From: Parachryseolinea silvisoli
GTDB lineage: Bacteria > Bacteroidota > Bacteroidia > Cytophagales > Cyclobacteriaceae
Length of the DNA: 64,000 bases
Assembly (NCBI RefSeq): GCF_021190955.1
Contig: NZ_JAIOAO010000005.1
Span: forward strand, 248,001 to 312,000
Direction: 5' to 3'
The first letter of the stretch is position 1. Each line of letters begins with the position of its first letter. This document shows positions 1-64,000 of the stretch, one piece after another. The notes under the pieces are model-generated. The model ran no database searches. It saw only the letters and a list, made by a program, of their open reading frames with translations, and was not told the DNA's origin. The position numbers were made by a program, and so were the translations under genes.

Positions 1-409
1 TACCGTCTTCGCTTTCATAACGCACATCGTACTGGTCGAGCCCACCCACAAACACCAGCGCCAGCGTTGTAGTCTTGTGCGCTACCGGCACGATAATATC
101 AAACTCCGTAAACTCACAGTGCTTAAACTCGCGCAGGTGCGTAATGTCCTGAATGGTCTTGAACTCCGGCAGCAGCTTGATCTTGTAGTACGGATGTTTC
201 GTGCCGAAGTGGGCCTTGCACTGCCAGTCTTCGTCGAACACAAACAACGCCAGTTTGGTAATATTGAGATTCGACCGGAGCGTGAAGTTATAGATCTTGT
301 AAAGCGATTCTTCGGGCAGGTTGCTATTGATTGCCTGCGTGATTTCGAGCAGAGCATTCAGCTCCAGCTCCTTGATCTCAAATTGCTTCCGTATCTCGAG
401 TTCCTCCAT
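1..409 (-). CDS. GAF-type regulatory protein, probable N-terminus of a PP2C phosphatase (partial)
   Basis: The reading frame is open from an ATG at 409 to the left window edge, so about 136 N-terminal residues are visible and the rest is outside. The protein starts MEELEIRKQFEIKELELNAL, a coiled lead-in followed by a GAF-like fold with the segment ITQAINSNLPEESLYKIYNF. This opening is typical of Bacteroidota proteins with an N-terminal GAF domain and a C-terminal SpoIIE/RsbU-type serine phosphatase. The phosphatase half is inferred and cannot be seen here. If correct, the protein would dephosphorylate STAS-type anti-sigma antagonists. It is co-directional with the glycosyltransferase at 464-1564, 54 bases downstream of that gene's stop. 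The plus-strand frame over the same bases is a shadow. Confidence 0.75.
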   Translation of the reverse strand, partial: MEELEIRKQFEIKELELNALLEITQAINSNLPEESLYKIYNFTLRSNLNITKLALFVFDEDWQCKAHFGTKHPYYKIKLLPEFKTIQDITHLREFKHCEFTEFDIIVPVAHKTTTLALVFVGGLDQYDVRYESEDG

Positions 410-463
410 AACGTGTTGTACCGGTAAAGGTAAAGAATCCCATCAGCAATGCCCGTAAAAACT

Positions 464-1564
464 TCACATCTTTCTGCCCTTCCAGGTGTTCGGTAGGATG
501 TTCGACAACAAGCCTGTGGCGATCACATACAAAGGGTACAATAGTTGTAATAACAGGAACGCCGGCCAATGCCAACGCACTCCCACGAACCGGGCTACCG
601 GCCAGAGGAACCACGCATCCGCCAGGCACTTGCCCACCAGAAAGATTGCCGCAACACCTTGCAGTGTTCCTCCTGTCAGGACCAACACCAGGCTCGCACA
701 CGTCGTTACCTGAATCGCCCATACATACAACGCCACCAGCACTGTATACGCCGATGGATTATGCCGCCACTTACCCGCCCACCGCAGCCGCTGACGGGCA
801 AAAGCACCCAGCGTCCGCGCCGCACGGGTAGTCACAACTGATTGAGGATGAGTGATAAAATACAGCGACCCGGGATAACGGGCGCCGATCTTGCGCAACA
901 GAAATTCGTCATCGCCCGACGCCACATGAAAGTTGCCCGTATACCCGCCTACTTCCTGAAAAGTCACCTTACGGAAACCCAGGTTCGCGCCGTTGCACAT
1001 GATGGGAAATCCCAACGCCATCGCCGCACCCGCCGAGCCGATCAAACTAAGAAACTCGATGGATTGTAACGTGGCGAAAAAAGTATCGGCCCGAATGGCC
1101 ACCCCACCACACACCAGTTGCGTATGCGAGTCGGCAAACCGCGCCGTCAGCATCTGCAGCCACCCCGGCTGCACCCGGCAGTCCGCATCGGTGGTAACAA
1201 TGATGCTCCCCGTGGCATGAAGGACGCCCGTCGTCAACGCAGACTTCTTCCCTTCTCCCGAGGCCGGAATACACCGGAACCGACTGTCTGCCTGTGCGAT
1301 ACTATCGGCAATGGCCACGGTCGCATCGTCAGAATGGTCGTCAACGACGATCACTTCAAAGTTCGTAGCCGTCTGGCGGGTTAAGTCTTGCAGCAGCATT
1401 TCCAGGCACCCCTGCTCGTTGCGGGCCGCAATCACCACCGACACCCGGTGTATGAGCGGCCGCGCCGGCCCCGGCGGAAGCGAAAACAACCGCCGCCACC
1501 CGAGGCAAAGCCCCAGGATGAAGCTCACATAGCTTCCCGCGAGGAATGCCAAAAGGTAAACCAT
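464..1564 (-). CDS. Membrane-bound family 2 glycosyltransferase
   Basis: 366 residues. An N-terminal membrane segment (about 1-22) precedes a GT-A catalytic domain with the nucleotide-sugar site VVIAARNE (43-50), VVDDHS (73-78) and the metal-binding TTDADC (124-129). SGDDEFLL (217-224) supplies the catalytic acidic motif and QRLRW (258-262) the Q-x-x-R-W signature of processive or lipid-linked family 2 enzymes. Hydrophobic helices follow at about 273-300, 303-325 and 333-355. It probably transfers a sugar to a lipid carrier or growing glycan at the cytoplasmic membrane. The substrate cannot be read from sequence. It is divergent from ruvC, with 44 bases between the starts. Confidence 0.85.
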   Translation of the reverse strand: MVYLLAFLAGSYVSFILGLCLGWRRLFSLPPGPARPLIHRVSVVIAARNEQGCLEMLLQDLTRQTATNFEVIVVDDHSDDATVAIADSIAQADSRFRCIPASGEGKKSALTTGVLHATGSIIVTTDADCRVQPGWLQMLTARFADSHTQLVCGGVAIRADTFFATLQSIEFLSLIGSAGAAMALGFPIMCNGANLGFRKVTFQEVGGYTGNFHVASGDDEFLLRKIGARYPGSLYFITHPQSVVTTRAARTLGAFARQRLRWAGKWRHNPSAYTVLVALYVWAIQVTTCASLVLVLTGGTLQGVAAIFLVGKCLADAWFLWPVARFVGVRWHWPAFLLLQLLYPLYVIATGLLSNILPNTWKGRKM

Positions 1565-1608
1565 GACGCAATTTCAATAATTTCCGGATTGCTGCCTATC
1601 TTGTCCCC

Positions 1609-2217
1609 GTGGGAAATATTATCACGGACAAAGTCATCTTAGGTGTCGATCCCGGCACAACCATCATGGGTTATGGCCTGATCGCCGTGCGTCGCCCCAA
1701 AGTTGAGCTAATTCAATTCGGTGTCATTCACCTGAGCAAATACGGAGACCACGCCCTCAAGCTTCAAAAGATCTTCGAGCGGGTGTCGAGCCTTATCGAC
1801 GAGTACAACCCCGACGAGGTAGCCCTCGAAGCACCCTTCTTTGGCAAAAACGTGCAGTCGATGCTCAAGCTGGGCCGTGCCCAGGGCGTTGCCATGGCTG
1901 CAGCGTTGTCACGCTCCATTCCCATTGCCGAATACGCCCCCCGCAAGATCAAACAATCCGTCACGGGCAACGGTAATGCCTCCAAAGAGCAGGTCGCCAA
2001 AATGCTGATGAGCCTGTTTGCCATCGAGGAAATGCCCAAATTGCTCGACTCAACCGATGCCCTGGCTGTCGCCGTATGCCACCACTTCCAGGCCGGCAAA
2101 ATCGAGCTCACCGCAGGCAGCGCCTCGGCACTACGCCCGCAAACAAAAACGCGCCGCGCCACCAGCTCGTGGGAAGCCTTTCTGAAAGATAATCCCGACC
2201 GCATCAAACCTGCCTAA
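1609..2217 (+). CDS. ruvC: Crossover junction endodeoxyribonuclease RuvC
   Basis: 202 residues with a GTG start. RuvC is the Holliday-junction resolvase that works with RuvAB in recombinational repair. The RNase H-like fold is plain: GVDPGTT (12-18) carries the first catalytic Asp (D14), ALEAPFFGKN (72-81) the catalytic Glu (E74), and LLDSTDALAVA (145-155) the last acidic pair (D147, D150). KLGRAQG (87-93) and KQSVTGNGNASKEQV (115-129) are family motifs. The C-terminal tail of about 35 basic residues is longer than in enterobacterial RuvC, as is usual in Bacteroidota. ruvA and ruvB are not adjacent; the gene sits alone among surface-glycan genes. Confidence 0.97.
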   Translation: MGNIITDKVILGVDPGTTIMGYGLIAVRRPKVELIQFGVIHLSKYGDHALKLQKIFERVSSLIDEYNPDEVALEAPFFGKNVQSMLKLGRAQGVAMAAALSRSIPIAEYAPRKIKQSVTGNGNASKEQVAKMLMSLFAIEEMPKLLDSTDALAVAVCHHFQAGKIELTAGSASALRPQTKTRRATSSWEAFLKDNPDRIKPA

Positions 2218-2231
2218 CGTGTTAGGCCTGC

Positions 2232-3362
2232 CTAAGACGAAATACTGCTATATACCTTCAACAGCGTCTCGTTCTCCTTCTCCCAATTATACTTACTGAA
2301 GATCAGCGCCTGCCCACGTTGCCCCATCGCTTCGGCTTCCGCCGGATGCGTGAATAACCAGACGATAGCATCCGCTACTTCCTGTACATTCAGTGGATCA
2401 ACGAGAATGCCCGCATCCGCCTCTTTGATAAACGCCGCTGACTCGCCTGCCGACGACGCGATCACCGGCAACCCGGCCGCCATAAACTCAAACATCTTGA
2501 CCGGATAGTTTGTCTTGTAGCGTTCAATAGGATTGGGAATAATAATACCGACACGCGAAGCAAACAGCACCTCCACCATCGCGTCAAACGAAAGCCACTC
2601 CAAAAAGCGCACCGTATAGTGTTTCAATACCTCCGCTTGCAACGACTGCGGTGCAAACTTACCGCCCAACACAAACTCGAACGACGCACGTGACGCCGCC
2701 AGCCGCGCACCTTCCAGCATCTCGATCAATCCACGCACCTTGCTCAGCGTGCCCACCGATGTCAGCACCTGTGGCCGCGTGCCATAAGGCACCGGTACAT
2801 GCGTACGAAAGGCATGCGCCAACGGGAAGTTGCGGATCAGGTAAGTCTTGTTTTTGGGAAAATACTGCGCAATGACCGGCTCCGCGACAATGATCGCATC
2901 AAACCAGGCCCCGCAAAGTTTTTCGAGCAGGTAATAAAACGTAGCATACGGTCCCCGCAGCCAGCGCGGCAACCAATGCTGGTAACTGATTTGCAAAGGA
3001 GTGTCTTCGTGCGCATCATACACCACCTTACGGCCAAACAGCTTGAGGATCAATCCCACACCGAGGATGTCCGAGTCATGAATGCAAAACACCGACCGGG
3101 CAGGTTGCTTCAGGGCCTTGCCCAAAATACGCCAGGGACTGACAAAGAGCTTATCGAATCCTCCCCCCAGGGGTTTCACCACATACAGACGCACGCCGTC
3201 CTTTTCCGTGTCCTGCGTATGCGGCAGGATCATCGACACCGTGTAGCCCGCCTGCACCAGCGACCGGGCTTCTTTTATAAAGATGCGGGTATCAAAAGGA
3301 GGATGGCCATTGGCCAGCATCACGATGGGTCTTTTTACCTGTTCAGCCGATCTGTTCTCCAC
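2232..3362 (-). CDS. GT4-type glycosyltransferase
   Basis: 376 residues, apparently from a GTG codon at 3362. The N-terminal GT-B half contains NGHPPFDTRIFIKEARSL, the usual opening of group 1 transferases, and VYDAHED, a acceptor-side motif. The C-terminal half has the donor-binding E-x7-E region MFEFMAAGLPVIASSAGE followed by GILVDP. No membrane segment is evident, so it likely acts at the cytoplasmic face of the membrane on an activated sugar. Sugar and acceptor are unknown. It converges on ruvC (14-base gap) and is divergent from the FkbM methyltransferase; the neighbours suggest exopolysaccharide or O-antigen-like glycan synthesis. Confidence 0.85.
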   Translation of the reverse strand: MENRSAEQVKRPIVMLANGHPPFDTRIFIKEARSLVQAGYTVSMILPHTQDTEKDGVRLYVVKPLGGGFDKLFVSPWRILGKALKQPARSVFCIHDSDILGVGLILKLFGRKVVYDAHEDTPLQISYQHWLPRWLRGPYATFYYLLEKLCGAWFDAIIVAEPVIAQYFPKNKTYLIRNFPLAHAFRTHVPVPYGTRPQVLTSVGTLSKVRGLIEMLEGARLAASRASFEFVLGGKFAPQSLQAEVLKHYTVRFLEWLSFDAMVEVLFASRVGIIIPNPIERYKTNYPVKMFEFMAAGLPVIASSAGESAAFIKEADAGILVDPLNVQEVADAIVWLFTHPAEAEAMGQRGQALIFSKYNWEKENETLLKVYSSISS

Positions 3363-3553
3363 AAAGTTTCGTTTGACCGTATTAGTTTATGATTATGCCG
3401 TATGAGTTTACAATAGGCCACAAAATGCTTTTCTTTGCTCAAACCAAAGAAAGTACGCCTGGAAACCCTACAGCACCGGTTTCCGGCAAAAGTAAAAATA
3501 CGGGTGCAACATTCCGCACGCGTGCTTCTGGGGCCGATAAAAACAACGACGTT

Positions 3554-4339
3554 ATGTTCGGATTACTGATCAACTGCCTCACAGCCTTCGGCTGGCGCGG
3601 CCTTATTATCTATTTCAAGGTCCGGACCCGCATGACCCGCAGCGTCTCATTGCCAGGTATCCGGCACCCCTTCCGCCTGCGGCCGCAGCGGGCCGATGGT
3701 ATCTCCTTTCGCGAAATCTTCCTGCGCCGCCTCTACGACCTGTCACTACCCCAGACCCTACAGCCCAAGGTCATCATCGACGGTGGCGCCAACATCGGCA
3801 TGACCAGCATCTTCTTCGCCAACCGCTACCCGAACGCCCGCATCATCAGCGTGGAGCCCGACGAAAACAACTTTGCCGTCCTGGCCGACAACGTGCGCCC
3901 CTACCCCCAGATCACGCCCGTAAAAAGCGCCATCTGGCACAAAAAAGAACAGATTCACGTAGTGGATAAAGGCTACGGCGACCGTGGCTTCATGATCGAA
4001 AAGAATGCCACCGGCACCGTACTCGAGGCCATGTCTCTCCCCGACCTGTTGCAAACACACGGCATTACCCAAATCGACATCCTCAAACTCGACATCGAAG
4101 GCAGCGAAAAAGAAGTCTTCAGCGAAAACTACGAATCCTGGCTCCCCTACACCCGCTGCCTCATCGTCGAGCTCCACGACCGTATGAAGCACGGCTGCTC
4201 CCAGGCCGTCTTCAAGGCCCTCCTCGCCTACGACTTCTCCCTCTCCATCCAGGGCGACAACCTCCTGTTTATCAACGAGTCCCCAGAAATCGTACCCGTA
4301 CCCACCCCAGCCCATCGCCCATCATTAGCGCAGGCTTAA
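3554..4339 (+). CDS. FkbM-family methyltransferase
   Basis: 261 residues from the ATG at 3554. The frame is open further upstream to 3389, but that extension is low-complexity and lacks family similarity, so the internal start is preferred. Motif I of the SAM-binding fold is IIDGGANIGMTS, followed by ISVEPDENN (motif II) and the FkbM signature ILKLDIEGSEKEVF. These enzymes O-methylate sugars or polyketides. Beside two glycosyltransferases, methylation of a surface glycan is the likely role. It is divergent from the GT4 gene. The last 15 residues are proline-rich. Confidence 0.85.
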   Translation: MFGLLINCLTAFGWRGLIIYFKVRTRMTRSVSLPGIRHPFRLRPQRADGISFREIFLRRLYDLSLPQTLQPKVIIDGGANIGMTSIFFANRYPNARIISVEPDENNFAVLADNVRPYPQITPVKSAIWHKKEQIHVVDKGYGDRGFMIEKNATGTVLEAMSLPDLLQTHGITQIDILKLDIEGSEKEVFSENYESWLPYTRCLIVELHDRMKHGCSQAVFKALLAYDFSLSIQGDNLLFINESPEIVPVPTPAHRPSLAQA

Positions 4340-4350
4340 ACGTGGATCTG

Positions 4351-4415
4351 GTTCAAGTCTTCCGACCGAAGGGAGGGCGACTTGGACCTACCCCAATGCC
4401 AGTCTTCAGACTGGC
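4351..4415. repeat. REP-like double-hairpin element (copy 1)
   Basis: Two adjacent inverted repeats lie just after the FkbM stop. The first has arms GGTTCAAGTC (about 4350-4359) and GACTTGGACC (4379-4388), one mismatch. The second is the perfect hairpin GCCAGTCT-TC-AGACTGGC at 4398-4415. The same architecture occurs at 38495-38563. It resembles REP/BIME elements spread by RAYT transposases, though no such transposase is in the window. Confidence 0.5.
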
Positions 4416-4477
4416 GAGGCAGGGTCATACCCGTCCTACTAAAAGCATACATACTCCCTCCTAACCATATCCCAAAG

Positions 4478-4510
4478 CAAAAAAAAAGAGGGCGCCCACC
4501 GGACACCCTC
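4478..4510 (-). terminator. Rho-independent terminator of the 4534-4974 gene
   Basis: On the minus strand a 10-bp stem, GAGGGTGTCC with GGGCGCCCTC (two G-U pairs), is followed by an uninterrupted T-tract at 4487-4478. It begins 23 bases after the stop codon. Confidence 0.85.
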
Positions 4511-4533
4511 CCCAAGCGCAAAGCGCTATTCCA

Positions 4534-4974
4534 TCACTCCTTTTCATCATTCCCCGCGCCGTCCTTCCCATCCTTTCCCTTCTTCCCATCCTTCCTGGCA
4601 TTCTTGGCATCCTTCTTCTCCTGCTTCAGCGCTTCCCACTTCTTCCACTGCTCAGCCGTCAGGGCCGCTCTTAAACTGGCATCGCGGTTATCGCGCAACG
4701 CCTTCATCTTGGTTTTCTCCTGACCTTTGGTTAATGACGTGTCCCGGCGCACAGTCGCCTGCTCCTGTTCATATGTCTCGTAGACAGCCTTCACCTTAAT
4801 ATACTGCGTATCGTCCAGGGCCACGTCGGCTTTCAGTTTGTCAGCGTGTTTGGCCGCGGCGGCTTTCGGATCGCCCGGGCCTTTGTGTCCTTTATCCTTC
4901 TGGTCACCACCGTGCTGGGCAAATACCAGCGTACAGGCCAGAAGCCATACAAATGTCATTGCATACTTTTTCAT
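4534..4974 (-). CDS. Small exported lysine-rich protein, Spy/LTXXQ-like
   Basis: 146 residues. A signal peptide (about 1-19, ending VFAQ) is followed by a highly charged helical protein. The segment LRAALTAEQWKKWEALKQEK (about 100-119) matches the L-T-x-x-Q-x-x-K-W pattern of small periplasmic helical proteins related to the Spy/CpxP group, which bind unfolded proteins or sense envelope stress. The last 30 residues are a Lys/Asp/Gly-rich tail and probably unstructured. Role inferred from composition only. It has its own terminator and no operon partner. Confidence 0.7.
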   Translation of the reverse strand: MKKYAMTFVWLLACTLVFAQHGGDQKDKGHKGPGDPKAAAAKHADKLKADVALDDTQYIKVKAVYETYEQEQATVRRDTSLTKGQEKTKMKALRDNRDASLRAALTAEQWKKWEALKQEKKDAKNARKDGKKGKDGKDGAGNDEKE

Positions 4975-5154
4975 GATCGTCGTGTTTTTGTTTTCTGCGA
5001 GGAAATAAAGCCAAGTACGGGCCAGAATGTGTACGCCACAAGGAATTTCGACATTTCGGCCAAATTGCTATACTATGCGACACTTCCGACAGACAGAAGG
5101 CACAGTTTTTTACCTATTTTTAGTCCCGGTATCCCATCTAAACCCCTGAACGAT

Positions 5155-5976
5155 ATGCCCTTCGCTGCCAAAGAGACCGAAATCAATGGAAATAAAGTAA
5201 GCTATTTCGACGAAGGGCACGGCGATATTCCCGTGGTGTTCCTGCACGGTTTTCCGTTCAGCAAAAACATGTGGCAGCCCCAGCTCGAAGTCCTCAAAGA
5301 ATCCTACCGCGTTATTGCCTACGACGTGCGCGGCCATGGCAGCTCCGACGCCGGCACCGCTGAATTTACCATCTCCCAGTTCGCCCACGACTTCATACTC
5401 TTCCTCGACGCCCTGCGTATACCCCAGGCCGTGGTGTGTGGATTGTCCATGGGTGGATATATAGCCTTGCACGCCATTGAAAAAGCACCCGAGCGTTTTG
5501 CCGCGCTCGTCCTGGCCGACACCCAATGCTTCGCCGACACCGATGCCGCCCGCGAGAAACGCAAGAAGGCCATCGACTCCATACGCGAGAAAGGCATGAC
5601 CCCCTATGCCGAAGAGTCGGTTAAAAATCTGTTTGCGCCTGCATCATTGATCGACAAACCGGAAGCCGTAAACCGCATCCGGCATACCATTGCCCAGGCG
5701 TCTGACGACAACGTCACCAAAACGCTCATGGCCCTCGCTGCCCGTAAAGACACCTGTAACGTATTGCCGGCCGTTACCTGTCCGGTGTTGATCCTCGTAG
5801 GCTCCGAAGACAAGGTCACGCCGATCGAAGCCGCGCGCAAAATGCACGAGCTCGTGCCGGGCTCACACCTGCAGACCATCGAAGGTGCCGGCCACGTCAG
5901 CAACCTCGAAAACCCGGAAGCCTTTAACACCGCCCTGGAAGCTTTCCTGCATTCACTTTTATACCGGGTAGTGTAA
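5155..5976 (+). CDS. Alpha/beta-fold hydrolase
   Basis: 273 residues from the ATG at 5155. The frame is open back to 4846 but runs antisense into the previous gene, so the shorter form is taken. Motifs include FLHGFPFSKNMW (oxyanion region), YDVRGHGSS, the nucleophile elbow CGLSMGGY, LVGSEDKVTP (acid residue) and GAGHVSNLENPE (catalytic His). The family includes esterases, 3-oxoadipate enol-lactonase-like enzymes and haloperoxidases; the exact substrate cannot be told. No signal peptide, so cytoplasmic. Monocistronic, with a shared terminator downstream. Confidence 0.88.
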   Translation: MPFAAKETEINGNKVSYFDEGHGDIPVVFLHGFPFSKNMWQPQLEVLKESYRVIAYDVRGHGSSDAGTAEFTISQFAHDFILFLDALRIPQAVVCGLSMGGYIALHAIEKAPERFAALVLADTQCFADTDAAREKRKKAIDSIREKGMTPYAEESVKNLFAPASLIDKPEAVNRIRHTIAQASDDNVTKTLMALAARKDTCNVLPAVTCPVLILVGSEDKVTPIEAARKMHELVPGSHLQTIEGAGHVSNLENPEAFNTALEAFLHSLLYRVV

Positions 5977-5995
5977 AACAGAGCGAGTGTGAGAG
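5975..5995 (-). repeat. Dispersed CTCACACTC-type repeat, copy 1
   Basis: The minus strand reads CTCTCACACTCGCTCTGTTT directly after the hydrolase stop. Related copies are at 18521-18550, 28681-28702, 30440-30490 (two) and 39891-39918, with a looser one at 18571-18600. Confidence 0.6.
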
Positions 5996-6002
5996 AAAAA
6001 AA

Positions 6003-6027
6003 GCGCCGGCAGGGTCCCTGCCGGCGC
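6003..6027. terminator. Bidirectional terminator between convergent genes
   Basis: A perfect 12-bp inverted repeat, GCGCCGGCAGGG with CCCTGCCGGCGC. On the minus strand it is followed by a T-rich run, so it serves the GH16 gene best; it may also stop the hydrolase transcript. Confidence 0.8.
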
Positions 6028-6057
6028 GAACTATATAAACAAATCGAGCAGACACTA

Positions 6058-7977
6058 CTACTGCTTGATAAACTTACGGCTTACCGTCTTCTTATTCTTC
6101 GTAACAATCACATTATAAAGTCCCGGACGCAGCGTAGATACATCTAACGCGCCTTCACTGACAACACTTGTCAACACCTTGTTACCCGTCTGATCGGTAA
6201 TCACCACACGACCACCCACAAAGCCGGGCGACAAGCTCAAGCTGCTTTGCACAGGGTTCGGATATACTTCCCAGGAAACAACATCGGCCTCGGCAGCAGT
6301 TGCAACAGTTTGTGCAGCCGCCTGTCGCGTAAGCTTCCACCAGTTGATATTCCAACCACCGGTACCCGCGTACAAGCCAACCGCATATGTCCCCGCCGTG
6401 ATATATACCGTGTGCTGCACCGTCGTCCAGGTGCTCGCGCTGCCCGTCGGCGGCACAGCCACTTCGCCCAGGTAGATCGCACCACCATTCAAGTCCAGGG
6501 CGATCAAACCACCGCTAACACTCGACACGCGGTATTCCGCCGTATAATTGCCGCTCTCCGGAATCGTAATGTTTGCATATGCCAGCCAGTCTTCAGTATC
6601 GATCGCCGTCACATGCTGCGCACCACCTTGCGGGTCCGTTGTCGTCACGATCGACACTGCTGCAGCCGACGTATACGACTCAGCCTGACGCAAGACCGAG
6701 AAAGGTGGCACTGCCACCGGCCCGACCACGACCGAGCTCGCAACATCGTTAAAGCCCTCGTTGTTCAGGCAGTTGTCATCCGCCGTTTTGACCAGCGATG
6801 TACCCGACAGGTTACTATTATCATAAAAAGTGACCTGATAACCCGATTGTACTTTTACCGACGAGATATCGTTATCAACAACACCCAGCGCCTGCAACTG
6901 CGCCAGCGTGTACGAACCCACCTGCAGCCCGACAGCATAGCCACCAAAATCGCAATGCTTATAGACTGTCACCACACCCGTGGGAGGCTGCGGCGTAGAA
7001 ACATACTCCTGTCCCTGACGGTTGCGGCGTTTTACACCGCGACCACGAAACTCATCCACAATGGCCTGCACTTCGGCAGGGCTCTTACTCTGATCCTTCA
7101 CATGCACAAACCAGTCTACCTTCATCGTGCTGCTACGCTGCTGCGTAGAAGGACCAAACGTCGAACCATCAATCGGCGGATACGCCCAGTTGGCAAAACT
7201 CACCAACATGTTGTAATCCGGATATACCGACACGCCATCCGACGTTCGCACCGATACGTTGGCTTTCTTTACGCCGTCGATAAAATACTCCACGTTCACG
7301 TCGTCTACAAACCGGAACACCAGGTCATGCCAACCCGCCAGGTCCTGTTTCAAAATGACGTGGGCGTTATCGAGCCCCTCGCCGCTGGGCAACACGTTAG
7401 ACGACTCATAAGACGACATCCACATGGCGTTGTTATACGTACCACCGTACATACCGCTCCACGCATCCCACGGCAGATACTCGAAGTCCACCTCCGCATA
7501 CGTCGCCGGATTAGCACCACCCGCCGCCGGTGAAATGGCATAAAACGTTTGAATGATCGGATCCTGGTTGTTGCGCGGCGCATTATCAAAATACACGCGC
7601 GCCGCATAAGTACCTTCAAAGTAATTTACATCGGAGCCCGTTTCAATACGGGAGTGTGTGGCACTGGCAGGCGTGCCCGCATTCGAGCAACGCAGCTCCA
7701 TAATACCGTCCGTGGTAAACGTAACATTCGACTTCAGATAATCGGCACCCGACGGCGGCCCACTGTTCAGATCGTTCACAATATGCCACTTGTTAAAGCT
7801 CTCAATCGCCGGATCATCCGCGTTTGTGTAATTGAAGTCGTCAAAAATAACGGTCTGCGCAAAGGCCGGACTGCAGAGCAAAAGGATGATGGCCATAAGC
7901 CCCACCGCCACGCGCCCAAAGCGCAGCACCGTATATCGTGTAAGGGTAGTAGTAATAGTAATGTTTGATTGTTTCAT
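6058..7977 (-). CDS. Secreted GH16 glycanase with beta/gamma-crystallin, CBM6 and T9SS sorting domains
   Basis: 639 residues from the ATG at 7977; a frame extension to 8028 lacks a signal-like start. Signal peptide about 1-40. The GH16 jelly-roll (about 42-300) carries the catalytic E-V-D-F-E (E162, D164, E166), so the enzyme should be active on a beta-1,3/1,4-glucan, agar or carrageenan-type polymer; which one is not visible. A beta/gamma-crystallin-like module follows (VYKHCDFGGYAVGL ... VTFYDNSNLSGTS), then a CBM6-type module (about 435-550, with AGTGGWNINWWKL) and a C-terminal T9SS type A sorting domain beginning WEVYPNPVQSSLSL. The minus-strand leader has TACTTTAA as a plausible -7 element. 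Confidence 0.88.
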   Translation of the reverse strand: MKQSNITITTTLTRYTVLRFGRVAVGLMAIILLLCSPAFAQTVIFDDFNYTNADDPAIESFNKWHIVNDLNSGPPSGADYLKSNVTFTTDGIMELRCSNAGTPASATHSRIETGSDVNYFEGTYAARVYFDNAPRNNQDPIIQTFYAISPAAGGANPATYAEVDFEYLPWDAWSGMYGGTYNNAMWMSSYESSNVLPSGEGLDNAHVILKQDLAGWHDLVFRFVDDVNVEYFIDGVKKANVSVRTSDGVSVYPDYNMLVSFANWAYPPIDGSTFGPSTQQRSSTMKVDWFVHVKDQSKSPAEVQAIVDEFRGRGVKRRNRQGQEYVSTPQPPTGVVTVYKHCDFGGYAVGLQVGSYTLAQLQALGVVDNDISSVKVQSGYQVTFYDNSNLSGTSLVKTADDNCLNNEGFNDVASSVVVGPVAVPPFSVLRQAESYTSAAAVSIVTTTDPQGGAQHVTAIDTEDWLAYANITIPESGNYTAEYRVSSVSGGLIALDLNGGAIYLGEVAVPPTGSASTWTTVQHTVYITAGTYAVGLYAGTGGWNINWWKLTRQAAAQTVATAAEADVVSWEVYPNPVQSSLSLSPGFVGGRVVITDQTGNKVLTSVVSEGALDVSTLRPGLYNVIVTKNKKTVSRKFIKQ

Positions 7978-8344
7978 AACGTTGTGTTTAAAGTAACAGA
8001 ATGCGATAAACCAGCTACGACAGAACAAGTGGATCTCAATATTTTTCTTCTACCTTAGTTTTCAGGGTTTATGTTTCAACGCCCCAGTGTCCCGGAATGC
8101 TGAAGCAAAGATTTACACCAGGACCGACCGCGCGAAATTTCCAAAGGCTACATCAACTCCTACAACCCGTAGATTTTTGGGCTACAGATTTTAGAAAAAA
8201 GGCTTTAGAACACGAGCATTGACTTTTTTTAGGGCTACGCATGCTCCAGTGACTGAACCACCCGGTCTCCTGGCGTGTTAAAATTCTACAACTAATTCCA
8301 GGAATCTTATAACCCCGACCACCTCCGAATCCGCATATTTGTCC
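7978..8344. other. Intergenic region between divergent GH16 and AraC genes
   Basis: 367 bases with no convincing gene. The left part carries the GH16 leader and promoter. The right part, nearer the AraC gene, contains ATTCTACAACTA (8283-8294), a weak relative of the ATTCTGTAAA sequences before copA and the HMA gene. T-rich stretches near 8170-8230 do not form a clear hairpin. Confidence 0.5.
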
Positions 8345-8926
8345 ATGGCAACGACGTTCTTCATAAAAAATATGGTCTGCAACCGGTGCATCACCGCCGT
8401 CACGCAGGTATTCGATCAGGTCGGACTACACCCCGACCACGTAACCCTGGGCGAAGTGACCATCCCGGAAACCGACATTTCCCCGCAAACGATCGAACAC
8501 CTCGACACCAGCCTGGTAGCGTTAGGATTCGAGCGCATCGACGACCGCCGCGCCCGGCTTATTGAAAGCATCAAAAACACCGTCATCCGCATCGTCCACA
8601 ACCCCGACGGCATCGACCGCAAATTCAACTGGTCACACCTCTTGTCCGAAGCATTGCACTACGAATACAACTACCTGAGCAACCTCTTTTCCTCCGTGGA
8701 AGGCATCACCCTCGAGCACTACATCATCCGCCAAAAGATCGAGCGCGTCAAAGAGCTGCTCTTCTACGACGAGCTCAGCCTGAGCGAAATCGCTCACACC
8801 CTGGGCTACAGCAGCGTTGCACACCTCTCGGGGCAATTCAAAAAGGTAACGGGCCTGACACCCTCCGAGCTCAAAAAGAGCCGCGAGTCCGAAGCGCACC
8901 GCAAGCCCCTGGACAAGATCGCCTGA
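8345..8926 (+). CDS. AraC-family regulator with N-terminal HMA-like metal-binding region
   Basis: 193 residues; the ATG at 8345 is preferred to a TTG two codons upstream. The first 70 residues look like a heavy-metal-associated (ferredoxin-like) domain with KNMVCNRCI, placing Cys at 12 and 15 where HMA domains bind Cu(I). The C-terminal half is a double helix-turn-helix of the AraC type: LSLSEIAHTLGYSSVAHLSG then FKKVTGLTPSELKKSR. It precedes copA on the same strand by 88 bases, so copper- or silver-responsive control of the export genes is the natural inference. The family occurs beside HMA genes in other Bacteroidota; direct metal sensing is not shown by sequence alone. Confidence 0.85.
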   Translation: MATTFFIKNMVCNRCITAVTQVFDQVGLHPDHVTLGEVTIPETDISPQTIEHLDTSLVALGFERIDDRRARLIESIKNTVIRIVHNPDGIDRKFNWSHLLSEALHYEYNYLSNLFSSVEGITLEHYIIRQKIERVKELLFYDELSLSEIAHTLGYSSVAHLSGQFKKVTGLTPSELKKSRESEAHRKPLDKIA

Positions 8927-8952
8927 CGGTAATTATATAATCCGTTCGGTGA

Positions 8953-8966
8953 ATTCTGTAAAACCA
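8953..8966 (+). promoter_or_regulatory. Putative regulatory motif upstream of copA
   Basis: ATTCTGTAAAACCA lies about 50 bases before the copA start and is repeated almost exactly at 11271-11284 before the HMA gene. TATACTTG (about 8983-8990) downstream resembles a -7 element. Confidence 0.4.
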
Positions 8967-9014
8967 CCGTGGCGGCTTTCCGGTATACTTGCAGTGTAAT
9001 CATTACCGGTTGCT

Positions 9015-11264
9015 ATGACAATGACAACAAACATTCACCCCGGCAAAAACGCCTCGCGCACGCGCACCACCTTCCCGGTGTTGGAAATGACCTGTGGCGC
9101 CTGTGCCAGCAGCGTCGAGTCGATGCTGGCCGCATCGCCCGGCGTTTATACAGCCTCTGTAAACTACGCCAACCAAACGGCGCTGATAGAATACGACACA
9201 ACCCAAACACAGCCACAAGCCCTGCAGGCCGCCGTGCGTTCCATTGGCTACGACCTCGTCATCGACACGGAAGACCCACAGGCCCAGGCCGCCGACGCGC
9301 AACAAAAGTACTATGCCGCGCTCAAGACCCGCACGCTGTGGGCATGTATCCTGTCCGTGCCCGTCGTGGTCCTCGGCATGTTCTTCATGGACTACGCCTA
9401 TACACCCTATATATCGCTTGTCCTCACCGCGCCCATCGTATTTTACCTTGGCCGAAGTTTCTTTACACACGCCTGGAAACAGGCGCGGCACGGCCAGGCA
9501 ACCATGGACACCCTGGTAGCATTATCGACGAGCATCGCCTTTCTATTCAGTACATTCAATACATTCTTTCCCGGCTACTGGCATGCCCGCGGCTTACACG
9601 CCCATGTATACTATGAAGCCGCTGCCGTCATCATCGCATTCCTCTCCATCGGCAAACTGCTCGAAGCACGCGCCAAAGCCAGCACCTCGTCAGCCATACG
9701 CAAGCTCATGGGTCTTCAACCCAAGACTGTTTTGGTTGTACAGGATACAGTCGAGCAGGAACTGCCGATCGCTGCCGTACGCATCGGGAACATCGTAGTC
9801 GTACGCCCCGGCGAACGTATTCCTGTCGACGGCGTGGTAGAATCGGGAACGTCGTATGTCGACGAAAGCATGATCAGCGGCGAGTCGATCGCCGTATCAA
9901 AAAAGGCCGGCGACAAAGTATTCGCCGGCACCGTCAACGAACGTGGCAGCTTCCGGCTGGAAGCCCGGCAGGTAGGTAGCGACACCGTCCTGGCCCGCAT
10001 CATTCGCATGGTACAAGAGGCACAAGGCAGCAAAGCCCCCGTGCAACAGCTGGCCGACAAAATCGCAGGCATCTTTGTCCCCGTGGTGATTACCCTGGCG
10101 ATACTCACCTTTGCCACGTGGATGCTGGCCGGTGGTGAGCACGCCTTTACCCATGGCCTGCTGGCAGCTGTCACCGTGTTGGTCATTGCCTGCCCATGCG
10201 CGCTGGGACTCGCCACCCCTACAGCCCTGATGGTCGGTGTCGGCAAAGGTGCCGAAAACAACATCCTCATCCGCGATGCCGAAAGCCTCGAACGCGCCCA
10301 CCAGGTAACAGCCGTCGTACTCGACAAGACCGGTACGCTCACCGACGGCAAGCCGCGTGTCACCGACCTGGTGTGGCAGCAAGACACCGGCAACAATCTG
10401 GCGGCCTCTGTGCTCTACAGCCTCGAAACGTCGTCGGAGCATCCACTTGCCGCCGCCGTTGTACATCACTTAAAAGATACCGGCACGCAAGGTGTACTCC
10501 TGCAACACTTCGAAGCACTCCCCGGCCGCGGTGTAGCCGCCATGTATCAAACTATACCGTACTACGTAGGCAACACACGACTCCTGACGGAACACCAGAT
10601 TCTGATACCACCGGCCTTACAAGTGCAAGCAGAACGTCTGCAAGAACTAGCCCGTACAGTGGTATACTTTGCCGACGCCCAACGCGTCCTGGCGCTGATC
10701 GCCATTGCCGACATCCTCAAACCTACCTCCCGGGCCGCAGTAGAAGCCCTGCAAGAAAAAGGAATCGCAGTGTACATGCTCACGGGCGACAACCCCCAGA
10801 CCGCACGCGCCATCGCCCGGCAGGCAGGCATTGCGCACTACGAAGCCGAAGTCATGCCCGACCAGAAAGCAGCCTATATCAAAAAACTGCAAGCGCAGGG
10901 ACACGTCGTCGCCATGGCCGGCGACGGCATCAACGACTCGCAGGCATTGGCACAAGCCGACGTCAGCATCGCCATGGGCAAAGGCTCCGACATCGCCATG
11001 GACGTGGCCAAGATGACCCTCATCACATCCGACCTGCAAGCTATTCCCAAAGCGCTGACCCTATCCACACAAACCGTGCGGGGCATTCGCCAGAACCTCT
11101 TCTGGGCATTTATATACAACGTCATCGGCATACCCATCGCCGCCGGTGTATTATACCCTGTCAATGGATTTCTGCTCGACCCGATGGTGGCCGGCGCCGC
11201 CATGGCGCTCAGCTCGCTCAGCGTAGTGGCCAACAGCCTGCGGTTAAAAGCCCGGAAGATCTGA
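9015..11264 (+). CDS. copA: Copper-translocating P-type ATPase (P1B)
   Basis: 749 residues. It exports Cu(I) or Ag(I) across the cytoplasmic membrane with ATP. One N-terminal HMA domain carries MTCGAC (25-30). Membrane helices follow; the transport helix has ACPCALG with C393-P-C395. The actuator loop has SGES, the P-domain DKTGT (phosphorylated D437), then SSEHPLA (nucleotide-binding HP motif), MLTGDN and GDGIND (636-641). C-terminal helices end in a conserved MAMALSSLSVVANSLRL-type tail. It lies between an HMA-AraC regulator and an HMA chaperone. GC-rich codons match the neighbours. Specificity for Cu/Ag over Zn/Cd is inferred from CPC and the C-terminal helix motif. Confidence 0.95.
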   Translation: MTMTTNIHPGKNASRTRTTFPVLEMTCGACASSVESMLAASPGVYTASVNYANQTALIEYDTTQTQPQALQAAVRSIGYDLVIDTEDPQAQAADAQQKYYAALKTRTLWACILSVPVVVLGMFFMDYAYTPYISLVLTAPIVFYLGRSFFTHAWKQARHGQATMDTLVALSTSIAFLFSTFNTFFPGYWHARGLHAHVYYEAAAVIIAFLSIGKLLEARAKASTSSAIRKLMGLQPKTVLVVQDTVEQELPIAAVRIGNIVVVRPGERIPVDGVVESGTSYVDESMISGESIAVSKKAGDKVFAGTVNERGSFRLEARQVGSDTVLARIIRMVQEAQGSKAPVQQLADKIAGIFVPVVITLAILTFATWMLAGGEHAFTHGLLAAVTVLVIACPCALGLATPTALMVGVGKGAENNILIRDAESLERAHQVTAVVLDKTGTLTDGKPRVTDLVWQQDTGNNLAASVLYSLETSSEHPLAAAVVHHLKDTGTQGVLLQHFEALPGRGVAAMYQTIPYYVGNTRLLTEHQILIPPALQVQAERLQELARTVVYFADAQRVLALIAIADILKPTSRAAVEALQEKGIAVYMLTGDNPQTARAIARQAGIAHYEAEVMPDQKAAYIKKLQAQGHVVAMAGDGINDSQALAQADVSIAMGKGSDIAMDVAKMTLITSDLQAIPKALTLSTQTVRGIRQNLFWAFIYNVIGIPIAAGVLYPVNGFLLDPMVAGAAMALSSLSVVANSLRLKARKI

Positions 11265-11270
11265 ACAGAA

Positions 11271-11284
11271 ATTCTGTAAACCAT
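11271..11284 (+). promoter_or_regulatory. Putative regulatory motif upstream of the HMA gene
   Basis: ATTCTGTAAACCAT lies 66 bases before the HMA gene start and matches the motif before copA at 11 consecutive positions plus more beyond. Confidence 0.4.
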
Positions 11285-11349
11285 ACCCGGAAAAGTATAA
11301 AGCCCCCGCCCATCTATTCCGTTTCTTTACACAGCAAACAAGCACAACT

Positions 11350-11559
11350 ATGAGTACACAAACATTCAATACCAATATCAAATGCTCGGCCTGCGTCGCC
11401 AAAGTAACACCCTACCTCGACGAGGCCGTGGGCGCCGGCAACTGGCAGGTAGACCTCAGCCAACCCACACGTCCCCTGACCGTCACCAACAACACCGACG
11501 CACATACCGTGCAGGAATCGCTTCAAAAAGCAGGCTATCGCGCCGAAAAAGCCTCCTGA
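11350..11559 (+). CDS. Small heavy-metal-associated (HMA) domain protein, copper chaperone-like
   Basis: 69 residues forming a single HMA domain with IKCSACVAKV, so Cys12 and Cys15 bind the metal. CopZ-type chaperones of this size hand Cu(I) to the N-terminal domain of CopA or buffer cytoplasmic copper. It follows copA by 85 bases and has its own upstream motif, suggesting co-regulation rather than strict co-transcription. Confidence 0.88.
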   Translation: MSTQTFNTNIKCSACVAKVTPYLDEAVGAGNWQVDLSQPTRPLTVTNNTDAHTVQESLQKAGYRAEKAS

Positions 11560-11870
11560 ATTCGGGTCGGCATCCACCGGGAAGCATGAGCACAACGCTC
11601 AAGGCTATGCAAACCTCGCCCGCTAACCTCGACGACCAACGACAGCAAAACCATCCGCAATCCCTACTTCGGTGACAAGATGTTGACCTGTGGGGAAGTG
11701 CGCGAAACTCTGTAGCGCAGACCGAACTTATTGGGGAATTTAATACACTCATAACTAGACGGCTATGTGTATTAAATTCCTCAATAAACGTCAAAATGCC
11801 ATATATAAACGTTATTTTAATTGGTCGGGATATTGCATAGATGCCTGCTTCACGCTTCCCATAACCATTC
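11560..11870. other. Intergenic region before the rsb operon
   Basis: 311 bases without a supported gene. The left half is GC-rich remnant-like sequence with no homology I recognise. The right half is AT-rich and contains the long inverted repeat at 11731-11784. The rsb operon promoter should lie at 11785-11860, but no clean TAnnTTTG element is visible. Confidence 0.5.
11731..11784. repeat. Long inverted repeat upstream of the rsb operon
   Basis: Arms of 18 bases (11731-11748 and 11767-11784) share the core GGAATTTAATACAC and differ at one position; the spacer is 18 bases. AT-rich compared with its surroundings, with no T-tract, so it is not a standard terminator. It could be an operator, a cruciform or a MITE-like remnant. 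Confidence 0.6.
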
Positions 11871-12737
11871 ATGAAAAACGAATCTATTAAAGTTCTCCAA
11901 AAGAAAAAGACGGCAATTTTAGAACTGTGGATGCAAAATCAGTTAGCCGAAGAAGGCCTGCGCGAAGACCTCATGAGCAATGACGATTTGCGCGTACAGT
12001 CGGAAGAGCTGCTGGATGCGTTGCTGGCCAACCTCTCCGATGAAAACCTGAGCAACGCGCAGTCGTCACATTTCGACACCGTGCTGGACATCCTGGCCGG
12101 CATTTCTGCATCACGGGCCAAACAGGGTTTTTCGCCCCGCGAAACCGGCGCCTATGTATTCAGCCTCAAAGACGCCCTGATTGACACCCTGCAACAAGAA
12201 ATAAAAGATCCCGCGACGGTTCTTGCGCAAACCATCCGGATCGGTAAACTGATCGACAATTTCGGCATCGTCACCTTCGAAACCTTTATCAAAGGCCGCG
12301 AAGAAGTAATCCTCCGCCAGACCGATGAAATCACAGATATCTCGACACCGGTCATCCGCGTGTGGGACGGCGTCCTGGCCCTGCCCATCATCGGCACCCT
12401 CGACAGCTCCCGCACCCAGATCGTAATGGAAAATTTGCTGCAAGAGATTGTTGAAAGCGGCAGCAGCATCGCCATCCTTGACATCTCCGGCGTGCCGGCA
12501 GTCGACTCGCTGGTAGCCCAACACTTGATCAAAACAGTGAGCGCCACCCGCCTCATGGGTGCTGAGTGTATCATCAGCGGCATCCGTCCCGAGATCGCAC
12601 AAACCGTTGTCCACCTGGGCATCGACCTCTCTCAAATCATCACTAAAGCCAGCCTGGCAAGCGCGTTGCGCACGGCCTTCAACATGCTTCAGCTGGAAGT
12701 TGTGAAAAAACGCAGGTTCGAAAAAGAGAACGCATAA
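11871..12737 (+). CDS. rsbR: RsbR-type stressosome protein (N-terminal sensor plus STAS)
   Basis: 288 residues. The N-terminal half (1-150) is an all-helical RsbRD/globin-like sensor region. The C-terminal STAS domain (158-280) contains VLALPIIGTLDSSRTQ, ILDISGVPAVDSLVAQH and ISGIRPEIAQTVVHLGI. S213 in AVDS and T245 in IAQT fall at or near the positions phosphorylated by RsbT in Bacillus RsbR; at the first, Ser replaces Thr. Stressosomes are large RsbR/RsbS assemblies that hold the kinase RsbT until stress releases it. First gene of a tightly packed operon (6-base gap to rsbS). Confidence 0.92.
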   Translation: MKNESIKVLQKKKTAILELWMQNQLAEEGLREDLMSNDDLRVQSEELLDALLANLSDENLSNAQSSHFDTVLDILAGISASRAKQGFSPRETGAYVFSLKDALIDTLQQEIKDPATVLAQTIRIGKLIDNFGIVTFETFIKGREEVILRQTDEITDISTPVIRVWDGVLALPIIGTLDSSRTQIVMENLLQEIVESGSSIAILDISGVPAVDSLVAQHLIKTVSATRLMGAECIISGIRPEIAQTVVHLGIDLSQIITKASLASALRTAFNMLQLEVVKKRRFEKENA

Positions 12738-12743
12738 GATCGT

Positions 12744-13139
12744 ATGGAGAAGATACCGATACTACGGATGGGCCCGTTTCTGTTGGTTACTATCCAGGTG
12801 GACCTTTATGACCGCCTGGCAGAAAACCTGGAAGCGGACCTCGTTCAGATGGTAAGCAAAACCGGCGCGATGGGTGTGTTGATAGACATTTCCGCCGTAT
12901 CTATAATAGACTCATTTATGGGGCGCATCATCGGCAACATCGCTTCGATGTCTAAAATCATGGACGCAGAGACGGTGGTAGTCGGCATGCAGCCCGCAGT
13001 CGCGATTACACTTATCGAATTGGGATTACCCCTGAAGGGAGTTCAATGTGCACTAAATGTCGAGCGGGGAATGGACCTGCTTCGAGCTAAGATTGCGCTA
13101 AATGAGGGAACTCCGGATGACTATTTTGATACTGAATAA
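12744..13139 (+). CDS. rsbS: RsbS-type STAS anti-sigma antagonist
   Basis: 131 residues, a single STAS domain starting KIPILRMGPFLLVTIQ, as in RsbS. VLIDISAVSIIDSF places S57 at the position of the Bacillus RsbS phosphoserine (S59). VVGMQPAVAITLIELGLPL is the second conserved segment. Together with RsbR it should form the stressosome core and be a substrate of the following kinase. Overlaps the start of rsbT by 23 bases. Confidence 0.93.
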   Translation: MEKIPILRMGPFLLVTIQVDLYDRLAENLEADLVQMVSKTGAMGVLIDISAVSIIDSFMGRIIGNIASMSKIMDAETVVVGMQPAVAITLIELGLPLKGVQCALNVERGMDLLRAKIALNEGTPDDYFDTE

Positions 13140-13533
13140 GGAAATGATGCCGGTTGTGAAAGAACAAGATGTTGTACCCTTTCGCAACCGCGTCAAAGAA
13201 TACGCCACGAAGATCGGCATGGGGTTGGTCAACCAAACCAAGCTAATCACTGCGGCCAGCGAGTTGGTGCGCAATATGCTCAAATATGGAAAAGGAGGAA
13301 AAGTGTACATAGAAGTAGTCAGCAAAGGTAGAGAGAACGGCATCCGCCTGATATTTGAAGACAAAGGCCCGGGTATACCGGATGTCTCGCTGGCGATGAA
13401 AGACGGTTTCTCCACCGGCAAAAGCCTGGGGCTCGGGCTGCCAGGCACCAGGCGCCTGGTCAGTGAATTTGACATACAGTCCGTGGTCGGCGAAGGAACA
13501 ACGGTTACAGTGATCAAGTGGAAAAATGGATAA
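13117..13533 (+). CDS. rsbT: RsbT-type serine kinase / switch protein
   Basis: 138 residues from the ATG at 13117. A GHKL ATPase fold: N-box ELVRNMLKYG (N53), G1 box DKGPGIPD (82-89) and G2 box GKSLGLGLPGTRRL (101-114). In the known system RsbT phosphorylates RsbS and RsbR, leaves the complex and activates a downstream phosphatase. Overlaps rsbS (23 bases) and the next gene (8 bases), so translation is coupled. Confidence 0.93.
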   Translation: MTILILNKEMMPVVKEQDVVPFRNRVKEYATKIGMGLVNQTKLITAASELVRNMLKYGKGGKVYIEVVSKGRENGIRLIFEDKGPGIPDVSLAMKDGFSTGKSLGLGLPGTRRLVSEFDIQSVVGEGTTVTVIKWKNG

Positions 13534-14551
13534 TCCCCCACACTTCACCAGCTATAGCGTCGAAGACCGGAGTCATGTCGCGATCGTAAAACGGGAGATC
13601 CACTCACGGGTGGTCCAGGCCGGTTTTTCGAAAACCCGCGTCGGCGAAGTGGACATCGTCGTGTCGGAGGTTACATCCAACCTCATCAAATACGCCGGCA
13701 GTGGTGAGCTGCTATACCGTATCGTGCTATTCGGCGCAGACAATCCCGCCCTCGAGGTATTGTGCATCGACAACGGCCCGGGCATGACCGACCCCGCGCG
13801 CATGGTAAGAGATGGTGTTTCTACCCGTGACACCCTCGGACAGGGACTCGGCGCCATGCAACGCCTGAGTGACATCTTTGAGCTATACTCCCTCAAAGGC
13901 TGGGGCACAATTGTTTACACGCAATTAAAGGCAACAAAATGTGAGCCGGCTGCAAAGGCGAGTATCCGCATCCGCAGTCTCAATGTTCCCAAACCGGGCG
14001 AGACCGTCTCAGGCGACGGGCACCTGGTCAAACATGAAAAAAACGGCGTGCGTATTTTCGTTGCAGATGGTTTGGGGCATGGCGAGGCAGCGCACGAGGC
14101 GGCGAAGGCCGGACTGCAAGCATTTCAATCCACGCGGACAGAATCGCCCGTGGAAATGCTCCGATATGTGCACGAGCAGGTAAGAAAAACGCGGGGTATG
14201 GTCGGGACAATCGCATCATATAATAAGACGGAAAATGAGTGGACCTTTTGTGGCATTGGCAACATCAGCAATCGCACCTATACCGGCCTCGAGTTCAAAA
14301 ACTATATGTCCTATAATGGCATCATTGGTCTCAATATCCCCGGCACCATGAAAGACGCCCGAATCCCCGGTGAAAAGAACCAACACCTCATCCTATGCTC
14401 TGATGGCATCCGTACACGCTGGGACATCACCAAATATCCCTCTGTCTTCAAACACGACACCATCATTCTGGCCGCATGTCTCTATAAAGATTTTTCGCGC
14501 CGTAACGACGACGCCTCGATCCTCATAGCCACCATCAACCCGAGCCGATGA
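13526..14551 (+). CDS. GHKL kinase-like domain fused to RsbX/SpoIIE-type phosphatase
   Basis: 341 residues. The N-terminal 140 residues are an anti-sigma-type ATPase: SEVTSNLIKYAG (N52), DNGPGMTD and GQGLGAMQRL. The C-terminal 190 residues are a PP2C-like phosphatase with FVADGLGHGEAAHEA, LCSDGIRTRW and RNDDASILI, giving the metal-binding Asp residues. RsbX in Bacillus (about 200 residues, phosphatase only) resets the stressosome by dephosphorylating RsbS and RsbR; here the same job is probably combined with an ATP-binding domain. Overlaps the following kinase gene by 4 bases (ATGA). Confidence 0.88.
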   Translation: MDNPPHFTSYSVEDRSHVAIVKREIHSRVVQAGFSKTRVGEVDIVVSEVTSNLIKYAGSGELLYRIVLFGADNPALEVLCIDNGPGMTDPARMVRDGVSTRDTLGQGLGAMQRLSDIFELYSLKGWGTIVYTQLKATKCEPAAKASIRIRSLNVPKPGETVSGDGHLVKHEKNGVRIFVADGLGHGEAAHEAAKAGLQAFQSTRTESPVEMLRYVHEQVRKTRGMVGTIASYNKTENEWTFCGIGNISNRTYTGLEFKNYMSYNGIIGLNIPGTMKDARIPGEKNQHLILCSDGIRTRWDITKYPSVFKHDTIILAACLYKDFSRRNDDASILIATINPSR

Positions 14552-16209
14552 AAGAGATCGTACGTGTAAGCCTCGAAAATGAAATGGACCTGATCCTGGC
14601 CCACAAGCGGTCTATGAAGCTAGCCGAGCTGTGTGGCCTCTCGCTTTCCGTACAAACTACCTTTGCCACCGCAGTCTCCGAGATCGCCCGTTGCGCCATC
14701 GAGTCCGGCGCCGAAGCCTTTATGATACTGGGCGTCGACTTCCTCAAAGCCAATCGCAAGCAGGTCACCGCCATAGTCTACGACACCGCCCCCTACACCG
14801 ACAGATGGCAGGAAGCCGTATCGTACGCCAAGCGCCTGGCCGACAACGTAAAGGTTGTACGCAATGGCCCCCGCATCGAAGTAAGCATCCACCTGGAGAT
14901 CAACTTCGCCGGCATCATCAGCACATCGAAGCTCGAATCGTTCACCCAGTACTTCGCCGAAGAGCCACCCATTTCGCCCTACGACGAGATCCGCCGCAAG
15001 AACATCCAGCTACAAGACCTCGCCCAACGCCTGCGCGAAAGCGAAGCGTCTTACCGTTTCCTGTCCGACCGGTTGCCGCTCATGATCTTTTCCGTGAACC
15101 ACCGCGGCACGATCACCTTCTCCAACAAGTGGCTGCAAGACTTCCTCGGCATACCCATCACCCAGCTCGACATCGCCAGCTGGCAACAAGTAGTACACGC
15201 CGACGATCAGCACCGCATGGCCTCCGACCTCAGCCAGTTGCTGGTCCAAAAAAAAACACTGCGCGCACAATACCGGCTGCGGCAAAAGAGCACCGCCAAA
15301 TACCTCTGGCACATGATCAGTATTCTGCCGGCCGAGAACGATCGCGACATGACGACACAATGGATCGGCTTCATCGTCGACATCCACGCGCAGAAGCAGG
15401 TCGAGCAAACATTAAAAGACAACACCGAGTTAAAAGATACCCAGCAAAAACTGGTATACCATCAGCAACAGCTGGAGCTCAAGATTGAAGCGCTCAACCG
15501 CAGCAACTACGAGCTGGAACAATTCGCGCACCTCGCCTCCCACGACTTGCAGGAACCGCTCCGCAAGCTGTTCTTTTATGCCGACGTGCTGCAACAAAAA
15601 TACCGCGACACCATCGATACAGGTGGCGTGCAGATTCTCAACAACATGACCCAGGCCGCCGGACGCATGAAGGAGCTTATTCATGACCTGCTGGCATACT
15701 CCGAGCTTAACCAACACGAGTTTGAATTCGGCGACGTAAACCTCGATACGATACTCGAAGATTTGTTGAAGGATTTTGAGATCGCGATCCGCGACAAAGG
15801 TGCCGTCGTGCATAAACAGCCACTTCCCATCATTCACGGCAATGCCCTCAAGCTTCGCCAGCTCTTTAGTAACCTCCTGTCCAATGCCTTGAAATATTCC
15901 AAAACCAGCGCGACCGGTGTGATGCCCCGAATCGACATCACCTGTTTGCAAACGCCCGACGCGCTCGCCATTACCGTACGCGATAATGGTATCGGCTTCG
16001 ACCCCAAACAACAACATCGCATCTTCGAGCTATTCGAACGCCTGCATAGCCGCGCGCGGTATCCTGGTACGGGCATCGGCCTTTCGATCTGTAAACGCAT
16101 TGCCGAACTCCACCACGGTAGCATCAGCGCCTCCGCCGAGGCCGGCGAGTATGCCAGCTTCCAGGTAACACTACCCCTCTCTCAACAATCGTATACCCAT
16201 ACAGCATGA
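14548..16209 (+). CDS. PAS histidine kinase with N-terminal degenerate RsbT-like domain
   Basis: 553 residues, no membrane segment. Residues 1-130 resemble an RsbT/RsbW-type domain (AVSEIARCAIESG aligns with the N-box of rsbT), but the metal-binding Asn is Cys (C49) and the G-boxes are not recognisable. A PAS domain follows (about 165-290), a coiled coil, then HisKA with FAHLASHDLQEPLRKL (phospho-His) and HATPase with NLLSNALKYS, VRDNGIGFD and GTGIGLSIC. It likely senses a cytoplasmic or redox signal and phosphorylates the overlapping response regulator. Being inside the rsb operon, it may connect stressosome output to phosphorelay. Confidence 0.88.
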   Translation: MKEIVRVSLENEMDLILAHKRSMKLAELCGLSLSVQTTFATAVSEIARCAIESGAEAFMILGVDFLKANRKQVTAIVYDTAPYTDRWQEAVSYAKRLADNVKVVRNGPRIEVSIHLEINFAGIISTSKLESFTQYFAEEPPISPYDEIRRKNIQLQDLAQRLRESEASYRFLSDRLPLMIFSVNHRGTITFSNKWLQDFLGIPITQLDIASWQQVVHADDQHRMASDLSQLLVQKKTLRAQYRLRQKSTAKYLWHMISILPAENDRDMTTQWIGFIVDIHAQKQVEQTLKDNTELKDTQQKLVYHQQQLELKIEALNRSNYELEQFAHLASHDLQEPLRKLFFYADVLQQKYRDTIDTGGVQILNNMTQAAGRMKELIHDLLAYSELNQHEFEFGDVNLDTILEDLLKDFEIAIRDKGAVVHKQPLPIIHGNALKLRQLFSNLLSNALKYSKTSATGVMPRIDITCLQTPDALAITVRDNGIGFDPKQQHRIFELFERLHSRARYPGTGIGLSICKRIAELHHGSISASAEAGEYASFQVTLPLSQQSYTHTA

Positions 16210-16625
16210 ACCACGACTACAAAATACTCGTCGTAGACGATGACCCGGAAGACCACTTCATCATGCAGGAGTACTTCACCGAAGCAGGCCTGGGCGATGC
16301 CGTGGTCTTTCGCGAAAACGGCGAGGAAGCCCTTACCTACCTGGCCACGCTGCCGGCCAACGGCATGCCTGCGCTCATTGTACTCGACCTGAATATGCCC
16401 GTGCTCAACGGCCTGCAAACCCTGACCATGCTCAAAGCGCAGCCCGACTTCCGTCACATACACGTCGTAATCTACTCGACCTCCAACAACGATCATGAGC
16501 GTCAGCAATGTATGGAACAAGGCGCCCGCGACTATTTTGTAAAACCCTTCACCCTGCAAGACGGTACCACTATGGTGGAACGCTTCCGCCAAATGCTGCA
16601 GGACGAGCTGCACCAATCGTCGTAG
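16206..16625 (+). CDS. Single-domain response regulator (Rcp1-like)
   Basis: 139 residues, receiver domain only. VVDDDPEDHF (9-18) is the acidic pocket, LIVLDLNMPVLNG (58-70) carries phospho-acceptor D61, and the conserved Lys is in YFVKPF. No output domain, so it passes phosphate on or acts by protein contact, like Rcp1 beside phytochrome kinases. Overlaps the preceding kinase stop by 4 bases. Confidence 0.93.
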   Translation: MNHDYKILVVDDDPEDHFIMQEYFTEAGLGDAVVFRENGEEALTYLATLPANGMPALIVLDLNMPVLNGLQTLTMLKAQPDFRHIHVVIYSTSNNDHERQQCMEQGARDYFVKPFTLQDGTTMVERFRQMLQDELHQSS

Positions 16626-16739
16626 GCACCCCCACCCCACTTCACCAGGCGGCAACAAACATCGCCGGCTCTGCCAACGCTGTAGGCTACTGTTACTTTG
16701 CATTTATTTTCGTATCTTCCACTACGAACACTTCTCCCC

Positions 16740-17954
16740 ATGCAACCTATTGTCGAAAACCCCAGTGTCGATCTGCTGGTCACCGCCGTACAGGAGCTAT
16801 CGTTGGCCCGAGACCTGGAAACCGTCATGCGCATCGTCCGCACCGCGGCCCGTAAGCTCACCGGCGCCGACGGCGCAACCTTTGTGCTACGCGACGGCGA
16901 TCTGTGCTTCTACGCCGACGAAGATGCCATCTCGCCGCTCTGGAAAGGCAGCCGCTTCCCGCTGCACACGTGCATAAGCGGCTGGGCGATGGTAAACCGC
17001 CAGGCCGTCGCGATCGAAGATATCTACAACGACCCACGTGTGCCGGTAGAAGCGTATCGGCCCACATTTGTGAAAAGCCTGGCCATGGTGCCCATCCGCA
17101 CACAGGAACCCATGGGCGCCATCGGCAACTACTGGGCCACCCGACATATGCCCAATGCGGCCGAAATGAAGCTGCTGCAATCCCTCGCAGACATCACCGC
17201 CGTCACCCTGGAAAACATCGAGCTGTACCGCTCGCTGGAAGCCCGCGTACAAGAGCGTACGTCGCAGCTGGAGGCCGCCAACAAAGAGCTGGAGGCATTC
17301 TCCTATTCCGTATCACACGACCTGCGCGCGCCACTGCGCTCCATTGACGGCTACCTGCATATACTCCTGGAAAATCACCTCGACGGTATGAGTGAAACGG
17401 GCAAAGGTCTGGCACAACGCGTGATGGCCAATGCCAAACACATGAACCAGCTCATCGACGACCTGCTGGCATTCTTCCGCATGGGGCAAAAGCCCCTCAT
17501 CAAAACAACGGTGCCGGTAAACGACCTGGTACGCGCCGCCTGCAAGGCTGCTCAGGAAGCCGAAAACCCCAGCCGCGACATCGCCTTCACCATTCAAATG
17601 CTGCCCCCCATTCAGGCCGACGCCGCACTGTTGCAGCAAGTATGGGTAAACCTCATTTCAAATGCAGTAAAATATACACGCCGCCGGGAAAAAACCCTGA
17701 TTGAGATCGGCTTCTACGAAGAGGGCGGGGACATTATTTACTACATCAAAGACAACGGTGTAGGCTTCAACATGGACTATGCCCACAAACTGTTTGGTGT
17801 ATTCCAACGCCTGCATTCACCCCGGGAGTTTGAAGGAACAGGCATCGGCCTCTCCATCGTACAACGCATCATCACTAAACATGGTGGATCGATCCGCGCC
17901 CAAGCCGAAGAAGGCAACGGCGCAACCTTCTACATAGCATTACCGAAGACCTGA
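16740..17954 (+). CDS. GAF-domain histidine kinase
   Basis: 404 residues from the ATG at 16740; an in-frame codon at 16698 is less likely. An N-terminal GAF domain (about 10-160) contains TCISGWAMVNRQAVAIEDI. A short coiled coil leads to HisKA with FSYSVSHDLRAPLRSI (phospho-His), then HATPase with NLISNAVKYT, IKDNGVGFN and GTGIGLSIV. Cytoplasmic. It lies 114 bases after the response regulator and is a probable second input to the same regulator. Organisation resembles kinases paired with Rcp1-type receivers. Confidence 0.9.
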   Translation: MQPIVENPSVDLLVTAVQELSLARDLETVMRIVRTAARKLTGADGATFVLRDGDLCFYADEDAISPLWKGSRFPLHTCISGWAMVNRQAVAIEDIYNDPRVPVEAYRPTFVKSLAMVPIRTQEPMGAIGNYWATRHMPNAAEMKLLQSLADITAVTLENIELYRSLEARVQERTSQLEAANKELEAFSYSVSHDLRAPLRSIDGYLHILLENHLDGMSETGKGLAQRVMANAKHMNQLIDDLLAFFRMGQKPLIKTTVPVNDLVRAACKAAQEAENPSRDIAFTIQMLPPIQADAALLQQVWVNLISNAVKYTRRREKTLIEIGFYEEGGDIIYYIKDNGVGFNMDYAHKLFGVFQRLHSPREFEGTGIGLSIVQRIITKHGGSIRAQAEEGNGATFYIALPKT

Positions 17955-18473
17955 TTACCGCGTGCCTTCCAGGCTTAACACATTCGCCCCCAGCGCGTCT
18001 TCAAATACCCGCTCGAGGCGTTGATCGTGTACGGTTACTAAAATCTCCACCGAGCCCGTGCCCACCGTCCCTTTCAGGATATGCCCGCCATACGCCTGAA
18101 ACGTTTTATCCGTCACCACACCGTGCGCGTGCAAAGACACCTCGCCCTTCTGCCAGGCAATCGTGCCCTGCATCGAGGCCAGCTCTACATCGCGAAACTC
18201 TTTCGGATCGTATTGGCGTGTCTTGAAATCAAAGAACCCGAACGTAATACTCACAAAACCCATTCCGCTAAACGTAGCCGACGGAATCTTTTCCGCTTGC
18301 GCCAATGCCTCGATCTCGTTCAGAATGCTATCGCCCTGGCGCAGCACCATCAGGTACCCTGCCGGCACACGGGTATATTTCTTCATAGGGATCTGAGTTT
18401 TTCGGTTCGATTGTGCCAGTGCCACGGCGCCTGCCGATACCACCAGTAACATCGTCAGAACAAGATGCTTCAT
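17955..18473 (-). CDS. Exported PCC/DUF296-domain protein
   Basis: 172 residues. Signal peptide about 1-20 (ending VALAQ). The remainder is a PCC (plants and prokaryotes conserved, DUF296) domain: VPAGYLMVLRQGDSI, FSGMGFVS, SLHAHGVV and YGGHILKG. The three His residues in HAH and GGH match the metal site of bacterial members. Cytoplasmic or AT-hook-linked PCC proteins are better known; a secreted one is unusual. Function unknown. Converges on the GAF kinase with no gap (stop at 17955). Confidence 0.8.
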   Translation of the reverse strand: MKHLVLTMLLVVSAGAVALAQSNRKTQIPMKKYTRVPAGYLMVLRQGDSILNEIEALAQAEKIPSATFSGMGFVSITFGFFDFKTRQYDPKEFRDVELASMQGTIAWQKGEVSLHAHGVVTDKTFQAYGGHILKGTVGTGSVEILVTVHDQRLERVFEDALGANVLSLEGTR

Positions 18474-18520
18474 GGATAGTTGTTTATATTCTTACCCACG
18501 GCGGGAAAATACCATGCCAT

Positions 18521-18600
18521 AAAACAGCGTGAACGTGAGCGAGAGAGAGACTGTAAATACGCTGCCTTTTCTCGCGCTCACACGCACGCTCACGCCGTCT
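18521..18600. repeat. Dispersed CTCACACTC-type repeats, two opposed copies
   Basis: The minus strand at 18521-18550 reads CTCGCTCACGTTCACGCTG followed by TTTT. The plus strand at 18571-18600 carries CTCGCGCTCACACGCACG and a further GCTCACGCC. The two face each other across about 20 bases, forming an imperfect inverted repeat upstream of the DUF6496-like gene. Confidence 0.55.
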
Positions 18601-18655
18601 CCTCGGGTATGATTATTTCGCACCCGCTTCCATTACACGCTTAAACAATACGACT

Positions 18656-18925
18656 ATGGCAAAGTATTCCAAAACAGCACAAAAGAAAGTAGGACGTGCC
18701 ATGCATGAAAAGAAAAAAGGCACGCTGAAAAGCGGACGCAGCGGTAAGAAAGTAACAAGCCGCAAACAAGCCATTGCTATTGGCTTGTCCGAAGCCCGCA
18801 AAGCAGGTGCAAAAGTACCTGCTAAAAAAGGCGCAAAGACCACGAAGAAGACCGGCCGGGGACCAGCCAAAAAGACGGCACGAAAAGGAACCGCCAAAAA
18901 GACCGCGAAACGGTCGAGCCGTTAA
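18656..18925 (+). CDS. Small basic DUF6496-like protein
   Basis: 89 residues. The N-terminal 50 residues contain KVGRAMHEKKKGTLKSGRSG and KQAIAIGLSEARKAGA, the signature of the DUF6496 family found across Bacteroidota and Proteobacteria. The C-terminal 40 residues are a Lys/Ala/Thr-rich histone H1-like tail. DNA or RNA binding is probable from composition. The stop lies inside a 14-bp tandem duplication. Own terminator. Confidence 0.85.
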   Translation: MAKYSKTAQKKVGRAMHEKKKGTLKSGRSGKKVTSRKQAIAIGLSEARKAGAKVPAKKGAKTTKKTGRGPAKKTARKGTAKKTAKRSSR

Positions 18926-18948
18926 TCGTCTTAAGTTAATCGTCTTAA
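18921..18948 (+). repeat. 14-bp tandem duplication at the DUF6496-like stop
   Basis: GTTAATCGTCTTAA occurs twice with no spacer (18921-18934, 18935-18948). The first copy contains the stop codon. Confidence 0.9.
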
Positions 18949-18963
18949 AAAGAATGTTTCACC

Positions 18964-18989
18964 GGGCCTGTTCACACAGGCCCCCTTTT
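18964..18989 (+). terminator. Rho-independent terminator
   Basis: GGGCCTGT-TCAC-ACAGGCCC, a perfect 8-bp stem, followed by CCTTTT. It ends the DUF6496-like transcript. Confidence 0.8.
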
Positions 18990-18997
18990 ATCCGTCT

Positions 18998-19447
18998 ATG
19001 ATTCAAATCGACAAAGTAGCACTCGCAGCACTCACCGGCACAACCCTGATGACAGCATTCAGCTACGGCGCCTCACGCCACGAGCGCAAACAGTTCCGCG
19101 AGCCGGAGCTCCTCAACAAACTGCTGGACCGGATACCCGGCGCTCCCGCTATACCCACAAAAAGCCCTGCCGGCTGGCTCGTGCATTACGGTGTAGGGAT
19201 ATTCTTCACCTCGGTATATGATCAGCTCTGGCAACGCGACATCGGCAAACCCACCCTGGCAAACGGGTTGCTCCTGGGCACCATCAGTGGCCTGGTCGGC
19301 ATCGGCGGCTGGATGTTGACCTTCAAGCTTCATCCCCACCCGCCCAAAACCGACTATACCGGCCACTACAAACAACTCCTCATCGCACACATGATCTTTG
19401 GCGTCGGCGCCGCGTTAGGGTATAATAAAATGAAAAAGCTGTCCTAA
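18998..19447 (+). CDS. Small membrane protein, unknown function
   Basis: 149 residues with about three or four hydrophobic segments: VALAALTGTTLMTAFSYGA (about 7-25), VHYGVGIFFTSVY (about 66-78), GLLLGTISGLVGIGGWMLTF (about 91-110) and IAHMIFGVGAALGY (about 130-143). Family not recognised with certainty. Its start follows the terminator by only 9 bases, so its promoter must overlap or precede that hairpin. Confidence 0.75.
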   Translation: MIQIDKVALAALTGTTLMTAFSYGASRHERKQFREPELLNKLLDRIPGAPAIPTKSPAGWLVHYGVGIFFTSVYDQLWQRDIGKPTLANGLLLGTISGLVGIGGWMLTFKLHPHPPKTDYTGHYKQLLIAHMIFGVGAALGYNKMKKLS

Positions 19448-19589
19448 GCCGCCGGCGCCCTGTGCAAAAGTGGTATATATAAAATATCTGATTTTGCAAA
19501 TCACCAATCTATCAGCTTTTTCCGGGCCTGTCAGATATAATCGCCAGTCATAACTCTGTAAAGCGGTTGTTTTCAGTATATTCACGCCC

Positions 19590-21695
19590 ATGTATCGTAT
19601 TTCGTTTCGTCGCCTGTTACCCCTGTCATTGGGGCTTGCAGCGATCTGTACCGGTGCCCGGGCACAGGGACATGTACCGGCAACAATGAATTTTAAGACA
19701 GAGGCCTTCCTCCTCAAGAACAAGATTGTAGCCGAGCACTACAGCCCGCCGGCGATAGACGATGCATTTTCCGCAGCCGCGTTCGACCTTTTTATGGACA
19801 ACCTCGATCCGGAACGTCTCATCTTTACTGACGGCGAGGTACAAGCCCTGAAAACTTATCGCGACAAGCTCGATGACGAAATAAACGGTAAAAGCTGGAG
19901 TTTTTTGCCGGCAGCCACCAAAGGTTACCAAAAGGCTCTTGCCCGGGCTACACAGGCAATAAACCAGGGTACACAACGTGCGTTCGATTTCAGCGCAAAG
20001 GAAACCTATAATGAAGACACCCTCTGGACGAAAGACGAAGCCTTTATTTTTGAGCGCTGGCGTCTGTTGCTTAAATACGAAACACTCGTCCGTTTAACAA
20101 ACACGAGGAGCAGGAATACCGTTGAGCCCGAAGCGATCTTCCTGAAGAACCAGGAACCGGCTACGCGCAACCTGGTAAAGACAATAAACCTTGCCCGGCT
20201 CAATCGTGTAATAAACAACGCCGCCGGCTTTGAGAATTATGTGGGAATAGCGCTGCTCCGGGCGGTCGCCAATACCATCGATGCGCATACGAACTATTTC
20301 TCGCCCAAGGAAATGGAAGATTTTATGAGCGAGCTGAGCACGGAAGGATACCTGTTCGGATTTCAGCTGAAGACCAATGACATGGGCGACCTCGTAATAG
20401 ACCAGCTTACGCCCGGTGGCCCCGCCTGGAAGTCGGGAGCGATCCACACCGGCGATGTGCTTGACCGGCTGCGATGGGAAGGCGGTAACTGGATAGAGCT
20501 TGCCGGCCTCGACCCACACGAGGCCGGACTTATACTCGACGAATCGAATCACCAGACATTGGAAATAGAGTTTCACGGCCCAGGTGGCCAGCAAACAAAA
20601 GTGCTCCTGAAAAAGGAGAAAATGTCCGACGATGATAATATCGTAAAAAGCTTCGTGCTGCAGCGCGACGAACGGAAAATAGGCTATATCTATCTGCCCG
20701 GATTTTATACAGACTGGAACGGTACCGAAGGGTCGAAGAGTGCCAACGATGTGGCTGCGGCAATACTTAAATTGAAAAAGGAAAACATAGAAGGTATAAT
20801 TCTCGATGTTCGCTTTAACGGCGGTGGATCTTTACAAGAGGCCGTAGCGATGGCAGGAATCTTTATAGATGCAGGGCCGATCGGGCTACTGAAAAACAAA
20901 GGAGGCGATATCGTAACCGTGAAAGACATGAATCGCGGCACGATCTATAACGGCCCGCTGGTACTGATGGTAAACGCGCTCAGCGCATCGGCATCGGAGT
21001 TCCTGGCGGCGGCGTTAAAGGACTACCATCGCGCTATTATTGTTGGAAGTCGCACGTATGGCAAAGCAACGTCGCAGCTTATTTACCCACTGGATCCTAA
21101 AAACGCAAGCGCCAAATTCACCGGTGTAACGAAAAGCCCGCTCGGCTATACGGCTATCACCGTAGAGAAAATCTATCGCATCAATGGCAAAACCATACAA
21201 CGCAAAGGCGTCGTGCCTGATATTCAGCTGCCAGATTTGTTAAATGCCTTGCCCATTCGCGAACAAGACGTGGAGCATACACTGCCATCCGACTCGGTAC
21301 AAAAAAAAACCTACTACGATCCGCTTCCATTCCTACCGCTGAAAATGGTGCGGGCTAAAAGCGACGAGCGCGTGGCAGCTTCCGGAGCATTCAAACAACA
21401 GCAATATTACGCAACCGCGCTGCGGCAGCAGGATGGCGGGGGCGAGTCGTTGTTATTTAAAGATATGCTGGCCGCCAGCCAACAGGAACAAACCCTCGGG
21501 ACCGGCGCCAATGTAACGAGAGGTACAACGGCCTATCGCGTAAACCTGCTACCCGGTGATGTAGTGGCCGACCCAGCCGACGATTACAAAAAAAACATCA
21601 ACACCGCCTGGATAACCCGCCTACTACAGGATATATACATTGAAGAAAGCTTTTATATATTAAACGATCAACTAAATCAATCTAAAAAACCATGA
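19590..21695 (+). CDS. prc: Carboxy-terminal (tail-specific) S41 protease
   Basis: 701 residues. Signal peptide about 1-25. The N-terminal helical domain of Prc/Tsp proteases is followed by a PDZ domain (about 240-330, with GPAWKSGAIHTGDVLD) and the S41 catalytic domain. IGYIYLPGFYTD, GIILDVRFNGGGSLQEA and the nucleophile NALSASASEFLAAAL are present, with the general-base Lys in GSRTYGKATSQ. In the periplasm such enzymes trim or degrade proteins by their C-termini. CTGTAAA (about 19555) and GTATATTC upstream may be promoter elements. The next gene overlaps by 4 bases. Confidence 0.93.
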   Translation: MYRISFRRLLPLSLGLAAICTGARAQGHVPATMNFKTEAFLLKNKIVAEHYSPPAIDDAFSAAAFDLFMDNLDPERLIFTDGEVQALKTYRDKLDDEINGKSWSFLPAATKGYQKALARATQAINQGTQRAFDFSAKETYNEDTLWTKDEAFIFERWRLLLKYETLVRLTNTRSRNTVEPEAIFLKNQEPATRNLVKTINLARLNRVINNAAGFENYVGIALLRAVANTIDAHTNYFSPKEMEDFMSELSTEGYLFGFQLKTNDMGDLVIDQLTPGGPAWKSGAIHTGDVLDRLRWEGGNWIELAGLDPHEAGLILDESNHQTLEIEFHGPGGQQTKVLLKKEKMSDDDNIVKSFVLQRDERKIGYIYLPGFYTDWNGTEGSKSANDVAAAILKLKKENIEGIILDVRFNGGGSLQEAVAMAGIFIDAGPIGLLKNKGGDIVTVKDMNRGTIYNGPLVLMVNALSASASEFLAAALKDYHRAIIVGSRTYGKATSQLIYPLDPKNASAKFTGVTKSPLGYTAITVEKIYRINGKTIQRKGVVPDIQLPDLLNALPIREQDVEHTLPSDSVQKKTYYDPLPFLPLKMVRAKSDERVAASGAFKQQQYYATALRQQDGGGESLLFKDMLAASQQEQTLGTGANVTRGTTAYRVNLLPGDVVADPADDYKKNINTAWITRLLQDIYIEESFYILNDQLNQSKKP

Positions 21696-22741
21696 CACAC
21701 ACTAAGTTGGCGCTTACTGTTGCACTGATCAGCCTGACCCTTTCAGGCTTTACAAAAGAACAACCCCATGCTGCGGGTACGGCCGTAGAACACATGGCCT
21801 TTCTGTCTGACCTGGAAGAAACACTCTCGGAAAAATACATGAGCTACATGAGCGAGGTGGCGCACGGCGGCCGCGCGCGCAAAATGGATAAACGCCGTCA
21901 GGACCTCATCGCCGCAGTGCGTACATCCATTACACAAGGCAATAAGCTCAAACCTTTTGAGGGCGACGCCACCCTTAAAACGGCTTATGTACAATACTGG
22001 AACGTATTGCTTTCGGTCTTCAACGAAGATTACCGCAAGATTGTAGACATGGAAGAGATAGCCGAGCGCTCGTACGACGAAATGGAAGCCTATCTGCTGA
22101 TGCAGGAAAAAGCAGGCGACCGCCTCGATGAGGCCTATAACCAGGTATCGAGTGCCTACCGTACGTTCGCGGAAAAACACAACGTACGCCTGTCTGAATC
22201 CCAAAGCTCAAAGCTCACGCGCAAGCTCCAGCAAACCGGCAAAGTGAACAGCTACGTGAATAAGATGTACCTTCTTCATTTCAAGAGCACCGTACAGGAA
22301 GGCAACATGATAACGGCCCTGAATAATAAAGATGTAAACGGCATGGAGCAAAGCCGCGAGGCGATGAAACGCTATGCGGATGAAGGTCTGTCACGTCTTG
22401 ACACCATAAAAGGCTTTAAAGGCGACGGGTCTCTCGTAACCGCATGCCGTAAAATACTCGAGTTCCAGGTGATGGAAGCTGGAAATATTACGGCACTGTC
22501 GGATTTTATGATCAAATCCGACGACCACGAAAAAGCGCGCAAGACCTTCGAAGCCAAGCCTGCCGCTAAACGTACCCAAGCTGATATAGACACCTACAAT
22601 AAAAGTGTAAATACCTACAACCAGGCAGTTCAAAACTACACCAAAGTAAACGACGATCTCAACAAGAAACGCACCAGCGTCCTCAACAACTGGGATAACT
22701 CCCGAAAACGCTTTATGGACAGTCACGTACCGCATAAATAG
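21692..22741 (+). CDS. Exported helical protein coupled to the Prc protease
   Basis: 349 residues. Signal peptide about 1-20 without a lipobox Cys. The mature part is almost entirely charged helix with coiled-coil character (DLEETLSEKYMSYMSEV; NTYNQAVQNYTKVNDDL). I recall related uncharacterised surface proteins in Leptospira and Bacteroidota, but assign no function. The ATGA overlap with prc makes translational coupling likely; it may be an adaptor, substrate or regulator of the protease. Confidence 0.75.
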   Translation: MTHTKLALTVALISLTLSGFTKEQPHAAGTAVEHMAFLSDLEETLSEKYMSYMSEVAHGGRARKMDKRRQDLIAAVRTSITQGNKLKPFEGDATLKTAYVQYWNVLLSVFNEDYRKIVDMEEIAERSYDEMEAYLLMQEKAGDRLDEAYNQVSSAYRTFAEKHNVRLSESQSSKLTRKLQQTGKVNSYVNKMYLLHFKSTVQEGNMITALNNKDVNGMEQSREAMKRYADEGLSRLDTIKGFKGDGSLVTACRKILEFQVMEAGNITALSDFMIKSDDHEKARKTFEAKPAAKRTQADIDTYNKSVNTYNQAVQNYTKVNDDLNKKRTSVLNNWDNSRKRFMDSHVPHK

Positions 22742-22761
22742 CGAAAGCGCTCGAAGCCATA

Positions 22762-22798
22762 GTAAAAAGAACGCCGCGATAAGCGGCGTTCTTTTTAC
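22762..22798. terminator. Bidirectional terminator
   Basis: A perfect 16-bp inverted repeat around the loop GATAA, with T5 and A5 inside the arms, lies between the convergent gene at 21692-22741 and susD. Confidence 0.92.
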
Positions 22799-22806
22799 AA
22801 TATCCC

Positions 22807-24612
22807 TTACCATCCCATGATCTGCGTCAGATTGGGATTCAGCAATACCTGCGGCTGTGGCACCGGCCGGTAATAAAACTTAGGCTCCTCAAAAGTACCC
22901 AGGTCACTTGCCGTAGCGATGTTACCATGCTCACCATCCTTCAGGTAGAACGTAGCGCCTTCTGTGCCAATAGCCCCCACTCGGTAATAGACCAGCGTCT
23001 TACCCAATGAATTCTTCTCTTTATTGGCTTCCCCCGGAATCTCAGCATCGGCCGGCAGCAAAATGATATCGTCGATATTATCCCCCGTCAGGTCATATTT
23101 ACCCAGGCCAGGGAAATAAACTCCCTCCGGTTCTATCTCCGCGCGCTCGCCCGCATGCCAGCGCATCAAATCATCAAAACGATACCCCTCCAACGCCAGC
23201 TCCACACGACGCTCGCGACGAATCTCCAGCAACACCGCCGCCTGCCCACCGGCTACCAGGGGATATTGCGCTTGCAGCACCGGGTCAACGGACGGGTTGA
23301 TCGCAAGTGCCGGCATACCCACGCGCGCGCGGAGCAGATTTACCGTACCATCCAAATCGCCCTGTGTCAGCGTGCCCAATTCGGCTTTCGCCTCCGCGAA
23401 GATCAGGTAGATTTCCGCCAGGCGAATCAGCGGTATATCCAGGTTGTTCTGCACATCGGTATCGGTATTGTTCACAAAACCTTTGATCTGGTGGTACCCG
23501 GTAAAATTCCGCGACAATTCTTGTATATAAATGCCGGCACCCTGCGCATACGTAGAGTTATTGATCAGCTCCCAGCCTGGGTAAGCAAAAGTTTGCTTCA
23601 GGCGCGGGTCGCGGTCTGCAAACTCTTCCACAAACTGATTAGTGGCGTAACCTGCCTGGCTGGTATACGGCGTGCCGTCGGCCATCAGGTAGGTTTGCAG
23701 CAAGTCTTTCGACGGGCTCACCTCGTAGTTACCGAACATATATCCCCACCAACCGCTGTTTAACAAGCCCGCCTCATAGAAACGGCCGAGAATGACCTCG
23801 GTGTTACCTTCCAGACTTCCACTGGTAAACAGCGACGCGTAATCCGATTCAGGCTTGCCGGTATTGTACAGCGCAAAGCCGCCATCGGTGATGACCTCAT
23901 CCGCCACTTCACTCGCCAGCGTCAGGTATTTATCCGCCGTTGATTGCAGGTTGAGCTCTGTATGATACTTGCGAAATGTGCCTTCAAACAAGGCAGCGTC
24001 CGCCATAAAAGCACGAACAACCCATTTCGTTACAGCACCCGGACGGTCCTCGCTCGCATCTGCGTCAACATACTGACGGGCAAATTCAAGGTCTTCAAAG
24101 ATCTTATCAACGACCGTTGTGCGCGTGTCACGTCCCTTGTACAGGTCCGGATCGTCTTGCGTCAACGTCTTTTCATACCAGGGCACGTCAGAATAGCGTG
24201 CTACTTTGCCCATATAAAATTTAGCCCGAAAGAACCGTCCCAGGCCCTCGTAATGACTGCGCTGCGCCTCGGTCAGCGTGGCTGTACCAAAGTGGTCAAG
24301 GTAATAATTGATCTTGCGCAACTGATCCCAGGTCCATCCTTCCGTAACGTTGGCTGCAGTCGGGCTCCCCGCCATCATGTTCTTGAGCTCGGTTACACCG
24401 GTTGTCGCGGTATTATCCGTCGACACATCCTCCACGTAAATGCCGACACCTCCAAAATTATACACACTATACAGGTAGGTATCGAGATCGTCAGCCGTGT
24501 GAAAGAAATCCTTTTCACTAATCTCTGTCTGTGGAGAACGCTCCAGGAAGTCATCGTTGCAAGCCTGCGTAGCCAGCAGGAACACAACAAACAGTATACT
24601 ATATTTCTTCAT
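22807..24612 (-). CDS. SusD/RagB-family outer-membrane lipoprotein
   Basis: 601 residues. Lipoprotein signal with Cys18 (LLATQACNDDFLERSP, a hallmark SusD opening). The rest is the helical TPR-type SusD fold with the C-terminal region LLEIRRERRVELALEGYRF, the family signature. It forms a lid on the SusC channel and captures the nutrient, often a glycan. Downstream partner of susC on the same strand (32-base gap). Ligand cannot be read from sequence; no glycoside hydrolase is in the same operon. Confidence 0.95.
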   Translation of the reverse strand: MKKYSILFVVFLLATQACNDDFLERSPQTEISEKDFFHTADDLDTYLYSVYNFGGVGIYVEDVSTDNTATTGVTELKNMMAGSPTAANVTEGWTWDQLRKINYYLDHFGTATLTEAQRSHYEGLGRFFRAKFYMGKVARYSDVPWYEKTLTQDDPDLYKGRDTRTTVVDKIFEDLEFARQYVDADASEDRPGAVTKWVVRAFMADAALFEGTFRKYHTELNLQSTADKYLTLASEVADEVITDGGFALYNTGKPESDYASLFTSGSLEGNTEVILGRFYEAGLLNSGWWGYMFGNYEVSPSKDLLQTYLMADGTPYTSQAGYATNQFVEEFADRDPRLKQTFAYPGWELINNSTYAQGAGIYIQELSRNFTGYHQIKGFVNNTDTDVQNNLDIPLIRLAEIYLIFAEAKAELGTLTQGDLDGTVNLLRARVGMPALAINPSVDPVLQAQYPLVAGGQAAVLLEIRRERRVELALEGYRFDDLMRWHAGERAEIEPEGVYFPGLGKYDLTGDNIDDIILLPADAEIPGEANKEKNSLGKTLVYYRVGAIGTEGATFYLKDGEHGNIATASDLGTFEEPKFYYRPVPQPQVLLNPNLTQIMGW

Positions 24613-24644
24613 GTTGTTGAGAGTAAGAATGTAAGTCCGACAGA

Positions 24645-27600
24645 TTAAAATTGAAGCTCGATGCCAAACGAGTACTTCCGTTGAAAAGGATACGCATATC
24701 CCCAGCCGTTCTGATCACCGGTGGGCTGGTAGCTCGGATCGGTCTTGCCGATGTTGTTGGTGATCGCCTCAGGGTCAAAGTACTTCTTCAGCGCCGACCA
24801 CTCCGTCAGGTTCTCGCCGCTAACATATACCCGCAGCTTGTTGACGTGGATGCGGTCCAGCAGCGCATGCGGCAACGAGTAACCAAGGGTGACGTTCTTC
24901 AGACGCAGGTAAGCAGCGTTCAGCAAATAATTCGTTTGAGGGATAGCAAGGCCTTGCGACTGGTCTGTCCGCTCACCCAGGTTCTTGTCGGCAAGCCACG
25001 CTTGCAACACCGGATACCTGGAATCGGTGTTGGCTTCCGCCAGACCCGCGTTGATATACGATTGCGAGTGTTGTGCACGCAGTGCTTCGCTATCCGCTTC
25101 GCCGCGGTAGAAGTCCAGCAAGTGTGCATAGCCACCCGCGTACGGCTGCTGATAAAAACCCCAATACAGGTAATTGGTGGGATAGTAGTCCATCTTGCCC
25201 ACGCCCTGGAAGAAGGCGCGTAGGTCAAAGCCGTTCCACTCGGCACCCAGTGTAAAGCCAAAGCGGAAGCGCGGCGTGATGTTGCCGATCACCGACAGGT
25301 CTTTCGGATCATTTACCGTAGCGCCTTTCTCAATTGTACCACTGCCATCCAGGTCCCTATACTTAGGCCAGCCTTCTACAATCTCCAACGCGCCCCAGGG
25401 AATGATCGACGACTCGTCAAGATTAGCTATTTCCTCCTGATTCTTAAATAGACCGTCGCTCTGCAGACCCCAGATTTCACCCAGCGTCATACCTTCATAA
25501 TATTGCGTCAGGTTGCGATTGGGGTTATCGAAGCGGGTGATCTTGGTTTTGTTGTCCGAGATGACAAAGCTGAAATACGTATGCAGCGATTTTCCACCGA
25601 CACTGAACTCATCATCATACCCCAGCGACAGCTCCCAGCCAGTCGTGCGCAGGTCCGCGGAATTCTCTTTCGGCGGGGCCACGCCCAGTACCGCAGGCAG
25701 TTCCTTGCCGCGCATCAGCATACCTTCGGTATCACGACGGTATACATCAAACGACGCTGTAATACGCTGTTGCAGGAACCCCAGGTCAATACCCAGGTCA
25801 CTGGATTTAACGTCCTCCCAGGTATAGTTCTTCGACACCAGGTAAGGTGACGATACCATCGACGGTAGACCACCGCCAATCAAATAGTTACCCTCGTTGA
25901 GCGACGAAAGCGGGAAGTAGCCGTACTCGTCAATGGCCGACTGGTTACCGAGGGAACCAAACGAGCCTCGAATCTTCATCGTGTTTACCACGGTAGATAC
26001 CGGCTCCCAGAACGCTTCCTCGTCCACCTTCCACGCCGCCGACACCGACGGATAGAAACCGAAGCGCTTGTCTTTCGCGAACTTCGACGATCCGTCATAC
26101 CGACCATCGAGCTCAACGATATACCGGTCATTAAAGATATAGTTCAAACGATAGAAGCCACCACGCAGCGCCCATTCACGAATCGATTCATCCACCGTGG
26201 CCAGGCCTGTAGCCAACCCAATAGAAGGGATCGAAGGCGAAATCACACCAACTTTCTCTGACTCCACCGAATCCAGCCGGCTATATTCCTGATTAAAGCC
26301 CACAATGGCGTTTACAAAATGCTTGCCCTTCGTTTTTTCGAACGTGGCATAGGTATTCAAAACATAATATGACAAACTGTTACCCAGACGGGAAGCGGTA
26401 TTATTACCTTCTTCGCGAACATCTTCCGGCCCATAGCCGATCAGCAGCTTATTTTCGTTACTGCGATTGGTCAGGTTATCACGACGCACCGTAAAGTCCG
26501 CATTCACACGCAGCATCCGTTCGAAGAACGACAGCTCGCCGCTGAACGTACTTTGGAACATATTGATCCGGGTAATACTCTGACCACCATCAACCATTTT
26601 TGCGGCGGCACGGCCTACATCGGTGTTAGCCCACGTACCGTCAGGGTTGCGGTCCCAGCTGGTCGGGAACAGGTTGAAAAGATCTTCCATCGACAGCTGC
26701 GAAGGCGTTACCCGCTCCGTCATAGACAATGACGTATTATTACCAAACGACAGCCATTTATAAGGAGTAAAGTTTACTTTAGCCCGCACACTGTATCGGT
26801 CATATTTATCGTCCGCTACCTTCAGCGCGCCGTTTTGTGAATCGTACGCACCCGACAGATAATACGCCGTAGTGCCAGACTTGCCAGACATGGTTACATT
26901 GTGGCGCACCGACAGCGTGGGGTTGTCGAGGTAGTACTTCGTCCAGTCGCGATTGCCCATATAGGCCCAAAGCGAATTGTCGTCCGGATCGATACGAACC
27001 GGCCCGGAAGATGCCGGGTTATCAGAGCGCTCGCGAGCCCACGCATACTGGGTGGGTGTATAATCTACATAGTCCCACGGAGTGTTGTTTGTAGAGGTCT
27101 CCAACGTCCGCATGAAAATATAGGGATCCGCTACTTTGTTCGGCAGTACCGTAGCATTTCCCCACGCAAAGTTATTGTTGTACTCTACATTAAAACCTTC
27201 ACGCACGCCGCTCTTCGTTGTCACAAGGATCACACCAAACGCAGCCCGCGAGCCGTAAATCGCAGCAGACGAGGCGTCTTTCAGAACCGACATACTCTTG
27301 ATATCCGACGGTGCAATCAGGTTCAGGTCCGCCACGCTCATGGGTACATTGTCCACCAGTACCAGCGGCTGGCCACCATTGATCGAAGTAATACCACGGA
27401 TGTTAATGTTCGGCGAAGCCCCCGGCGCACCACTTCCAAAGTCAACGTTCAGACCGGGAACAGCACCCTGCAACCCTTGCCCCACACTTTGAATAGGACG
27501 TGATTCCAGCACTTTGCTATCGACGACACCAACAGCGCCCGACAGGTTGGCTTTCTTCTGCTCGCCAAAACCTACGACGACTACTTCCTCTAAAGAAGTC

Positions 27601-27938
27601 GAGTTGACCTGCAACGGAATGTCGATTGTCGAACGATTGCCGACTGTTACCTCCGAGGTGACATATCCAATAAACGTGACGACCAGCACGTCACCGGCGG
27701 CAACGTCCAGCGAAAAGCTGCCGTTCACATCGGTCATCGTACCGGAAGCGGTGGATTTGATCAGGATGCTGGCGCCGATCACAGGCGATCCATCAGCAGC
27801 ATCCGTCACCGTACCACGCAGCGTCATGCGCTGCGCAGGCGAGGCGTTCTGAGCCATGACCCATCCTGGAAGACACGCCAGTAAACAGGCGAGCACCACC
27901 ACCTGGGCGAGGCCGGAAAGATTGTAGAGTTGCTTCAT
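24645..27938 (-). CDS. SusC/RagA-family TonB-linked outer-membrane transporter
   Basis: 1097 residues. Signal peptide about 1-29, then a CarboxypepD_reg-like domain (MTLRGTVTDAADGSPVIGAS ... VTFIGYVT), the motif LEEVVVVGFGEQKK (TonB box region), a plug domain (IRGITSINGGQPLVLVDNVP; YGSRAAFGVILVTTK) and a large beta-barrel ending in Phe. It imports the SusD-captured ligand with TonB energy. Promoter: TACCTTTG at 27975-27968 (minus), with the TetR operator at 27990-28007 directly upstream over the -33 region. Confidence 0.96.
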   Translation of the reverse strand: MKQLYNLSGLAQVVVLACLLACLPGWVMAQNASPAQRMTLRGTVTDAADGSPVIGASILIKSTASGTMTDVNGSFSLDVAAGDVLVVTFIGYVTSEVTVGNRSTIDIPLQVNSTSLEEVVVVGFGEQKKANLSGAVGVVDSKVLESRPIQSVGQGLQGAVPGLNVDFGSGAPGASPNINIRGITSINGGQPLVLVDNVPMSVADLNLIAPSDIKSMSVLKDASSAAIYGSRAAFGVILVTTKSGVREGFNVEYNNNFAWGNATVLPNKVADPYIFMRTLETSTNNTPWDYVDYTPTQYAWARERSDNPASSGPVRIDPDDNSLWAYMGNRDWTKYYLDNPTLSVRHNVTMSGKSGTTAYYLSGAYDSQNGALKVADDKYDRYSVRAKVNFTPYKWLSFGNNTSLSMTERVTPSQLSMEDLFNLFPTSWDRNPDGTWANTDVGRAAAKMVDGGQSITRINMFQSTFSGELSFFERMLRVNADFTVRRDNLTNRSNENKLLIGYGPEDVREEGNNTASRLGNSLSYYVLNTYATFEKTKGKHFVNAIVGFNQEYSRLDSVESEKVGVISPSIPSIGLATGLATVDESIREWALRGGFYRLNYIFNDRYIVELDGRYDGSSKFAKDKRFGFYPSVSAAWKVDEEAFWEPVSTVVNTMKIRGSFGSLGNQSAIDEYGYFPLSSLNEGNYLIGGGLPSMVSSPYLVSKNYTWEDVKSSDLGIDLGFLQQRITASFDVYRRDTEGMLMRGKELPAVLGVAPPKENSADLRTTGWELSLGYDDEFSVGGKSLHTYFSFVISDNKTKITRFDNPNRNLTQYYEGMTLGEIWGLQSDGLFKNQEEIANLDESSIIPWGALEIVEGWPKYRDLDGSGTIEKGATVNDPKDLSVIGNITPRFRFGFTLGAEWNGFDLRAFFQGVGKMDYYPTNYLYWGFYQQPYAGGYAHLLDFYRGEADSEALRAQHSQSYINAGLAEANTDSRYPVLQAWLADKNLGERTDQSQGLAIPQTNYLLNAAYLRLKNVTLGYSLPHALLDRIHVNKLRVYVSGENLTEWSALKKYFDPEAITNNIGKTDPSYQPTGDQNGWGYAYPFQRKYSFGIELQF

Positions 27939-27967
27939 TGCAAAGGGATTGATGTTGTTTTACCGAC

Positions 27968-27975
27968 CAAAGGTA
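27968..27975 (-). promoter_or_regulatory. susC promoter -7 element
   Basis: TACCTTTG on the minus strand, a perfect TAnnTTTG match, 30 bases before the susC start codon. Confidence 0.7.
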
Positions 27976-27989
27976 TAGGTAGAATAAAT

Positions 27990-28007
27990 ATTGAATGACC
28001 ATTCAAT
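27990..28007. promoter_or_regulatory. Palindromic TetR-type operator, copy 1
   Basis: ATTGAATGACCATTCAAT, with 8-bp arms around AC. It lies 15 bases upstream of the susC -7 element and between susC and the divergent TetR gene. A 17-of-18 match (on the opposite strand) is at 29012-29029. Confidence 0.8.
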
Positions 28008-28051
28008 CAAAAATTAACAGACTCTTCATATCGGGTCTGATTGAATTAATG

Positions 28052-28059
28052 TAGTTTTG
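28052..28059 (+). promoter_or_regulatory. TetR gene promoter -7 element
   Basis: TAGTTTTG matches TAnnTTTG 18 bases before the TetR start codon. ATTGAATTAAT at about 28040-28050 resembles half an operator over its upstream region. Confidence 0.6.
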
Positions 28060-28076
28060 ACAAAACATTAACACGC

Positions 28077-28667
28077 ATGGGAAGAACAAGCCTCAAGGAG
28101 GTACGACAACAGGAAATTATACTCGCCTTCTATAAAGTAGCCAAAAAAATAGGTCTCGAAAATGCCTCGATAGCCAAAGTGGCCGATCACCTCGAAATCA
28201 ACCCCAGCCTGATCGTACACTATTTTAAAACACGCGAAGCGCTCATCGAAGGGCTGATCCACTTCATACTCGAACGGTATAGCGACATCTATAAAACCAA
28301 CGGCGGACACTATACTACGGCAAAAGAGCTCACCACCCTGATGGACAATCTTTTCTCGCGCACCTGGGACAAGCTCTTCGACGACAGCGTATTCTATAGC
28401 TGTTACGCACTCACCTACCGGGATAAGAAGATCCGCGCATCGTTTAAATCGCTGCACGACTCCTTGCGCGAATCATTACGGGATGCACTCCACAAAGCCC
28501 GCGCAAACGGTGTCATTGAGGTAAAGAATGAAAAAGAAACGGCAGAGGTCATCTTCGCACTGATCGAAGGAGCCTATTATTACTTAGGGATGGTAGACTC
28601 ACCAACAGAAAACACCCGCAAACTGAACATCATGAAGCGGCAGGCACTCACCCTGTTGGGCCTTTAG
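28077..28667 (+). CDS. TetR/AcrR-family transcriptional regulator
   Basis: 196 residues. The N-terminal DNA-binding domain has IILAFYKVAKKIGLENASIA and HLEINPSLIVHYFKTREALI, the standard TetR HTH with a BetI-like helix. The remaining helices form the ligand/dimer domain. It is divergent from susC. The perfect palindrome between them, and its copy at 29012-29029 before the next two genes, makes it the likely repressor of susCD, the phosphodiesterase and the small membrane protein. Ligand unknown. Confidence 0.92.
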   Translation: MGRTSLKEVRQQEIILAFYKVAKKIGLENASIAKVADHLEINPSLIVHYFKTREALIEGLIHFILERYSDIYKTNGGHYTTAKELTTLMDNLFSRTWDKLFDDSVFYSCYALTYRDKKIRASFKSLHDSLRESLRDALHKARANGVIEVKNEKETAEVIFALIEGAYYYLGMVDSPTENTRKLNIMKRQALTLLGL

Positions 28668-28680
28668 CGTGGGTATGATC

Positions 28681-28702
28681 GCTCTCACACTCACGCTGTT
28701 TT
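28681..28702 (+). repeat. Dispersed CTCACACTC-type repeat, copy
   Basis: GCTCTCACACTCACGCTG followed by TTTT, the cleanest copy, 14 bases after the TetR stop. Its end runs into the last codons of the convergent membrane-protein gene (stop 28691). Confidence 0.65.
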
Positions 28703-28975
28703 TTGTCGCTGACTCTTTTTCCGGACGATATAAATACGCAAAAGTGACGCCGCCGCAATCACAATCCAGAGTGCATTGACCACCAGGTTAGGCATATCCA
28801 TGAGCGTATACGAAACAACCACCAGGCAAAGGCCACCGAGGGCATTGAGCAAATGATACGGTACCCCTTCCGCACGCATCCATCCCAGGCTCAACAGCGC
28901 ATACGCCGTAACGTATGCCAGCACACCCGTCCATCCGATAATCTCGCCTGTAGAAAAACTTAACGTTTCATTCAT
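28691..28975 (-). CDS. Small membrane protein, CBU_0592-like
   Basis: 94 residues with three helices: IIGWTGVLAYVTAYALLSLG, LLNALGGLCLVVVSYTLM and VVNALWIVIAAASLLRIYIV, and a short basic tail. The pattern W-x-G-V-x-A-Y-x-x-A-Y and L-N-x-L-G-G fits the CBU_0592 family, of unknown function and distantly like small sugar or vitamin transporters. Divergent from the phosphodiesterase; the shared operator lies 37 bases upstream. The stop falls inside the dispersed repeat. Confidence 0.75.
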   Translation of the reverse strand: MNETLSFSTGEIIGWTGVLAYVTAYALLSLGWMRAEGVPYHLLNALGGLCLVVVSYTLMDMPNLVVNALWIVIAAASLLRIYIVRKKSQRQKTA

Positions 28976-29011
28976 GTGCCCGATTTTATTAGCTGCACGA
29001 AGATATTCAAT

Positions 29012-29029
29012 TTTGAATGGTCATTCAAT
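29012..29029. promoter_or_regulatory. Palindromic TetR-type operator, copy 2
   Basis: TTTGAATGGTCATTCAAT, identical at 17 of 18 positions to the reverse complement of copy 1. It lies 13 bases upstream of TACCTTTA (29042-29049), a near -7 element for the phosphodiesterase gene, the same geometry as at susC. Confidence 0.8.
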
Positions 29030-29107
29030 CTATTCATGTAGTACCTTTAACAGCATGGAGAGCGAATGCGCCCATACCGATTTACTACAAATCTTTCAAA
29101 GCATTTT

Positions 29108-30367
29108 ATGACCAAGATTAAGTTTCTGTTATCAGTCGCTTGCTGCTGTATGCTGCTGAGCGCGGCTGCCCAAACGCGCAAGGCAGTATTTATGATCCTT
29201 GACGGTATTCCCGCCGACGTCATCGAAAAGACCGACATGCCCGTATTAAAAGAGATCGCAGCGCGCGGCGGGTATACCCGCAGCTACCTGGGCGGCGAAA
29301 AAGACGGCTTCAGCCAATCTCCGACCATATCAGCCGTGGGTTACAACCACGTCCTGACCGGCGTGTGGTCGCACAAACACAACGTGTGGGACAACGACAT
29401 CCGCGAGCCCAACTACGCCTACTGGAATATCTTCCGCATCGCCGAGCAGGCCAACCCGTCGCTGCAAACCGCCGTCTTCTCGTCGTGGATCGACAACCGC
29501 ACCAAGCTGGTCGGCGAAGGCCTGCCCGCCGCCGGCAACGTCAAGCTGGACTATAGCTTCGACGGTCTCGAGCTGGATAAAACACGCTTCCCCGCCGGTG
29601 AAAAAAGAATGTTCGACATCGATGAAAGCGTCTCCACCGAAGCCGGCCGCTACATCCGCGAAAAAGGCCCCGACCTGTCATGGGTATATTTGGAATATCC
29701 AGACGACATGGGCCATCTGTACGGCGACAGCCCGCAGTTCCTGGACGCGGTAAAAAAAGCAGACGCCCAGGTAGGCCGCGTATGGGAAGCCATCAAAGCC
29801 CGTGAGCAACAGTACGGCGAGCAGTGGATGATCGTCATTACCACCGACCACGGTCGCGATGCACAAACCGGCAAAAACCACGGCAGTCAAACCGACCGCG
29901 AGCGCACCACGTGGATCTACACCAACCTGGCCGACCGCAATGCCCGGTTCAAAACCAACACCGCCACCGTGGACATCATGCCGTCCATCCTGCGTTTCCT
30001 CACCATCCCCCTACCCGCTACTACCGAGCAAGAGCTCGACGGCGTGCCCTTCACCGGCAAGGTATCGGTGCACGACCTGAAGGCCGTACGCAATGGCAAG
30101 AACATCGAGCTGACCTGGGGTATATTTGACGGCGCCGGAAAAGCAGAGATCCTGGTCAGCACCACCAACAACGTACGCGACGGCAAGGGCGACGACACCT
30201 ACACCCGTGTGGCAGAAGTGCCCGTATCCGCTGGAAAATATACGTTCACACAGCCGGAAACAACTTTCTGCAAAATCGTCGTAAAAGCCCCCAACAATAC
30301 CATCAGCACATGGATCGTTGACAACAAATACGTCAAACACGTCCGCCCCTTCGGCCGCCAGTACTAA
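29108..30367 (+). CDS. Secreted alkaline phosphatase-superfamily phosphodiesterase (NPP-like)
   Basis: 419 residues from the ATG at 29108; the frame extends to 29066 without a signal-like start. Signal peptide about 1-21. Metal-binding FMILDGIPAD, probable nucleophile Thr in QSPTISAVGYNHVLTG, then YPDDMGHLYGDS and ITTDHGRD complete the two-metal site of nucleotide pyrophosphatases/phosphodiesterases. The C-terminal 90 residues form a small beta domain. It probably cleaves phosphodiesters in the periplasm or outside. The operator at 29012-29029 links it to the susCD locus. Confidence 0.88.
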   Translation: MTKIKFLLSVACCCMLLSAAAQTRKAVFMILDGIPADVIEKTDMPVLKEIAARGGYTRSYLGGEKDGFSQSPTISAVGYNHVLTGVWSHKHNVWDNDIREPNYAYWNIFRIAEQANPSLQTAVFSSWIDNRTKLVGEGLPAAGNVKLDYSFDGLELDKTRFPAGEKRMFDIDESVSTEAGRYIREKGPDLSWVYLEYPDDMGHLYGDSPQFLDAVKKADAQVGRVWEAIKAREQQYGEQWMIVITTDHGRDAQTGKNHGSQTDRERTTWIYTNLADRNARFKTNTATVDIMPSILRFLTIPLPATTEQELDGVPFTGKVSVHDLKAVRNGKNIELTWGIFDGAGKAEILVSTTNNVRDGKGDDTYTRVAEVPVSAGKYTFTQPETTFCKIVVKAPNNTISTWIVDNKYVKHVRPFGRQY

Positions 30368-30373
30368 CAACAC

Positions 30374-30411
30374 AAAGGCCGCTGCCTGGCAAAACCCAAG
30401 CAGCGGCCTTT
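30374..30411. terminator. Rho-independent terminator
   Basis: AAAGGCCGCTGC with GCAGCGGCCTTT, a perfect 12-bp stem, 7 bases after the phosphodiesterase stop. Confidence 0.88.
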
Positions 30412-30439
30412 AAATTTACATTTCACACGCACATTATTC

Positions 30440-30490
30440 CTCCACACTCACGCTGTTTTTCGCTCTCACACTCCACACTCACACTGTTTT
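30440..30490 (+). repeat. Dispersed CTCACACTC-type repeat, two tandem copies
   Basis: CACACTCACGCTGTTTT (about 30443-30459) is followed at once by CGCTCTCACACTCCACACTC plus ACACTGTTTT. The second copy has an internal duplication of CACACTC. Its end overlaps the stop of the convergent 30489-30785 gene. Confidence 0.65.
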
Positions 30491-30785
30491 ATCGTATCGC
30501 GCAGTCGTGCAAAAACTCATCAAAGATCAGCGAAATAATACGCTGATAGCCGTCACCCGGAGGCAGATCATTGCTGCCTTCAATATATTGATCGGGATTG
30601 CGCACGACACTTTCACGGGTGCGTTGCACCAGTGCCATCCATGCCTCGGGCGTCAGCGTATGGCGCAAATCCACCAGCATGACCTTCATGGGTTCTAAAG
30701 AACTATTAAACCGGCGCTTATATACTTTATCTTCTTTTTCCACAGCGATGCGTTCGGAAAACGAGATTGATCCGCCTATACCCAT
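30489..30785 (-). CDS. Hypothetical protein
   Basis: 98 residues, family not recognised. Contains MKVMLVDLRHTLTPEAWMAL (about 33-52) and an acidic C-terminal helix. No signal or membrane segment. Codon use matches the neighbours and it has a normal ATG. It precedes no partner; the gene upstream on the same strand is the basic 77-residue protein. Confidence 0.6.
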   Translation of the reverse strand: MGIGGSISFSERIAVEKEDKVYKRRFNSSLEPMKVMLVDLRHTLTPEAWMALVQRTRESVVRNPDQYIEGSNDLPPGDGYQRIISLIFDEFLHDCAIR

Positions 30786-30811
30786 ACGAATGACGGATCA
30801 ATCCGGGCAAA

Positions 30812-31045
30812 TTATGCTTTAGCAACCTTCGGTGCTTTTGCCTTTTTTGTAGTAGCTGCTTTGGCAGTAGCGTTGTTTTTACGCTTGATCTCGCGCTTTA
30901 CACGAACCGACACTTTTTTAGAAATGCGGTCCAGCAGCTTCTTTGTTTTCTTCGAAGGCGCAGAGATCTCCAGCTTGTTTAGTGCAGTGCTTATCGCCTC
31001 GTGCAATACATCCTGGATCTCCTTCTTTGAAATCTTCTTGGTCAT
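30812..31045 (-). CDS. Small basic protein, unknown function
   Basis: 77 residues, strongly basic: MTKKISKKEIQDVLHEAIST, then KKTKKLLDRISKKVSVRVKR and an Ala/Lys tail (AATTKKAKAPKVAKA). The tail resembles histone H1-like and DUF6496-type tails. Nucleic acid binding is inferred from composition. It lies 26 bases upstream of the hypothetical gene on the same strand. Confidence 0.7.
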   Translation of the reverse strand: MTKKISKKEIQDVLHEAISTALNKLEISAPSKKTKKLLDRISKKVSVRVKREIKRKNNATAKAATTKKAKAPKVAKA

Positions 31046-31244
31046 ATAGGGGATTTACGTAAGTTGTTTAAACAAAAGTAGACCATGTTACTGAAATGTT
31101 AAACCACTTAACAAAAACTTAATATTAGATAGCCGGTAAATGCCAGAAATGTTCCGCCTATATCCCCTCATACAGGATGTATTCGCTATTAGTTTACTCC
31201 GCGTAAACTTAATTATACCATCATGAAACTCCACAAATCTGTTG

Positions 31245-33113
31245 CTAATTGACGGATTGCAGTGTCCCGTTCTTCTTTAACGTGCGAATCTCCGCTTCGA
31301 GCATCCGTTGTTGTCGCGTCATGTCCTCTTGCATCGCCTGCATTTCTTCGGCGTGCTGCCGTATTTCTTCCTCCTGCGCCTGGAGCCGCTGATTATTCTC
31401 GCGCGCATCCGCCAGCAACTTTTGCGTGTCGTCATATACCTGGCGCGAGCCCAGTGCCGACGCCACATATTCAGCAATCTTTTCGAGGAATTGTACCTGG
31501 TGAGGTTTCAGGCTATGGAAGCCCGCCAGCTCGATCGCACCGACTACATCCTCGCGTACTTTGAGCGGCAGCACGATAATATACCGCGGCGTAGCTTCGC
31601 CCAACCCCGACGTGATCTGCACATAGCCCACAGGAATATCCGTCAGCACAATGGTATTGCCTTCCGCAATGCACTGCCCGATGATCCCCTGGTCGGGGTC
31701 CAGTCGCTGGCTCACAAAACGTTTCCGTTCGTAGGCAAAAGTTGCCAGGCGATCCAGGTAACGCTCACCTGCACGATCCACCACACTGTACAGTGCTCCC
31801 TGGTTCATGCCCACGTATTTCACCAGGTGCTTGAGTACGGTATCTGCCAGCGCTGCGGTGTCCTCTGCCTGGTTCTTCAACAGCTCGCTAAACAACGCTG
31901 TACCTTCGTTCGCCCAGTGAATCATCGACTGACGCTCCTGCGCTTCCTTCAGCTTCTCCTGCATTTTGATGAGCGAACGCGCCAACACATCCTCGCGGAA
32001 ATTCGCATCATAGCGCGACGACAGCTCGCCGTTGCCTAAAGCTTCGGAAAACGACGTGGCCGCCTGCATCCGGTCCAGCAGTTGATTAAAAGCTTGTTTC
32101 GTATCACCAATCTCCTCCGTGGTTTTGATAGGCATCTTGCCCGGGAATATACCGTCGGCCAGAGATTTCATCGCCTGCCGTATTTCTTTGATGGCACGCG
32201 AAAGAATATCCGCGTAAACAAACGCCAGCACAATGCCCAGGCCCAGCTGTACCAGGAACAGTACACCGACAAAGATGATGCGCTTCCGGGCATACGCATC
32301 GCTAAAATCCTTCACTTTCGTACGCAGCATGCCAATGGATGCTTTCAAACCGATCAGGTCGTTGCGAATCAGGCCCTTTAACCCGCCGGTATCTTTCAGG
32401 CCAATGACCGAATCGATGGCCACCACCTCGTTGAATTGCTTTTGATAGGCCGCGATCTTCTCTAGTATATCATCCTTTTCGGGGCCTTCGTGCTCGGCGG
32501 CAATACGCGCCGTGAATTCACCTACCTTGTTGTTAAATTCCTGGGGATACTTCATATCCTTGCGCAGGAAGAAGTCTTTCTCATGCCGCCGCAGCATCAG
32601 CATGTCGACCTTGTCGTAGGGAAAAGATGAGTTCTCCACCGCGTGAATCGCACGGCGCAGGTCACCCTCCAAACCGTAATCCTTAAAGCCCCGCTTCCGC
32701 AGAAGTTCTTGCAGGCTCTTAAACCGCAGGGCGATACGATTGACGCGGTCTTTGATCGACGCCGTCAGCGTATCTTGTTGGAAGAAACCCTGCTCACCAC
32801 CAATACCCGCCAGCAGCGTGCGTACCGTGTCGTCGTGTTGGCGGTAGGTGTCTGTATACAAATTGGTACCCTCCTTCTGAAAATCCTCTTGTTTGAAGGC
32901 TTCCAGCATAAAATACTGCGCCGCCATGTCCATCTCCAGGATGTGAATGTTGACCGCGTCGACCTCCCCGCTGATTTTTTTATACTCACCAATGTTGGTG
33001 AAAGTCTGCCAGATCATAATCACCATGATCGCCGAGAGCAGCATGATTGATCCGAACGCCAGCAATAGCTTAATCCGAATCCTCAGGCTAAGAAAGAATT
33101 CAATAAGTTTCAT
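31245..33113 (-). CDS. Membrane sensor with periplasmic helical bundle, HAMP and GAF
   Basis: 622 residues from the ATG at 33113. A first membrane helix (about 12-33), a periplasmic helical-bundle domain with LRRHEKDFFLRKDMKYPQEF (about 175-194), a second helix (about 285-310), HAMP (about 312-365) and a cytosolic GAF domain (about 420-565), then a long coiled coil (QRLQAQEEEIRQHAEEMQAM). No kinase, cyclase or phosphatase output. It may signal through the coiled coil to a partner. The RRHEKDFFLR motif recurs in the kinase cut at the right edge. Divergent from the degenerate receiver gene. Confidence 0.85.
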   Translation of the reverse strand: MKLIEFFLSLRIRIKLLLAFGSIMLLSAIMVIMIWQTFTNIGEYKKISGEVDAVNIHILEMDMAAQYFMLEAFKQEDFQKEGTNLYTDTYRQHDDTVRTLLAGIGGEQGFFQQDTLTASIKDRVNRIALRFKSLQELLRKRGFKDYGLEGDLRRAIHAVENSSFPYDKVDMLMLRRHEKDFFLRKDMKYPQEFNNKVGEFTARIAAEHEGPEKDDILEKIAAYQKQFNEVVAIDSVIGLKDTGGLKGLIRNDLIGLKASIGMLRTKVKDFSDAYARKRIIFVGVLFLVQLGLGIVLAFVYADILSRAIKEIRQAMKSLADGIFPGKMPIKTTEEIGDTKQAFNQLLDRMQAATSFSEALGNGELSSRYDANFREDVLARSLIKMQEKLKEAQERQSMIHWANEGTALFSELLKNQAEDTAALADTVLKHLVKYVGMNQGALYSVVDRAGERYLDRLATFAYERKRFVSQRLDPDQGIIGQCIAEGNTIVLTDIPVGYVQITSGLGEATPRYIIVLPLKVREDVVGAIELAGFHSLKPHQVQFLEKIAEYVASALGSRQVYDDTQKLLADARENNQRLQAQEEEIRQHAEEMQAMQEDMTRQQRMLEAEIRTLKKNGTLQSVN

Positions 33114-33200
33114 GAGTACCCCACAGTAAAAACGCAAGATAACAGCCAACGGCTGGCCCACTGCGCCCGTCCGATTATGAAATTATTATACTTCCGGAAG

Positions 33201-33230
33201 AGCCCTTGCTGACCATAAAAAGGGCTTTTT
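33201..33230 (+). terminator. Terminator-like hairpin upstream of the receiver gene
   Basis: AGCCCTT and AAGGGCT (33220-33226) form a 7-bp stem followed by T5. No gene precedes it on this strand, so it may be a leader hairpin or the end of an unannotated transcript. Confidence 0.45.
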
Positions 33231-33319
33231 GAGGCCGCTTTCCTTGACAATAACATCAACGTGGCGTAATATAAAGGTGATACCGGCCTGGTATCTTTAC
33301 GCACGATTAAAAGAAGCGC

Positions 33320-33721
33320 ATGCACATTTTAGTTGTCGACGATCTGATTACAGACCGGTTCATCGTGAAAAAAATACTCCAACCGGAGTATCATGTCACC
33401 ACCCTTGCTTCCGCCCGTGAAGCCATGGCCTTTGCCTCTACCCGCCCCTTCGATATCGCCATTCTCAACGTCATGCTGAAAGACGACCTCGACGGCATCG
33501 ATCTCTTACAAGATTTACGGGAAATGAAGGGACCGTCGTTCCAGGCATTTGCCATCACCTGCCATGTAGACGACCGGCGCGCCACCCTCCTGCTCGACTC
33601 CGGCTTCGTGGAGATTCTCAAAAAACCATTCGACAAGGACCTCTTCAATCGCCTGCTGACCAAATACCGGCCCGCACCGACCTTCGCAGACGCGCCCAAG
33701 CTACGCCGGCGCGCCGCCTGA
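33320..33721 (+). CDS. Degenerate single-domain receiver (phospho-acceptor Asp replaced by Asn)
   Basis: 133 residues. Acidic pocket ILVVDDLITDRF, conserved Thr in AFAITCHVD and Lys in EILKKPFD are intact, but the phospho-acceptor position reads DIAILNVMLKDD, with Asn where Asp is expected (codon AAC at about 33468). It is thus unlikely to be phosphorylated normally and may be locked in one state. It lies divergent from the HAMP/GAF sensor, a possible partner. TATCTTTA (about 33292-33299) is a candidate -7 element. Confidence 0.88.
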   Translation: MHILVVDDLITDRFIVKKILQPEYHVTTLASAREAMAFASTRPFDIAILNVMLKDDLDGIDLLQDLREMKGPSFQAFAITCHVDDRRATLLLDSGFVEILKKPFDKDLFNRLLTKYRPAPTFADAPKLRRRAA

Positions 33722-33723
33722 TC

Positions 33724-36207
33724 TCAGGCCATCTGCGGGTCGGTCAGGCTGTCCTGCCCCGTCTCTACGTGCCCGGCATATTGTTTCCGAAAGGCATTAT
33801 ACCCTTCCGCCGTGATTGTCACGTCATACCATCCTGCACTTTTCTCTAACTTCAGCTGACATATAGCCGTTTTACCCGCTGCAATGGTCTTTACCTGTGC
33901 GGGTGCATGGTAGGCATTGTCCACAACATGTACCACCAGCGTGCTCTCGCCCGTATTTCTCAGGTTCAACATGACATCGCCCTTCGCGCGCCCCTTGCTG
34001 TCAAACGCATATACATACACGCATGTCGTCACCAGCATCGGGTCCTGCGCATCGCCCGCAAACGCCCGGTAAAAGCCGTTCGGCCCATAGACCTGCAATG
34101 TATATTTTCCATCAACGAAATCTGACACCTTCCAGGAATCGTGCAAACGGTCACCGGCCGTGACGGCATACGCCCGCGGCGCAACAGTGTGTACCAGGCC
34201 CCGTGCATATACCTGAAACGGCGCGCCCGCCGCCGCATGGCTAAACATGCGATTGTTTGCCTCCAATGTCATCTGAAAGATTTTGCCCCCTTCGCGGAGC
34301 TCACCATCGGCGTATAGCTCATACGGTATGGCGCGGGCCGTGCGCGTACCGGGCTCCTGCGGGAACAGCGAGGAAGCCTTACGCGGCGCGCGGCGCAGGG
34401 CCGCCACCTCGTCGGTCGTCAGGGCACGATACCCCGAAGGCACCTGCTTGAACCGTGCCCGGTGTATAGACGCAATCACTTCATCGTGTTCCAGGAAAGA
34501 CGGCAGCGGTATCTTTTCCCCCTGGTAAGGTTTAAACACCGACGTCAGGTCGCCACATACCGCGCGGCGCCACGCGCTGATGTTGGGTTCGGTCACAGGC
34601 TTACCAGTCTTGTGCGAAAGGAACTTCTCCAGGAACTGCAGCACCGACGTATGGTCGAACACCTGCGAGCAGACCGCGCCGCCACGGCTCCACGGTGAGG
34701 CTATCACCAACGGCACGCGGTACCCCAGGCCGATCGGGCTTTCACGTGCTTCCGGACCCGGCTTGCGCAAACGGTCCTGCGCCAAGGTTACATACTCCAC
34801 CGCCGTATCGATCCCCGCCGACACCTTACCGGAATCAGGCTTGCCCGGGTGCGGCGGCACAAACGGCGGCACGTGATCGAAATAACCATCGTTCTCGTCG
34901 TAGCAGAGTATAAAGATCGTTTTCTTCCATACCTCCGGCTTGTTTGTCAAAATGTCCATCACCTCCGACACATACCAGGCACCATACCACGGTGCACCCG
35001 GATGGTCCGAGAAGTTCTCCGGCGCCACCACCCACGACACCGCGGGCAATGTATCCGCCGCCACATCCGCCCGGAACTGCGCCAGGATGTCACCTTTCGG
35101 CACCTGCACCTGTCGCGTATCGGTACCTTCCGTATAGGGCAGTGAAGCCAGTGTATGATAATCGGGGTCGATGCGATTGGTCGTAAACGCCTTCTCGTGC
35201 AGGTTACGGGCCCGCTCCGTCAACGCGGCGTAGGCTTCCGCCGTAAAACGTCGCTGATCTTCCAGGGCCTGCTGCAGCGCTTGTTCCTTTGCGATCCGCT
35301 CGGGACTCGTGGCGTCCAGGCGTGTGATCTCCTGTCGTAAAACGTCGATGCGCTTCGGCAAATAGCGACGATACGCTTCCGAAAACTTTACGTGATATTG
35401 TTCAAACCACTCCAGCGGATTGTCGGTAAAATTGGCCAGCCAGGCATCCTCCTCTCCTTCAAACCCTACCCCTACACTCAATTCATTCTGATATACTTTC
35501 CAGGAGATGCCATGCTCTTCCAGCCGCTCGGGAAACGTCGTCCAATGCGCCAGGCGTGCATCGTCGTAATCGAGATCTTCATTGCGCACCATGGCCGGCG
35601 CGCTGGTAGTGGGCTTTTCGCGGATCGTGCCGGTCCATAGATAAAGACGGTTGGGCGTCGTGCCGGTAAGCGACGACGAGAAATTCTGATCGCACACCGT
35701 AAAGGCATCCGCCAGGGCGTAGTAAAATGGAATATCCTCCCGGGTATAATACCCCAGCGTCAGCGGCATGTCTTTGTATCCGTCACGTCCCGAGGGTTTG
35801 GCTTGCAGCCACTGATCATGGTATCCTTCGTTGCGCGCATCCACCTGGTTAGACCACGAATGCGGCAGAGAGCCCATCCAGGTCGCCTGCGTATCCTTGA
35901 TGTCGAGACGGAACGGAAAATATGTTTGCCCCGCGGCATTGGTTTGCAACCACACCGGATTCTGGTTGGGTAGTGTCACAGCACGCGGATCGCGAAAGCC
36001 GCGCACACCGCGCAGCGAACCATAACAGTGATCAAACGAACGGTTCTCCTGCATCAGGATCACCACATGTTCAGCATCACGCCACGTCGTACCGACCGGT
36101 GGATCGATCGCCAGCGCCCGCTGAATAGCCGGTGGCAGTGTAGTCAACATTCCCGCGGCACCCGACAACAGGGTCGCCTTCTTGATAAACTCACGACGTG
36201 TTTCCAT
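33724..36207 (-). CDS. Phosphocholine-specific phospholipase C
   Basis: 827 residues from the ATG at 36207 (frame open to 36294). Twin-arginine-like signal METRREFIKKATLLSGAAGM. The catalytic phosphoesterase domain begins VVILMQENRSFDHCYGSLRG, the signature of bacterial non-haemolytic PLC/acid phosphatase-like enzymes. CYDENDGYFDHVPPF and VPLVIASPWSRGG are further family motifs. Two C-terminal beta domains of about 90 residues each follow, as in PlcN/PlcH. It removes phosphorylated headgroups from phospholipids outside the cytoplasm. Ends 3 bases from the convergent receiver gene. Confidence 0.92.
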   Translation of the reverse strand: METRREFIKKATLLSGAAGMLTTLPPAIQRALAIDPPVGTTWRDAEHVVILMQENRSFDHCYGSLRGVRGFRDPRAVTLPNQNPVWLQTNAAGQTYFPFRLDIKDTQATWMGSLPHSWSNQVDARNEGYHDQWLQAKPSGRDGYKDMPLTLGYYTREDIPFYYALADAFTVCDQNFSSSLTGTTPNRLYLWTGTIREKPTTSAPAMVRNEDLDYDDARLAHWTTFPERLEEHGISWKVYQNELSVGVGFEGEEDAWLANFTDNPLEWFEQYHVKFSEAYRRYLPKRIDVLRQEITRLDATSPERIAKEQALQQALEDQRRFTAEAYAALTERARNLHEKAFTTNRIDPDYHTLASLPYTEGTDTRQVQVPKGDILAQFRADVAADTLPAVSWVVAPENFSDHPGAPWYGAWYVSEVMDILTNKPEVWKKTIFILCYDENDGYFDHVPPFVPPHPGKPDSGKVSAGIDTAVEYVTLAQDRLRKPGPEARESPIGLGYRVPLVIASPWSRGGAVCSQVFDHTSVLQFLEKFLSHKTGKPVTEPNISAWRRAVCGDLTSVFKPYQGEKIPLPSFLEHDEVIASIHRARFKQVPSGYRALTTDEVAALRRAPRKASSLFPQEPGTRTARAIPYELYADGELREGGKIFQMTLEANNRMFSHAAAGAPFQVYARGLVHTVAPRAYAVTAGDRLHDSWKVSDFVDGKYTLQVYGPNGFYRAFAGDAQDPMLVTTCVYVYAFDSKGRAKGDVMLNLRNTGESTLVVHVVDNAYHAPAQVKTIAAGKTAICQLKLEKSAGWYDVTITAEGYNAFRKQYAGHVETGQDSLTDPQMA

Positions 36208-36448
36208 GATCAACAAACTATACGGTCTAAAGATAGCCCTTATTCGCCACAACTTTTGTGCCCGCCGATTGGAATTAACGGTTTGGTAACGCACACACGC
36301 GTACCGGGAACAGACTCCGCGGTCTACGTCAGAAACACCGGGGTCTTCCGGTTATATAGCCGTTAGTCGATTTGACATACAGTTCCCGTCACCCACCCTG
36401 CATCTTCACCATACTATAAAACAAATTCATAAACAAATCACGCTATCT

Positions 36449-38374
36449 ATGAAAACACCACTACCCGGCAAACGATCGCTGATCTTTTGCTTGCTCGTTC
36501 TGCTGGCACCGCTCTTCGCGGATGCGCAATCCTGTTACAATATCGTGGGATACTTCCCAAGCTGGTCCGGCGCTGCCTCCGCCATCGACTACAGCAAGTA
36601 TTCACACATCAACTACTCCTTCGGTATTCCGAACAGCAATGGTACCATTCCTGCCATTGAAAACTCCGGCAAACTCTCCGAGCTTGTAACACTCGGGCAC
36701 GCCTCCAACACTAAAATATTGTTGGCCATTGGTGGCTGGTTAGGTTCTTCGCCTGACAACACACCGTTCGAAGCCATTGCAACGAACCAAACCGCAATCA
36801 ACCAGTTCGTGAACAGCTGCGCGAACCTCATCACGCAATACAACCTGGACGGTATCGACATCGACTGGGAATATCCTACGTCACAAGCACGCTGGAACGC
36901 CCTGATGAATCCGCTGGCCACCCGCATCCACGGCATGGGCAAGTTGCTCACAGCCGCGGTACCCGCCGGTTCTTACTATGGAAACAACTATGGCAACCTC
37001 GCCATCCTCGACCTGGTCAACATCATGTCCTACGACTGCTCCTGCCCGTCGAATGCACCCTACTCACAAGCCGTTGACGCCATCAACTACTGGACAAGCC
37101 GCGGTGTAACCAAAGAAAAGCGTGTGTTGGGCATTCCTTTCTATAGCTCCGACAACAACACCAACCTGCACGTACAAAAAGCAAACCTGGCCAAGACCAG
37201 CGCGGGCGGTATCATGATCTGGGAGATCTCCACCTGGGGTGACATCAACGCCGTATACAACACACTGGGCAGCGTCTGCAAAGGCGGCGACCAACCACAA
37301 CCTACTTGTTCAACGGTTAGCCTGCCCGGCACACTGCAAGCCGAAAGCTTCTGCTACATGAGCGGCATCCAAACCGAAGCAACAACCGACGCAGGCGGTG
37401 GCCAGAACATCGGCTACATCGAAACCGGCGACTGGGTAGGATACAAAATTAACGTACCCTCTACCGGCACCTATACCGTACAATACCGTGTAGCCAGCGA
37501 AAGCACCGGCGGCCAGATCAGACTGGAGTCCTATGGCGGTGGCACCGCGTTTGGCACCATCAACGTCCCGGCAACCGGCGGCTGGCAAATCTGGCAGACG
37601 ATCTCACACACCGTGCAGCTGACGGCCGGCGTACAGGAAATCGCACTTGCATTCCCGGCCGGAGGTATCAACATCAACTGGTTCAGCATCACCGGCGGTA
37701 CAGGCTCTACAGGCAACCTGGCCCTGAACAAATCGGTAACAGCATCGTCTACAGAAGAAGCACAATTCTCCGCCGCTTTTGCCGTAGACGGCAACGCCAC
37801 CACACGCTGGTCCAGCGGCTATAGCAACACCGAGACACTGACCGTAGACCTCGGCGCCACCTACAACATAAACCGCGTGAAGATCACGTGGGAAGCTGCC
37901 TACGGCCGCGACTACAAAGTACAAGGCTCTGCAAACGGCTCTACCTGGAACGACCTCCGCGCCGTCAACGGCAACACCACCCTGGTGAATGACCTGACAG
38001 GCCTGAGCGGCAGCGCGCGTTACATCCGCGTACAAGGCGTAACCCGTGCCACCGAGTGGGGCTACTCCATCTTCGAGCTCGAAGTATATGGATCCGCCGC
38101 CGCACAAGCTCGCGTAGCCGAAGCTTCGGGCACAGTATACCCGAACCCCTTCACTAGCACAACAACCGTATCCGTTGATCTGCCCGAAGCCGGCCCTGTC
38201 TCCCTGCGCGTAGCCGGTACGACCGATGGCCAGGTAATCGAAGTGTTCAACGGCTACCTGGAAGCCGGCCACCACGAAATCACCGTAGACGCCTCTTCCC
38301 TGAAGCCCGGCCTTCACGTCGGCACCCTGATCTACAAAAACACACAAAAACAACTGAAACTGCTAAAGAAATAA
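36449..38374 (+). CDS. Secreted GH18 chitinase with CBM6, CBM32-like and T9SS domains
   Basis: 641 residues. Signal peptide about 1-27. GH18 domain (about 29-275): YFPSWSG, LLAIGGWLGS and DGIDIDWE (134-141), with acid catalyst E141. A CBM6-type module (about 290-415) ends GGININWFSITGG; an F5/8 type C (CBM32-like) module (about 420-550) contains TRWSSGYS and ARYIRVQGV. The T9SS type A sorting domain starts TVYPNPFTSTTTVSVD. It hydrolyses chitin or related beta-1,4-GlcNAc polymers at or outside the cell surface. The GH18 domain is compact. Own terminator downstream. Confidence 0.94.
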   Translation: MKTPLPGKRSLIFCLLVLLAPLFADAQSCYNIVGYFPSWSGAASAIDYSKYSHINYSFGIPNSNGTIPAIENSGKLSELVTLGHASNTKILLAIGGWLGSSPDNTPFEAIATNQTAINQFVNSCANLITQYNLDGIDIDWEYPTSQARWNALMNPLATRIHGMGKLLTAAVPAGSYYGNNYGNLAILDLVNIMSYDCSCPSNAPYSQAVDAINYWTSRGVTKEKRVLGIPFYSSDNNTNLHVQKANLAKTSAGGIMIWEISTWGDINAVYNTLGSVCKGGDQPQPTCSTVSLPGTLQAESFCYMSGIQTEATTDAGGGQNIGYIETGDWVGYKINVPSTGTYTVQYRVASESTGGQIRLESYGGGTAFGTINVPATGGWQIWQTISHTVQLTAGVQEIALAFPAGGININWFSITGGTGSTGNLALNKSVTASSTEEAQFSAAFAVDGNATTRWSSGYSNTETLTVDLGATYNINRVKITWEAAYGRDYKVQGSANGSTWNDLRAVNGNTTLVNDLTGLSGSARYIRVQGVTRATEWGYSIFELEVYGSAAAQARVAEASGTVYPNPFTSTTTVSVDLPEAGPVSLRVAGTTDGQVIEVFNGYLEAGHHEITVDASSLKPGLHVGTLIYKNTQKQLKLLKK

Positions 38375-38396
38375 TCACCCACAGGGTATAAACACA

Positions 38397-38428
38397 AACA
38401 GCCCGGCCAAAAGCCGGGCTGTTCTTTT
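38397..38428 (+). terminator. Rho-independent terminator of the chitinase gene
   Basis: AACAGCCCGGC-CAAAA-GCCGGGCTGTT, a perfect 11-bp stem, followed by CTTTT. Confidence 0.9.
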
Positions 38429-38442
38429 ATCGTCATTAGTTT

Positions 38443-38474
38443 ATATATAGTATTAACCCAATATATAGTATTAC
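38443..38474 (+). repeat. Short AT-rich direct repeat
   Basis: ATATATAGTATTA occurs twice 18 bases apart between the chitinase terminator and the REP-like element. Confidence 0.7.
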
Positions 38475-38494
38475 ACCGCGTTAGCGGCATAACT

Positions 38495-38563
38495 GGCGCA
38501 AGTCTTAGCGCCGCCCCGGCGCGGAGACTTGTGCCTCGTATGGGGGGAGTCTCCCGACTCCCC
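38495..38563. repeat. REP-like double-hairpin element (copy 2)
   Basis: First hairpin: GGCGCAAGTCT (38495-38505) with AGACTTGTGCC (38525-38535), one mismatch, with a further TAGCGCC/GGCGCGG inner stem. Second hairpin: GGGGAGTC-TCCC-GACTCCCC (38544-38563). Same order and core AGTCT/AGACT as the element at 4351-4415. Confidence 0.55.
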
Positions 38564-38611
38564 AACGGTAACGTCGTAACCCGTGACAACTATATAACCC
38601 AATGATCAAAA

Positions 38612-40219
38612 CTACCTCACCACAACCCTCCCCCGCAACCGCACCGTCTCATTCTTAACCTCCACCACATAAACCCCCGCCGCCAATTGCCCATCAAGCC
38701 CGTCCTCCCGAATCATCCGCTGCGCCTCCCCCTTTACCATCCGCACCACCTGCCCCGTCGTGTTCACCACCGTAATAGTATAAGCCATCGCCGTACCCTG
38801 ATCATAAAAAGCCGTCAACGTCCCAGCCGACGGATTAGGATACAACGTCAATCCACCCGCCACCGGACCATCACCCGTCATAGTAGTCAACGCCCGATAA
38901 GCATTCACACGCCCATACCCATAGTACCGATCCCATCCCGGAGTATCCTCCAACGGATCACCAACCCCATCCTCTGCCGAGCCCGTCAATCGTTGCACCA
39001 ACGACTCAAGCGTCAGCCCCGGCTCATGCCCCCACACCAACGCCGCAATACCCGTCACCAACGGCGCTGCCTGCGACGTCCCGCTCATCTGCGTGCCAAA
39101 GTCCGTATCAGAAACATGCGAAAGCCCATAAATAAAATTACCCGGCGCTACCACATCGATATGATCACCGTAATTACTTCCATACTCCTGTAACCCCGCC
39201 AGCACCGTACTCCGCCGATCATCAGGATCGGACGAACCGACCGCCAATGTCAGCGGATGTCCCGCAGGATAGTATATCTCGTCATTGTTGAAGTTCTGCA
39301 TACTGGCAACAACCAACACGTGGTGGTCATACGCATACTGCACAGCATCCGCCAGCGTCTGCAACTCAGTCGTACCGCCCAACGACATATTAATAATATC
39401 CGCGCCATTGTCAACCGCATAATGTATAGCCTTCGCCCACCAGCTATACAACCCCGAGTGATCGTTACGCAACACCTTCAACACCATTAGCTTGCAATGC
39501 CAATCCACACCGGCATACCCCAGTCCGTTATTACCACTCGCCCCAATGATCCCCGCCACATGCGTACCATGCCCAATCTCATCGCGAACATTAGGACTCT
39601 CTTCCACCATGTTCCAACCGTTTATATCGTCAATATACCCGTTGCCATCGTCGTCCAAACCGTTGTCGGCCACCTCGCCCGCATTCACCCACAACCGCCC
39701 CGTTAGCTCAGCGTGGCCCAGTCGCACGCCACTGTCCAGTATCGCTACCGTAATACCTTCGCTGCCTTGCGTAACCTCCCACGCTTCCGGCATATCAACA
39801 TCCGCATCAACTTTTGCCCACGAGCGAAAAGAACCGTCGTTGTTCAGCGACCATTGCCGATCAAAATAAGGGTCATCAGGAAAATCTTCCGCTCCCACAC
39901 TCACTCTCACACTGTTTTCTGCTGCATACCCCACAGCATCCCGCTCGACGTACGCCACCAGGTCATTCGCTTTCCATTCCGCCAACACCGACTGTATGTC
40001 ACCCCGCGCCGGGAGCGTCAACACAAAATGTTCCGCAGCCACAGCACCCCGACCTGTCGCAGCCGCACGCACGGGATACAAAGGTTGCAGCGACGACATT
40101 GGCAAACGCGCCCCGGCACGCTCCCACCCCGGCTTCAGCTTCACGAGCCAGCGGGTATCCTGCGCCTGCAGCGTGGTGGCCATTATCAGGCCGAGCGTAA
40201 TCAGAGCCAATATCTTCAT
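38612..40219 (-). CDS. Secreted subtilisin-family (S8) protease with T9SS sorting domain
   Basis: 535 residues from the ATG at 40219. Signal peptide about 1-20, an inhibitor-like propeptide (about 21-100), then the S8 domain with AILDSGV (D162), GHGTHVAG (H217) and MSGTSQAAP (S382). The C-terminal T9SS type A domain begins LTLYPNPSAGTLTA. It degrades extracellular protein. The linker ENSVRVSVGAED (101-112) is encoded by a copy of the dispersed CTCACACTC repeat. Codons in this gene are more irregular than in its neighbours. Last gene of the long minus-strand block. Confidence 0.93.
   Translation of the reverse strand: MKILALITLGLIMATTLQAQDTRWLVKLKPGWERAGARLPMSSLQPLYPVRAAATGRGAVAAEHFVLTLPARGDIQSVLAEWKANDLVAYVERDAVGYAAENSVRVSVGAEDFPDDPYFDRQWSLNNDGSFRSWAKVDADVDMPEAWEVTQGSEGITVAILDSGVRLGHAELTGRLWVNAGEVADNGLDDDGNGYIDDINGWNMVEESPNVRDEIGHGTHVAGIIGASGNNGLGYAGVDWHCKLMVLKVLRNDHSGLYSWWAKAIHYAVDNGADIINMSLGGTTELQTLADAVQYAYDHHVLVVASMQNFNNDEIYYPAGHPLTLAVGSSDPDDRRSTVLAGLQEYGSNYGDHIDVVAPGNFIYGLSHVSDTDFGTQMSGTSQAAPLVTGIAALVWGHEPGLTLESLVQRLTGSAEDGVGDPLEDTPGWDRYYGYGRVNAYRALTTMTGDGPVAGGLTLYPNPSAGTLTAFYDQGTAMAYTITVVNTTGQVVRMVKGEAQRMIREDGLDGQLAAGVYVVEVKNETVRLRGRVVVR
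39891..39918 (+). repeat. Dispersed CTCACACTC-type repeat inside the subtilase gene
   Basis: CCCACACTCACTCTCACACT followed by GTTTT, on the strand opposite to the gene, in the segment coding for the propeptide-catalytic linker. Confidence 0.6.
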
Positions 40220-40274
40220 GTCTCGATAATAGGAATTGTATACGACCGCATTGTTAATCCGGGATGAATATACA

Positions 40275-40568
40275 TTAAAGTTCTCGGACGTCCTCGGCAG
40301 TGCGACTGTGGCGAACACGCCGGTTGTCGAATGCCAGCCGCCGGGCGGCCGTTTTGTATTCGGCGTTCAGCGCTTCCACTACGTCGTTAAGCTCGGCGAA
40401 CAAATCATCCTTCCGTTGCCGCAGTGACATCAACCGAGCGATCTGCGCTTCATGCCACGCGGCGTCAATGCCTTCCGGCGCCGCTTCTTCCGACGTTCGG
40501 ATTTCATCCAAAAAGGTGCGCATCCGCGCTAAGAGTTGGGTCAGGTGAGTAGGACTTACAGGTGACAT
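40275..40568 (-). CDS. Small coiled-coil protein, unknown function
   Basis: 97 residues, helical and charged, with DDLFAELNDVVEALNAEYKT as probable coiled coil. No signal peptide or family match. It starts 14 bases after the YWTD lipoprotein stop and may belong to that operon. Confidence 0.6.
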   Translation of the reverse strand: MSPVSPTHLTQLLARMRTFLDEIRTSEEAAPEGIDAAWHEAQIARLMSLRQRKDDLFAELNDVVEALNAEYKTAARRLAFDNRRVRHSRTAEDVREL

Positions 40569-40582
40569 ACATCATGTTTACA

Positions 40583-41548
40583 TTATAATTCAGTAGATTT
40601 TATTCGCAAAGTAGCAACCGCCAAACCCTGACCAAGACGGACCCGGTCGATCACTTTAGCAGGCGTTGTACCGCCTTGCACGCGGCCTCGCCAGATACTT
40701 CCTTCTTCCTGTTGATTTACCCAGTAAAGCATGCCCTGCCGTGTATCGACAGCCAAGGCATACGCATTATCCACCCCGACATCATACAACGTTGTTAAGG
40801 GTGCAGCGCCGCCCGCGTCCCCCCGCAGAATCCGGTCTGGTAAAGCCGTACCCGGAATCGGGTTATCAACTATATAAAGAGCGTCACCATCTACAGCCAC
40901 ACTAAAAGGCCTCAAAAAACCACTTCCCCCCGCATACAAGGTTTGCACGACTCCCGTGCCATCCAACCACGTCCGATTAAGCTCGACGTCGAGATATTCC
41001 ACCCAATACAACGACCCTGCCTCAGTCTGCAGGGCAATGCCCCAACCGCCATCCACTCCGCTGGAAGCCGAAAGCACGGTATCAACGGTACCGCCTCCCG
41101 ACGCAGGGGCGCCGAGGATCAGATCATTCCACGGCTGGGTCCAGTACAGCCGTTGCTGCACTTCGTCCAGGGTAAGGCCGACAGGGCCAGGCATATCGGC
41201 AGGTATAGTATAGAGTACTTCCATCGAGCCCTTGCGCAAGGCTGGTGCACGCACGATATCACCCGTTCCATAGTCTGTCCAGTATAACACTGCCGCGGCT
41301 TTGTCAACAACGATAGCGGCGGGAGAAAAAACACCGTCGTTGGCGGCGTATAAAGTATCGATAAAAACGGCGTCGCCGGTAGTAACATCCAGAGAAGCCC
41401 GCAGAATGGCGTGATCACTGGCGCTTGTCCAAAACAGATAGGTCTGCTCGACATACGCTACCGGATCATCCGTTGTATCGCAGGAGGTCAGCAGCATCGC
41501 GACCAATCCTATAAACCCGAAAATACTCCTCAGGATAATATGGGTCAT
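40583..41548 (-). CDS. YWTD-type beta-propeller lipoprotein
   Basis: 321 residues from the ATG at 41548. Lipoprotein signal with Cys23 (LLTSCDTTDD). Blade motifs resembling LDL-receptor YWTD repeats recur: VLYWTDYG, RLYWTQPW, SLYWVEYL, ALYIVDNP and LYWVNQQE, about 45 residues apart, giving a six-bladed propeller. Probably at the outer membrane or surface, binding protein or a ligand. Paralogous to the following propeller in the 41686-43203 gene. Confidence 0.82.
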   Translation of the reverse strand: MTHIILRSIFGFIGLVAMLLTSCDTTDDPVAYVEQTYLFWTSASDHAILRASLDVTTGDAVFIDTLYAANDGVFSPAAIVVDKAAAVLYWTDYGTGDIVRAPALRKGSMEVLYTIPADMPGPVGLTLDEVQQRLYWTQPWNDLILGAPASGGGTVDTVLSASSGVDGGWGIALQTEAGSLYWVEYLDVELNRTWLDGTGVVQTLYAGGSGFLRPFSVAVDGDALYIVDNPIPGTALPDRILRGDAGGAAPLTTLYDVGVDNAYALAVDTRQGMLYWVNQQEEGSIWRGRVQGGTTPAKVIDRVRLGQGLAVATLRIKSTEL

Positions 41549-41600
41549 TGTATAGGCAAACCTCACAGAAAGGAATTAATCTTTATAGCGGCCTCAAACA

Positions 41601-41627
41601 ATTCCCCGTCCTGACAGGACGAGGAAT
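41601..41627. repeat. Near-perfect palindrome, possible weak terminator
   Basis: ATTCCCCGTCCT-GA-CAGGACGAGGAAT: arms match with one G-U-type mismatch. It sits between the two propeller lipoprotein genes; no strong T-tract follows on the minus strand. Confidence 0.5.
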
Positions 41628-41685
41628 GTTCGGGAGCCCATTCGAAATGTAGCAGCTAACAAATTATTTACAACAGCACGTTGCC

Positions 41686-43203
41686 TTAGCGGATATCGAT
41701 ATCAAAGTTGATACCATTCTCAAAACCGTCAAACAATTTTTCCACATTCGTTCCATCCAGTTTAACCCGCATAATCTCTGATCCTGCCCCGCCGGCGCTC
41801 ACTGAATTCAGCCAAAAAAAGTAGCCATTCTCCGTATCAATCTCGGCATCATAGGGGGTACGTACGTTGCTGCCTGCTGAAACCAGTGTTGTAAGGCTGC
41901 CAGTACCGTCCAGATTACCTGTTAAAATAGAGCTTTCTCCGACCCCTAAAAGCTCGCCATTGTCAGTAATAAATATCTTATTAGAAACATTATCAACTGC
42001 CACTCCTACCGGTGCCTTTAACAAATTATTAGAAACAGCACTGAATAATACAGTCGGAGAAAAATCACCGGTCAACGATGCAGAATAAACTCGCTGTGTA
42101 ACAGGTTCTGCCCAGTAGAGCTTTCCGTCTGCCAACGCGAGCTTGATGTTGAAACCTATTGCATCAGAGGCCTGATCCAGCAGTGTTACAAAGGGGGCTT
42201 CGCCGGTCAAGGTACCCTTATTAATATACGAATGCTCACCGTTTGCGTCAACGCTTGTAAAATAAATGGAACCACCAGTATGATCAACAGCTATATCAGT
42301 CACGCTGTTAAGTTTCTGCGCATCAGTATACACTTCTTCAATAGGACCCGATCCGTCGATCGGAGCACGCGAAACACCATTAACGCGTCCCCAGTAGATA
42401 TAGCTCCCTTCTGTATCGATGGCAATACCCTGTACGGCCAAACCATCCTGATCATACAATTTGGTAACTTCAATACCGTTGTCACCAATCTCACCACGAT
42501 ATACTTTGTTATTATCAACCCAATATACCGTCTTAACGGAAACCGGTGTTGCGTTTACTGTAAAACGTAAGGTGTTGGATGATGTGACACCATCACGCAC
42601 TACTTTTACATCAAGCTCCCCGGCTGCTACTGATGCAGGTACTTTCACAGTAATCGTTGTAGCAGTTACTGTAACTACATCTGTAGCCTCAGCCGTCCCA
42701 AAGAACACGTCAATGGCATCCTTGTCGTCACCAAAGCTGGAGCCTGTAATAGTTATCTCAGCATTGACAAAACCACTGGTTGGATTCAGGCTGGCGAGTA
42801 CCGGCGCGCCAAGCGACTCATCTATTGTAAAAGGCTGGGGCGACGTTATCGACTTACCTGCTACCGTGACGGTAATGGTACCCGTAACAGCATTTATCGG
42901 CACAACCACTTTCAGCGCCGTAGCAGTAGCTTCCTGCACCATGGCAGGGGCGTCGGCGGTTAATGAAGTCTTGAACATAACGGTATTCTGGCTTGGCGTA
43001 GCACTAAAACCTGTACCGGTAATAGTCACAGTCTCACCTACCCGCGCCGTGGCTGGGTTCAGCGAAGTGATTGTCAGTGCAGCGCCCCCTCCGTCGTCAT
43101 CACCATCATCATCGCTACACGACACAAAGATAGATGTCATTATCAGGGTTAGTAACAAACCGCACGCATACGCCGCCAAAGATTGTAATTTTCTGTTTTT
43201 CAT
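41686..43203 (-). CDS. Lipoprotein with two IPT/TIG domains and a YWTD-like propeller
   Basis: 505 residues from the ATG at 43203. Lipoprotein Cys29 in IFVSCSDDDGDDD, with an acidic linker typical of surface-exported Bacteroidota lipoproteins. Two IPT/TIG Ig-like domains follow: ITSLNPATARVGETVTITGT (about 47-66) and LASLNPTSGFVNAEITITGS (about 130-149). The C-terminal half has propeller repeats (TVYWVDNN, YIYWGRVNG, SIYFTSVD, KLYWAEPV, FFWLNSVS). Binding rather than enzymatic role inferred. Second of two propeller lipoproteins behind the beta-helix lipoprotein. Confidence 0.85.
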   Translation of the reverse strand: MKNRKLQSLAAYACGLLLTLIMTSIFVSCSDDDGDDDGGGAALTITSLNPATARVGETVTITGTGFSATPSQNTVMFKTSLTADAPAMVQEATATALKVVVPINAVTGTITVTVAGKSITSPQPFTIDESLGAPVLASLNPTSGFVNAEITITGSSFGDDKDAIDVFFGTAEATDVVTVTATTITVKVPASVAAGELDVKVVRDGVTSSNTLRFTVNATPVSVKTVYWVDNNKVYRGEIGDNGIEVTKLYDQDGLAVQGIAIDTEGSYIYWGRVNGVSRAPIDGSGPIEEVYTDAQKLNSVTDIAVDHTGGSIYFTSVDANGEHSYINKGTLTGEAPFVTLLDQASDAIGFNIKLALADGKLYWAEPVTQRVYSASLTGDFSPTVLFSAVSNNLLKAPVGVAVDNVSNKIFITDNGELLGVGESSILTGNLDGTGSLTTLVSAGSNVRTPYDAEIDTENGYFFWLNSVSAGGAGSEIMRVKLDGTNVEKLFDGFENGINFDIDIR

Positions 43204-43276
43204 TCGTTGCACTTCTTTTGGTTTATTGTGTTTATATGGGGTATTCTTTCAATCAAAGGGGTTTCTTTTTTTTGTT

Positions 43277-43367
43277 AACGGCGACCAGTTCAGCGGTCGC
43301 CGCTAAGAAGAGTTTAGGTTAACGAGGAATATTGTCAGGGAAGAGTCAGTCCGAAACTGACTCTTCC
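43277..43367. repeat. Two hairpins between beta-helix and TIG lipoprotein genes
   Basis: GGCGACC and GGTCGCC (about 43277-43301) and a perfect 11-bp stem GGAAGAGTCAG/CTGACTCTTCC (about 43339-43367). Neither is followed by a T-tract on the minus strand, so they may be RNA-processing or stabilising hairpins. Confidence 0.55.
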
Positions 43368-43376
43368 GCTATACAA

Positions 43377-44822
43377 TTAGTTAAAAGCTACCCAGGGAGC
43401 AGAGATAAACCAGTTAGCATTGTTTGCGTCGCTGGCATTACCAAATGCACCACGGAAATCAGTTGTAGTCAGGCCGCTCAGCAGGGCGTCGCTAACAGCA
43501 GCTTGCTCTGTAGTAGCAACGAAGCTGCGGCTGGTGGTGGACCATGCGTTTGCAGTCAGGCCAGTTTGGCGAATAAGTGTGTTAAGACTGGTAGAAGTAC
43601 CACTAACTGAAGCAACCAGTGATCTGTTGTCATCAGCAGCAACAGCAGTGAAGTTAGACAGGTTGGTGCCAACACCAGCCAGGCTGTTGAAAGTAGGTGC
43701 TACAATGGTTGTACCTTTCACAACCACCAGGCTAGGGAATGTAGTAGCCGGAGAAACTTCCAGTTGGTTAGTTTTGTAACCCGTAATGATCGAGTTGAAC
43801 AGTTTCAGCTCAGAACCAACGCGGATCAGCACGCCAGAACGGAAACGCGAGTCAATCGTAGTAGAGCTGGGATCGATCGGGCCGAGGATGGTGAAGTTAG
43901 CAAACACAGCGTTAGTATAAGGAGCAACGCCGATGTTGCTGTCACCGTTTGACTCGAAGCCGTTCGAACCACCACCGGTTACGGCGATGCTAGGGTTACG
44001 CACCACGATACCGAATTGTACTTTACCGCTAAAGCCCAGGTCAGTGTCGAAATCATCATCTGTGTTGTAGTAAGAGATGAGGTGCTTGGCGTTCACTGTA
44101 CCACCGAAGAATTCGAAAGCGTCATCCAGACCGTATGATACTTGTACGTGATCGATCGTAGTACCGCTGCCTACACCACCCAGTGTCAGGCCGTTCAGCT
44201 CGTTGTCGGTACCGATGATGTCACCAGCGTACTCGATGCGTACGAACTTCAGTGTACCGGAGTTGTCGTTCGCTACAGTACCACCATAGAAACCGGTGTT
44301 GTTCGGCGTGGGCAGGCCTTCGATAGTCGTAGTACCACCAGATACAGAAACCGGAGCAGCACCCAGGATCACAACGCCACCCCAATCGCCAGGAGCCGGA
44401 GTTGTAGCATTAGACGTGAACACGATAGCCGAGTCAACCGGAGCTACTTTGTCGCCGATAGCGTCGATGTCAGCACCACGCTCGATAACCAGTGTACCAG
44501 GAGCCAGATCGTTTGTAGCGCTGGTACCTTTTTTAACACCTTTAATGATTACACCCGGTTGGATCGTGAGCTTAAAACCACTTTGAACACGGAAATAGTT
44601 GTGCAAAATATAGGTGTTACCGGACAGCAGGGTCAGGTTGCGGCTTACAGTAACGTTACCGAAAGCGTCTACTGCGTCAGTACCGCCGGGCAGACCCAGT
44701 TCGATAGTAGCGGCAGCTTTACCAGCAGCGTCCTGACGGGGAGATACACCTTGATCATCACAAGAAGTAAGGGCAGCAGCCAATACGGCAACAATTGCTG
44801 CAGATTTGAAAATCCGATTCAT
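43377..44822 (-). CDS. Beta-helix surface lipoprotein, probable partner of the TonB receptor
   Basis: 481 residues. Lipoprotein Cys21 (AALTSCDDQGVSPR). The mature part reads as a right-handed beta-helix of repeating short strands: NYFRVQSGFKLTIQPGVIIK, GTLVIERGADIDAIG, GDWGGVVILGAAPV, LKFVRIEYAG and TIDHVQVSYGLDDAFEFFGG. Similar proteins follow non-SusC TonB receptors in Bacteroidota and seem to take the place of SusD. Codon choice (GTA/GTT, GGT, AAC, ACC) is narrow, as in highly expressed genes. It is 271 bases downstream of the receptor stop. Confidence 0.82.
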   Translation of the reverse strand: MNRIFKSAAIVAVLAAALTSCDDQGVSPRQDAAGKAAATIELGLPGGTDAVDAFGNVTVSRNLTLLSGNTYILHNYFRVQSGFKLTIQPGVIIKGVKKGTSATNDLAPGTLVIERGADIDAIGDKVAPVDSAIVFTSNATTPAPGDWGGVVILGAAPVSVSGGTTTIEGLPTPNNTGFYGGTVANDNSGTLKFVRIEYAGDIIGTDNELNGLTLGGVGSGTTIDHVQVSYGLDDAFEFFGGTVNAKHLISYYNTDDDFDTDLGFSGKVQFGIVVRNPSIAVTGGGSNGFESNGDSNIGVAPYTNAVFANFTILGPIDPSSTTIDSRFRSGVLIRVGSELKLFNSIITGYKTNQLEVSPATTFPSLVVVKGTTIVAPTFNSLAGVGTNLSNFTAVAADDNRSLVASVSGTSTSLNTLIRQTGLTANAWSTTSRSFVATTEQAAVSDALLSGLTTTDFRGAFGNASDANNANWFISAPWVAFN

Positions 44823-44840
44823 AAATTCTTAAAATTTTGT

Positions 44841-45084
44841 TAACTTTGTGTAGTAGTTATTAATCATAACCCGGCGTCATGCTGAGAACATGTCGCTGAA
44901 GGAGCAGGTCAACCCCTTTTGACTCTACTGTAAGGCTGAGTCACTGTCCTCTTCCGGCACAGCAGCTTCTGCCCCCCGGAAATGTGATTGTTAGGATTTC
45001 TACATCATATAGTTGTTGATTCAGGTATGTCTTGTAGTTATGCTGCTCTTTAGAGGGCCTCTTCTTTCGAAGAGGCCTTTTTAT
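44841..45084 (+). ncRNA. Possible plus-strand transcript ending at a strong terminator
   Basis: TAACTTTG at 44841-44848 could be a -7 element on the plus strand; the sequence after it (GTGTAGTAGTTATTAATC) resembles the start of the unit at 50528. At 45056-45077 GGCCTCTTC-TTTC-GAAGAGGCC is followed by TTTTTATTT, a good plus-strand terminator with no plus-strand gene before it. No -33 element is visible, so the start is uncertain. Confidence 0.35.
45056..45084 (+). terminator. Rho-independent terminator on the strand opposite the TonB receptor
   Basis: A perfect 9-bp stem, loop TTTC, and T-rich tail on the plus strand, 10 bases beyond the 3' end of the receptor gene. The minus strand has no T-tract after the stem. 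Confidence 0.75.
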
Positions 45085-45093
45085 TTGTCTTTC

Positions 45094-48000
45094 TTAAAAC
45101 GTACAGGTCACTCCCAGGGAATAGTAGGCACCCTGGTTCCAACGCTCTGACTCATAGTCGCTTTTCGGTGCAGTTGTTCCTTCAAAGGTTTTAAACTTGC
45201 CCGGATCATAGCTACCATCATAGTTACTGTCGCGCCACCGTACAATATCCTGGTTCAGCAGGTTCTGCACGCCACCCTTTACCTTCAGGTATTTACCAAT
45301 GGGATGAATGACGACAATATCCAGCTGGCGCTGTGCTTTCTCATGCAGGTTGCCGATAAAGGTCGGTGCCGTAGCGATCAGGCGCGGGCCGATCTCATTA
45401 TAGGCTACTGTTACCACCGCTTTACTGCCGGGTGCTTCATAATACAAGCTGACATTATATATATAAGGCGAAGAGCCGGTCAGCGGACGTTCAGCACGGA
45501 TAGGCTTCACGGAAGAATCGTCCCCCTCCTGCAACACCAGCTCGTCATCCAGGATAGTATGCACAAAGGCCGCATTGGCAATCACCGAAAACCTGTCAGC
45601 GAACGGCAATCCGGTAAACGCCAGGTTTTTGCGCACCTCCAGCTCTGTACCGATCAACTGCGCGCGCTTCTTATTGTACCATTTACGGTAAAGACGACTC
45701 CAGGACGGGAAACCATACTCCACGATCTCAATCGGGTTGCTGATATCTTTGTAGAATCCGCCCACGGACACAAATTCAGTTTCCGTGGGGTACCACTCCC
45801 AGCGTAAGTCGTAATTGTCCAGCTCTGCGTTGACCAGGTCAATGTTGCCCTGGTAATTACGTCCATCGCGTGTATTGAAGAAAGACGATCTCGATCGCTC
45901 GCGGAATGCTGGCCGATCAAGCGTTCTGCCATACCCTGCGCGGATTTTGTTCTTTTCGTTAACGTTCCACGTAATGTTGGCGCTCGGTAAATAATATTCA
46001 TAATCGGGTCCCGGCAGATCTACGATGACTGTCTCAGTCGTGATTTCCCCAGTCTCCGGATTAACCACCTGCACCCTGCGTTGGTCAGAACGCACGGGTA
46101 CACCTTGCGCATCATACAACTCGGTAAACTCGCGTTCATATCGAACACCTCCGAAAATTTCCAGCTTATTATTCAGGAGCTTTATCAGCGGAGCTACATA
46201 GAAAGCGGCAACATCCTGCGAATAACCATACGACAAGGCACTGAACGAGTTCACCATATCAAAACCGCGTCTGTCCTCCCGGAAATTTTCGTCCGATAAG
46301 ATACCGCTCAGGTTTGTCCAGGGCTGGTACACATTCATATATTGCCCGGTCACCTCCGGCGCGGTTCCAAGCTGGGGAATGGTTACGGTAAACACGGTAT
46401 TTTCAAATGTACGCTCGTTCCATTGCAGCAACGTACCCGCCTTCAGCGTAAGGTAATCCGTCAGAGCGTAGCTGTAATCCAGGCCGGCAAGCTTATTTTT
46501 ATCTTCTGTATTGTAATATTGACGGGGTGCTTCGCCCGATTGGTTTACACCGAACGACACATCATAATTGGTTCCTCCGGGTTGCCGGATAAACTTATAC
46601 ATCTGAAAATCCGGAATATTTTCTTCCATACTTACCTGTCCCAACCTCCAGCCCAGGCGATGACGTCCCATAACATGATCACCGCTTATCTGCGACGAGA
46701 TCAGATCACGCACACGATACTCAAATGACAACGTTCTCACCCTTGCCTGCCGACCGGCAATCAGCGGTTCGCCGCTGGCTTCTATATCGCCTGCTGCCGA
46801 GAAGAATGTGTTATCTGCCGCGCTACGATTCGCAAACACGTTTACGTCAATGCGATGATTTTCATTGATGATGATCCCCAGCGACTCCAGTAAAGAAAGG
46901 CGTACATCTTCCGTATAAATCGAGTCATACGACTGATCCATGATGTTGGGCACCTTCATTCCGTCGTAGTCAATCGAGTCACGCTGCGTCCATTGTTCCC
47001 GTACATGGTTCTGATCAAAATCGCGTTGGTAGGTATAGCCCAACGAAAGCAGGTTGTTCAGCCGGACACCCGGCAATTTATACGAGTCGTAATAATTCAG
47101 GGAAAAACGGCGGTCGAAGCCATGATGATCCTTTATCAGATTGTTGGCAGCCGGCATGGTGCGAATAGCCGCCATGCGCTCACCCGGATAAAATTCGGCC
47201 GAGGGTAGCTGGTAGTTCTTATCATAGAATTTCGACGGCATCTCACGGTCCTTTGCACCAAGCGCCCATGCATCTTTTGAACTGTTGTTACTACCGGTAT
47301 AATGGTCGGCAAAAGACGACTCACCTGTGCGGTACTGTGCCGACGCATTGACCTCAAAACGGCGGGCCACCTGGTTACGCGGTGTACCCACTTTGATCAC
47401 GCCACCGCCAAAGCCGCCCGGAAGTTCGGGCGAAGGCAGTTTATATATTTTGATATCGTCGATCAGGCCACTGGGAATGAGGTTAAACGCAAACGCCCGG
47501 GTGTCACTTTCGGTGCTGGGTGTCAGCATGCCGTTCAGGTAGGTAATGTTATAGCGTGGGTCGAGACCCCGCACCAGCACGAAGTTGTTCAATACCGTCA
47601 CCCCGGGCACGCGCCGCATCACGTCGGCCGCGTCACGGTCCAGGCTGCGTACGATCTGCACGTTGCTGATGCCGGTCACAATATTATTGGTAGAACGCAT
47701 GTCCGACAGCAGCGACTCTTCCGTGCTATGCTGGATCGGCGTAAACCGCACGTCTACACCGGCTTCCACCACCACCTCCTGCAGGCTGGATGCTCCCTGT
47801 GAAAGGGCCACCGAAAGGGTCGAGGCGTTGTTGGCCGTAACGGCAATGTTCTCTATTTTTTTACTCTGGTAGCCAATGAACGATACCACCACGGAGTAGT
47901 TACCCGGCAACAGTTTTGTGAGTTGAAACTTGCCATCTTTATCGGTGGATGCCCCCTGACTGGTGCCCTCGATCATGACGCTGGCGCCGGGCAATGTCAA

Positions 48001-48432
48001 CCCGCCGTCGGCATCGGTCACAACGCCCTGTATACTGCCTGTCGCCTGCCGCAACTGCGGCAACGGTTCGGCCACCAGCACGATGCTGTTACGCACTTGC
48101 CGCGCACGCATATGTTTGGCCGCAAGCAACTTCCGCAGAATATCAGCCACCGACGTATTGTCCGCCGACAGGCTCACCCGCGTGCGGGTGTCGAGCTCCG
48201 CCCGGTTATACACAAACCGGAAGCCCGTGCGCCGTTCGATATCCTCCAATACGTCCGACAACGGCATGTTCGTCACATGCAGGCTCATACGGGTATTTTG
48301 AATGCCCTGGGCGGATCCCGTTTCCGCAAAAAGAAGAGTGCTGCAGACACAAATGAGAAGACCAACTATCGAGGTGTACCGCATAAAAATGAAAAAGACA
48401 TTCCAGAATCCTTTCCAAAGGATTTTTTCCAT
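45094..48432 (-). CDS. TonB-dependent outer-membrane receptor with N-terminal STN signalling domain
   Basis: 1112 residues. After the signal peptide come an STN domain (about 48-120: MSLHVTNMPLSDVLEDIERR; VSLSADNTSVADILRKLL), the module that contacts FecR-type anti-sigma proteins, and a CarboxypepD_reg domain (GVVTDADGGLTLPGASVMIE). A plug with VMRRVPGVTVLNNFVLVRGL and YNITYLNGMLTP, and a large barrel ending in TCTF, complete it. There is no SusD next to it; the beta-helix lipoprotein follows instead. Ligand unknown; such receptors handle siderophores, metals, phosphate sources or glycans. An alternative start is the Met at residue 17. Confidence 0.93.
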   Translation of the reverse strand: MEKILWKGFWNVFFIFMRYTSIVGLLICVCSTLLFAETGSAQGIQNTRMSLHVTNMPLSDVLEDIERRTGFRFVYNRAELDTRTRVSLSADNTSVADILRKLLAAKHMRARQVRNSIVLVAEPLPQLRQATGSIQGVVTDADGGLTLPGASVMIEGTSQGASTDKDGKFQLTKLLPGNYSVVVSFIGYQSKKIENIAVTANNASTLSVALSQGASSLQEVVVEAGVDVRFTPIQHSTEESLLSDMRSTNNIVTGISNVQIVRSLDRDAADVMRRVPGVTVLNNFVLVRGLDPRYNITYLNGMLTPSTESDTRAFAFNLIPSGLIDDIKIYKLPSPELPGGFGGGVIKVGTPRNQVARRFEVNASAQYRTGESSFADHYTGSNNSSKDAWALGAKDREMPSKFYDKNYQLPSAEFYPGERMAAIRTMPAANNLIKDHHGFDRRFSLNYYDSYKLPGVRLNNLLSLGYTYQRDFDQNHVREQWTQRDSIDYDGMKVPNIMDQSYDSIYTEDVRLSLLESLGIIINENHRIDVNVFANRSAADNTFFSAAGDIEASGEPLIAGRQARVRTLSFEYRVRDLISSQISGDHVMGRHRLGWRLGQVSMEENIPDFQMYKFIRQPGGTNYDVSFGVNQSGEAPRQYYNTEDKNKLAGLDYSYALTDYLTLKAGTLLQWNERTFENTVFTVTIPQLGTAPEVTGQYMNVYQPWTNLSGILSDENFREDRRGFDMVNSFSALSYGYSQDVAAFYVAPLIKLLNNKLEIFGGVRYEREFTELYDAQGVPVRSDQRRVQVVNPETGEITTETVIVDLPGPDYEYYLPSANITWNVNEKNKIRAGYGRTLDRPAFRERSRSSFFNTRDGRNYQGNIDLVNAELDNYDLRWEWYPTETEFVSVGGFYKDISNPIEIVEYGFPSWSRLYRKWYNKKRAQLIGTELEVRKNLAFTGLPFADRFSVIANAAFVHTILDDELVLQEGDDSSVKPIRAERPLTGSSPYIYNVSLYYEAPGSKAVVTVAYNEIGPRLIATAPTFIGNLHEKAQRQLDIVVIHPIGKYLKVKGGVQNLLNQDIVRWRDSNYDGSYDPGKFKTFEGTTAPKSDYESERWNQGAYYSLGVTCTF

Positions 48433-48433
48433 A

Positions 48434-48560
48434 TACTTGAAATAGGTTTTAATACTGCGTTTTACAAAAGATTAAAGCCGCTTCCCGTACTGCCGCCAAG
48501 CCTTTCGGGAAGCTTTTGGCAACCGGCAGGGATATCCATCCCTTCCGGTTGTTCTTTTTT
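48434..48560 (+). ncRNA. Candidate antisense RNA between fecR and the TonB receptor
   Basis: A strong plus-strand terminator (AACCGG-C-AGGGAT, loop ATCC, ATCCCT-T-CCGGTT at 48521-48550, then GTTCTTTTTT) lies in the 203-base gap between two minus-strand genes. TATACTTG (about 48433-48440) is a plausible -7 element. A transcript of about 110 bases would be antisense to the receptor leader, as described for DonS-type RNAs of Bacteroides polysaccharide loci. Confidence 0.45.
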
Positions 48561-48635
48561 ATGTCAGGTGAAAGTCTTAAGCATAGCGTTTGTAAAGAAT
48601 ATAGTCATAGGATAAGTATCTAGTAATGTCCCGCT

Positions 48636-49655
48636 TTACCGCGTTGTCGCCGGGCAGCCGCGGCCGACAATCTTCACCTGGTGCGATTCAACTGCATAGG
48701 TAAATCCGACCGTCATACCAATCGTCTTCAATACGTTCGGCAACGATTCATTCTTAAAGCTGGCATGGATCATACACCGGTTAATCGCGGGATCCGACAC
48801 GATAATCGTTACCCCATACCATTTCTCCAGGCGCCTTAACGCCTCCTGGAACGTCAAATTCTTGAGATTCAGCACGCCATCCTTCCAGGCGGCGTAGTCG
48901 TATGCCTCCACCTGCATACGGGTAACATTACCTGTTTGGCGATTGTAGATCAGTTGCTGATCGGGATCCAGCAGCGCTAACTCCTCCAGCGTTCCTTGCA
49001 CACTGTCCTCCCGTGCCACGGACACTTTTCCCTCCAGCAGCGTCACGGCAATGTTGTCCTCTGCTTGTTCTGCTTTCACATTAAAGTGGGTGCCCAATAC
49101 ACGCGTGGAAAGTGTGGACGTCGCAACGATAAACGGCCGCTGGGTGTCACGGCGTACTTCAAAGTAGGCCTCCCCTACCAGCCGCACACGGCGGTCCTCT
49201 TTATTATAGTTGCTTGAATATGTCAGCCGGCTGTAGCTGGCCAGCCAGATCACGGAGCTGTCGGGCATCGTGATCTGCTGGCGGTCGGCCTGTGAGGTGA
49301 TCGTATAATATTGTGCGGGACGTGAACCCCGGAAGAAAAAATATCCACCCACGAGCGCCCCGATCAGGATTGTCACGGAGGCTGCTATACGGAGCGTCAC
49401 GCCGCCAAACCAGTGGCGGGAAACCGCTTTCCGCGGCGCTTCGTCCACGGCAATTCTTTCTCGAATATCACGGAACATGGCTTTTCTGTCCGCTTCCGCC
49501 AGGGGCACGCCCTTTGCCGACTGCGCCCAATAGTCTTCTAAAAGCCCGGGAATCGCAGCGTCATCCCGCTGCAGCGCTTCCTCCACAAACCGCTCCTCAC
49601 CGGGAGTACAGCGGTTTTCGAAATAACGTCGCAACAGGTCTTCGGTAAGGTGCAT
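48636..49655 (-). CDS. fecR: FecR-family anti-sigma factor
   Basis: 339 residues. N-terminal cytoplasmic anti-sigma part (1-85), a membrane helix (IAASVTILIGALVGGYFFF, about 91-109), a periplasmic FecR domain (ITMPDSSVIWLASYSRLTYS; TRVLGTHFNVKA) and a C-terminal DUF4974-like/STN-interacting region (LTFQEALRRLEKWYGVTI). It holds FecI until the ligand-loaded receptor signals through its STN domain. Between fecI and the receptor on the same strand. Confidence 0.94.
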   Translation of the reverse strand: MHLTEDLLRRYFENRCTPGEERFVEEALQRDDAAIPGLLEDYWAQSAKGVPLAEADRKAMFRDIRERIAVDEAPRKAVSRHWFGGVTLRIAASVTILIGALVGGYFFFRGSRPAQYYTITSQADRQQITMPDSSVIWLASYSRLTYSSNYNKEDRRVRLVGEAYFEVRRDTQRPFIVATSTLSTRVLGTHFNVKAEQAEDNIAVTLLEGKVSVAREDSVQGTLEELALLDPDQQLIYNRQTGNVTRMQVEAYDYAAWKDGVLNLKNLTFQEALRRLEKWYGVTIIVSDPAINRCMIHASFKNESLPNVLKTIGMTVGFTYAVESHQVKIVGRGCPATTR

Positions 49656-49739
49656 GTATTCGTTTTATTGTAATACACACCTCCTGTACGATTTCCTATA
49701 CGCGCAAAGATTAAGGATATGTTACGGAATCATGATCCG

Positions 49740-50294
49740 TTATTCACATACACGGCTAACGTCCTGCTTGACCATGTATAAACGGATCTGTTTCATGGCT
49801 TTGGCTACTTGCACTTCTACGGTGCCGTCAGAGATCTGCAGCGTGCTGGCCACCTGCTTATACGAAAGCCCTTGTATTTTGCACAACTCAAAGATCCGCT
49901 TGCGCCGCGGCGGCAACGTCTCAATAGCCTCTTCTAATAAAACGGAATAGGTGTCTTCTGTTCCTTCCTCGGCCGACAACGCCATCAACGGTTGGTCGCG
50001 TTGATACTCTTCCGCCACACCGGCCTGGCTTTTGCGTTTGCGCAAAATATTGAGGGCATGGTTGCGGCAGATCGCAAAGAGATAAAACGCCAGCTCACGA
50101 TCTTCCTGCAGCTGCTCACGACTGTCCCACAACTTCACAAAAACGTCCTGGGTAGCTTCCCGGGCATCTTCCCCCGACCGCAACAGCGTGTATAGAAACC
50201 GATACACACGGTCCACGTACGCGGTATACACAAGCTCAAAAGCGCGAACAGAACCTTCTTTAACAGATTTTACCACTTCACGATCGACTGACAT
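49740..50294 (-). CDS. fecI: ECF RNA polymerase sigma factor, FecI-like
   Basis: 184 residues from the ATG at 50294; the frame extends to a TTG at 50318. Region 2: AFELVYTAYVDRVYRFLYTL and ATQDVFVKLWDSREQL; region 4: TLPPRRKRIFELCKIQGLSY and VASTLQISDGTVEVQVAKAM. It directs transcription of the receptor operon when FecR is relieved. First gene of the minus-strand block; 84-base gap to fecR. Confidence 0.94.
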   Translation of the reverse strand: MSVDREVVKSVKEGSVRAFELVYTAYVDRVYRFLYTLLRSGEDAREATQDVFVKLWDSREQLQEDRELAFYLFAICRNHALNILRKRKSQAGVAEEYQRDQPLMALSAEEGTEDTYSVLLEEAIETLPPRRKRIFELCKIQGLSYKQVASTLQISDGTVEVQVAKAMKQIRLYMVKQDVSRVCE

Positions 50295-50638
50295 AACGGA
50301 CTGTTTTAGAGTAGCCAAGTATACCGGTAAAACTTGGAATTTATATTACTTGATTATTAAGATTTCGATTGAAATCCAGCTGGATACCACTAAGCGTTGT
50401 TCGTATCCGTTGATAAACCAATCGAATATACCGGGACACCCTGGAATGAAAAACGCCGTGTCAGTAGTCCGGGACATCCATAACGATAAAATAACATCTT
50501 CCACACCCCATCGTTGCCTGGACCGATTAGCTTTGTTGTAGTAGTAAGTTTATTCCTTTGGGTTAGTGTTTCCCTTCAGGGTGGTTCCTGAAGGGATTTT
50601 TTTTACCTTACACCCACCAGACAACAAAACCCCCGTGT
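50295..50638. other. Intergenic region between fecI and the acetyltransferase
   Basis: 344 bases. The left two thirds carry the fecI leader and nothing else I recognise. The right part holds the short unit 50528-50604. TACCTTAC (about 50605-50612) after it may be the acetyltransferase promoter. Confidence 0.5.
50528..50604 (+). ncRNA. Candidate small RNA unit C
   Basis: TAGCTTTG (50528-50535, -7 element), about 30 bases including GGGTTAGTG, then the terminator CCCTTCAGG-GTGGTT-CCTGAAGGG with ATTTTTTTT. The predicted transcript is about 60 bases. Layout matches units A and B at 55884-56118. Confidence 0.5.
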
Positions 50639-51214
50639 ATGAAAACCGAAAAAGAAAAGATGGTGGCGGGTGAGCTGTATTATGCGCTCGATCCCGAACT
50701 TGTGGCCGACCGCCGGCAGGCCAAACAACTGCTGCACCGGCTCAACATCACCGAATATGTGGTAGGGCCCGGCGCGCTGGCCGTCCTGCGTGAGCTGATG
50801 CCCAACACCCATCCTTCTTTATATATTGAGCCGCCCTTCCAGTGTGACTATGGGTATAATATTTACTGCGGCGAGAACGTTTACTTCAACGTGCAGTGTA
50901 CCATCCTGGATGTCATGCGCGTCACCATCGGGTCGAACGTGATGTTTGGCCCGGGGGCACAGCTCTATACCGCCACGCATCCCCTCGATGCGATGTTGCG
51001 CCGCACGCAGGAATTTGCCAGGCCCATCACCATCGGCGACGACTGCTGGATCGGCGGCGGCGCCATCCTCTGCCCCGGCGTGACCATCGGCGACCGGTGT
51101 GTGATCGGCGCCGGCGCCGTGGTCACACGCGACGTACCGAGCGACTCGCTGGCCGTCGGCAACCCCGCCCGTGTCGTTCGCAACCTGACGGCTAATGGCA
51201 CATTGCCGGACTGA
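50639..51214 (+). CDS. Sugar O-acetyltransferase (Maa/LacA/NodL-type)
   Basis: 191 residues. N-terminal cap EKEKMVAGELYYALDPEL typical of maltose/galactoside acetyltransferases. The left-handed beta-helix of hexapeptide repeats includes GENVYFNVQC, VTIGSNVMFG, the catalytic His in YTATHPLDA, ITIGDDCWIGGGAILCPG and VIGAGAVVTRDVPSDSLAVG. It transfers acetyl from acetyl-CoA to a sugar hydroxyl in the cytoplasm. Followed by ppk1 after 28 bases; a functional link is not evident. Confidence 0.92.
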   Translation: MKTEKEKMVAGELYYALDPELVADRRQAKQLLHRLNITEYVVGPGALAVLRELMPNTHPSLYIEPPFQCDYGYNIYCGENVYFNVQCTILDVMRVTIGSNVMFGPGAQLYTATHPLDAMLRRTQEFARPITIGDDCWIGGGAILCPGVTIGDRCVIGAGAVVTRDVPSDSLAVGNPARVVRNLTANGTLPD

Positions 51215-51242
51215 TCAATCGTAGTGTTCTCACTTGTTCTGT

Positions 51243-53297
51243 ATGCCTGATAAAAAGACAAAAAAAAATCAGCCCCCCGACCGCTTCTTTGACCGTGACC
51301 TCAGCTGGCTTTCTTTCAATGCGCGCGTGCTGGCCGAAGCCCAACGCGAAAGCGTGCCGTTGATGGAACGCATCCGGTTCCTGTCCATCTATTCATCCAA
51401 CCTAGACGAATTTTATCGCGTACGCGTACCGGCGCTGATGGCCCTGCAAACGCTGGCCACCAAAAGCGGCGGCCGCGACCTGGTCGATGTGTTGCCCGAC
51501 GTCACACAAACCATTCACACGCAGCAAGAACAGTTCGGGCAAACCATGATCACGCAGATCCTGCCCGCGCTCCTGCGACACAACATCCGGTTGCTCTATC
51601 ACTCGCCGATCCCCGACGTGATCTTACCGGCCGTGCACGACGCCTTTGCACACGACGCCGCCACCTTTCTCCACATCATACCGTTGCCCGAACGCACGGA
51701 CTTCTTCCCCGAGAACAATACGCTATACCTGGTCATCGCGCACGCGGACCCCGACGGCACCGAACGCATCAGCCTGGTACGCGTGCCCACGCATCACCTG
51801 CCACGGTTCTACAGCTTCCACCACGGCGGCATGCAGTATATACTTTTCCTGGAAGACATCATCCGCGCCAACCTCAGCAAGGCCTTTGGTGAAGACCGCA
51901 TCCTCGCCTGTCACAGCTTTAAGGTGACCCGCGATGCCGAGCTGGACCTGAACGACGAGTTTGAAGGCAACCTGGCCAAGAAGATCGAACGCAAGATCAC
52001 GCAGCGTGAGCTGGGATTCGCCACCCGCTTCCTGCACGAGCCCGGCATCCCACCGCACATCCTGGCGTATCTTAAAAAACAGTTGGGGTTGAAGAAGGCC
52101 ACCTTTGTACAAGGCGGCGCACACCACAACCTGAAAGACCTGGCATCGCTGCCGCTAAAAGATCCGTCATTCTCCTACGCGCCCTGGACCACCCGGCCCT
52201 ACATTCCGCATAATCCCGAAGGCTCGCTCTGCGAAGAGATCCGCGAGCGTGACATCCTCCTGCATCCACCCTATCACACCTACCACGCCGTGCTGCGCTT
52301 CTTTAACGAAGCGTCCATCGATCCGTACGTCACCCGCATCTACGTGACCTTGTATCGCGTCGCCCACGATTCGCGCATTGCCCATGCGTTGATCAACGCG
52401 GCACGCAACGGCAAGAAAGTAACGGTCTTTGTCGAGCTGAAGGCCCGGTTCGACGAGGCCAACAATTTACATTGGATGAAAAAAATGAAAGCCTCGGGCG
52501 TACAGGTCATCCAAAGCCTCCCGGGCCTGAAAGTACACGCCAAAATGGCCATGCTTAAACGCAAGACCGTCACCGGCACCGAATACCTCGGCCTGCTGGC
52601 CACGGGCAACTTCAACGAAAGCACCGCGCGTTTTTATACGGACCATATTTTATTTACCGCCCACCAGCCCATGCTGCTGGAGATCGAAAAGGTATTCCGG
52701 TTCCTCAAACAAAAAAGACGTCCCGGCGCCACGCCCTCCATCGCCTTCCGCTACCTGCTGGTTGGCCAATTCAATTTACAGCAACAATTTTTACAGCTTA
52801 TCGAGCGGGAGATCGCCTTTGCCCGCAAAGGCATTCCGGCCGCCATCACCATCAAGCTCAACAACCTGGAAGACAAAGTACTGATCAGCAAACTGTACGA
52901 CGCCTCGCGCGCCGGCGTACACGTATCGCTGATCGTACGCAGCGTGTGCTGCCTCATCCCGGGCGTGCCGGGCATGAGCGAAAACATTACCGTACGCCGC
53001 ATCATCGACCGTTATCTGGAACACGGCCGTGTGTTTATCTTCCGCAATGCCGGCGACGAAGAGATTTTCCTCGGCTCGGCAGACTGGATGAACCGGAATA
53101 TATACCGACGGGTAGAGGTATGCTTTCCCTTGCGCGACAGCGCTTTAAAAACGATCGTTAAAAATATGCTGCAATGGCAGCTTCAGGATACCGAGCAGGC
53201 GGTGATCCTCGACGACCACTTGCAAAACATACCCGTCACACGGCCGCCGGGCGTTGCACCCGTGCGCTCGCAACAGCAAATCGCAGAAATGATCTAG
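51243..53297 (+). CDS. ppk1: Polyphosphate kinase 1
   Basis: 684 residues from the ATG at 51243. It reversibly makes polyphosphate from ATP. N-terminal RDLSWLSFNARVLAEA and RIRFLSIYSSNLDEFYRVRV are PPK1 hallmarks. The two phospholipase D-like catalytic domains contain VTVFVELKARFDEANNL, LKVHAKMAML (autophosphorylated His) and LATGNFNESTARFYTD, then VSLIVRSVCCLIPG and the second site FIFRNAGDEEIFLGSADWMN. Length is normal. Polyphosphate is tied to stress survival, which fits with, but is not shown to depend on, the rsb module. Confidence 0.97.
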   Translation: MPDKKTKKNQPPDRFFDRDLSWLSFNARVLAEAQRESVPLMERIRFLSIYSSNLDEFYRVRVPALMALQTLATKSGGRDLVDVLPDVTQTIHTQQEQFGQTMITQILPALLRHNIRLLYHSPIPDVILPAVHDAFAHDAATFLHIIPLPERTDFFPENNTLYLVIAHADPDGTERISLVRVPTHHLPRFYSFHHGGMQYILFLEDIIRANLSKAFGEDRILACHSFKVTRDAELDLNDEFEGNLAKKIERKITQRELGFATRFLHEPGIPPHILAYLKKQLGLKKATFVQGGAHHNLKDLASLPLKDPSFSYAPWTTRPYIPHNPEGSLCEEIRERDILLHPPYHTYHAVLRFFNEASIDPYVTRIYVTLYRVAHDSRIAHALINAARNGKKVTVFVELKARFDEANNLHWMKKMKASGVQVIQSLPGLKVHAKMAMLKRKTVTGTEYLGLLATGNFNESTARFYTDHILFTAHQPMLLEIEKVFRFLKQKRRPGATPSIAFRYLLVGQFNLQQQFLQLIEREIAFARKGIPAAITIKLNNLEDKVLISKLYDASRAGVHVSLIVRSVCCLIPGVPGMSENITVRRIIDRYLEHGRVFIFRNAGDEEIFLGSADWMNRNIYRRVEVCFPLRDSALKTIVKNMLQWQLQDTEQAVILDDHLQNIPVTRPPGVAPVRSQQQIAEMI

Positions 53298-53309
53298 CGC
53301 AAAAAAATG

Positions 53310-55556
53310 CTAACGGATCGTTAGCATACCTTTCTGCTCTGGAATGCAGGCGCCTGTCAGGCGATAGAAATATACGCCAGTAGTCAGGCCGCCTCCATTC
53401 CAATCGTTTTTATAAAGCGGCTCCTGGTATACCTGCATTCCCCAGCGGTTATATACCTGAAGCGCCACCGGAATAGCATCGGGATTCGGTATAGCGATAA
53501 AGTACTCATTCCAGTCATCGCCGTTCGGGGTAATGATATTCGGCATAAATTCCGGTACATAGTGTAGCTTTGTAAAAGTCACCGTATCCTGTATCGCACC
53601 GCAGCCATTGCGCACATCCACCCAATAAACACCAAATTCTTTCACCGGTAAGGTCGGCGAGGTTGATCCGTCCTGCCAGGTAATGCTGGCGCCGGATGGC
53701 ACCGTTGCCACCAGCACCCTCTCCTTCATTTCACACGCAACCTCATCCTCCCCCAGCGTAAAAGGAACAAGCGAGACATCCATTGTCACGCGAATGGTGT
53801 CCGACCGCTGCGTACAGGCATTTTCAACCGTCACCCAATATTCCCCCGTCGTCGTCACGGCGATCGATGGTGTCGTGGCACCTGTACTCCACAGGAATGT
53901 CCTTCCGATGATGGGGAGATCCGTGGAGAGCTGCACCGACGGCTGGTCACACACACGCCGCTCTTCACCGAGGTCGAACACGATGGATTCCTGGGGCTGT
54001 TCGGCAAATTCTACTGTGTCGCGATCCATACCACACGCATTCGTCACCTCGACCCAGTATTTGCCAAAATCACGCACGTCGTATACCGGCTGCGTGGAGC
54101 CATCCTGCCAGGTAAAGGCATAGTCACCGGAAACTCCGGTCACCGGCTGAAGCTTGCCCGGCACCATCACACAAAGGACCTTGTCGACGCCGAGCGATAC
54201 CACGGGCTTCTGACGGAAAGTCACCTCCACCGTATCCCGGTCGAACCGGCAGCCGTTCGTGAGTTCGACCCAGTATGATCCCGAAGCGTTGATGGTAATA
54301 GTGGGCGTGGTCGCCCCCGTACTCCACAGAAAGGTCCCTGTATGCGGCGTGGTCGCCGTCAGTGAACGCGAAGGCTGGTCGCAGATCAGCTGGTCCGGCC
54401 CCAGGCCCACCGTAATGGGAGCGGACGCCTGGTCATTACGCAAGACCTCAAACCGATCGGCAATGCCGGTGGTGGTGGTCACCGTCTCCCAGGTAGGCCC
54501 GCTGTTGTTAGTACGCGTACTCACCGTGCACGGCGCGTGCCCGTCGTACAGATACTCCAGGTCGAACGTATACCCGGTGCCGCTTCCGGCGGAAAACACT
54601 CCGAAATAGGGCTGCCCGACGTGCGCCATATCCAATCCACCTGTCTGGCTGGGCAAGGCATTTACCCGGTACAGGTGCATGCCTTGTGGCGCGCCCTTCA
54701 CGTTCTTGACCACCAGCTCGTGTGTTCCGTCAGCCGAGACCATTGCTGTCGCGGTGGTCCATGGAGCCGCCGGATAAAGATAGGTGCTCTCGTCGCCAAT
54801 CGCCGCGCCGGAATATACCCGGGTAGGGTTGCCGTGAAGTATACCGTCGTAATGCTTTGACGAAACATCTTTTACGGTCGCACCGGATGTCTCATCGAAA
54901 TTCCAGTACCCGATCAGCCCGCTTTCCGTGCCCGTCAGTTTCCTGCACATCGTCGCCCGGATCTCCGTTTCGGTCAGCGCCCGATCCCAGATACGCAGGT
55001 CATCCAGCATACCCTTGAAGCGATACACGGTACTATTGGTAACGTAGTATCCTATCTTGGCGACATCGTTTGGAAAATTTGACGCCATCGGCAAGTCGCT
55101 CGAACCAGAAGGGTTGCCATTCACGCGCACACCGTTCAGGTACAGATCCATATCCGTGGCACCCCGCATCACAGCAGTAAGGTGTATCCAGCGTCCCCGT
55201 TTATTGCCGACGGTCGACGATATCGCGCGACGATACGCAGGGTTATCTTCCCCCTGGCCATCGCCATATTCGACCGAGAAATTGTTCTCCGACATTTGAA
55301 ACCAAAACCCATTATAAAGCGGCGAATTGTCCTGGCTTGTGAAGATCGGGTTTAAACCCGACGCCGAATTGTCCAGGTTCGTCCATACCGAAATCGTCAA
55401 CGGAAGCTTGACATCATCGTAAATATTGCCCAGGTCCACGTAATCGTCAACACCGTCGAATTGCAAGGCACGTCCAGACCCGACATAATCGATCGTTTGT
55501 GCAACCACCGAAGAGGCAAAAGACAGGAAAACCGCAAAAACCACTGAAAAACGCAT
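53310..55556 (-). CDS. Secreted LamG-domain protein with T9SS type B (gliding-associated) C-terminus
   Basis: 748 residues from the ATG at 55556. Signal peptide about 1-19. A LamG/concanavalin-like domain (about 25-220: LQFDGVDDYVDLGNIYDDVK; MLDDLRIWDRALTETEI). The middle has repeated Ig-like units of about 75 residues, each with a VCDQPS/CxxP-type opening and LWSTGATTP, SYWVEL or EYWVTVENAC, four or five times. The C-terminal CHU_C/type B sorting domain runs PNIITPNGDDWNEYFIAIPN to the end. Probably a surface adhesin. Confidence 0.9.
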   Translation of the reverse strand: MRFSVVFAVFLSFASSVVAQTIDYVGSGRALQFDGVDDYVDLGNIYDDVKLPLTISVWTNLDNSASGLNPIFTSQDNSPLYNGFWFQMSENNFSVEYGDGQGEDNPAYRRAISSTVGNKRGRWIHLTAVMRGATDMDLYLNGVRVNGNPSGSSDLPMASNFPNDVAKIGYYVTNSTVYRFKGMLDDLRIWDRALTETEIRATMCRKLTGTESGLIGYWNFDETSGATVKDVSSKHYDGILHGNPTRVYSGAAIGDESTYLYPAAPWTTATAMVSADGTHELVVKNVKGAPQGMHLYRVNALPSQTGGLDMAHVGQPYFGVFSAGSGTGYTFDLEYLYDGHAPCTVSTRTNNSGPTWETVTTTTGIADRFEVLRNDQASAPITVGLGPDQLICDQPSRSLTATTPHTGTFLWSTGATTPTITINASGSYWVELTNGCRFDRDTVEVTFRQKPVVSLGVDKVLCVMVPGKLQPVTGVSGDYAFTWQDGSTQPVYDVRDFGKYWVEVTNACGMDRDTVEFAEQPQESIVFDLGEERRVCDQPSVQLSTDLPIIGRTFLWSTGATTPSIAVTTTGEYWVTVENACTQRSDTIRVTMDVSLVPFTLGEDEVACEMKERVLVATVPSGASITWQDGSTSPTLPVKEFGVYWVDVRNGCGAIQDTVTFTKLHYVPEFMPNIITPNGDDWNEYFIAIPNPDAIPVALQVYNRWGMQVYQEPLYKNDWNGGGLTTGVYFYRLTGACIPEQKGMLTIR

Positions 55557-55883
55557 AGAAAACGAAATCAAACGAAAAATTCTGCGACGCAAGATAACCA
55601 CATCGCGGGAGTATTACCGCACTATTTTCACCCGAACCTGGATCCCTTGTCGTCATACACAACGGCAACGATGCACGCCGGGGTGGGCTCCCAGCTCCTA
55701 CGCCAAAGCATCTGCCACGGAAACAGCATATATACCGCCACTGCGCGTGATGTCGCGATGCCAGCAAACGTCCGTGTGATCACAACAACCGATAACAGGA
55801 TGTTGCCTGCATAACTGTATAGCACACACCAGAAGATAATGATTTGATAATACCGTATATACGTCAGTCCAACACCAGCCTGT

Positions 55884-55949
55884 TACTTTTGTGTCATAGG
55901 ATTTGGGTTAATGAAAAAAGGGAGCGACTTTCGGGCTGCTCCTTTTTTT
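55884..55949 (+). ncRNA. Candidate small RNA unit A
   Basis: TACTTTTG (55884-55891), then TGTCATAGGATTTGGGTTAA, then a hairpin with stem GGAGC/GCTCC (55921-55942) and T7. Predicted transcript about 50 bases. Similar in sequence and layout to unit B 165 bases downstream. Confidence 0.55.
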
Positions 55950-56048
55950 ATTTCATCCCTTTCTCCGGTAAAACAGTATATGAATTATACCATCTCATCA
56001 ATAATAATTTCATAACACAGTATAATTCGATTTTTTCCGGCCCGCGTG

Positions 56049-56118
56049 TACCTTTGTATCATTAGGACTAGGTTATGATAAACGGAAAGTAGCGGTCGCG
56101 AGATCGCTACTTTTTTTT
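56049..56118 (+). ncRNA. Candidate small RNA unit B
   Basis: TACCTTTG (56049-56056), then TATCATTAGGACTAGGTTAT, then AGTAGCGGTC-GCGA-GATCGCTACT, a 10-bp stem with a GNRA tetraloop, and T8. The hairpin may also end the convergent narL-type gene (stop 56135) from the other side. Confidence 0.55.
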
Positions 56119-56134
56119 GTACTCCGTTGTAAGG

Positions 56135-56764
56135 CTAGCGTGTACCAAAGGCTTTGTTGAGCGCTTCCGTACGGTTCTGTACGTGGAGCTTCCGATAGAT
56201 ATGATGAATGTGTTGACGCACCGTGCCGGTGCTGATGCCAAGTTGATCGCCGATCTCTTTGTATAACAGTCCCTTGGCAAGATACTCCAACACTTCGCGC
56301 TCGCGGACCGACAGGCCGCTGTTCTCCGGTACGGCCTCCACCGGCCGGAACGATCCTACCACTTTACGGGCGATCGCCGTGCTCATCGGCGCACCACCCT
56401 GGTGCAGCTCGCGGATTGCTTCGATGATCTTGTCCGGTGACGCGTTCTTCAATAAATAACCATTCGCACCGGCCGAGAGCGCCTGGAAGATCTGCTCGGC
56501 ATCTTCGAATACGGTAAACATCAGGAACTGCATCTCGGGGCGTTTGGCCTTTACCTGTCGCATACATTCAATGCCACTCATGCCCGGTAAACTGATATCC
56601 ATCACCACGATTTCCGGCGGGTTCTGCAACAGCCCGACAAGACCCTCTTCGGCCGACGCATAAACAAATGGACAGGTAAGGTCCTTCCGCTGGTTCAACA
56701 GGAATTTTAAACCTTCCCGTATCTCCAAAACATCTTCTACCACGGCCAGGTGAATCATATCCAT
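56135..56764 (-). CDS. NarL/LuxR-family response regulator
   Basis: 209 residues. Receiver: VVEDVLEIREGL, phospho-acceptor in VVMDISLPGMSG and Lys in GYLLKNAS. C-terminal LuxR-type HTH: LSVREREVLEYLAKGLLYKE and ISTGTVRQHIHHIYRKL. It should be phosphorylated by the TPR kinase 46 bases upstream and bind DNA. Its stop converges on small-RNA unit B. Confidence 0.95.
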   Translation of the reverse strand: MDMIHLAVVEDVLEIREGLKFLLNQRKDLTCPFVYASAEEGLVGLLQNPPEIVVMDISLPGMSGIECMRQVKAKRPEMQFLMFTVFEDAEQIFQALSAGANGYLLKNASPDKIIEAIRELHQGGAPMSTAIARKVVGSFRPVEAVPENSGLSVREREVLEYLAKGLLYKEIGDQLGISTGTVRQHIHHIYRKLHVQNRTEALNKAFGTR

Positions 56765-56810
56765 AAGGCAAGATGGGTTAAGCCAAACCGCTCGATCAAT
56801 AGAACAAAAG

Positions 56811-58793
56811 TTATACAGGTAAAACCGTCTCTAATTGGACGACGGTTCCGTTGTCGCCAAATACTTTTAAGGCGCCCCGCAACTCGCGTGCGCGCTTTTG
56901 CATATTGCGTAACCCATTGCCCATCAGGGCATCGGGAGTTGCCGGCAGGCCCCTGCCATTGTCACGGATGCTGACGCGCAAGGGGGTGAAACTATGAAAG
57001 TCGATTGTCACGGCGTTGGCGCGGGCATGTTTGACAATGTTGTGCAACGCTTCTTTGACCACCAGGTAGATCTGATGACGATCATGTTGCGATAACTGGA
57101 TCTCGGGAATCGGGGCATGTACCTGGCAGGTAAACTGAATGTCGGCATTCTTGAGCATCTCGTCCGCCTGGACACGGATATACGCCACCAGATCGGCCAG
57201 CGTATCGTTTTCATGGCTCATCGCCCAGATGATCTCGTTCATCTTATCGATGAGCTTAGAGGCAATGGTTTCCATCTTGGTCGACAACGTGGCGTGCTCC
57301 TCCGGCGCCTGGCGCAAGGCGCGACTGATAAACAACATGGACGTGAGTCCGCCCCCAAGGTCGTCGTGCAACTCTTCACTGATGCGCTGCCGCTCCTGCG
57401 CCTGCCCATCCAGGGTCGCTTTCAGACGAATGGTCTCCTGCTCGGCTTGCAGGGATTGGAGCGCAGTCTGGTGGAGCTGCCGCCGTTGTCTGTAAAACAA
57501 TACTGCCAACACCAGCAAGACCAGCATAAGCACGCACACAATAATCGCCGCAATCAACCAGAACCTGTGTTGGGCTGTTTCAGCTTCGCGCTGTTGCAGC
57601 AGCAGGTCTTTGCGTAAAAGCTCGTTGTGTTGTTCTCCTACTTTGTACCGGGTTTCGAGCTCCTGTACGTCTTTCAGCAGCGTGCCGTTTAACAACACGT
57701 GGTTGAGCGAATCGTGTCGTGCCCGGTAGCGGTCAGCCGCATCGTAGTGATGCAGCACCAGGTGAACATCTGACAGCAACAGGTAAAGCGCCGCCATGAC
57801 TTCTTTCTGATCGTGCTCGCGTGCATATTCCAGCCCCTGCCAGATGTACGCATCCGCTTCCTGGAACTTACGCTGCTGGAACAACCCCGTGGCTATGCCT
57901 TTGTAGACAAAGGCCTTACCGGACACGTCCTCCAGCACATCCGTCAGCGGCAGCGCACGCAGGAATGCATCCATGTATTGCGGCACCAGGTCCTGTTGGA
58001 TATACACCTCGCCGAGATTGATCAGGGAAGTCTCCTGCATGTGCAGATCGCCTACCTCCCCGCCGATCTTCAGTGTGCGTTGATAGGCCTCGATCGCTTC
58101 CTCGAGGCGGTGCAAATCTTTGAGCGCATTGCCCAGGTTGATGCAGCCGTTGCCAATGGCATACGGGTCGTTATGGCGCTCGCCGAGGGCCACCGCCTGC
58201 TGTGCGTAATCGAGCGCTTTTTCCGGCTGCAGCAGGTTGCGGTACAAGCCGCACAGATTGCTGTATAGCATCGCCTCGGCCTGCTCCTGGCCGAACGACT
58301 TGATGATCGGCAACGCCTTCAGGTAGTAGTCAATCGCGGCGCGGTAATCCTCCTGGTACTGGCACACAGCCCCCAGGTTGGCGTAGGCCTTTCCGAGCTG
58401 CAGTTTTAAACCGTGGCGACGGGCCACGTCGACAGCCTCTTCGTTGAGCTTGCGCGATTCGGCAAACTTGCCTTGCACATTCAGCACGGCCGTGATGTTG
58501 GCATAGTATGCCAATACCCCCGCGGGATAGCGGAGCTTGTCGCTGAGCGTCCGGGCGGCCGTATAATAGTACATGGCGGAATCCTGGTGGGACATTTCAT
58601 ATTGCTGCCCTGTGGTGATCAGCGCGTGCACCTTGTTGGTGTCGTCGGGCAGGCGTCGCAGCACCTGCCGAAGGCTATCGGTGTCCAGGCCCATCATCAT
58701 CTGCGCCTCCACGGACGTAGCCACCCCTACCGCTACCAGCAGTGCACCGGCCATCCAAACACGCCGCCATACTATCCGAATGGAATCGCTCAT
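56811..58793 (-). CDS. TPR-repeat sensor histidine kinase (HisKA_3 type)
   Basis: 660 residues from the ATG at 58793. Signal/anchor segment (about 8-30), then six or more tetratricopeptide repeats in the periplasm (for example AIGNGCINLGNALKDLHRLE), one membrane helix (FWLIAAIIVCVLMLVLLVLA), a coiled coil, HisKA_3 with ERQRISEELHDDLGGGLTSM (phospho-His) and HATPase with VVKEALHNIVKHA and IRDNGRGLP. Partner of the NarL-type regulator. Signal unknown; the periplasmic TPRs suggest a protein or peptide ligand. The NUDIX gene ends 28 bases upstream. Confidence 0.93.
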   Translation of the reverse strand: MSDSIRIVWRRVWMAGALLVAVGVATSVEAQMMMGLDTDSLRQVLRRLPDDTNKVHALITTGQQYEMSHQDSAMYYYTAARTLSDKLRYPAGVLAYYANITAVLNVQGKFAESRKLNEEAVDVARRHGLKLQLGKAYANLGAVCQYQEDYRAAIDYYLKALPIIKSFGQEQAEAMLYSNLCGLYRNLLQPEKALDYAQQAVALGERHNDPYAIGNGCINLGNALKDLHRLEEAIEAYQRTLKIGGEVGDLHMQETSLINLGEVYIQQDLVPQYMDAFLRALPLTDVLEDVSGKAFVYKGIATGLFQQRKFQEADAYIWQGLEYAREHDQKEVMAALYLLLSDVHLVLHHYDAADRYRARHDSLNHVLLNGTLLKDVQELETRYKVGEQHNELLRKDLLLQQREAETAQHRFWLIAAIIVCVLMLVLLVLAVLFYRQRRQLHQTALQSLQAEQETIRLKATLDGQAQERQRISEELHDDLGGGLTSMLFISRALRQAPEEHATLSTKMETIASKLIDKMNEIIWAMSHENDTLADLVAYIRVQADEMLKNADIQFTCQVHAPIPEIQLSQHDRHQIYLVVKEALHNIVKHARANAVTIDFHSFTPLRVSIRDNGRGLPATPDALMGNGLRNMQKRARELRGALKVFGDNGTVVQLETVLPV

Positions 58794-58821
58794 ATCGCGA
58801 AAGATACGATCCGGCGACTTT

Positions 58822-59388
58822 TTATTGAAATCCGCCATTCGGGCCGTATTTATACAACCCCGCCACATAGGTCTTGGCATCCTGAATGCCGCCTTCCCGC
58901 AGCAGGTGCCGGAATTCGGGAATCGTCAGCTCCACCAGCTCGATGTATTCGTGCTCGTTCTTGAGCCCGCCCCCACCGTCCTTCAGCTTGTCAGCATCGG
59001 TCACGGCCGCGTAATAAATGTTCAGCCGCTCGGAGCTGTAGCCCGGCGAAGCAAAACACGACACCAGCAATGAGAGCTGGTCCGGACGGACGCGATATCC
59101 CGCCTCCTCTTCCGTTTCGCGCAACGCCGCCGCCTCAGGCGTTTCCCCGGCATCAAGCCGCCCGGCGACAATCTCCAGGATCGACTCCGGTATCTTGGCC
59201 GCCACCGCATAGCGGAACTGGCGCGTAAGAACAATCTTCTGCGTGTCGGTATTAAACAGCAGCACCGCCGCCACATCCGGACGGTTAACACGATACCGTG
59301 GAAATACATTATCCTCGTCGTCGCGGACCGTGGCCTTCTCCACCACAATGCCTTCGCGAAGCAGCACCTCTTCTTTTTCGATCTTCAT
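58822..59388 (-). CDS. NUDIX hydrolase (ADP-ribose/GDP-mannose pyrophosphatase-like)
   Basis: 188 residues from the ATG at 59388. The NUDIX box is complete: GRLDAGETPEAAALRETEEE followed by AGY. The upstream VLTRQFRYAV and downstream FASPGYSSERLNIYYA fit the ADP-ribose pyrophosphatase/NudK group, which clear nucleoside diphosphate sugars. Cytoplasmic. Same strand as the two-component genes but probably a separate unit. Confidence 0.92.
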   Translation of the reverse strand: MKIEKEEVLLREGIVVEKATVRDDEDNVFPRYRVNRPDVAAVLLFNTDTQKIVLTRQFRYAVAAKIPESILEIVAGRLDAGETPEAAALRETEEEAGYRVRPDQLSLLVSCFASPGYSSERLNIYYAAVTDADKLKDGGGGLKNEHEYIELVELTIPEFRHLLREGGIQDAKTYVAGLYKYGPNGGFQ

Positions 59389-59850
59389 ACGGGGTAGGAA
59401 TTGTTTGAGCGTTGAAGATAATGGCTGGAACGGGGATTCCCTACTCCTACAAAACCTACACTGCAATCGAATGCGGAAGTTTTATACCATTTCCGGAAAT
59501 AATAGGAAGTTTTAGGACAAAACGGCTATATCCGGAAGTCCACCGCTCCGCACATTTGCAAACATCGTTCCCATCGCGTTCTTTTAGAGAATAACAAAAA
59601 AAGTATAGCAGCGCATTGAAATTTGCTCTCGCGAGACCGGGTAGTGCGGGGATGTCTCCGTGTTGAGTCCGTGTATAGCCCGAGTATAGTCCGATATAAG
59701 CCCGTGCTAAAGGACGGAGACTACACCCGCTAACCGTCGGTTTACCTGGCAGGAAGAGTCGTACGCTCGACAAATTTCAATGACTTCACGACGGCGCCTA
59801 CAGGTGCCGCCTGGGATGGTATTGTAATCACTTAACCAAATTATATACGT
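59389..59850. other. Intergenic region with tandem repeat array
   Basis: 462 bases without a supported gene. Near 59475-59540, GGAAGTTTTA occurs twice along with CCGGAA motifs. The array at 59654-59721 follows. The region probably contains the promoter of the DUF6266-like gene. Confidence 0.55.
59654..59721 (+). repeat. 11-bp tandem repeat array inside an inverted repeat
   Basis: Five degenerate 11-mers in a row: TCTCCGTGTTG, AGTCCGTGTAT, AGCCCGAGTAT, AGTCCGATATA, AGCCCGTGCTA (from about 59655). They are bounded by GTCTCCGT (59654-59661) and ACGGAGAC (59714-59721), which are perfect inverted complements. The array ends 130 bases before the next gene. Confidence 0.75.
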
Positions 59851-60669
59851 ATGGCAACTTTAAAAAAAGGGCTCGACATCACCGGGCCGCTGGGAAATCT
59901 CAGCATTTATCAGGCGCGTGGTCTCGACAACAAGATTGTCCGTCAAAAAGGCGGACCGACCCGTGAGCAAATACTGCATGCACCAAACTTTGCACTGACA
60001 CGATTAAACAATCAGGAGTTTACCGCCTGCGCATTAGCCGGTAAACACCTGCGACTTACGTTTGTCAGTCTTCGCGATTTATCGGGCGGGTTTAACTTCA
60101 GTGCGCCGATCACCGGACTGATGCAACTGATACAAAAACAAGATACGCTCAATCCAAAGGGCGCACGCGGAATAGCGCTGTCTAAATATCCCGATGTGCT
60201 ACGAGGTTTCCCGCTGAATAAGACTAACCTGTTCGACGTCATTGTTCGAACAACACTGGAATGGTCGCTGGACCGCGCCAGCCGCACCGCGCGTGTAAAC
60301 ATCCCGGCCCTGATGCGGGACGTCAATTTTGTTCCACAAGACGATCACGCATTATTTCGCGTTGAGATTTCCCTGGGCATGGCTCCCGACTTCATCTATA
60401 ACCATGATCAAAAAGAGTATCAGCCACCCCAATGGTATGGCACTAACAACGGCACCGGCACACTCAAAGCCATAACCCCCTGGTACGCATCCAAACAAGG
60501 CTGCCCATCCTCCACACTCGAAATAGCACTGGACCGCATCCCCGAAGACGACGCCTATACACTCATCCTTGCCATCGGCATCCGCTTCGGCGCCCTATAC
60601 GGCGATAGCATCGTCAAAGAAGTGAAATACGCAGGCGCCGCTAAAATCCTCGGCGCGGCAGGCGCCTAG
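59851..60669 (+). CDS. DUF6266-like protein, unknown function
   Basis: 272 residues. It opens MATLKKGLDITGPLGNLSIY, similar to the K-x-G-x-x-G-x-x-G-x-x-G start of the Bacteroidota DUF6266 family, then continues as beta-rich sequence (FNFSAPITGLMQLIQ; ARVNIPALMRD) without signal peptide or catalytic motif. Function unknown; the paralogs are often multicopy and variable. Its leader holds the 11-bp array. Slightly lower GC than neighbours at its start. Confidence 0.65.
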   Translation: MATLKKGLDITGPLGNLSIYQARGLDNKIVRQKGGPTREQILHAPNFALTRLNNQEFTACALAGKHLRLTFVSLRDLSGGFNFSAPITGLMQLIQKQDTLNPKGARGIALSKYPDVLRGFPLNKTNLFDVIVRTTLEWSLDRASRTARVNIPALMRDVNFVPQDDHALFRVEISLGMAPDFIYNHDQKEYQPPQWYGTNNGTGTLKAITPWYASKQGCPSSTLEIALDRIPEDDAYTLILAIGIRFGALYGDSIVKEVKYAGAAKILGAAGA

Positions 60670-60672
60670 CGG

Positions 60673-62256
60673 CTACTCCGGCGTGACGTGCAGCAAATAC
60701 CGCCGTGACAGCATGTCATTGCGGCGGGATGGGTCGAGGAACCCGACGTTGAAGCTGGAAGCGTTGTAGTTTACGGCCTGTTCGAGCGTGTCGATCTTTA
60801 CAGGCAGTGTCTTGAGCTGCTCAAGCCCTTCCGGACCGGTGACGAGGTAATGGGGAGCGGGGGAAGTTGCCACCTGCGCCACCGTCCGGAGGGGTATGTC
60901 GGCTTTCATGTAGAAGCCGAAGTCATAACAGGCTTCAAAACCGGCCAGACTATAGATGTTATCAACGGGCACCTCACGCGCCGCCGCCCGGGTCGCCAGC
61001 GTGCGACCAGCCTGGTATTTCAAGGCCTCGGGGTAATAGTGAAAGCTCATGACAAAGAACAGGAACACGCCCAGCGACAGTGACATCAGCACCACCTTGC
61101 TGGTGCGGCCCAGGGTGTTCTCGAACAAGAAGAACACGGTTACCGACAGTAAGATCAAGATGCCGGTCATGGTAGGCAGGTCGCGCACGGGCAGGCAGTA
61201 GTCACACAGCACAATGATCCCGATGATGACGAGCGTCGCCAGGATTTGCTGCGATACGATCAACCGGTTCTTGGTCTGTGTGCCGCAGCGCAACAGGAAG
61301 GCTGCGGTAAAGATGGCCAGCAGCGGAAACGTGACGTGCAGGTAATGCGGCCACTTCGTGGACATGAGCGTTAATAGGATCACAGCAATGACCGGCGCTA
61401 TGCCCGTCAGGATCTCGCGCTTGCGGTTGCGCAGTCCCTTGCGGAAGCGGTAGGAAATTTCTTTGGTATAGGCGGCAATGCACACCAGGCTCCACGGCAG
61501 GAACGCGCGAAAGAACGTATGCAAATAAAATACAGGCCCGGTACGTTTCACAAAACGGTTTACCTGGCCATGATAGCCATAGATCATCGGAGCCATCAGC
61601 GCCAGCGTTATCGCGGCTACTACCACCCACGGAAAAAGGCGCATGCCCTTCCGCCACGAGCGTTGTTGCACGATATATAGGCCAACGATCAGCAGTGGCA
61701 TCAACACGGCGATACTGCCTTTGGCCGAAAAACCAATCCCCATGGCAAGCCCCGCCATGATCGCATGGAGCAACCGGTTGTTCGAAACAAGCAATACCAT
61801 TTGCCAGATGGCACACAGGATGCAGGCTGTCAGGATGGCGTCCAGGCGCGGGTCATTACAGGCCAGGACAAACCAGCACGACGATGCAAGCACAATCGTA
61901 GCCAGGATGCCGGTCTTTCTGTTGTAGAGTAACGTCCCCAGGCGGTAGGTAGCATACAGGCATAGCAATGTGGCCAGGAACGACGGCAGTCGAAAGGCAA
62001 AGGCAGAAATACCGAAGAGCTCAAAGCTAACACCCGCCAGCCATACGACGATGCCATCGGAGACGGCATACTGACCGGTTTTATATCCATGCAACACCTG
62101 GGCGGCATCGCGGGCGGCGTCTTGCAGCAATTGCGGACTTAACAGGCCTTGCAGATAGATCGCACCCAGCACACAAGCGAATATGACGTAGTATACGCGG
62201 ACAGGAATGCGGATGCGTTCCAAAAAAGTTTCTAACAAGAGGTGTATCGACTGCAT
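60673..62256 (-). CDS. GT39/ArnT-like membrane glycosyltransferase
   Basis: 527 residues from the ATG at 62256 (the frame extends to a TTG at 62274). About ten to twelve membrane helices. The first periplasmic loop contains AARDAAQVLHGYKTGQYAVS with the acidic residues seen in PMT/ArnT enzymes, then FELFGISAFAFRLPSFL, VLACNDPRLDAILTACI and GFSAKGSIAVLMPLL, all family motifs. It transfers a sugar from a polyprenyl-phosphate donor to lipid A, protein or glycan on the periplasmic side. Convergent with the DUF6266-like gene (3-base gap). Confidence 0.9.
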   Translation of the reverse strand: MQSIHLLLETFLERIRIPVRVYYVIFACVLGAIYLQGLLSPQLLQDAARDAAQVLHGYKTGQYAVSDGIVVWLAGVSFELFGISAFAFRLPSFLATLLCLYATYRLGTLLYNRKTGILATIVLASSCWFVLACNDPRLDAILTACILCAIWQMVLLVSNNRLLHAIMAGLAMGIGFSAKGSIAVLMPLLIVGLYIVQQRSWRKGMRLFPWVVVAAITLALMAPMIYGYHGQVNRFVKRTGPVFYLHTFFRAFLPWSLVCIAAYTKEISYRFRKGLRNRKREILTGIAPVIAVILLTLMSTKWPHYLHVTFPLLAIFTAAFLLRCGTQTKNRLIVSQQILATLVIIGIIVLCDYCLPVRDLPTMTGILILLSVTVFFLFENTLGRTSKVVLMSLSLGVFLFFVMSFHYYPEALKYQAGRTLATRAAAREVPVDNIYSLAGFEACYDFGFYMKADIPLRTVAQVATSPAPHYLVTGPEGLEQLKTLPVKIDTLEQAVNYNASSFNVGFLDPSRRNDMLSRRYLLHVTPE

Positions 62257-62343
62257 AACATTTATGCTATGCAAAATAGCGTGCCGTGGGGAAAAGTATA
62301 TTACCCCAACATCATGCTATCGCACCTTGTCTATTAATTCTTT

Positions 62344-62685
62344 TCAGGGCTGTACCGGCAGGTAACGCAGCAGCAAACGATCTACTTCCTGATAGAACAA
62401 CTGATCGTTTCCGGCCGTCAGGGATGTGGTGCCATGCTCCATGATCTCACGCACCAATCCTTCGTAATGTATACGGTCAAGGGTCGATTGCCGCAGCTGT
62501 CTCAATGCCATGCGTATAAACTCGACCTTGATCCGTGATACGTCTTGCATCTGAAAACGTGCCTGGATATACTCGCGCAGATAATTACCGCTCAGCAGAT
62601 CGCCGATGAGATCATTGCGGATCAACGTGAGCAGCTCCAGTGTTTTTTCCAGGGGCCACGGTATGGACGTTTTAGGATGCTTCAT
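62344..62685 (-). CDS. Hypothetical protein coupled to the edge histidine kinase
   Basis: 113 residues, helical, no signal. Contains LEKTLELLTLIRNDLIGDLL and LYYQEVDRLLLRYLP-like C-terminus. Not recognised. It begins 14 bases inside the upstream kinase gene, so the two are probably translated together; a role as kinase partner is inferred from that alone. Confidence 0.6.
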   Translation of the reverse strand: MKHPKTSIPWPLEKTLELLTLIRNDLIGDLLSGNYLREYIQARFQMQDVSRIKVEFIRMALRQLRQSTLDRIHYEGLVREIMEHGTTSLTAGNDQLFYQEVDRLLLRYLPVQP

Positions 62686-64000
62686 AGAGGGCTTTTTTTT
62701 CCGTCACCGACGCCGTCGGAACCTCGAGAGTTTTGTAATAGTTCGGCAGTATAATGAAGAACGATGATCCCTCTCCCGGCGTAGACGTCACGCGCACCTG
62801 GCCCTTCAGCCGTTTGAGCGTTTCGTGAAAGACAAATAATCCGAGACCGGAGCCTTTGGAGTCCGTGCTAGCCCGGTAAAACATATCAAAGATTTTATCG
62901 ATGTGCTCCGGCCCTATACCGATGCCGTTGTCACGCACCTCGACGGTCGCCTCCAATTCATTGACGGTCAGAAACAGCTTGATATACGACTGTTCTTTGC
63001 CCGGGTCGGAATAGCGAATGGCATTCGAGATCAGGTTGTTCAACAGGATCGTGACCCGATTGCGATCGGAATAGAAGGGCGTGACTTCCTGGATCACGAT
63101 TTCCCGCGTCAGGCGTCCGTTTCCGGCAGGGAAGCTGTGCCCCTCGAAAACCTCTTCCACCAGCTGGTATAGATCCAACTGCTCGGGTTTAATGAGCAGA
63201 CGTTTGTTCTTGGAAAAGCTTACGATTTGGGCGATGAAGGCATCCGAACGCTGAATGCTTTTTTCCATCATGTCGAAGTATACCACCAGGTTCTCCTGCT
63301 GGTTATCGTAGCGCATAATATTAATCAGGCCCAACAGGGACGTCAGCGGCGAGCGTAAATCGTGCGCGGTGCTGTATAAAAAATTATCGAGCTCGCGGTT
63401 GAGCTTCTTTAACTGCCGGTTCTTACGCTTGAGCAATTTTGATTTCGACTGGATCTCTTTCAGCTGCGCATTGGTTTGATGCATCAGAATGTTGAAGGCG
63501 GCCGTGAGCGCGTTGATCTCGTTCGCCGCGTGGCGCACGTTGAAGTCGATGGGCCCGGGCTTCTTATGTACAATCGACATGCGTACCAGCGACGATAAAC
63601 GTGCAATGGGCTCTGACAACCGGCGCGAGATCCACAATCCCGAAATGAGGGAGAAAAATACGGCGCCCGTGAGCATGGCGATATAGAACAGCCGCGCGTT
63701 CTGTTGTGCCTGTACGGACTGCCGCAGCGAGTATTCGGACAGCAGGAAGTATTGGTTGCTGAGCGCCGACGTCAGCTCGTTCAGCTCACGGCGCAAGCCG
63801 TCTTTGTTGCTCAGGCCGATCTGTGACTGGATGTTGACCAGTTCGTTGAAGAGCCGCTGGTATTCCAACATGTGTGTGCGCGCTTCGGTACTGTCGCCGT
63901 GAAAACGCGCCATGTCGCGCATGACCTTGACGGCTGCGCGGTTAAACGTATTGCGATATACCGTATCGTGCCGCAGAAAGAAATCTTTTTCGTGGCGGCG
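62672..64000 (-). CDS. Membrane sensor histidine kinase (partial, continues past right edge)
   Basis: 442 residues are visible; the frame is open at 64000, so the start is outside. A Met at the 63922 position is internal. The visible part begins with RRHEKDFFLRHDTVYR, the periplasmic bundle motif shared with the 31245-33113 sensor. A membrane helix follows (FYIAMLTGAVFFSLISGLWI), then HAMP, a coiled coil, HisKA with FLYSTAHDLRSPLTSL (phospho-His) and HATPase with NLISNAIRYS, VRDNGIGIG and GSGLGLFVF. It overlaps the downstream small gene by 14 bases. No response regulator is seen nearby. Confidence 0.9.
   Translation of the reverse strand, partial: RRHEKDFFLRHDTVYRNTFNRAAVKVMRDMARFHGDSTEARTHMLEYQRLFNELVNIQSQIGLSNKDGLRRELNELTSALSNQYFLLSEYSLRQSVQAQQNARLFYIAMLTGAVFFSLISGLWISRRLSEPIARLSSLVRMSIVHKKPGPIDFNVRHAANEINALTAAFNILMHQTNAQLKEIQSKSKLLKRKNRQLKKLNRELDNFLYSTAHDLRSPLTSLLGLINIMRYDNQQENLVVYFDMMEKSIQRSDAFIAQIVSFSKNKRLLIKPEQLDLYQLVEEVFEGHSFPAGNGRLTREIVIQEVTPFYSDRNRVTILLNNLISNAIRYSDPGKEQSYIKLFLTVNELEATVEVRDNGIGIGPEHIDKIFDMFYRASTDSKGSGLGLFVFHETLKRLKGQVRVTSTPGEGSSFFIILPNYYKTLEVPTASVTEKKALYEAS

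Follow-up and report, generated by a model that had tools for sequence, protein, structure and literature searches.

Two palindromes in a 64,000-nucleotide stretch of the genome of Parachryseolinea silvisoli (the window) are best read as the conserved operator of a TetR_C_37 regulator, which is predicted to bind them, to block the promoters that they overlap and, likely, to be released by an organic-phosphodiester ligand; the probability of this reading is put at about 0.78. The operator is conserved among relatives, forms a set of four sites in the genome, accompanies pairs of SusCD importer and phosphoesterase genes and, at a remote locus, tracks the TetR gene within the genus.

Operator palindromes and their neighbouring genes

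Operator 1 (ATTGAATGACCATTCAAT, 27990-28007) lies between the divergent genes susC (start 27938, minus strand) and tetR (start 28077, plus strand), 69 bases from the tetR start. Operator 2 (TTTGAATGGTCATTCAAT, 29012-29029) is placed between the divergent genes of a CBU_0592-like protein (start 28975, minus strand; 36 bases away) and a phosphodiesterase. Neither palindrome is assigned a strand, and site 2 is identical to the reverse complement of site 1 in 17 of 18 positions. An earlier note on this DNA had claimed the palindrome and its 17/18 copy at these positions; both were confirmed as the sole matches to ATTGAATGNNCATTCAAT in the window at up to three mismatches, with 0 and 1 mismatches, respectively. 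In 100 shuffles of the window, the same threshold gave a mean of 0.35 matches, and two or more in 4 of the 100. An Rfam scan of the window returned no match.

In the genome of 7,945,725 bases, the 16-mer TTGAATGNNCATTCAA has four exact copies, no copy with a single mismatch and 15 with two, while 0.018 exact copies per genome are expected by chance from the base composition of the window. At up to two mismatches, the reversed pattern used as a control was found 12 times per strand versus 19 for the real pattern, so the two-mismatch matches of the genome are mostly chance. A whole-genome search had been proposed in the earlier note, with many copies unrelated to promoters as the outcome that would speak against a small TetR regulon. 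The four exact copies all stand upstream of susC and/or a phosphoesterase gene, and the regulon is supported in a bigger form than first claimed, with four sites at two loci, the second of them unlinked.

The regulator (28077-28667, plus strand) is the sole TetR_C_37 member found in the genome, and both of its domains exceed their cut-offs (PF18665, 139.7 bits against 27; TetR_N, 24.8 bits against 24). It falls outside the BetI family by the models TIGR03384 (44.6 bits, cut-off 201.3) and NF001978 (49.1 bits, cut-off 118). The importer comprises a SusC/RagA outer-membrane transporter (24645-27938, minus strand; TIGR04056, 808 bits) and a SusD/RagB lipoprotein (22807-24612, minus strand; PF07980, 164.5 bits). 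The enzyme is a predicted secreted NPP/type I phosphodiesterase of the alkaline-phosphatase superfamily (29108-30367, plus strand; PF01663, 61.6 bits), with the domain over the cut-off, the catalytic pattern intact, an invariant active-site pattern and a structure model of pLDDT 91.5 with fold matches. Its longest ORF begins at 29066; judging by the signal peptide MTKIKFLLS, the start at 29108 is more likely. A terminator-like hairpin of 17 pairs, without assigned strand, directly follows its 3' end (30373-30412). The CBU_0592-family protein (28691-28975, minus strand; NF047864, 51.2 bits, cut-off 25) is a small membrane protein of three helices, for which a structure model was obtained; SemiSWEET-type half transporters were compared with it by fold, with unrelated helical bundles as the yardstick.

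Two further genes were observed in the window. A LIC11966-family surface protein (NF047958, 77 bits; 21692-22741, plus strand) is encoded between a tail-specific protease gene and the end of susD, and locus L036 has a similar ORF at the matching position. A phosphocholine-specific phospholipase C (PC-PLC; TIGR03396, 834 bits; 33724-36294, minus strand) is encoded about 3.4 kb past the phosphodiesterase, without an upstream operator; in some relatives such an enzyme sits inside the TetR locus.

Promoter elements

The predicted susC promoter has the -7-like element TACCTTTG (27968-27975, minus strand) at 14 bases from operator 1, and the predicted phosphodiesterase promoter has TACCTTTA (29042-29049, plus strand) at 12 bases from operator 2. 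These elements had been claimed at 13-15 bases from the palindromes; they are present, at true distances of 14 and 12. In the clade of the window (L044, L045, L046), TACATTTG stands toward susC at offset 14, and L044 also has TACCTTTG at the phosphodiesterase-side spacing of the window. A perfect TAnnTTTG toward susC lies at offset 14 in these three loci and the window, whereas the other 14 perfect elements among the 74 loci described below occupy offsets 1 (five), 8, 12, 16, 26 (three), 27, 28 and 39. A common spacing of operator and -7 element is clear in the clade of the window and only there: a fixed promoter spacing was rejected as a general rule, and the scatter of offsets keeps promoter-overlap repression from being generalised beyond the clade. 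The same clade has the phosphodiesterase gene set apart with an operator of its own, and the counterpart of operator 2 shows 1 mismatch in L044 and, in L045 and L046, is weaker (4 strict mismatches). Most other loci with a phosphodiesterase carry its gene beyond susD, on the same strand.

Conservation of the operator across Bacteroidota

The layout of tetR, operator, susCD and phosphoesterase recurs in relatives. A scan of named-species genomes with a TetR alignment gave 158 relatives, the best 80 of which were fetched. In the interval separating tetR from the divergent gene (susC or phosphodiesterase), the best operator match has 0, 1, 2, 3 or 4 mismatches in 13, 20, 26, 11 and 4 of 74 named loci, respectively. 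A match with at most three mismatches was thus found in 70/74 loci versus 3/621 upstream regions of other ORFs and 13/1480 shuffles. The count omits six of the 80 (L049, L055, L056, L060, L116, L122), where tetR lacks a core gene on its upstream side and the best matches, in the short stretch scanned, have 4-6 mismatches. Forty same-family loci were added from as many of the 68 family genomes with the TetR, 32 of them new and 8 duplicating named loci, and were scanned over 510 bases each; the shuffle control belongs to the scan of named loci only. SusC, SusD and a phosphoesterase are present in 40/40, the PF01663-type enzyme in 38/40 and the operator with at most three mismatches in 37/40. Both sets combined, the operator is found at this threshold in 101 of 106 distinct loci. 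All locus counts, like the Fisher test below, ignore relatedness.

The TetR itself is patchily distributed, being present in 68/295 family genomes (E <= 1e-20) and in 5/395 genomes of a phylum sample, including G000 (E <= 1e-40); five genomes do not suffice for tests of adjacency. Exact matches to the degenerate operator are present in 19/68 family genomes with the TetR versus 7/227 without it (Fisher p 1.6e-8, kinship ignored), and in all 19 of the former the site is located 22-239 bases from tetR. The seven TetR-less genomes were read at one site each (G011 and G012 have a second); two of these sites adjoin the gene of a different TetR, and five have no core gene nearby. The two show that this type of palindrome is not unique to the TetR_C_37 regulator. 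At L152 and L155 (position 1501), exact operator-type palindromes were seen beside different TetRs, and the TetR_C_37 regulator was not found in those genomes. The half-site seems to be common to several TetR subfamilies. TetR-type operators with TGAATG/CATTCA halves, for example that of Bacillus subtilis FadR, are palindromes of similar half-sites; they differ from the window palindromes in spacing, regulator subfamily and target genes.

Several loci depart from the common arrangement. In Sinomicrobium (L108, L113, L114) the phosphodiesterase gene lies between tetR and susCD, and the intergenic region of L113 holds two operator matches with 2 mismatches each. L116 (7869-9606) and L122 (7879-9606) have two TetR relatives in tandem with PC-PLC and calcineurin-like esterase genes, and the best operator match before their second tetR is degenerate, with 4-5 mismatches. 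At L106, tetR, susCD and an operator with 3 mismatches are found on a contig that bears the name Thalassovita (Pseudomonadota); our guess is a mis-binned Bacteroidota contig rather than a transfer.

The second locus and the genus comparison

Contig C5 holds the other two copies of TTGAATGNNCATTCAA, separated by 5.1 kb, at a locus (L035) that encodes two SusCD pairs and an alkaline phosphatase/GDPD-like protein. Copy A precedes one susCD pair by about 290 bases, and copy B lies between the second susC and the divergent gene of a 610-residue alkaline phosphatase-domain protein, which scores over the cut-off for PF00245 (201.5 bits) and below it for GDPD_2 (PF13653, 22 bits against 27). A relative of the phosphatase gene is present in 7/7 genus genomes, in G006 only as a 44% match to its first part, while a search for the TetR at E <= 1e-3 found it in G000 and G002 and in none of the remaining five. 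The operator stands before the phosphatase gene in both genus species with the TetR (0 mismatches in G000, 2 strict mismatches in G002) versus none of the five without it, where the best matches have 5-6 mismatches. G001 and G004 keep the divergent susCD/phosphatase layout and lack the operator; G001 (L209) has a degenerate site with two mismatches, located within the phosphatase gene rather than ahead of it. As G000 and G002 are close kin (phosphatases 90% identical), their shared remote operator represents one evolutionary event, the direction of which fits a TetR acting in trans.

A scan for remote sites, allowing one mismatch to the degenerate pattern, covered 30 of the 68 family genomes with the TetR and found a site somewhere in 24/30. 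Fourteen remote places were read, leaving out G201:C170 and G120:C128; besides the G002 phosphatase site, they fall mostly within unrelated ORFs and were taken as chance. Among the remote places examined, no remote operator at a fitting gene was found outside the genus.

Phosphoesterases of the TetR loci

Enzymes were counted up to position 11000 in the 73 of the 80 named loci with a full left flank, families being assigned by BLAST clusters and their representatives by Pfam. At least one phosphoesterase is encoded in 67/73 loci, and none in the counted part of the remaining six; one of the loci scored as lacking it, L055, has a YncE/PF04185 gene just beyond the counted part, seen in its duplicate L237. 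The most frequent families are the PF01663-type phosphodiesterase (44 loci), calcineurin-like esterases (25) and endonuclease/exonuclease/phosphatase-family proteins (14), followed by PC-PLC (6, four of them checked by Pfam), YncE/PF04185 proteins (5) and class B acid phosphatases (4). As a control, 20 of the 72 other SusD loci in the genome of the window were taken at steps from score ranks 1 to 60, two of them overlapping. Relatives of the locus enzymes, the only proteins that this control detects, were found in 0/20, since two raw matches turned out to be proteins that combine PA14 with other domains and lack a phosphoesterase domain. The CBU_0592-like gene, which the earlier note had made a part of the pathway, is a frequent neighbour (55/73 named loci) and not a constant one.

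One TetR locus without a phosphoesterase, L100 (897-3351), has a TIGR03364 FAD-dependent oxidoreductase (373 bits) and a probable membrane protein adjoining susD; its substrate is perhaps a phosphonate or a methylated amine.

Proposed mechanism and alternative explanations

In the proposed mechanism, the TetR would bind the palindromes and repress the overlapping promoters, and its own gene would be autoregulated. A ligand derived from organic phosphodiesters likely frees it from the operator. SusCD would import a phosphodiester compound, and the phosphodiesterase, together with the alkaline phosphatase/GDPD-like enzyme of the second locus, would cleave it.

A repeat that arose by chance or has no regulatory role is a very improbable explanation of the two palindromes: two matches do arise in 4/100 window shuffles at the loose three-mismatch threshold, but the 101/106 distinct loci and the mere four exact copies in the genome already contradict this idea. 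The nutrient might also be nucleic acid or nucleotides, with the TetR sensing a nucleoside or a base. NPP, endonuclease/exonuclease/phosphatase-family, calcineurin-like and class B acid phosphatase enzymes can act on nucleotides, and all of them occur in the loci (the last three in 14, 25 and 4 of 73). This explanation is nevertheless unlikely, as lipid head groups are indicated by the sub-cut-off GDPD-like stretch at the second locus, by PC-PLC in 6/73 loci and by betaine-aldehyde dehydrogenase at three loci. The earlier note had supposed a phosphorylated or nucleotide-like nutrient; an organic phosphodiester fits better, and nucleotide-like is the less apt description. Another explanation concerns the control rather than the nutrient. 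Pho-type control may dominate, so that this would be an ordinary phosphate utilisation system under PhoB or an ECF sigma factor, induced by phosphate starvation, with the TetR as a minor modulator. The second locus indeed resembles PUSII of Flavobacterium johnsoniae (PusCD2 and PhoA1, pf00245+pf13653), for which PMC8115612 reports induction by phosphate depletion, and the phosphatase gene persists (in one case partly) in five genus members that lack the TetR and the operator, two of which also have divergent susCD. Dominant Pho control is still doubtful, because operator, tetR and susCD/phosphoesterase genes stand together in most of the 74 named and 40 family loci and the main text of PMC8115612 does not mention a TetR.

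A third possibility, to be entertained with reserve, is that the TetR senses choline or betaine and that choline phosphodiesters are the nutrient. The BetI models give the best E-value among NCBIfam families for 8/8 aligned TetRs, PC-PLC is encoded in 6/73 named loci, and genes of choline oxidation adjoin tetR at three loci. In L101 (Chitinophagaceae), tetR is followed by betA, betB, a permease, a glycine-betaine-monooxygenase-like gene and a sarcosine-oxidase-like gene; in L052 (Tangfeifania), by a sodium symporter, betA and betB; and in L255 (G271), by betB, a betA-related GMC oxidoreductase under the betA cut-off and a symporter that shares 67% identity with the one in L052. The betB proteins of all three exceed the NF009725 cut-off and fall just under that of TIGR01804, and the betA proteins of L101 and L052 exceed that of TIGR01810. 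Against a choline sensor, the TetR of the window is far under the BetI cut-offs, no betA (choline dehydrogenase) was detected in its genome, and betB adjoins tetR in only 3/112 distinct loci (2/80 named, 1/32 new). Two surveys weigh on the same side. The betA survey covered 65 family genomes, namely the 68 with the TetR minus the partial matches G091, G147 and G176, and 4 phylum-sample genomes; betA exceeds its cut-off in 16 of these 69 and lies within 20 kb of tetR on one contig in 0/16, a count limited by contig ends. In the same 65 family genomes, PC-PLC exceeds its cut-off in 34 but is a close neighbour of tetR (10 kb or less) in only two (G000, G098), and was rejected as a general partner; its adjacency cannot be judged in G002, where the tetR contig ends inside the phosphodiesterase gene. 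The PC-PLC loci fall at four places of the TetR tree (L116 with L122, L086, L107 with L112, and L080), which has 78 rows, the window and 77 named relatives, three short TetR ORFs, L052 among them, having been left out.

A broader version would have a BetI-like TetR subfamily sense choline or a choline phosphodiester across Bacteroidota and switch on SusCD importers combined with interchangeable phosphoesterases (NPP-type, PC-PLC, YncE-PF04185, PhoA-GDPD), as a phospholipid head-group regulon outside Pho control; this proposal is rather speculative. Under the preferred reading of a TetR-controlled phosphodiester uptake system, lipid head-group or glycerophosphodiester compounds are tentatively the most likely class of nutrient, which perhaps bears choline. 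As a separate observation, the Rieske protein that L049 (3021-4253) encodes downstream of tetR has 36% identity with the glycine-betaine-monooxygenase-like (GbcA-like) protein of L101.

Relation to known systems and significance

Lidbury et al. (PMC8115612) describe the PUSI and PUSII of F. johnsoniae, in which a SusCD-like importer is accompanied by PhoA1 (pf00245+pf13653) or by periplasmic phosphodiesterases; the systems are induced by phosphate depletion, and PUSI includes an ECF sigma factor. By analogy, the present system may work like such a phosphate utilisation system (PusCD) with a TetR switch of its own. The SusCD pair and the co-located phosphoesterases typical of a PUS are found here (the PF01663 enzyme, and the alkaline phosphatase at the second locus, which looks like PUSII), whereas the dedicated TetR with its shared operator and the NPP-type enzyme as main partner set the system apart. 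BetI (NF001978, TIGR03384) is the closest curated family of the regulator and is matched over most of its length, but the scores are about 49 and 45 bits against cut-offs of 118 and 201, the gene linkage is to an importer and phosphoesterases, and the genome has no detectable betA. In polysaccharide utilisation loci, a SusCD pair and surface or periplasmic enzymes are under SusR, HTCS or ECF control. The pair, the enzymes and a local regulator are shared with the present system, in which, by contrast, phosphoesterases replace the glycoside hydrolases and the regulator is a TetR.

No report of a TetR-SusCD-phosphodiesterase regulon was found in searches of open literature, most subscription papers lying outside them. 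PMC10197871 deals with another TetR in an antibiotic setting, and the PafA paper PMC8812569 does not mention a TetR.

SusCD importers are best known from glycan uptake, and their organophosphate versions have been reported as phosphate-starvation genes. Since a short operator and its regulator are available, the nutrient could be found through a simple inducer screen. If the conserved pairing of this TetR and its operator on SusCD-phosphoesterase genes holds true, many Bacteroidota would treat phosphodiesters as specific, inducer-controlled nutrients.
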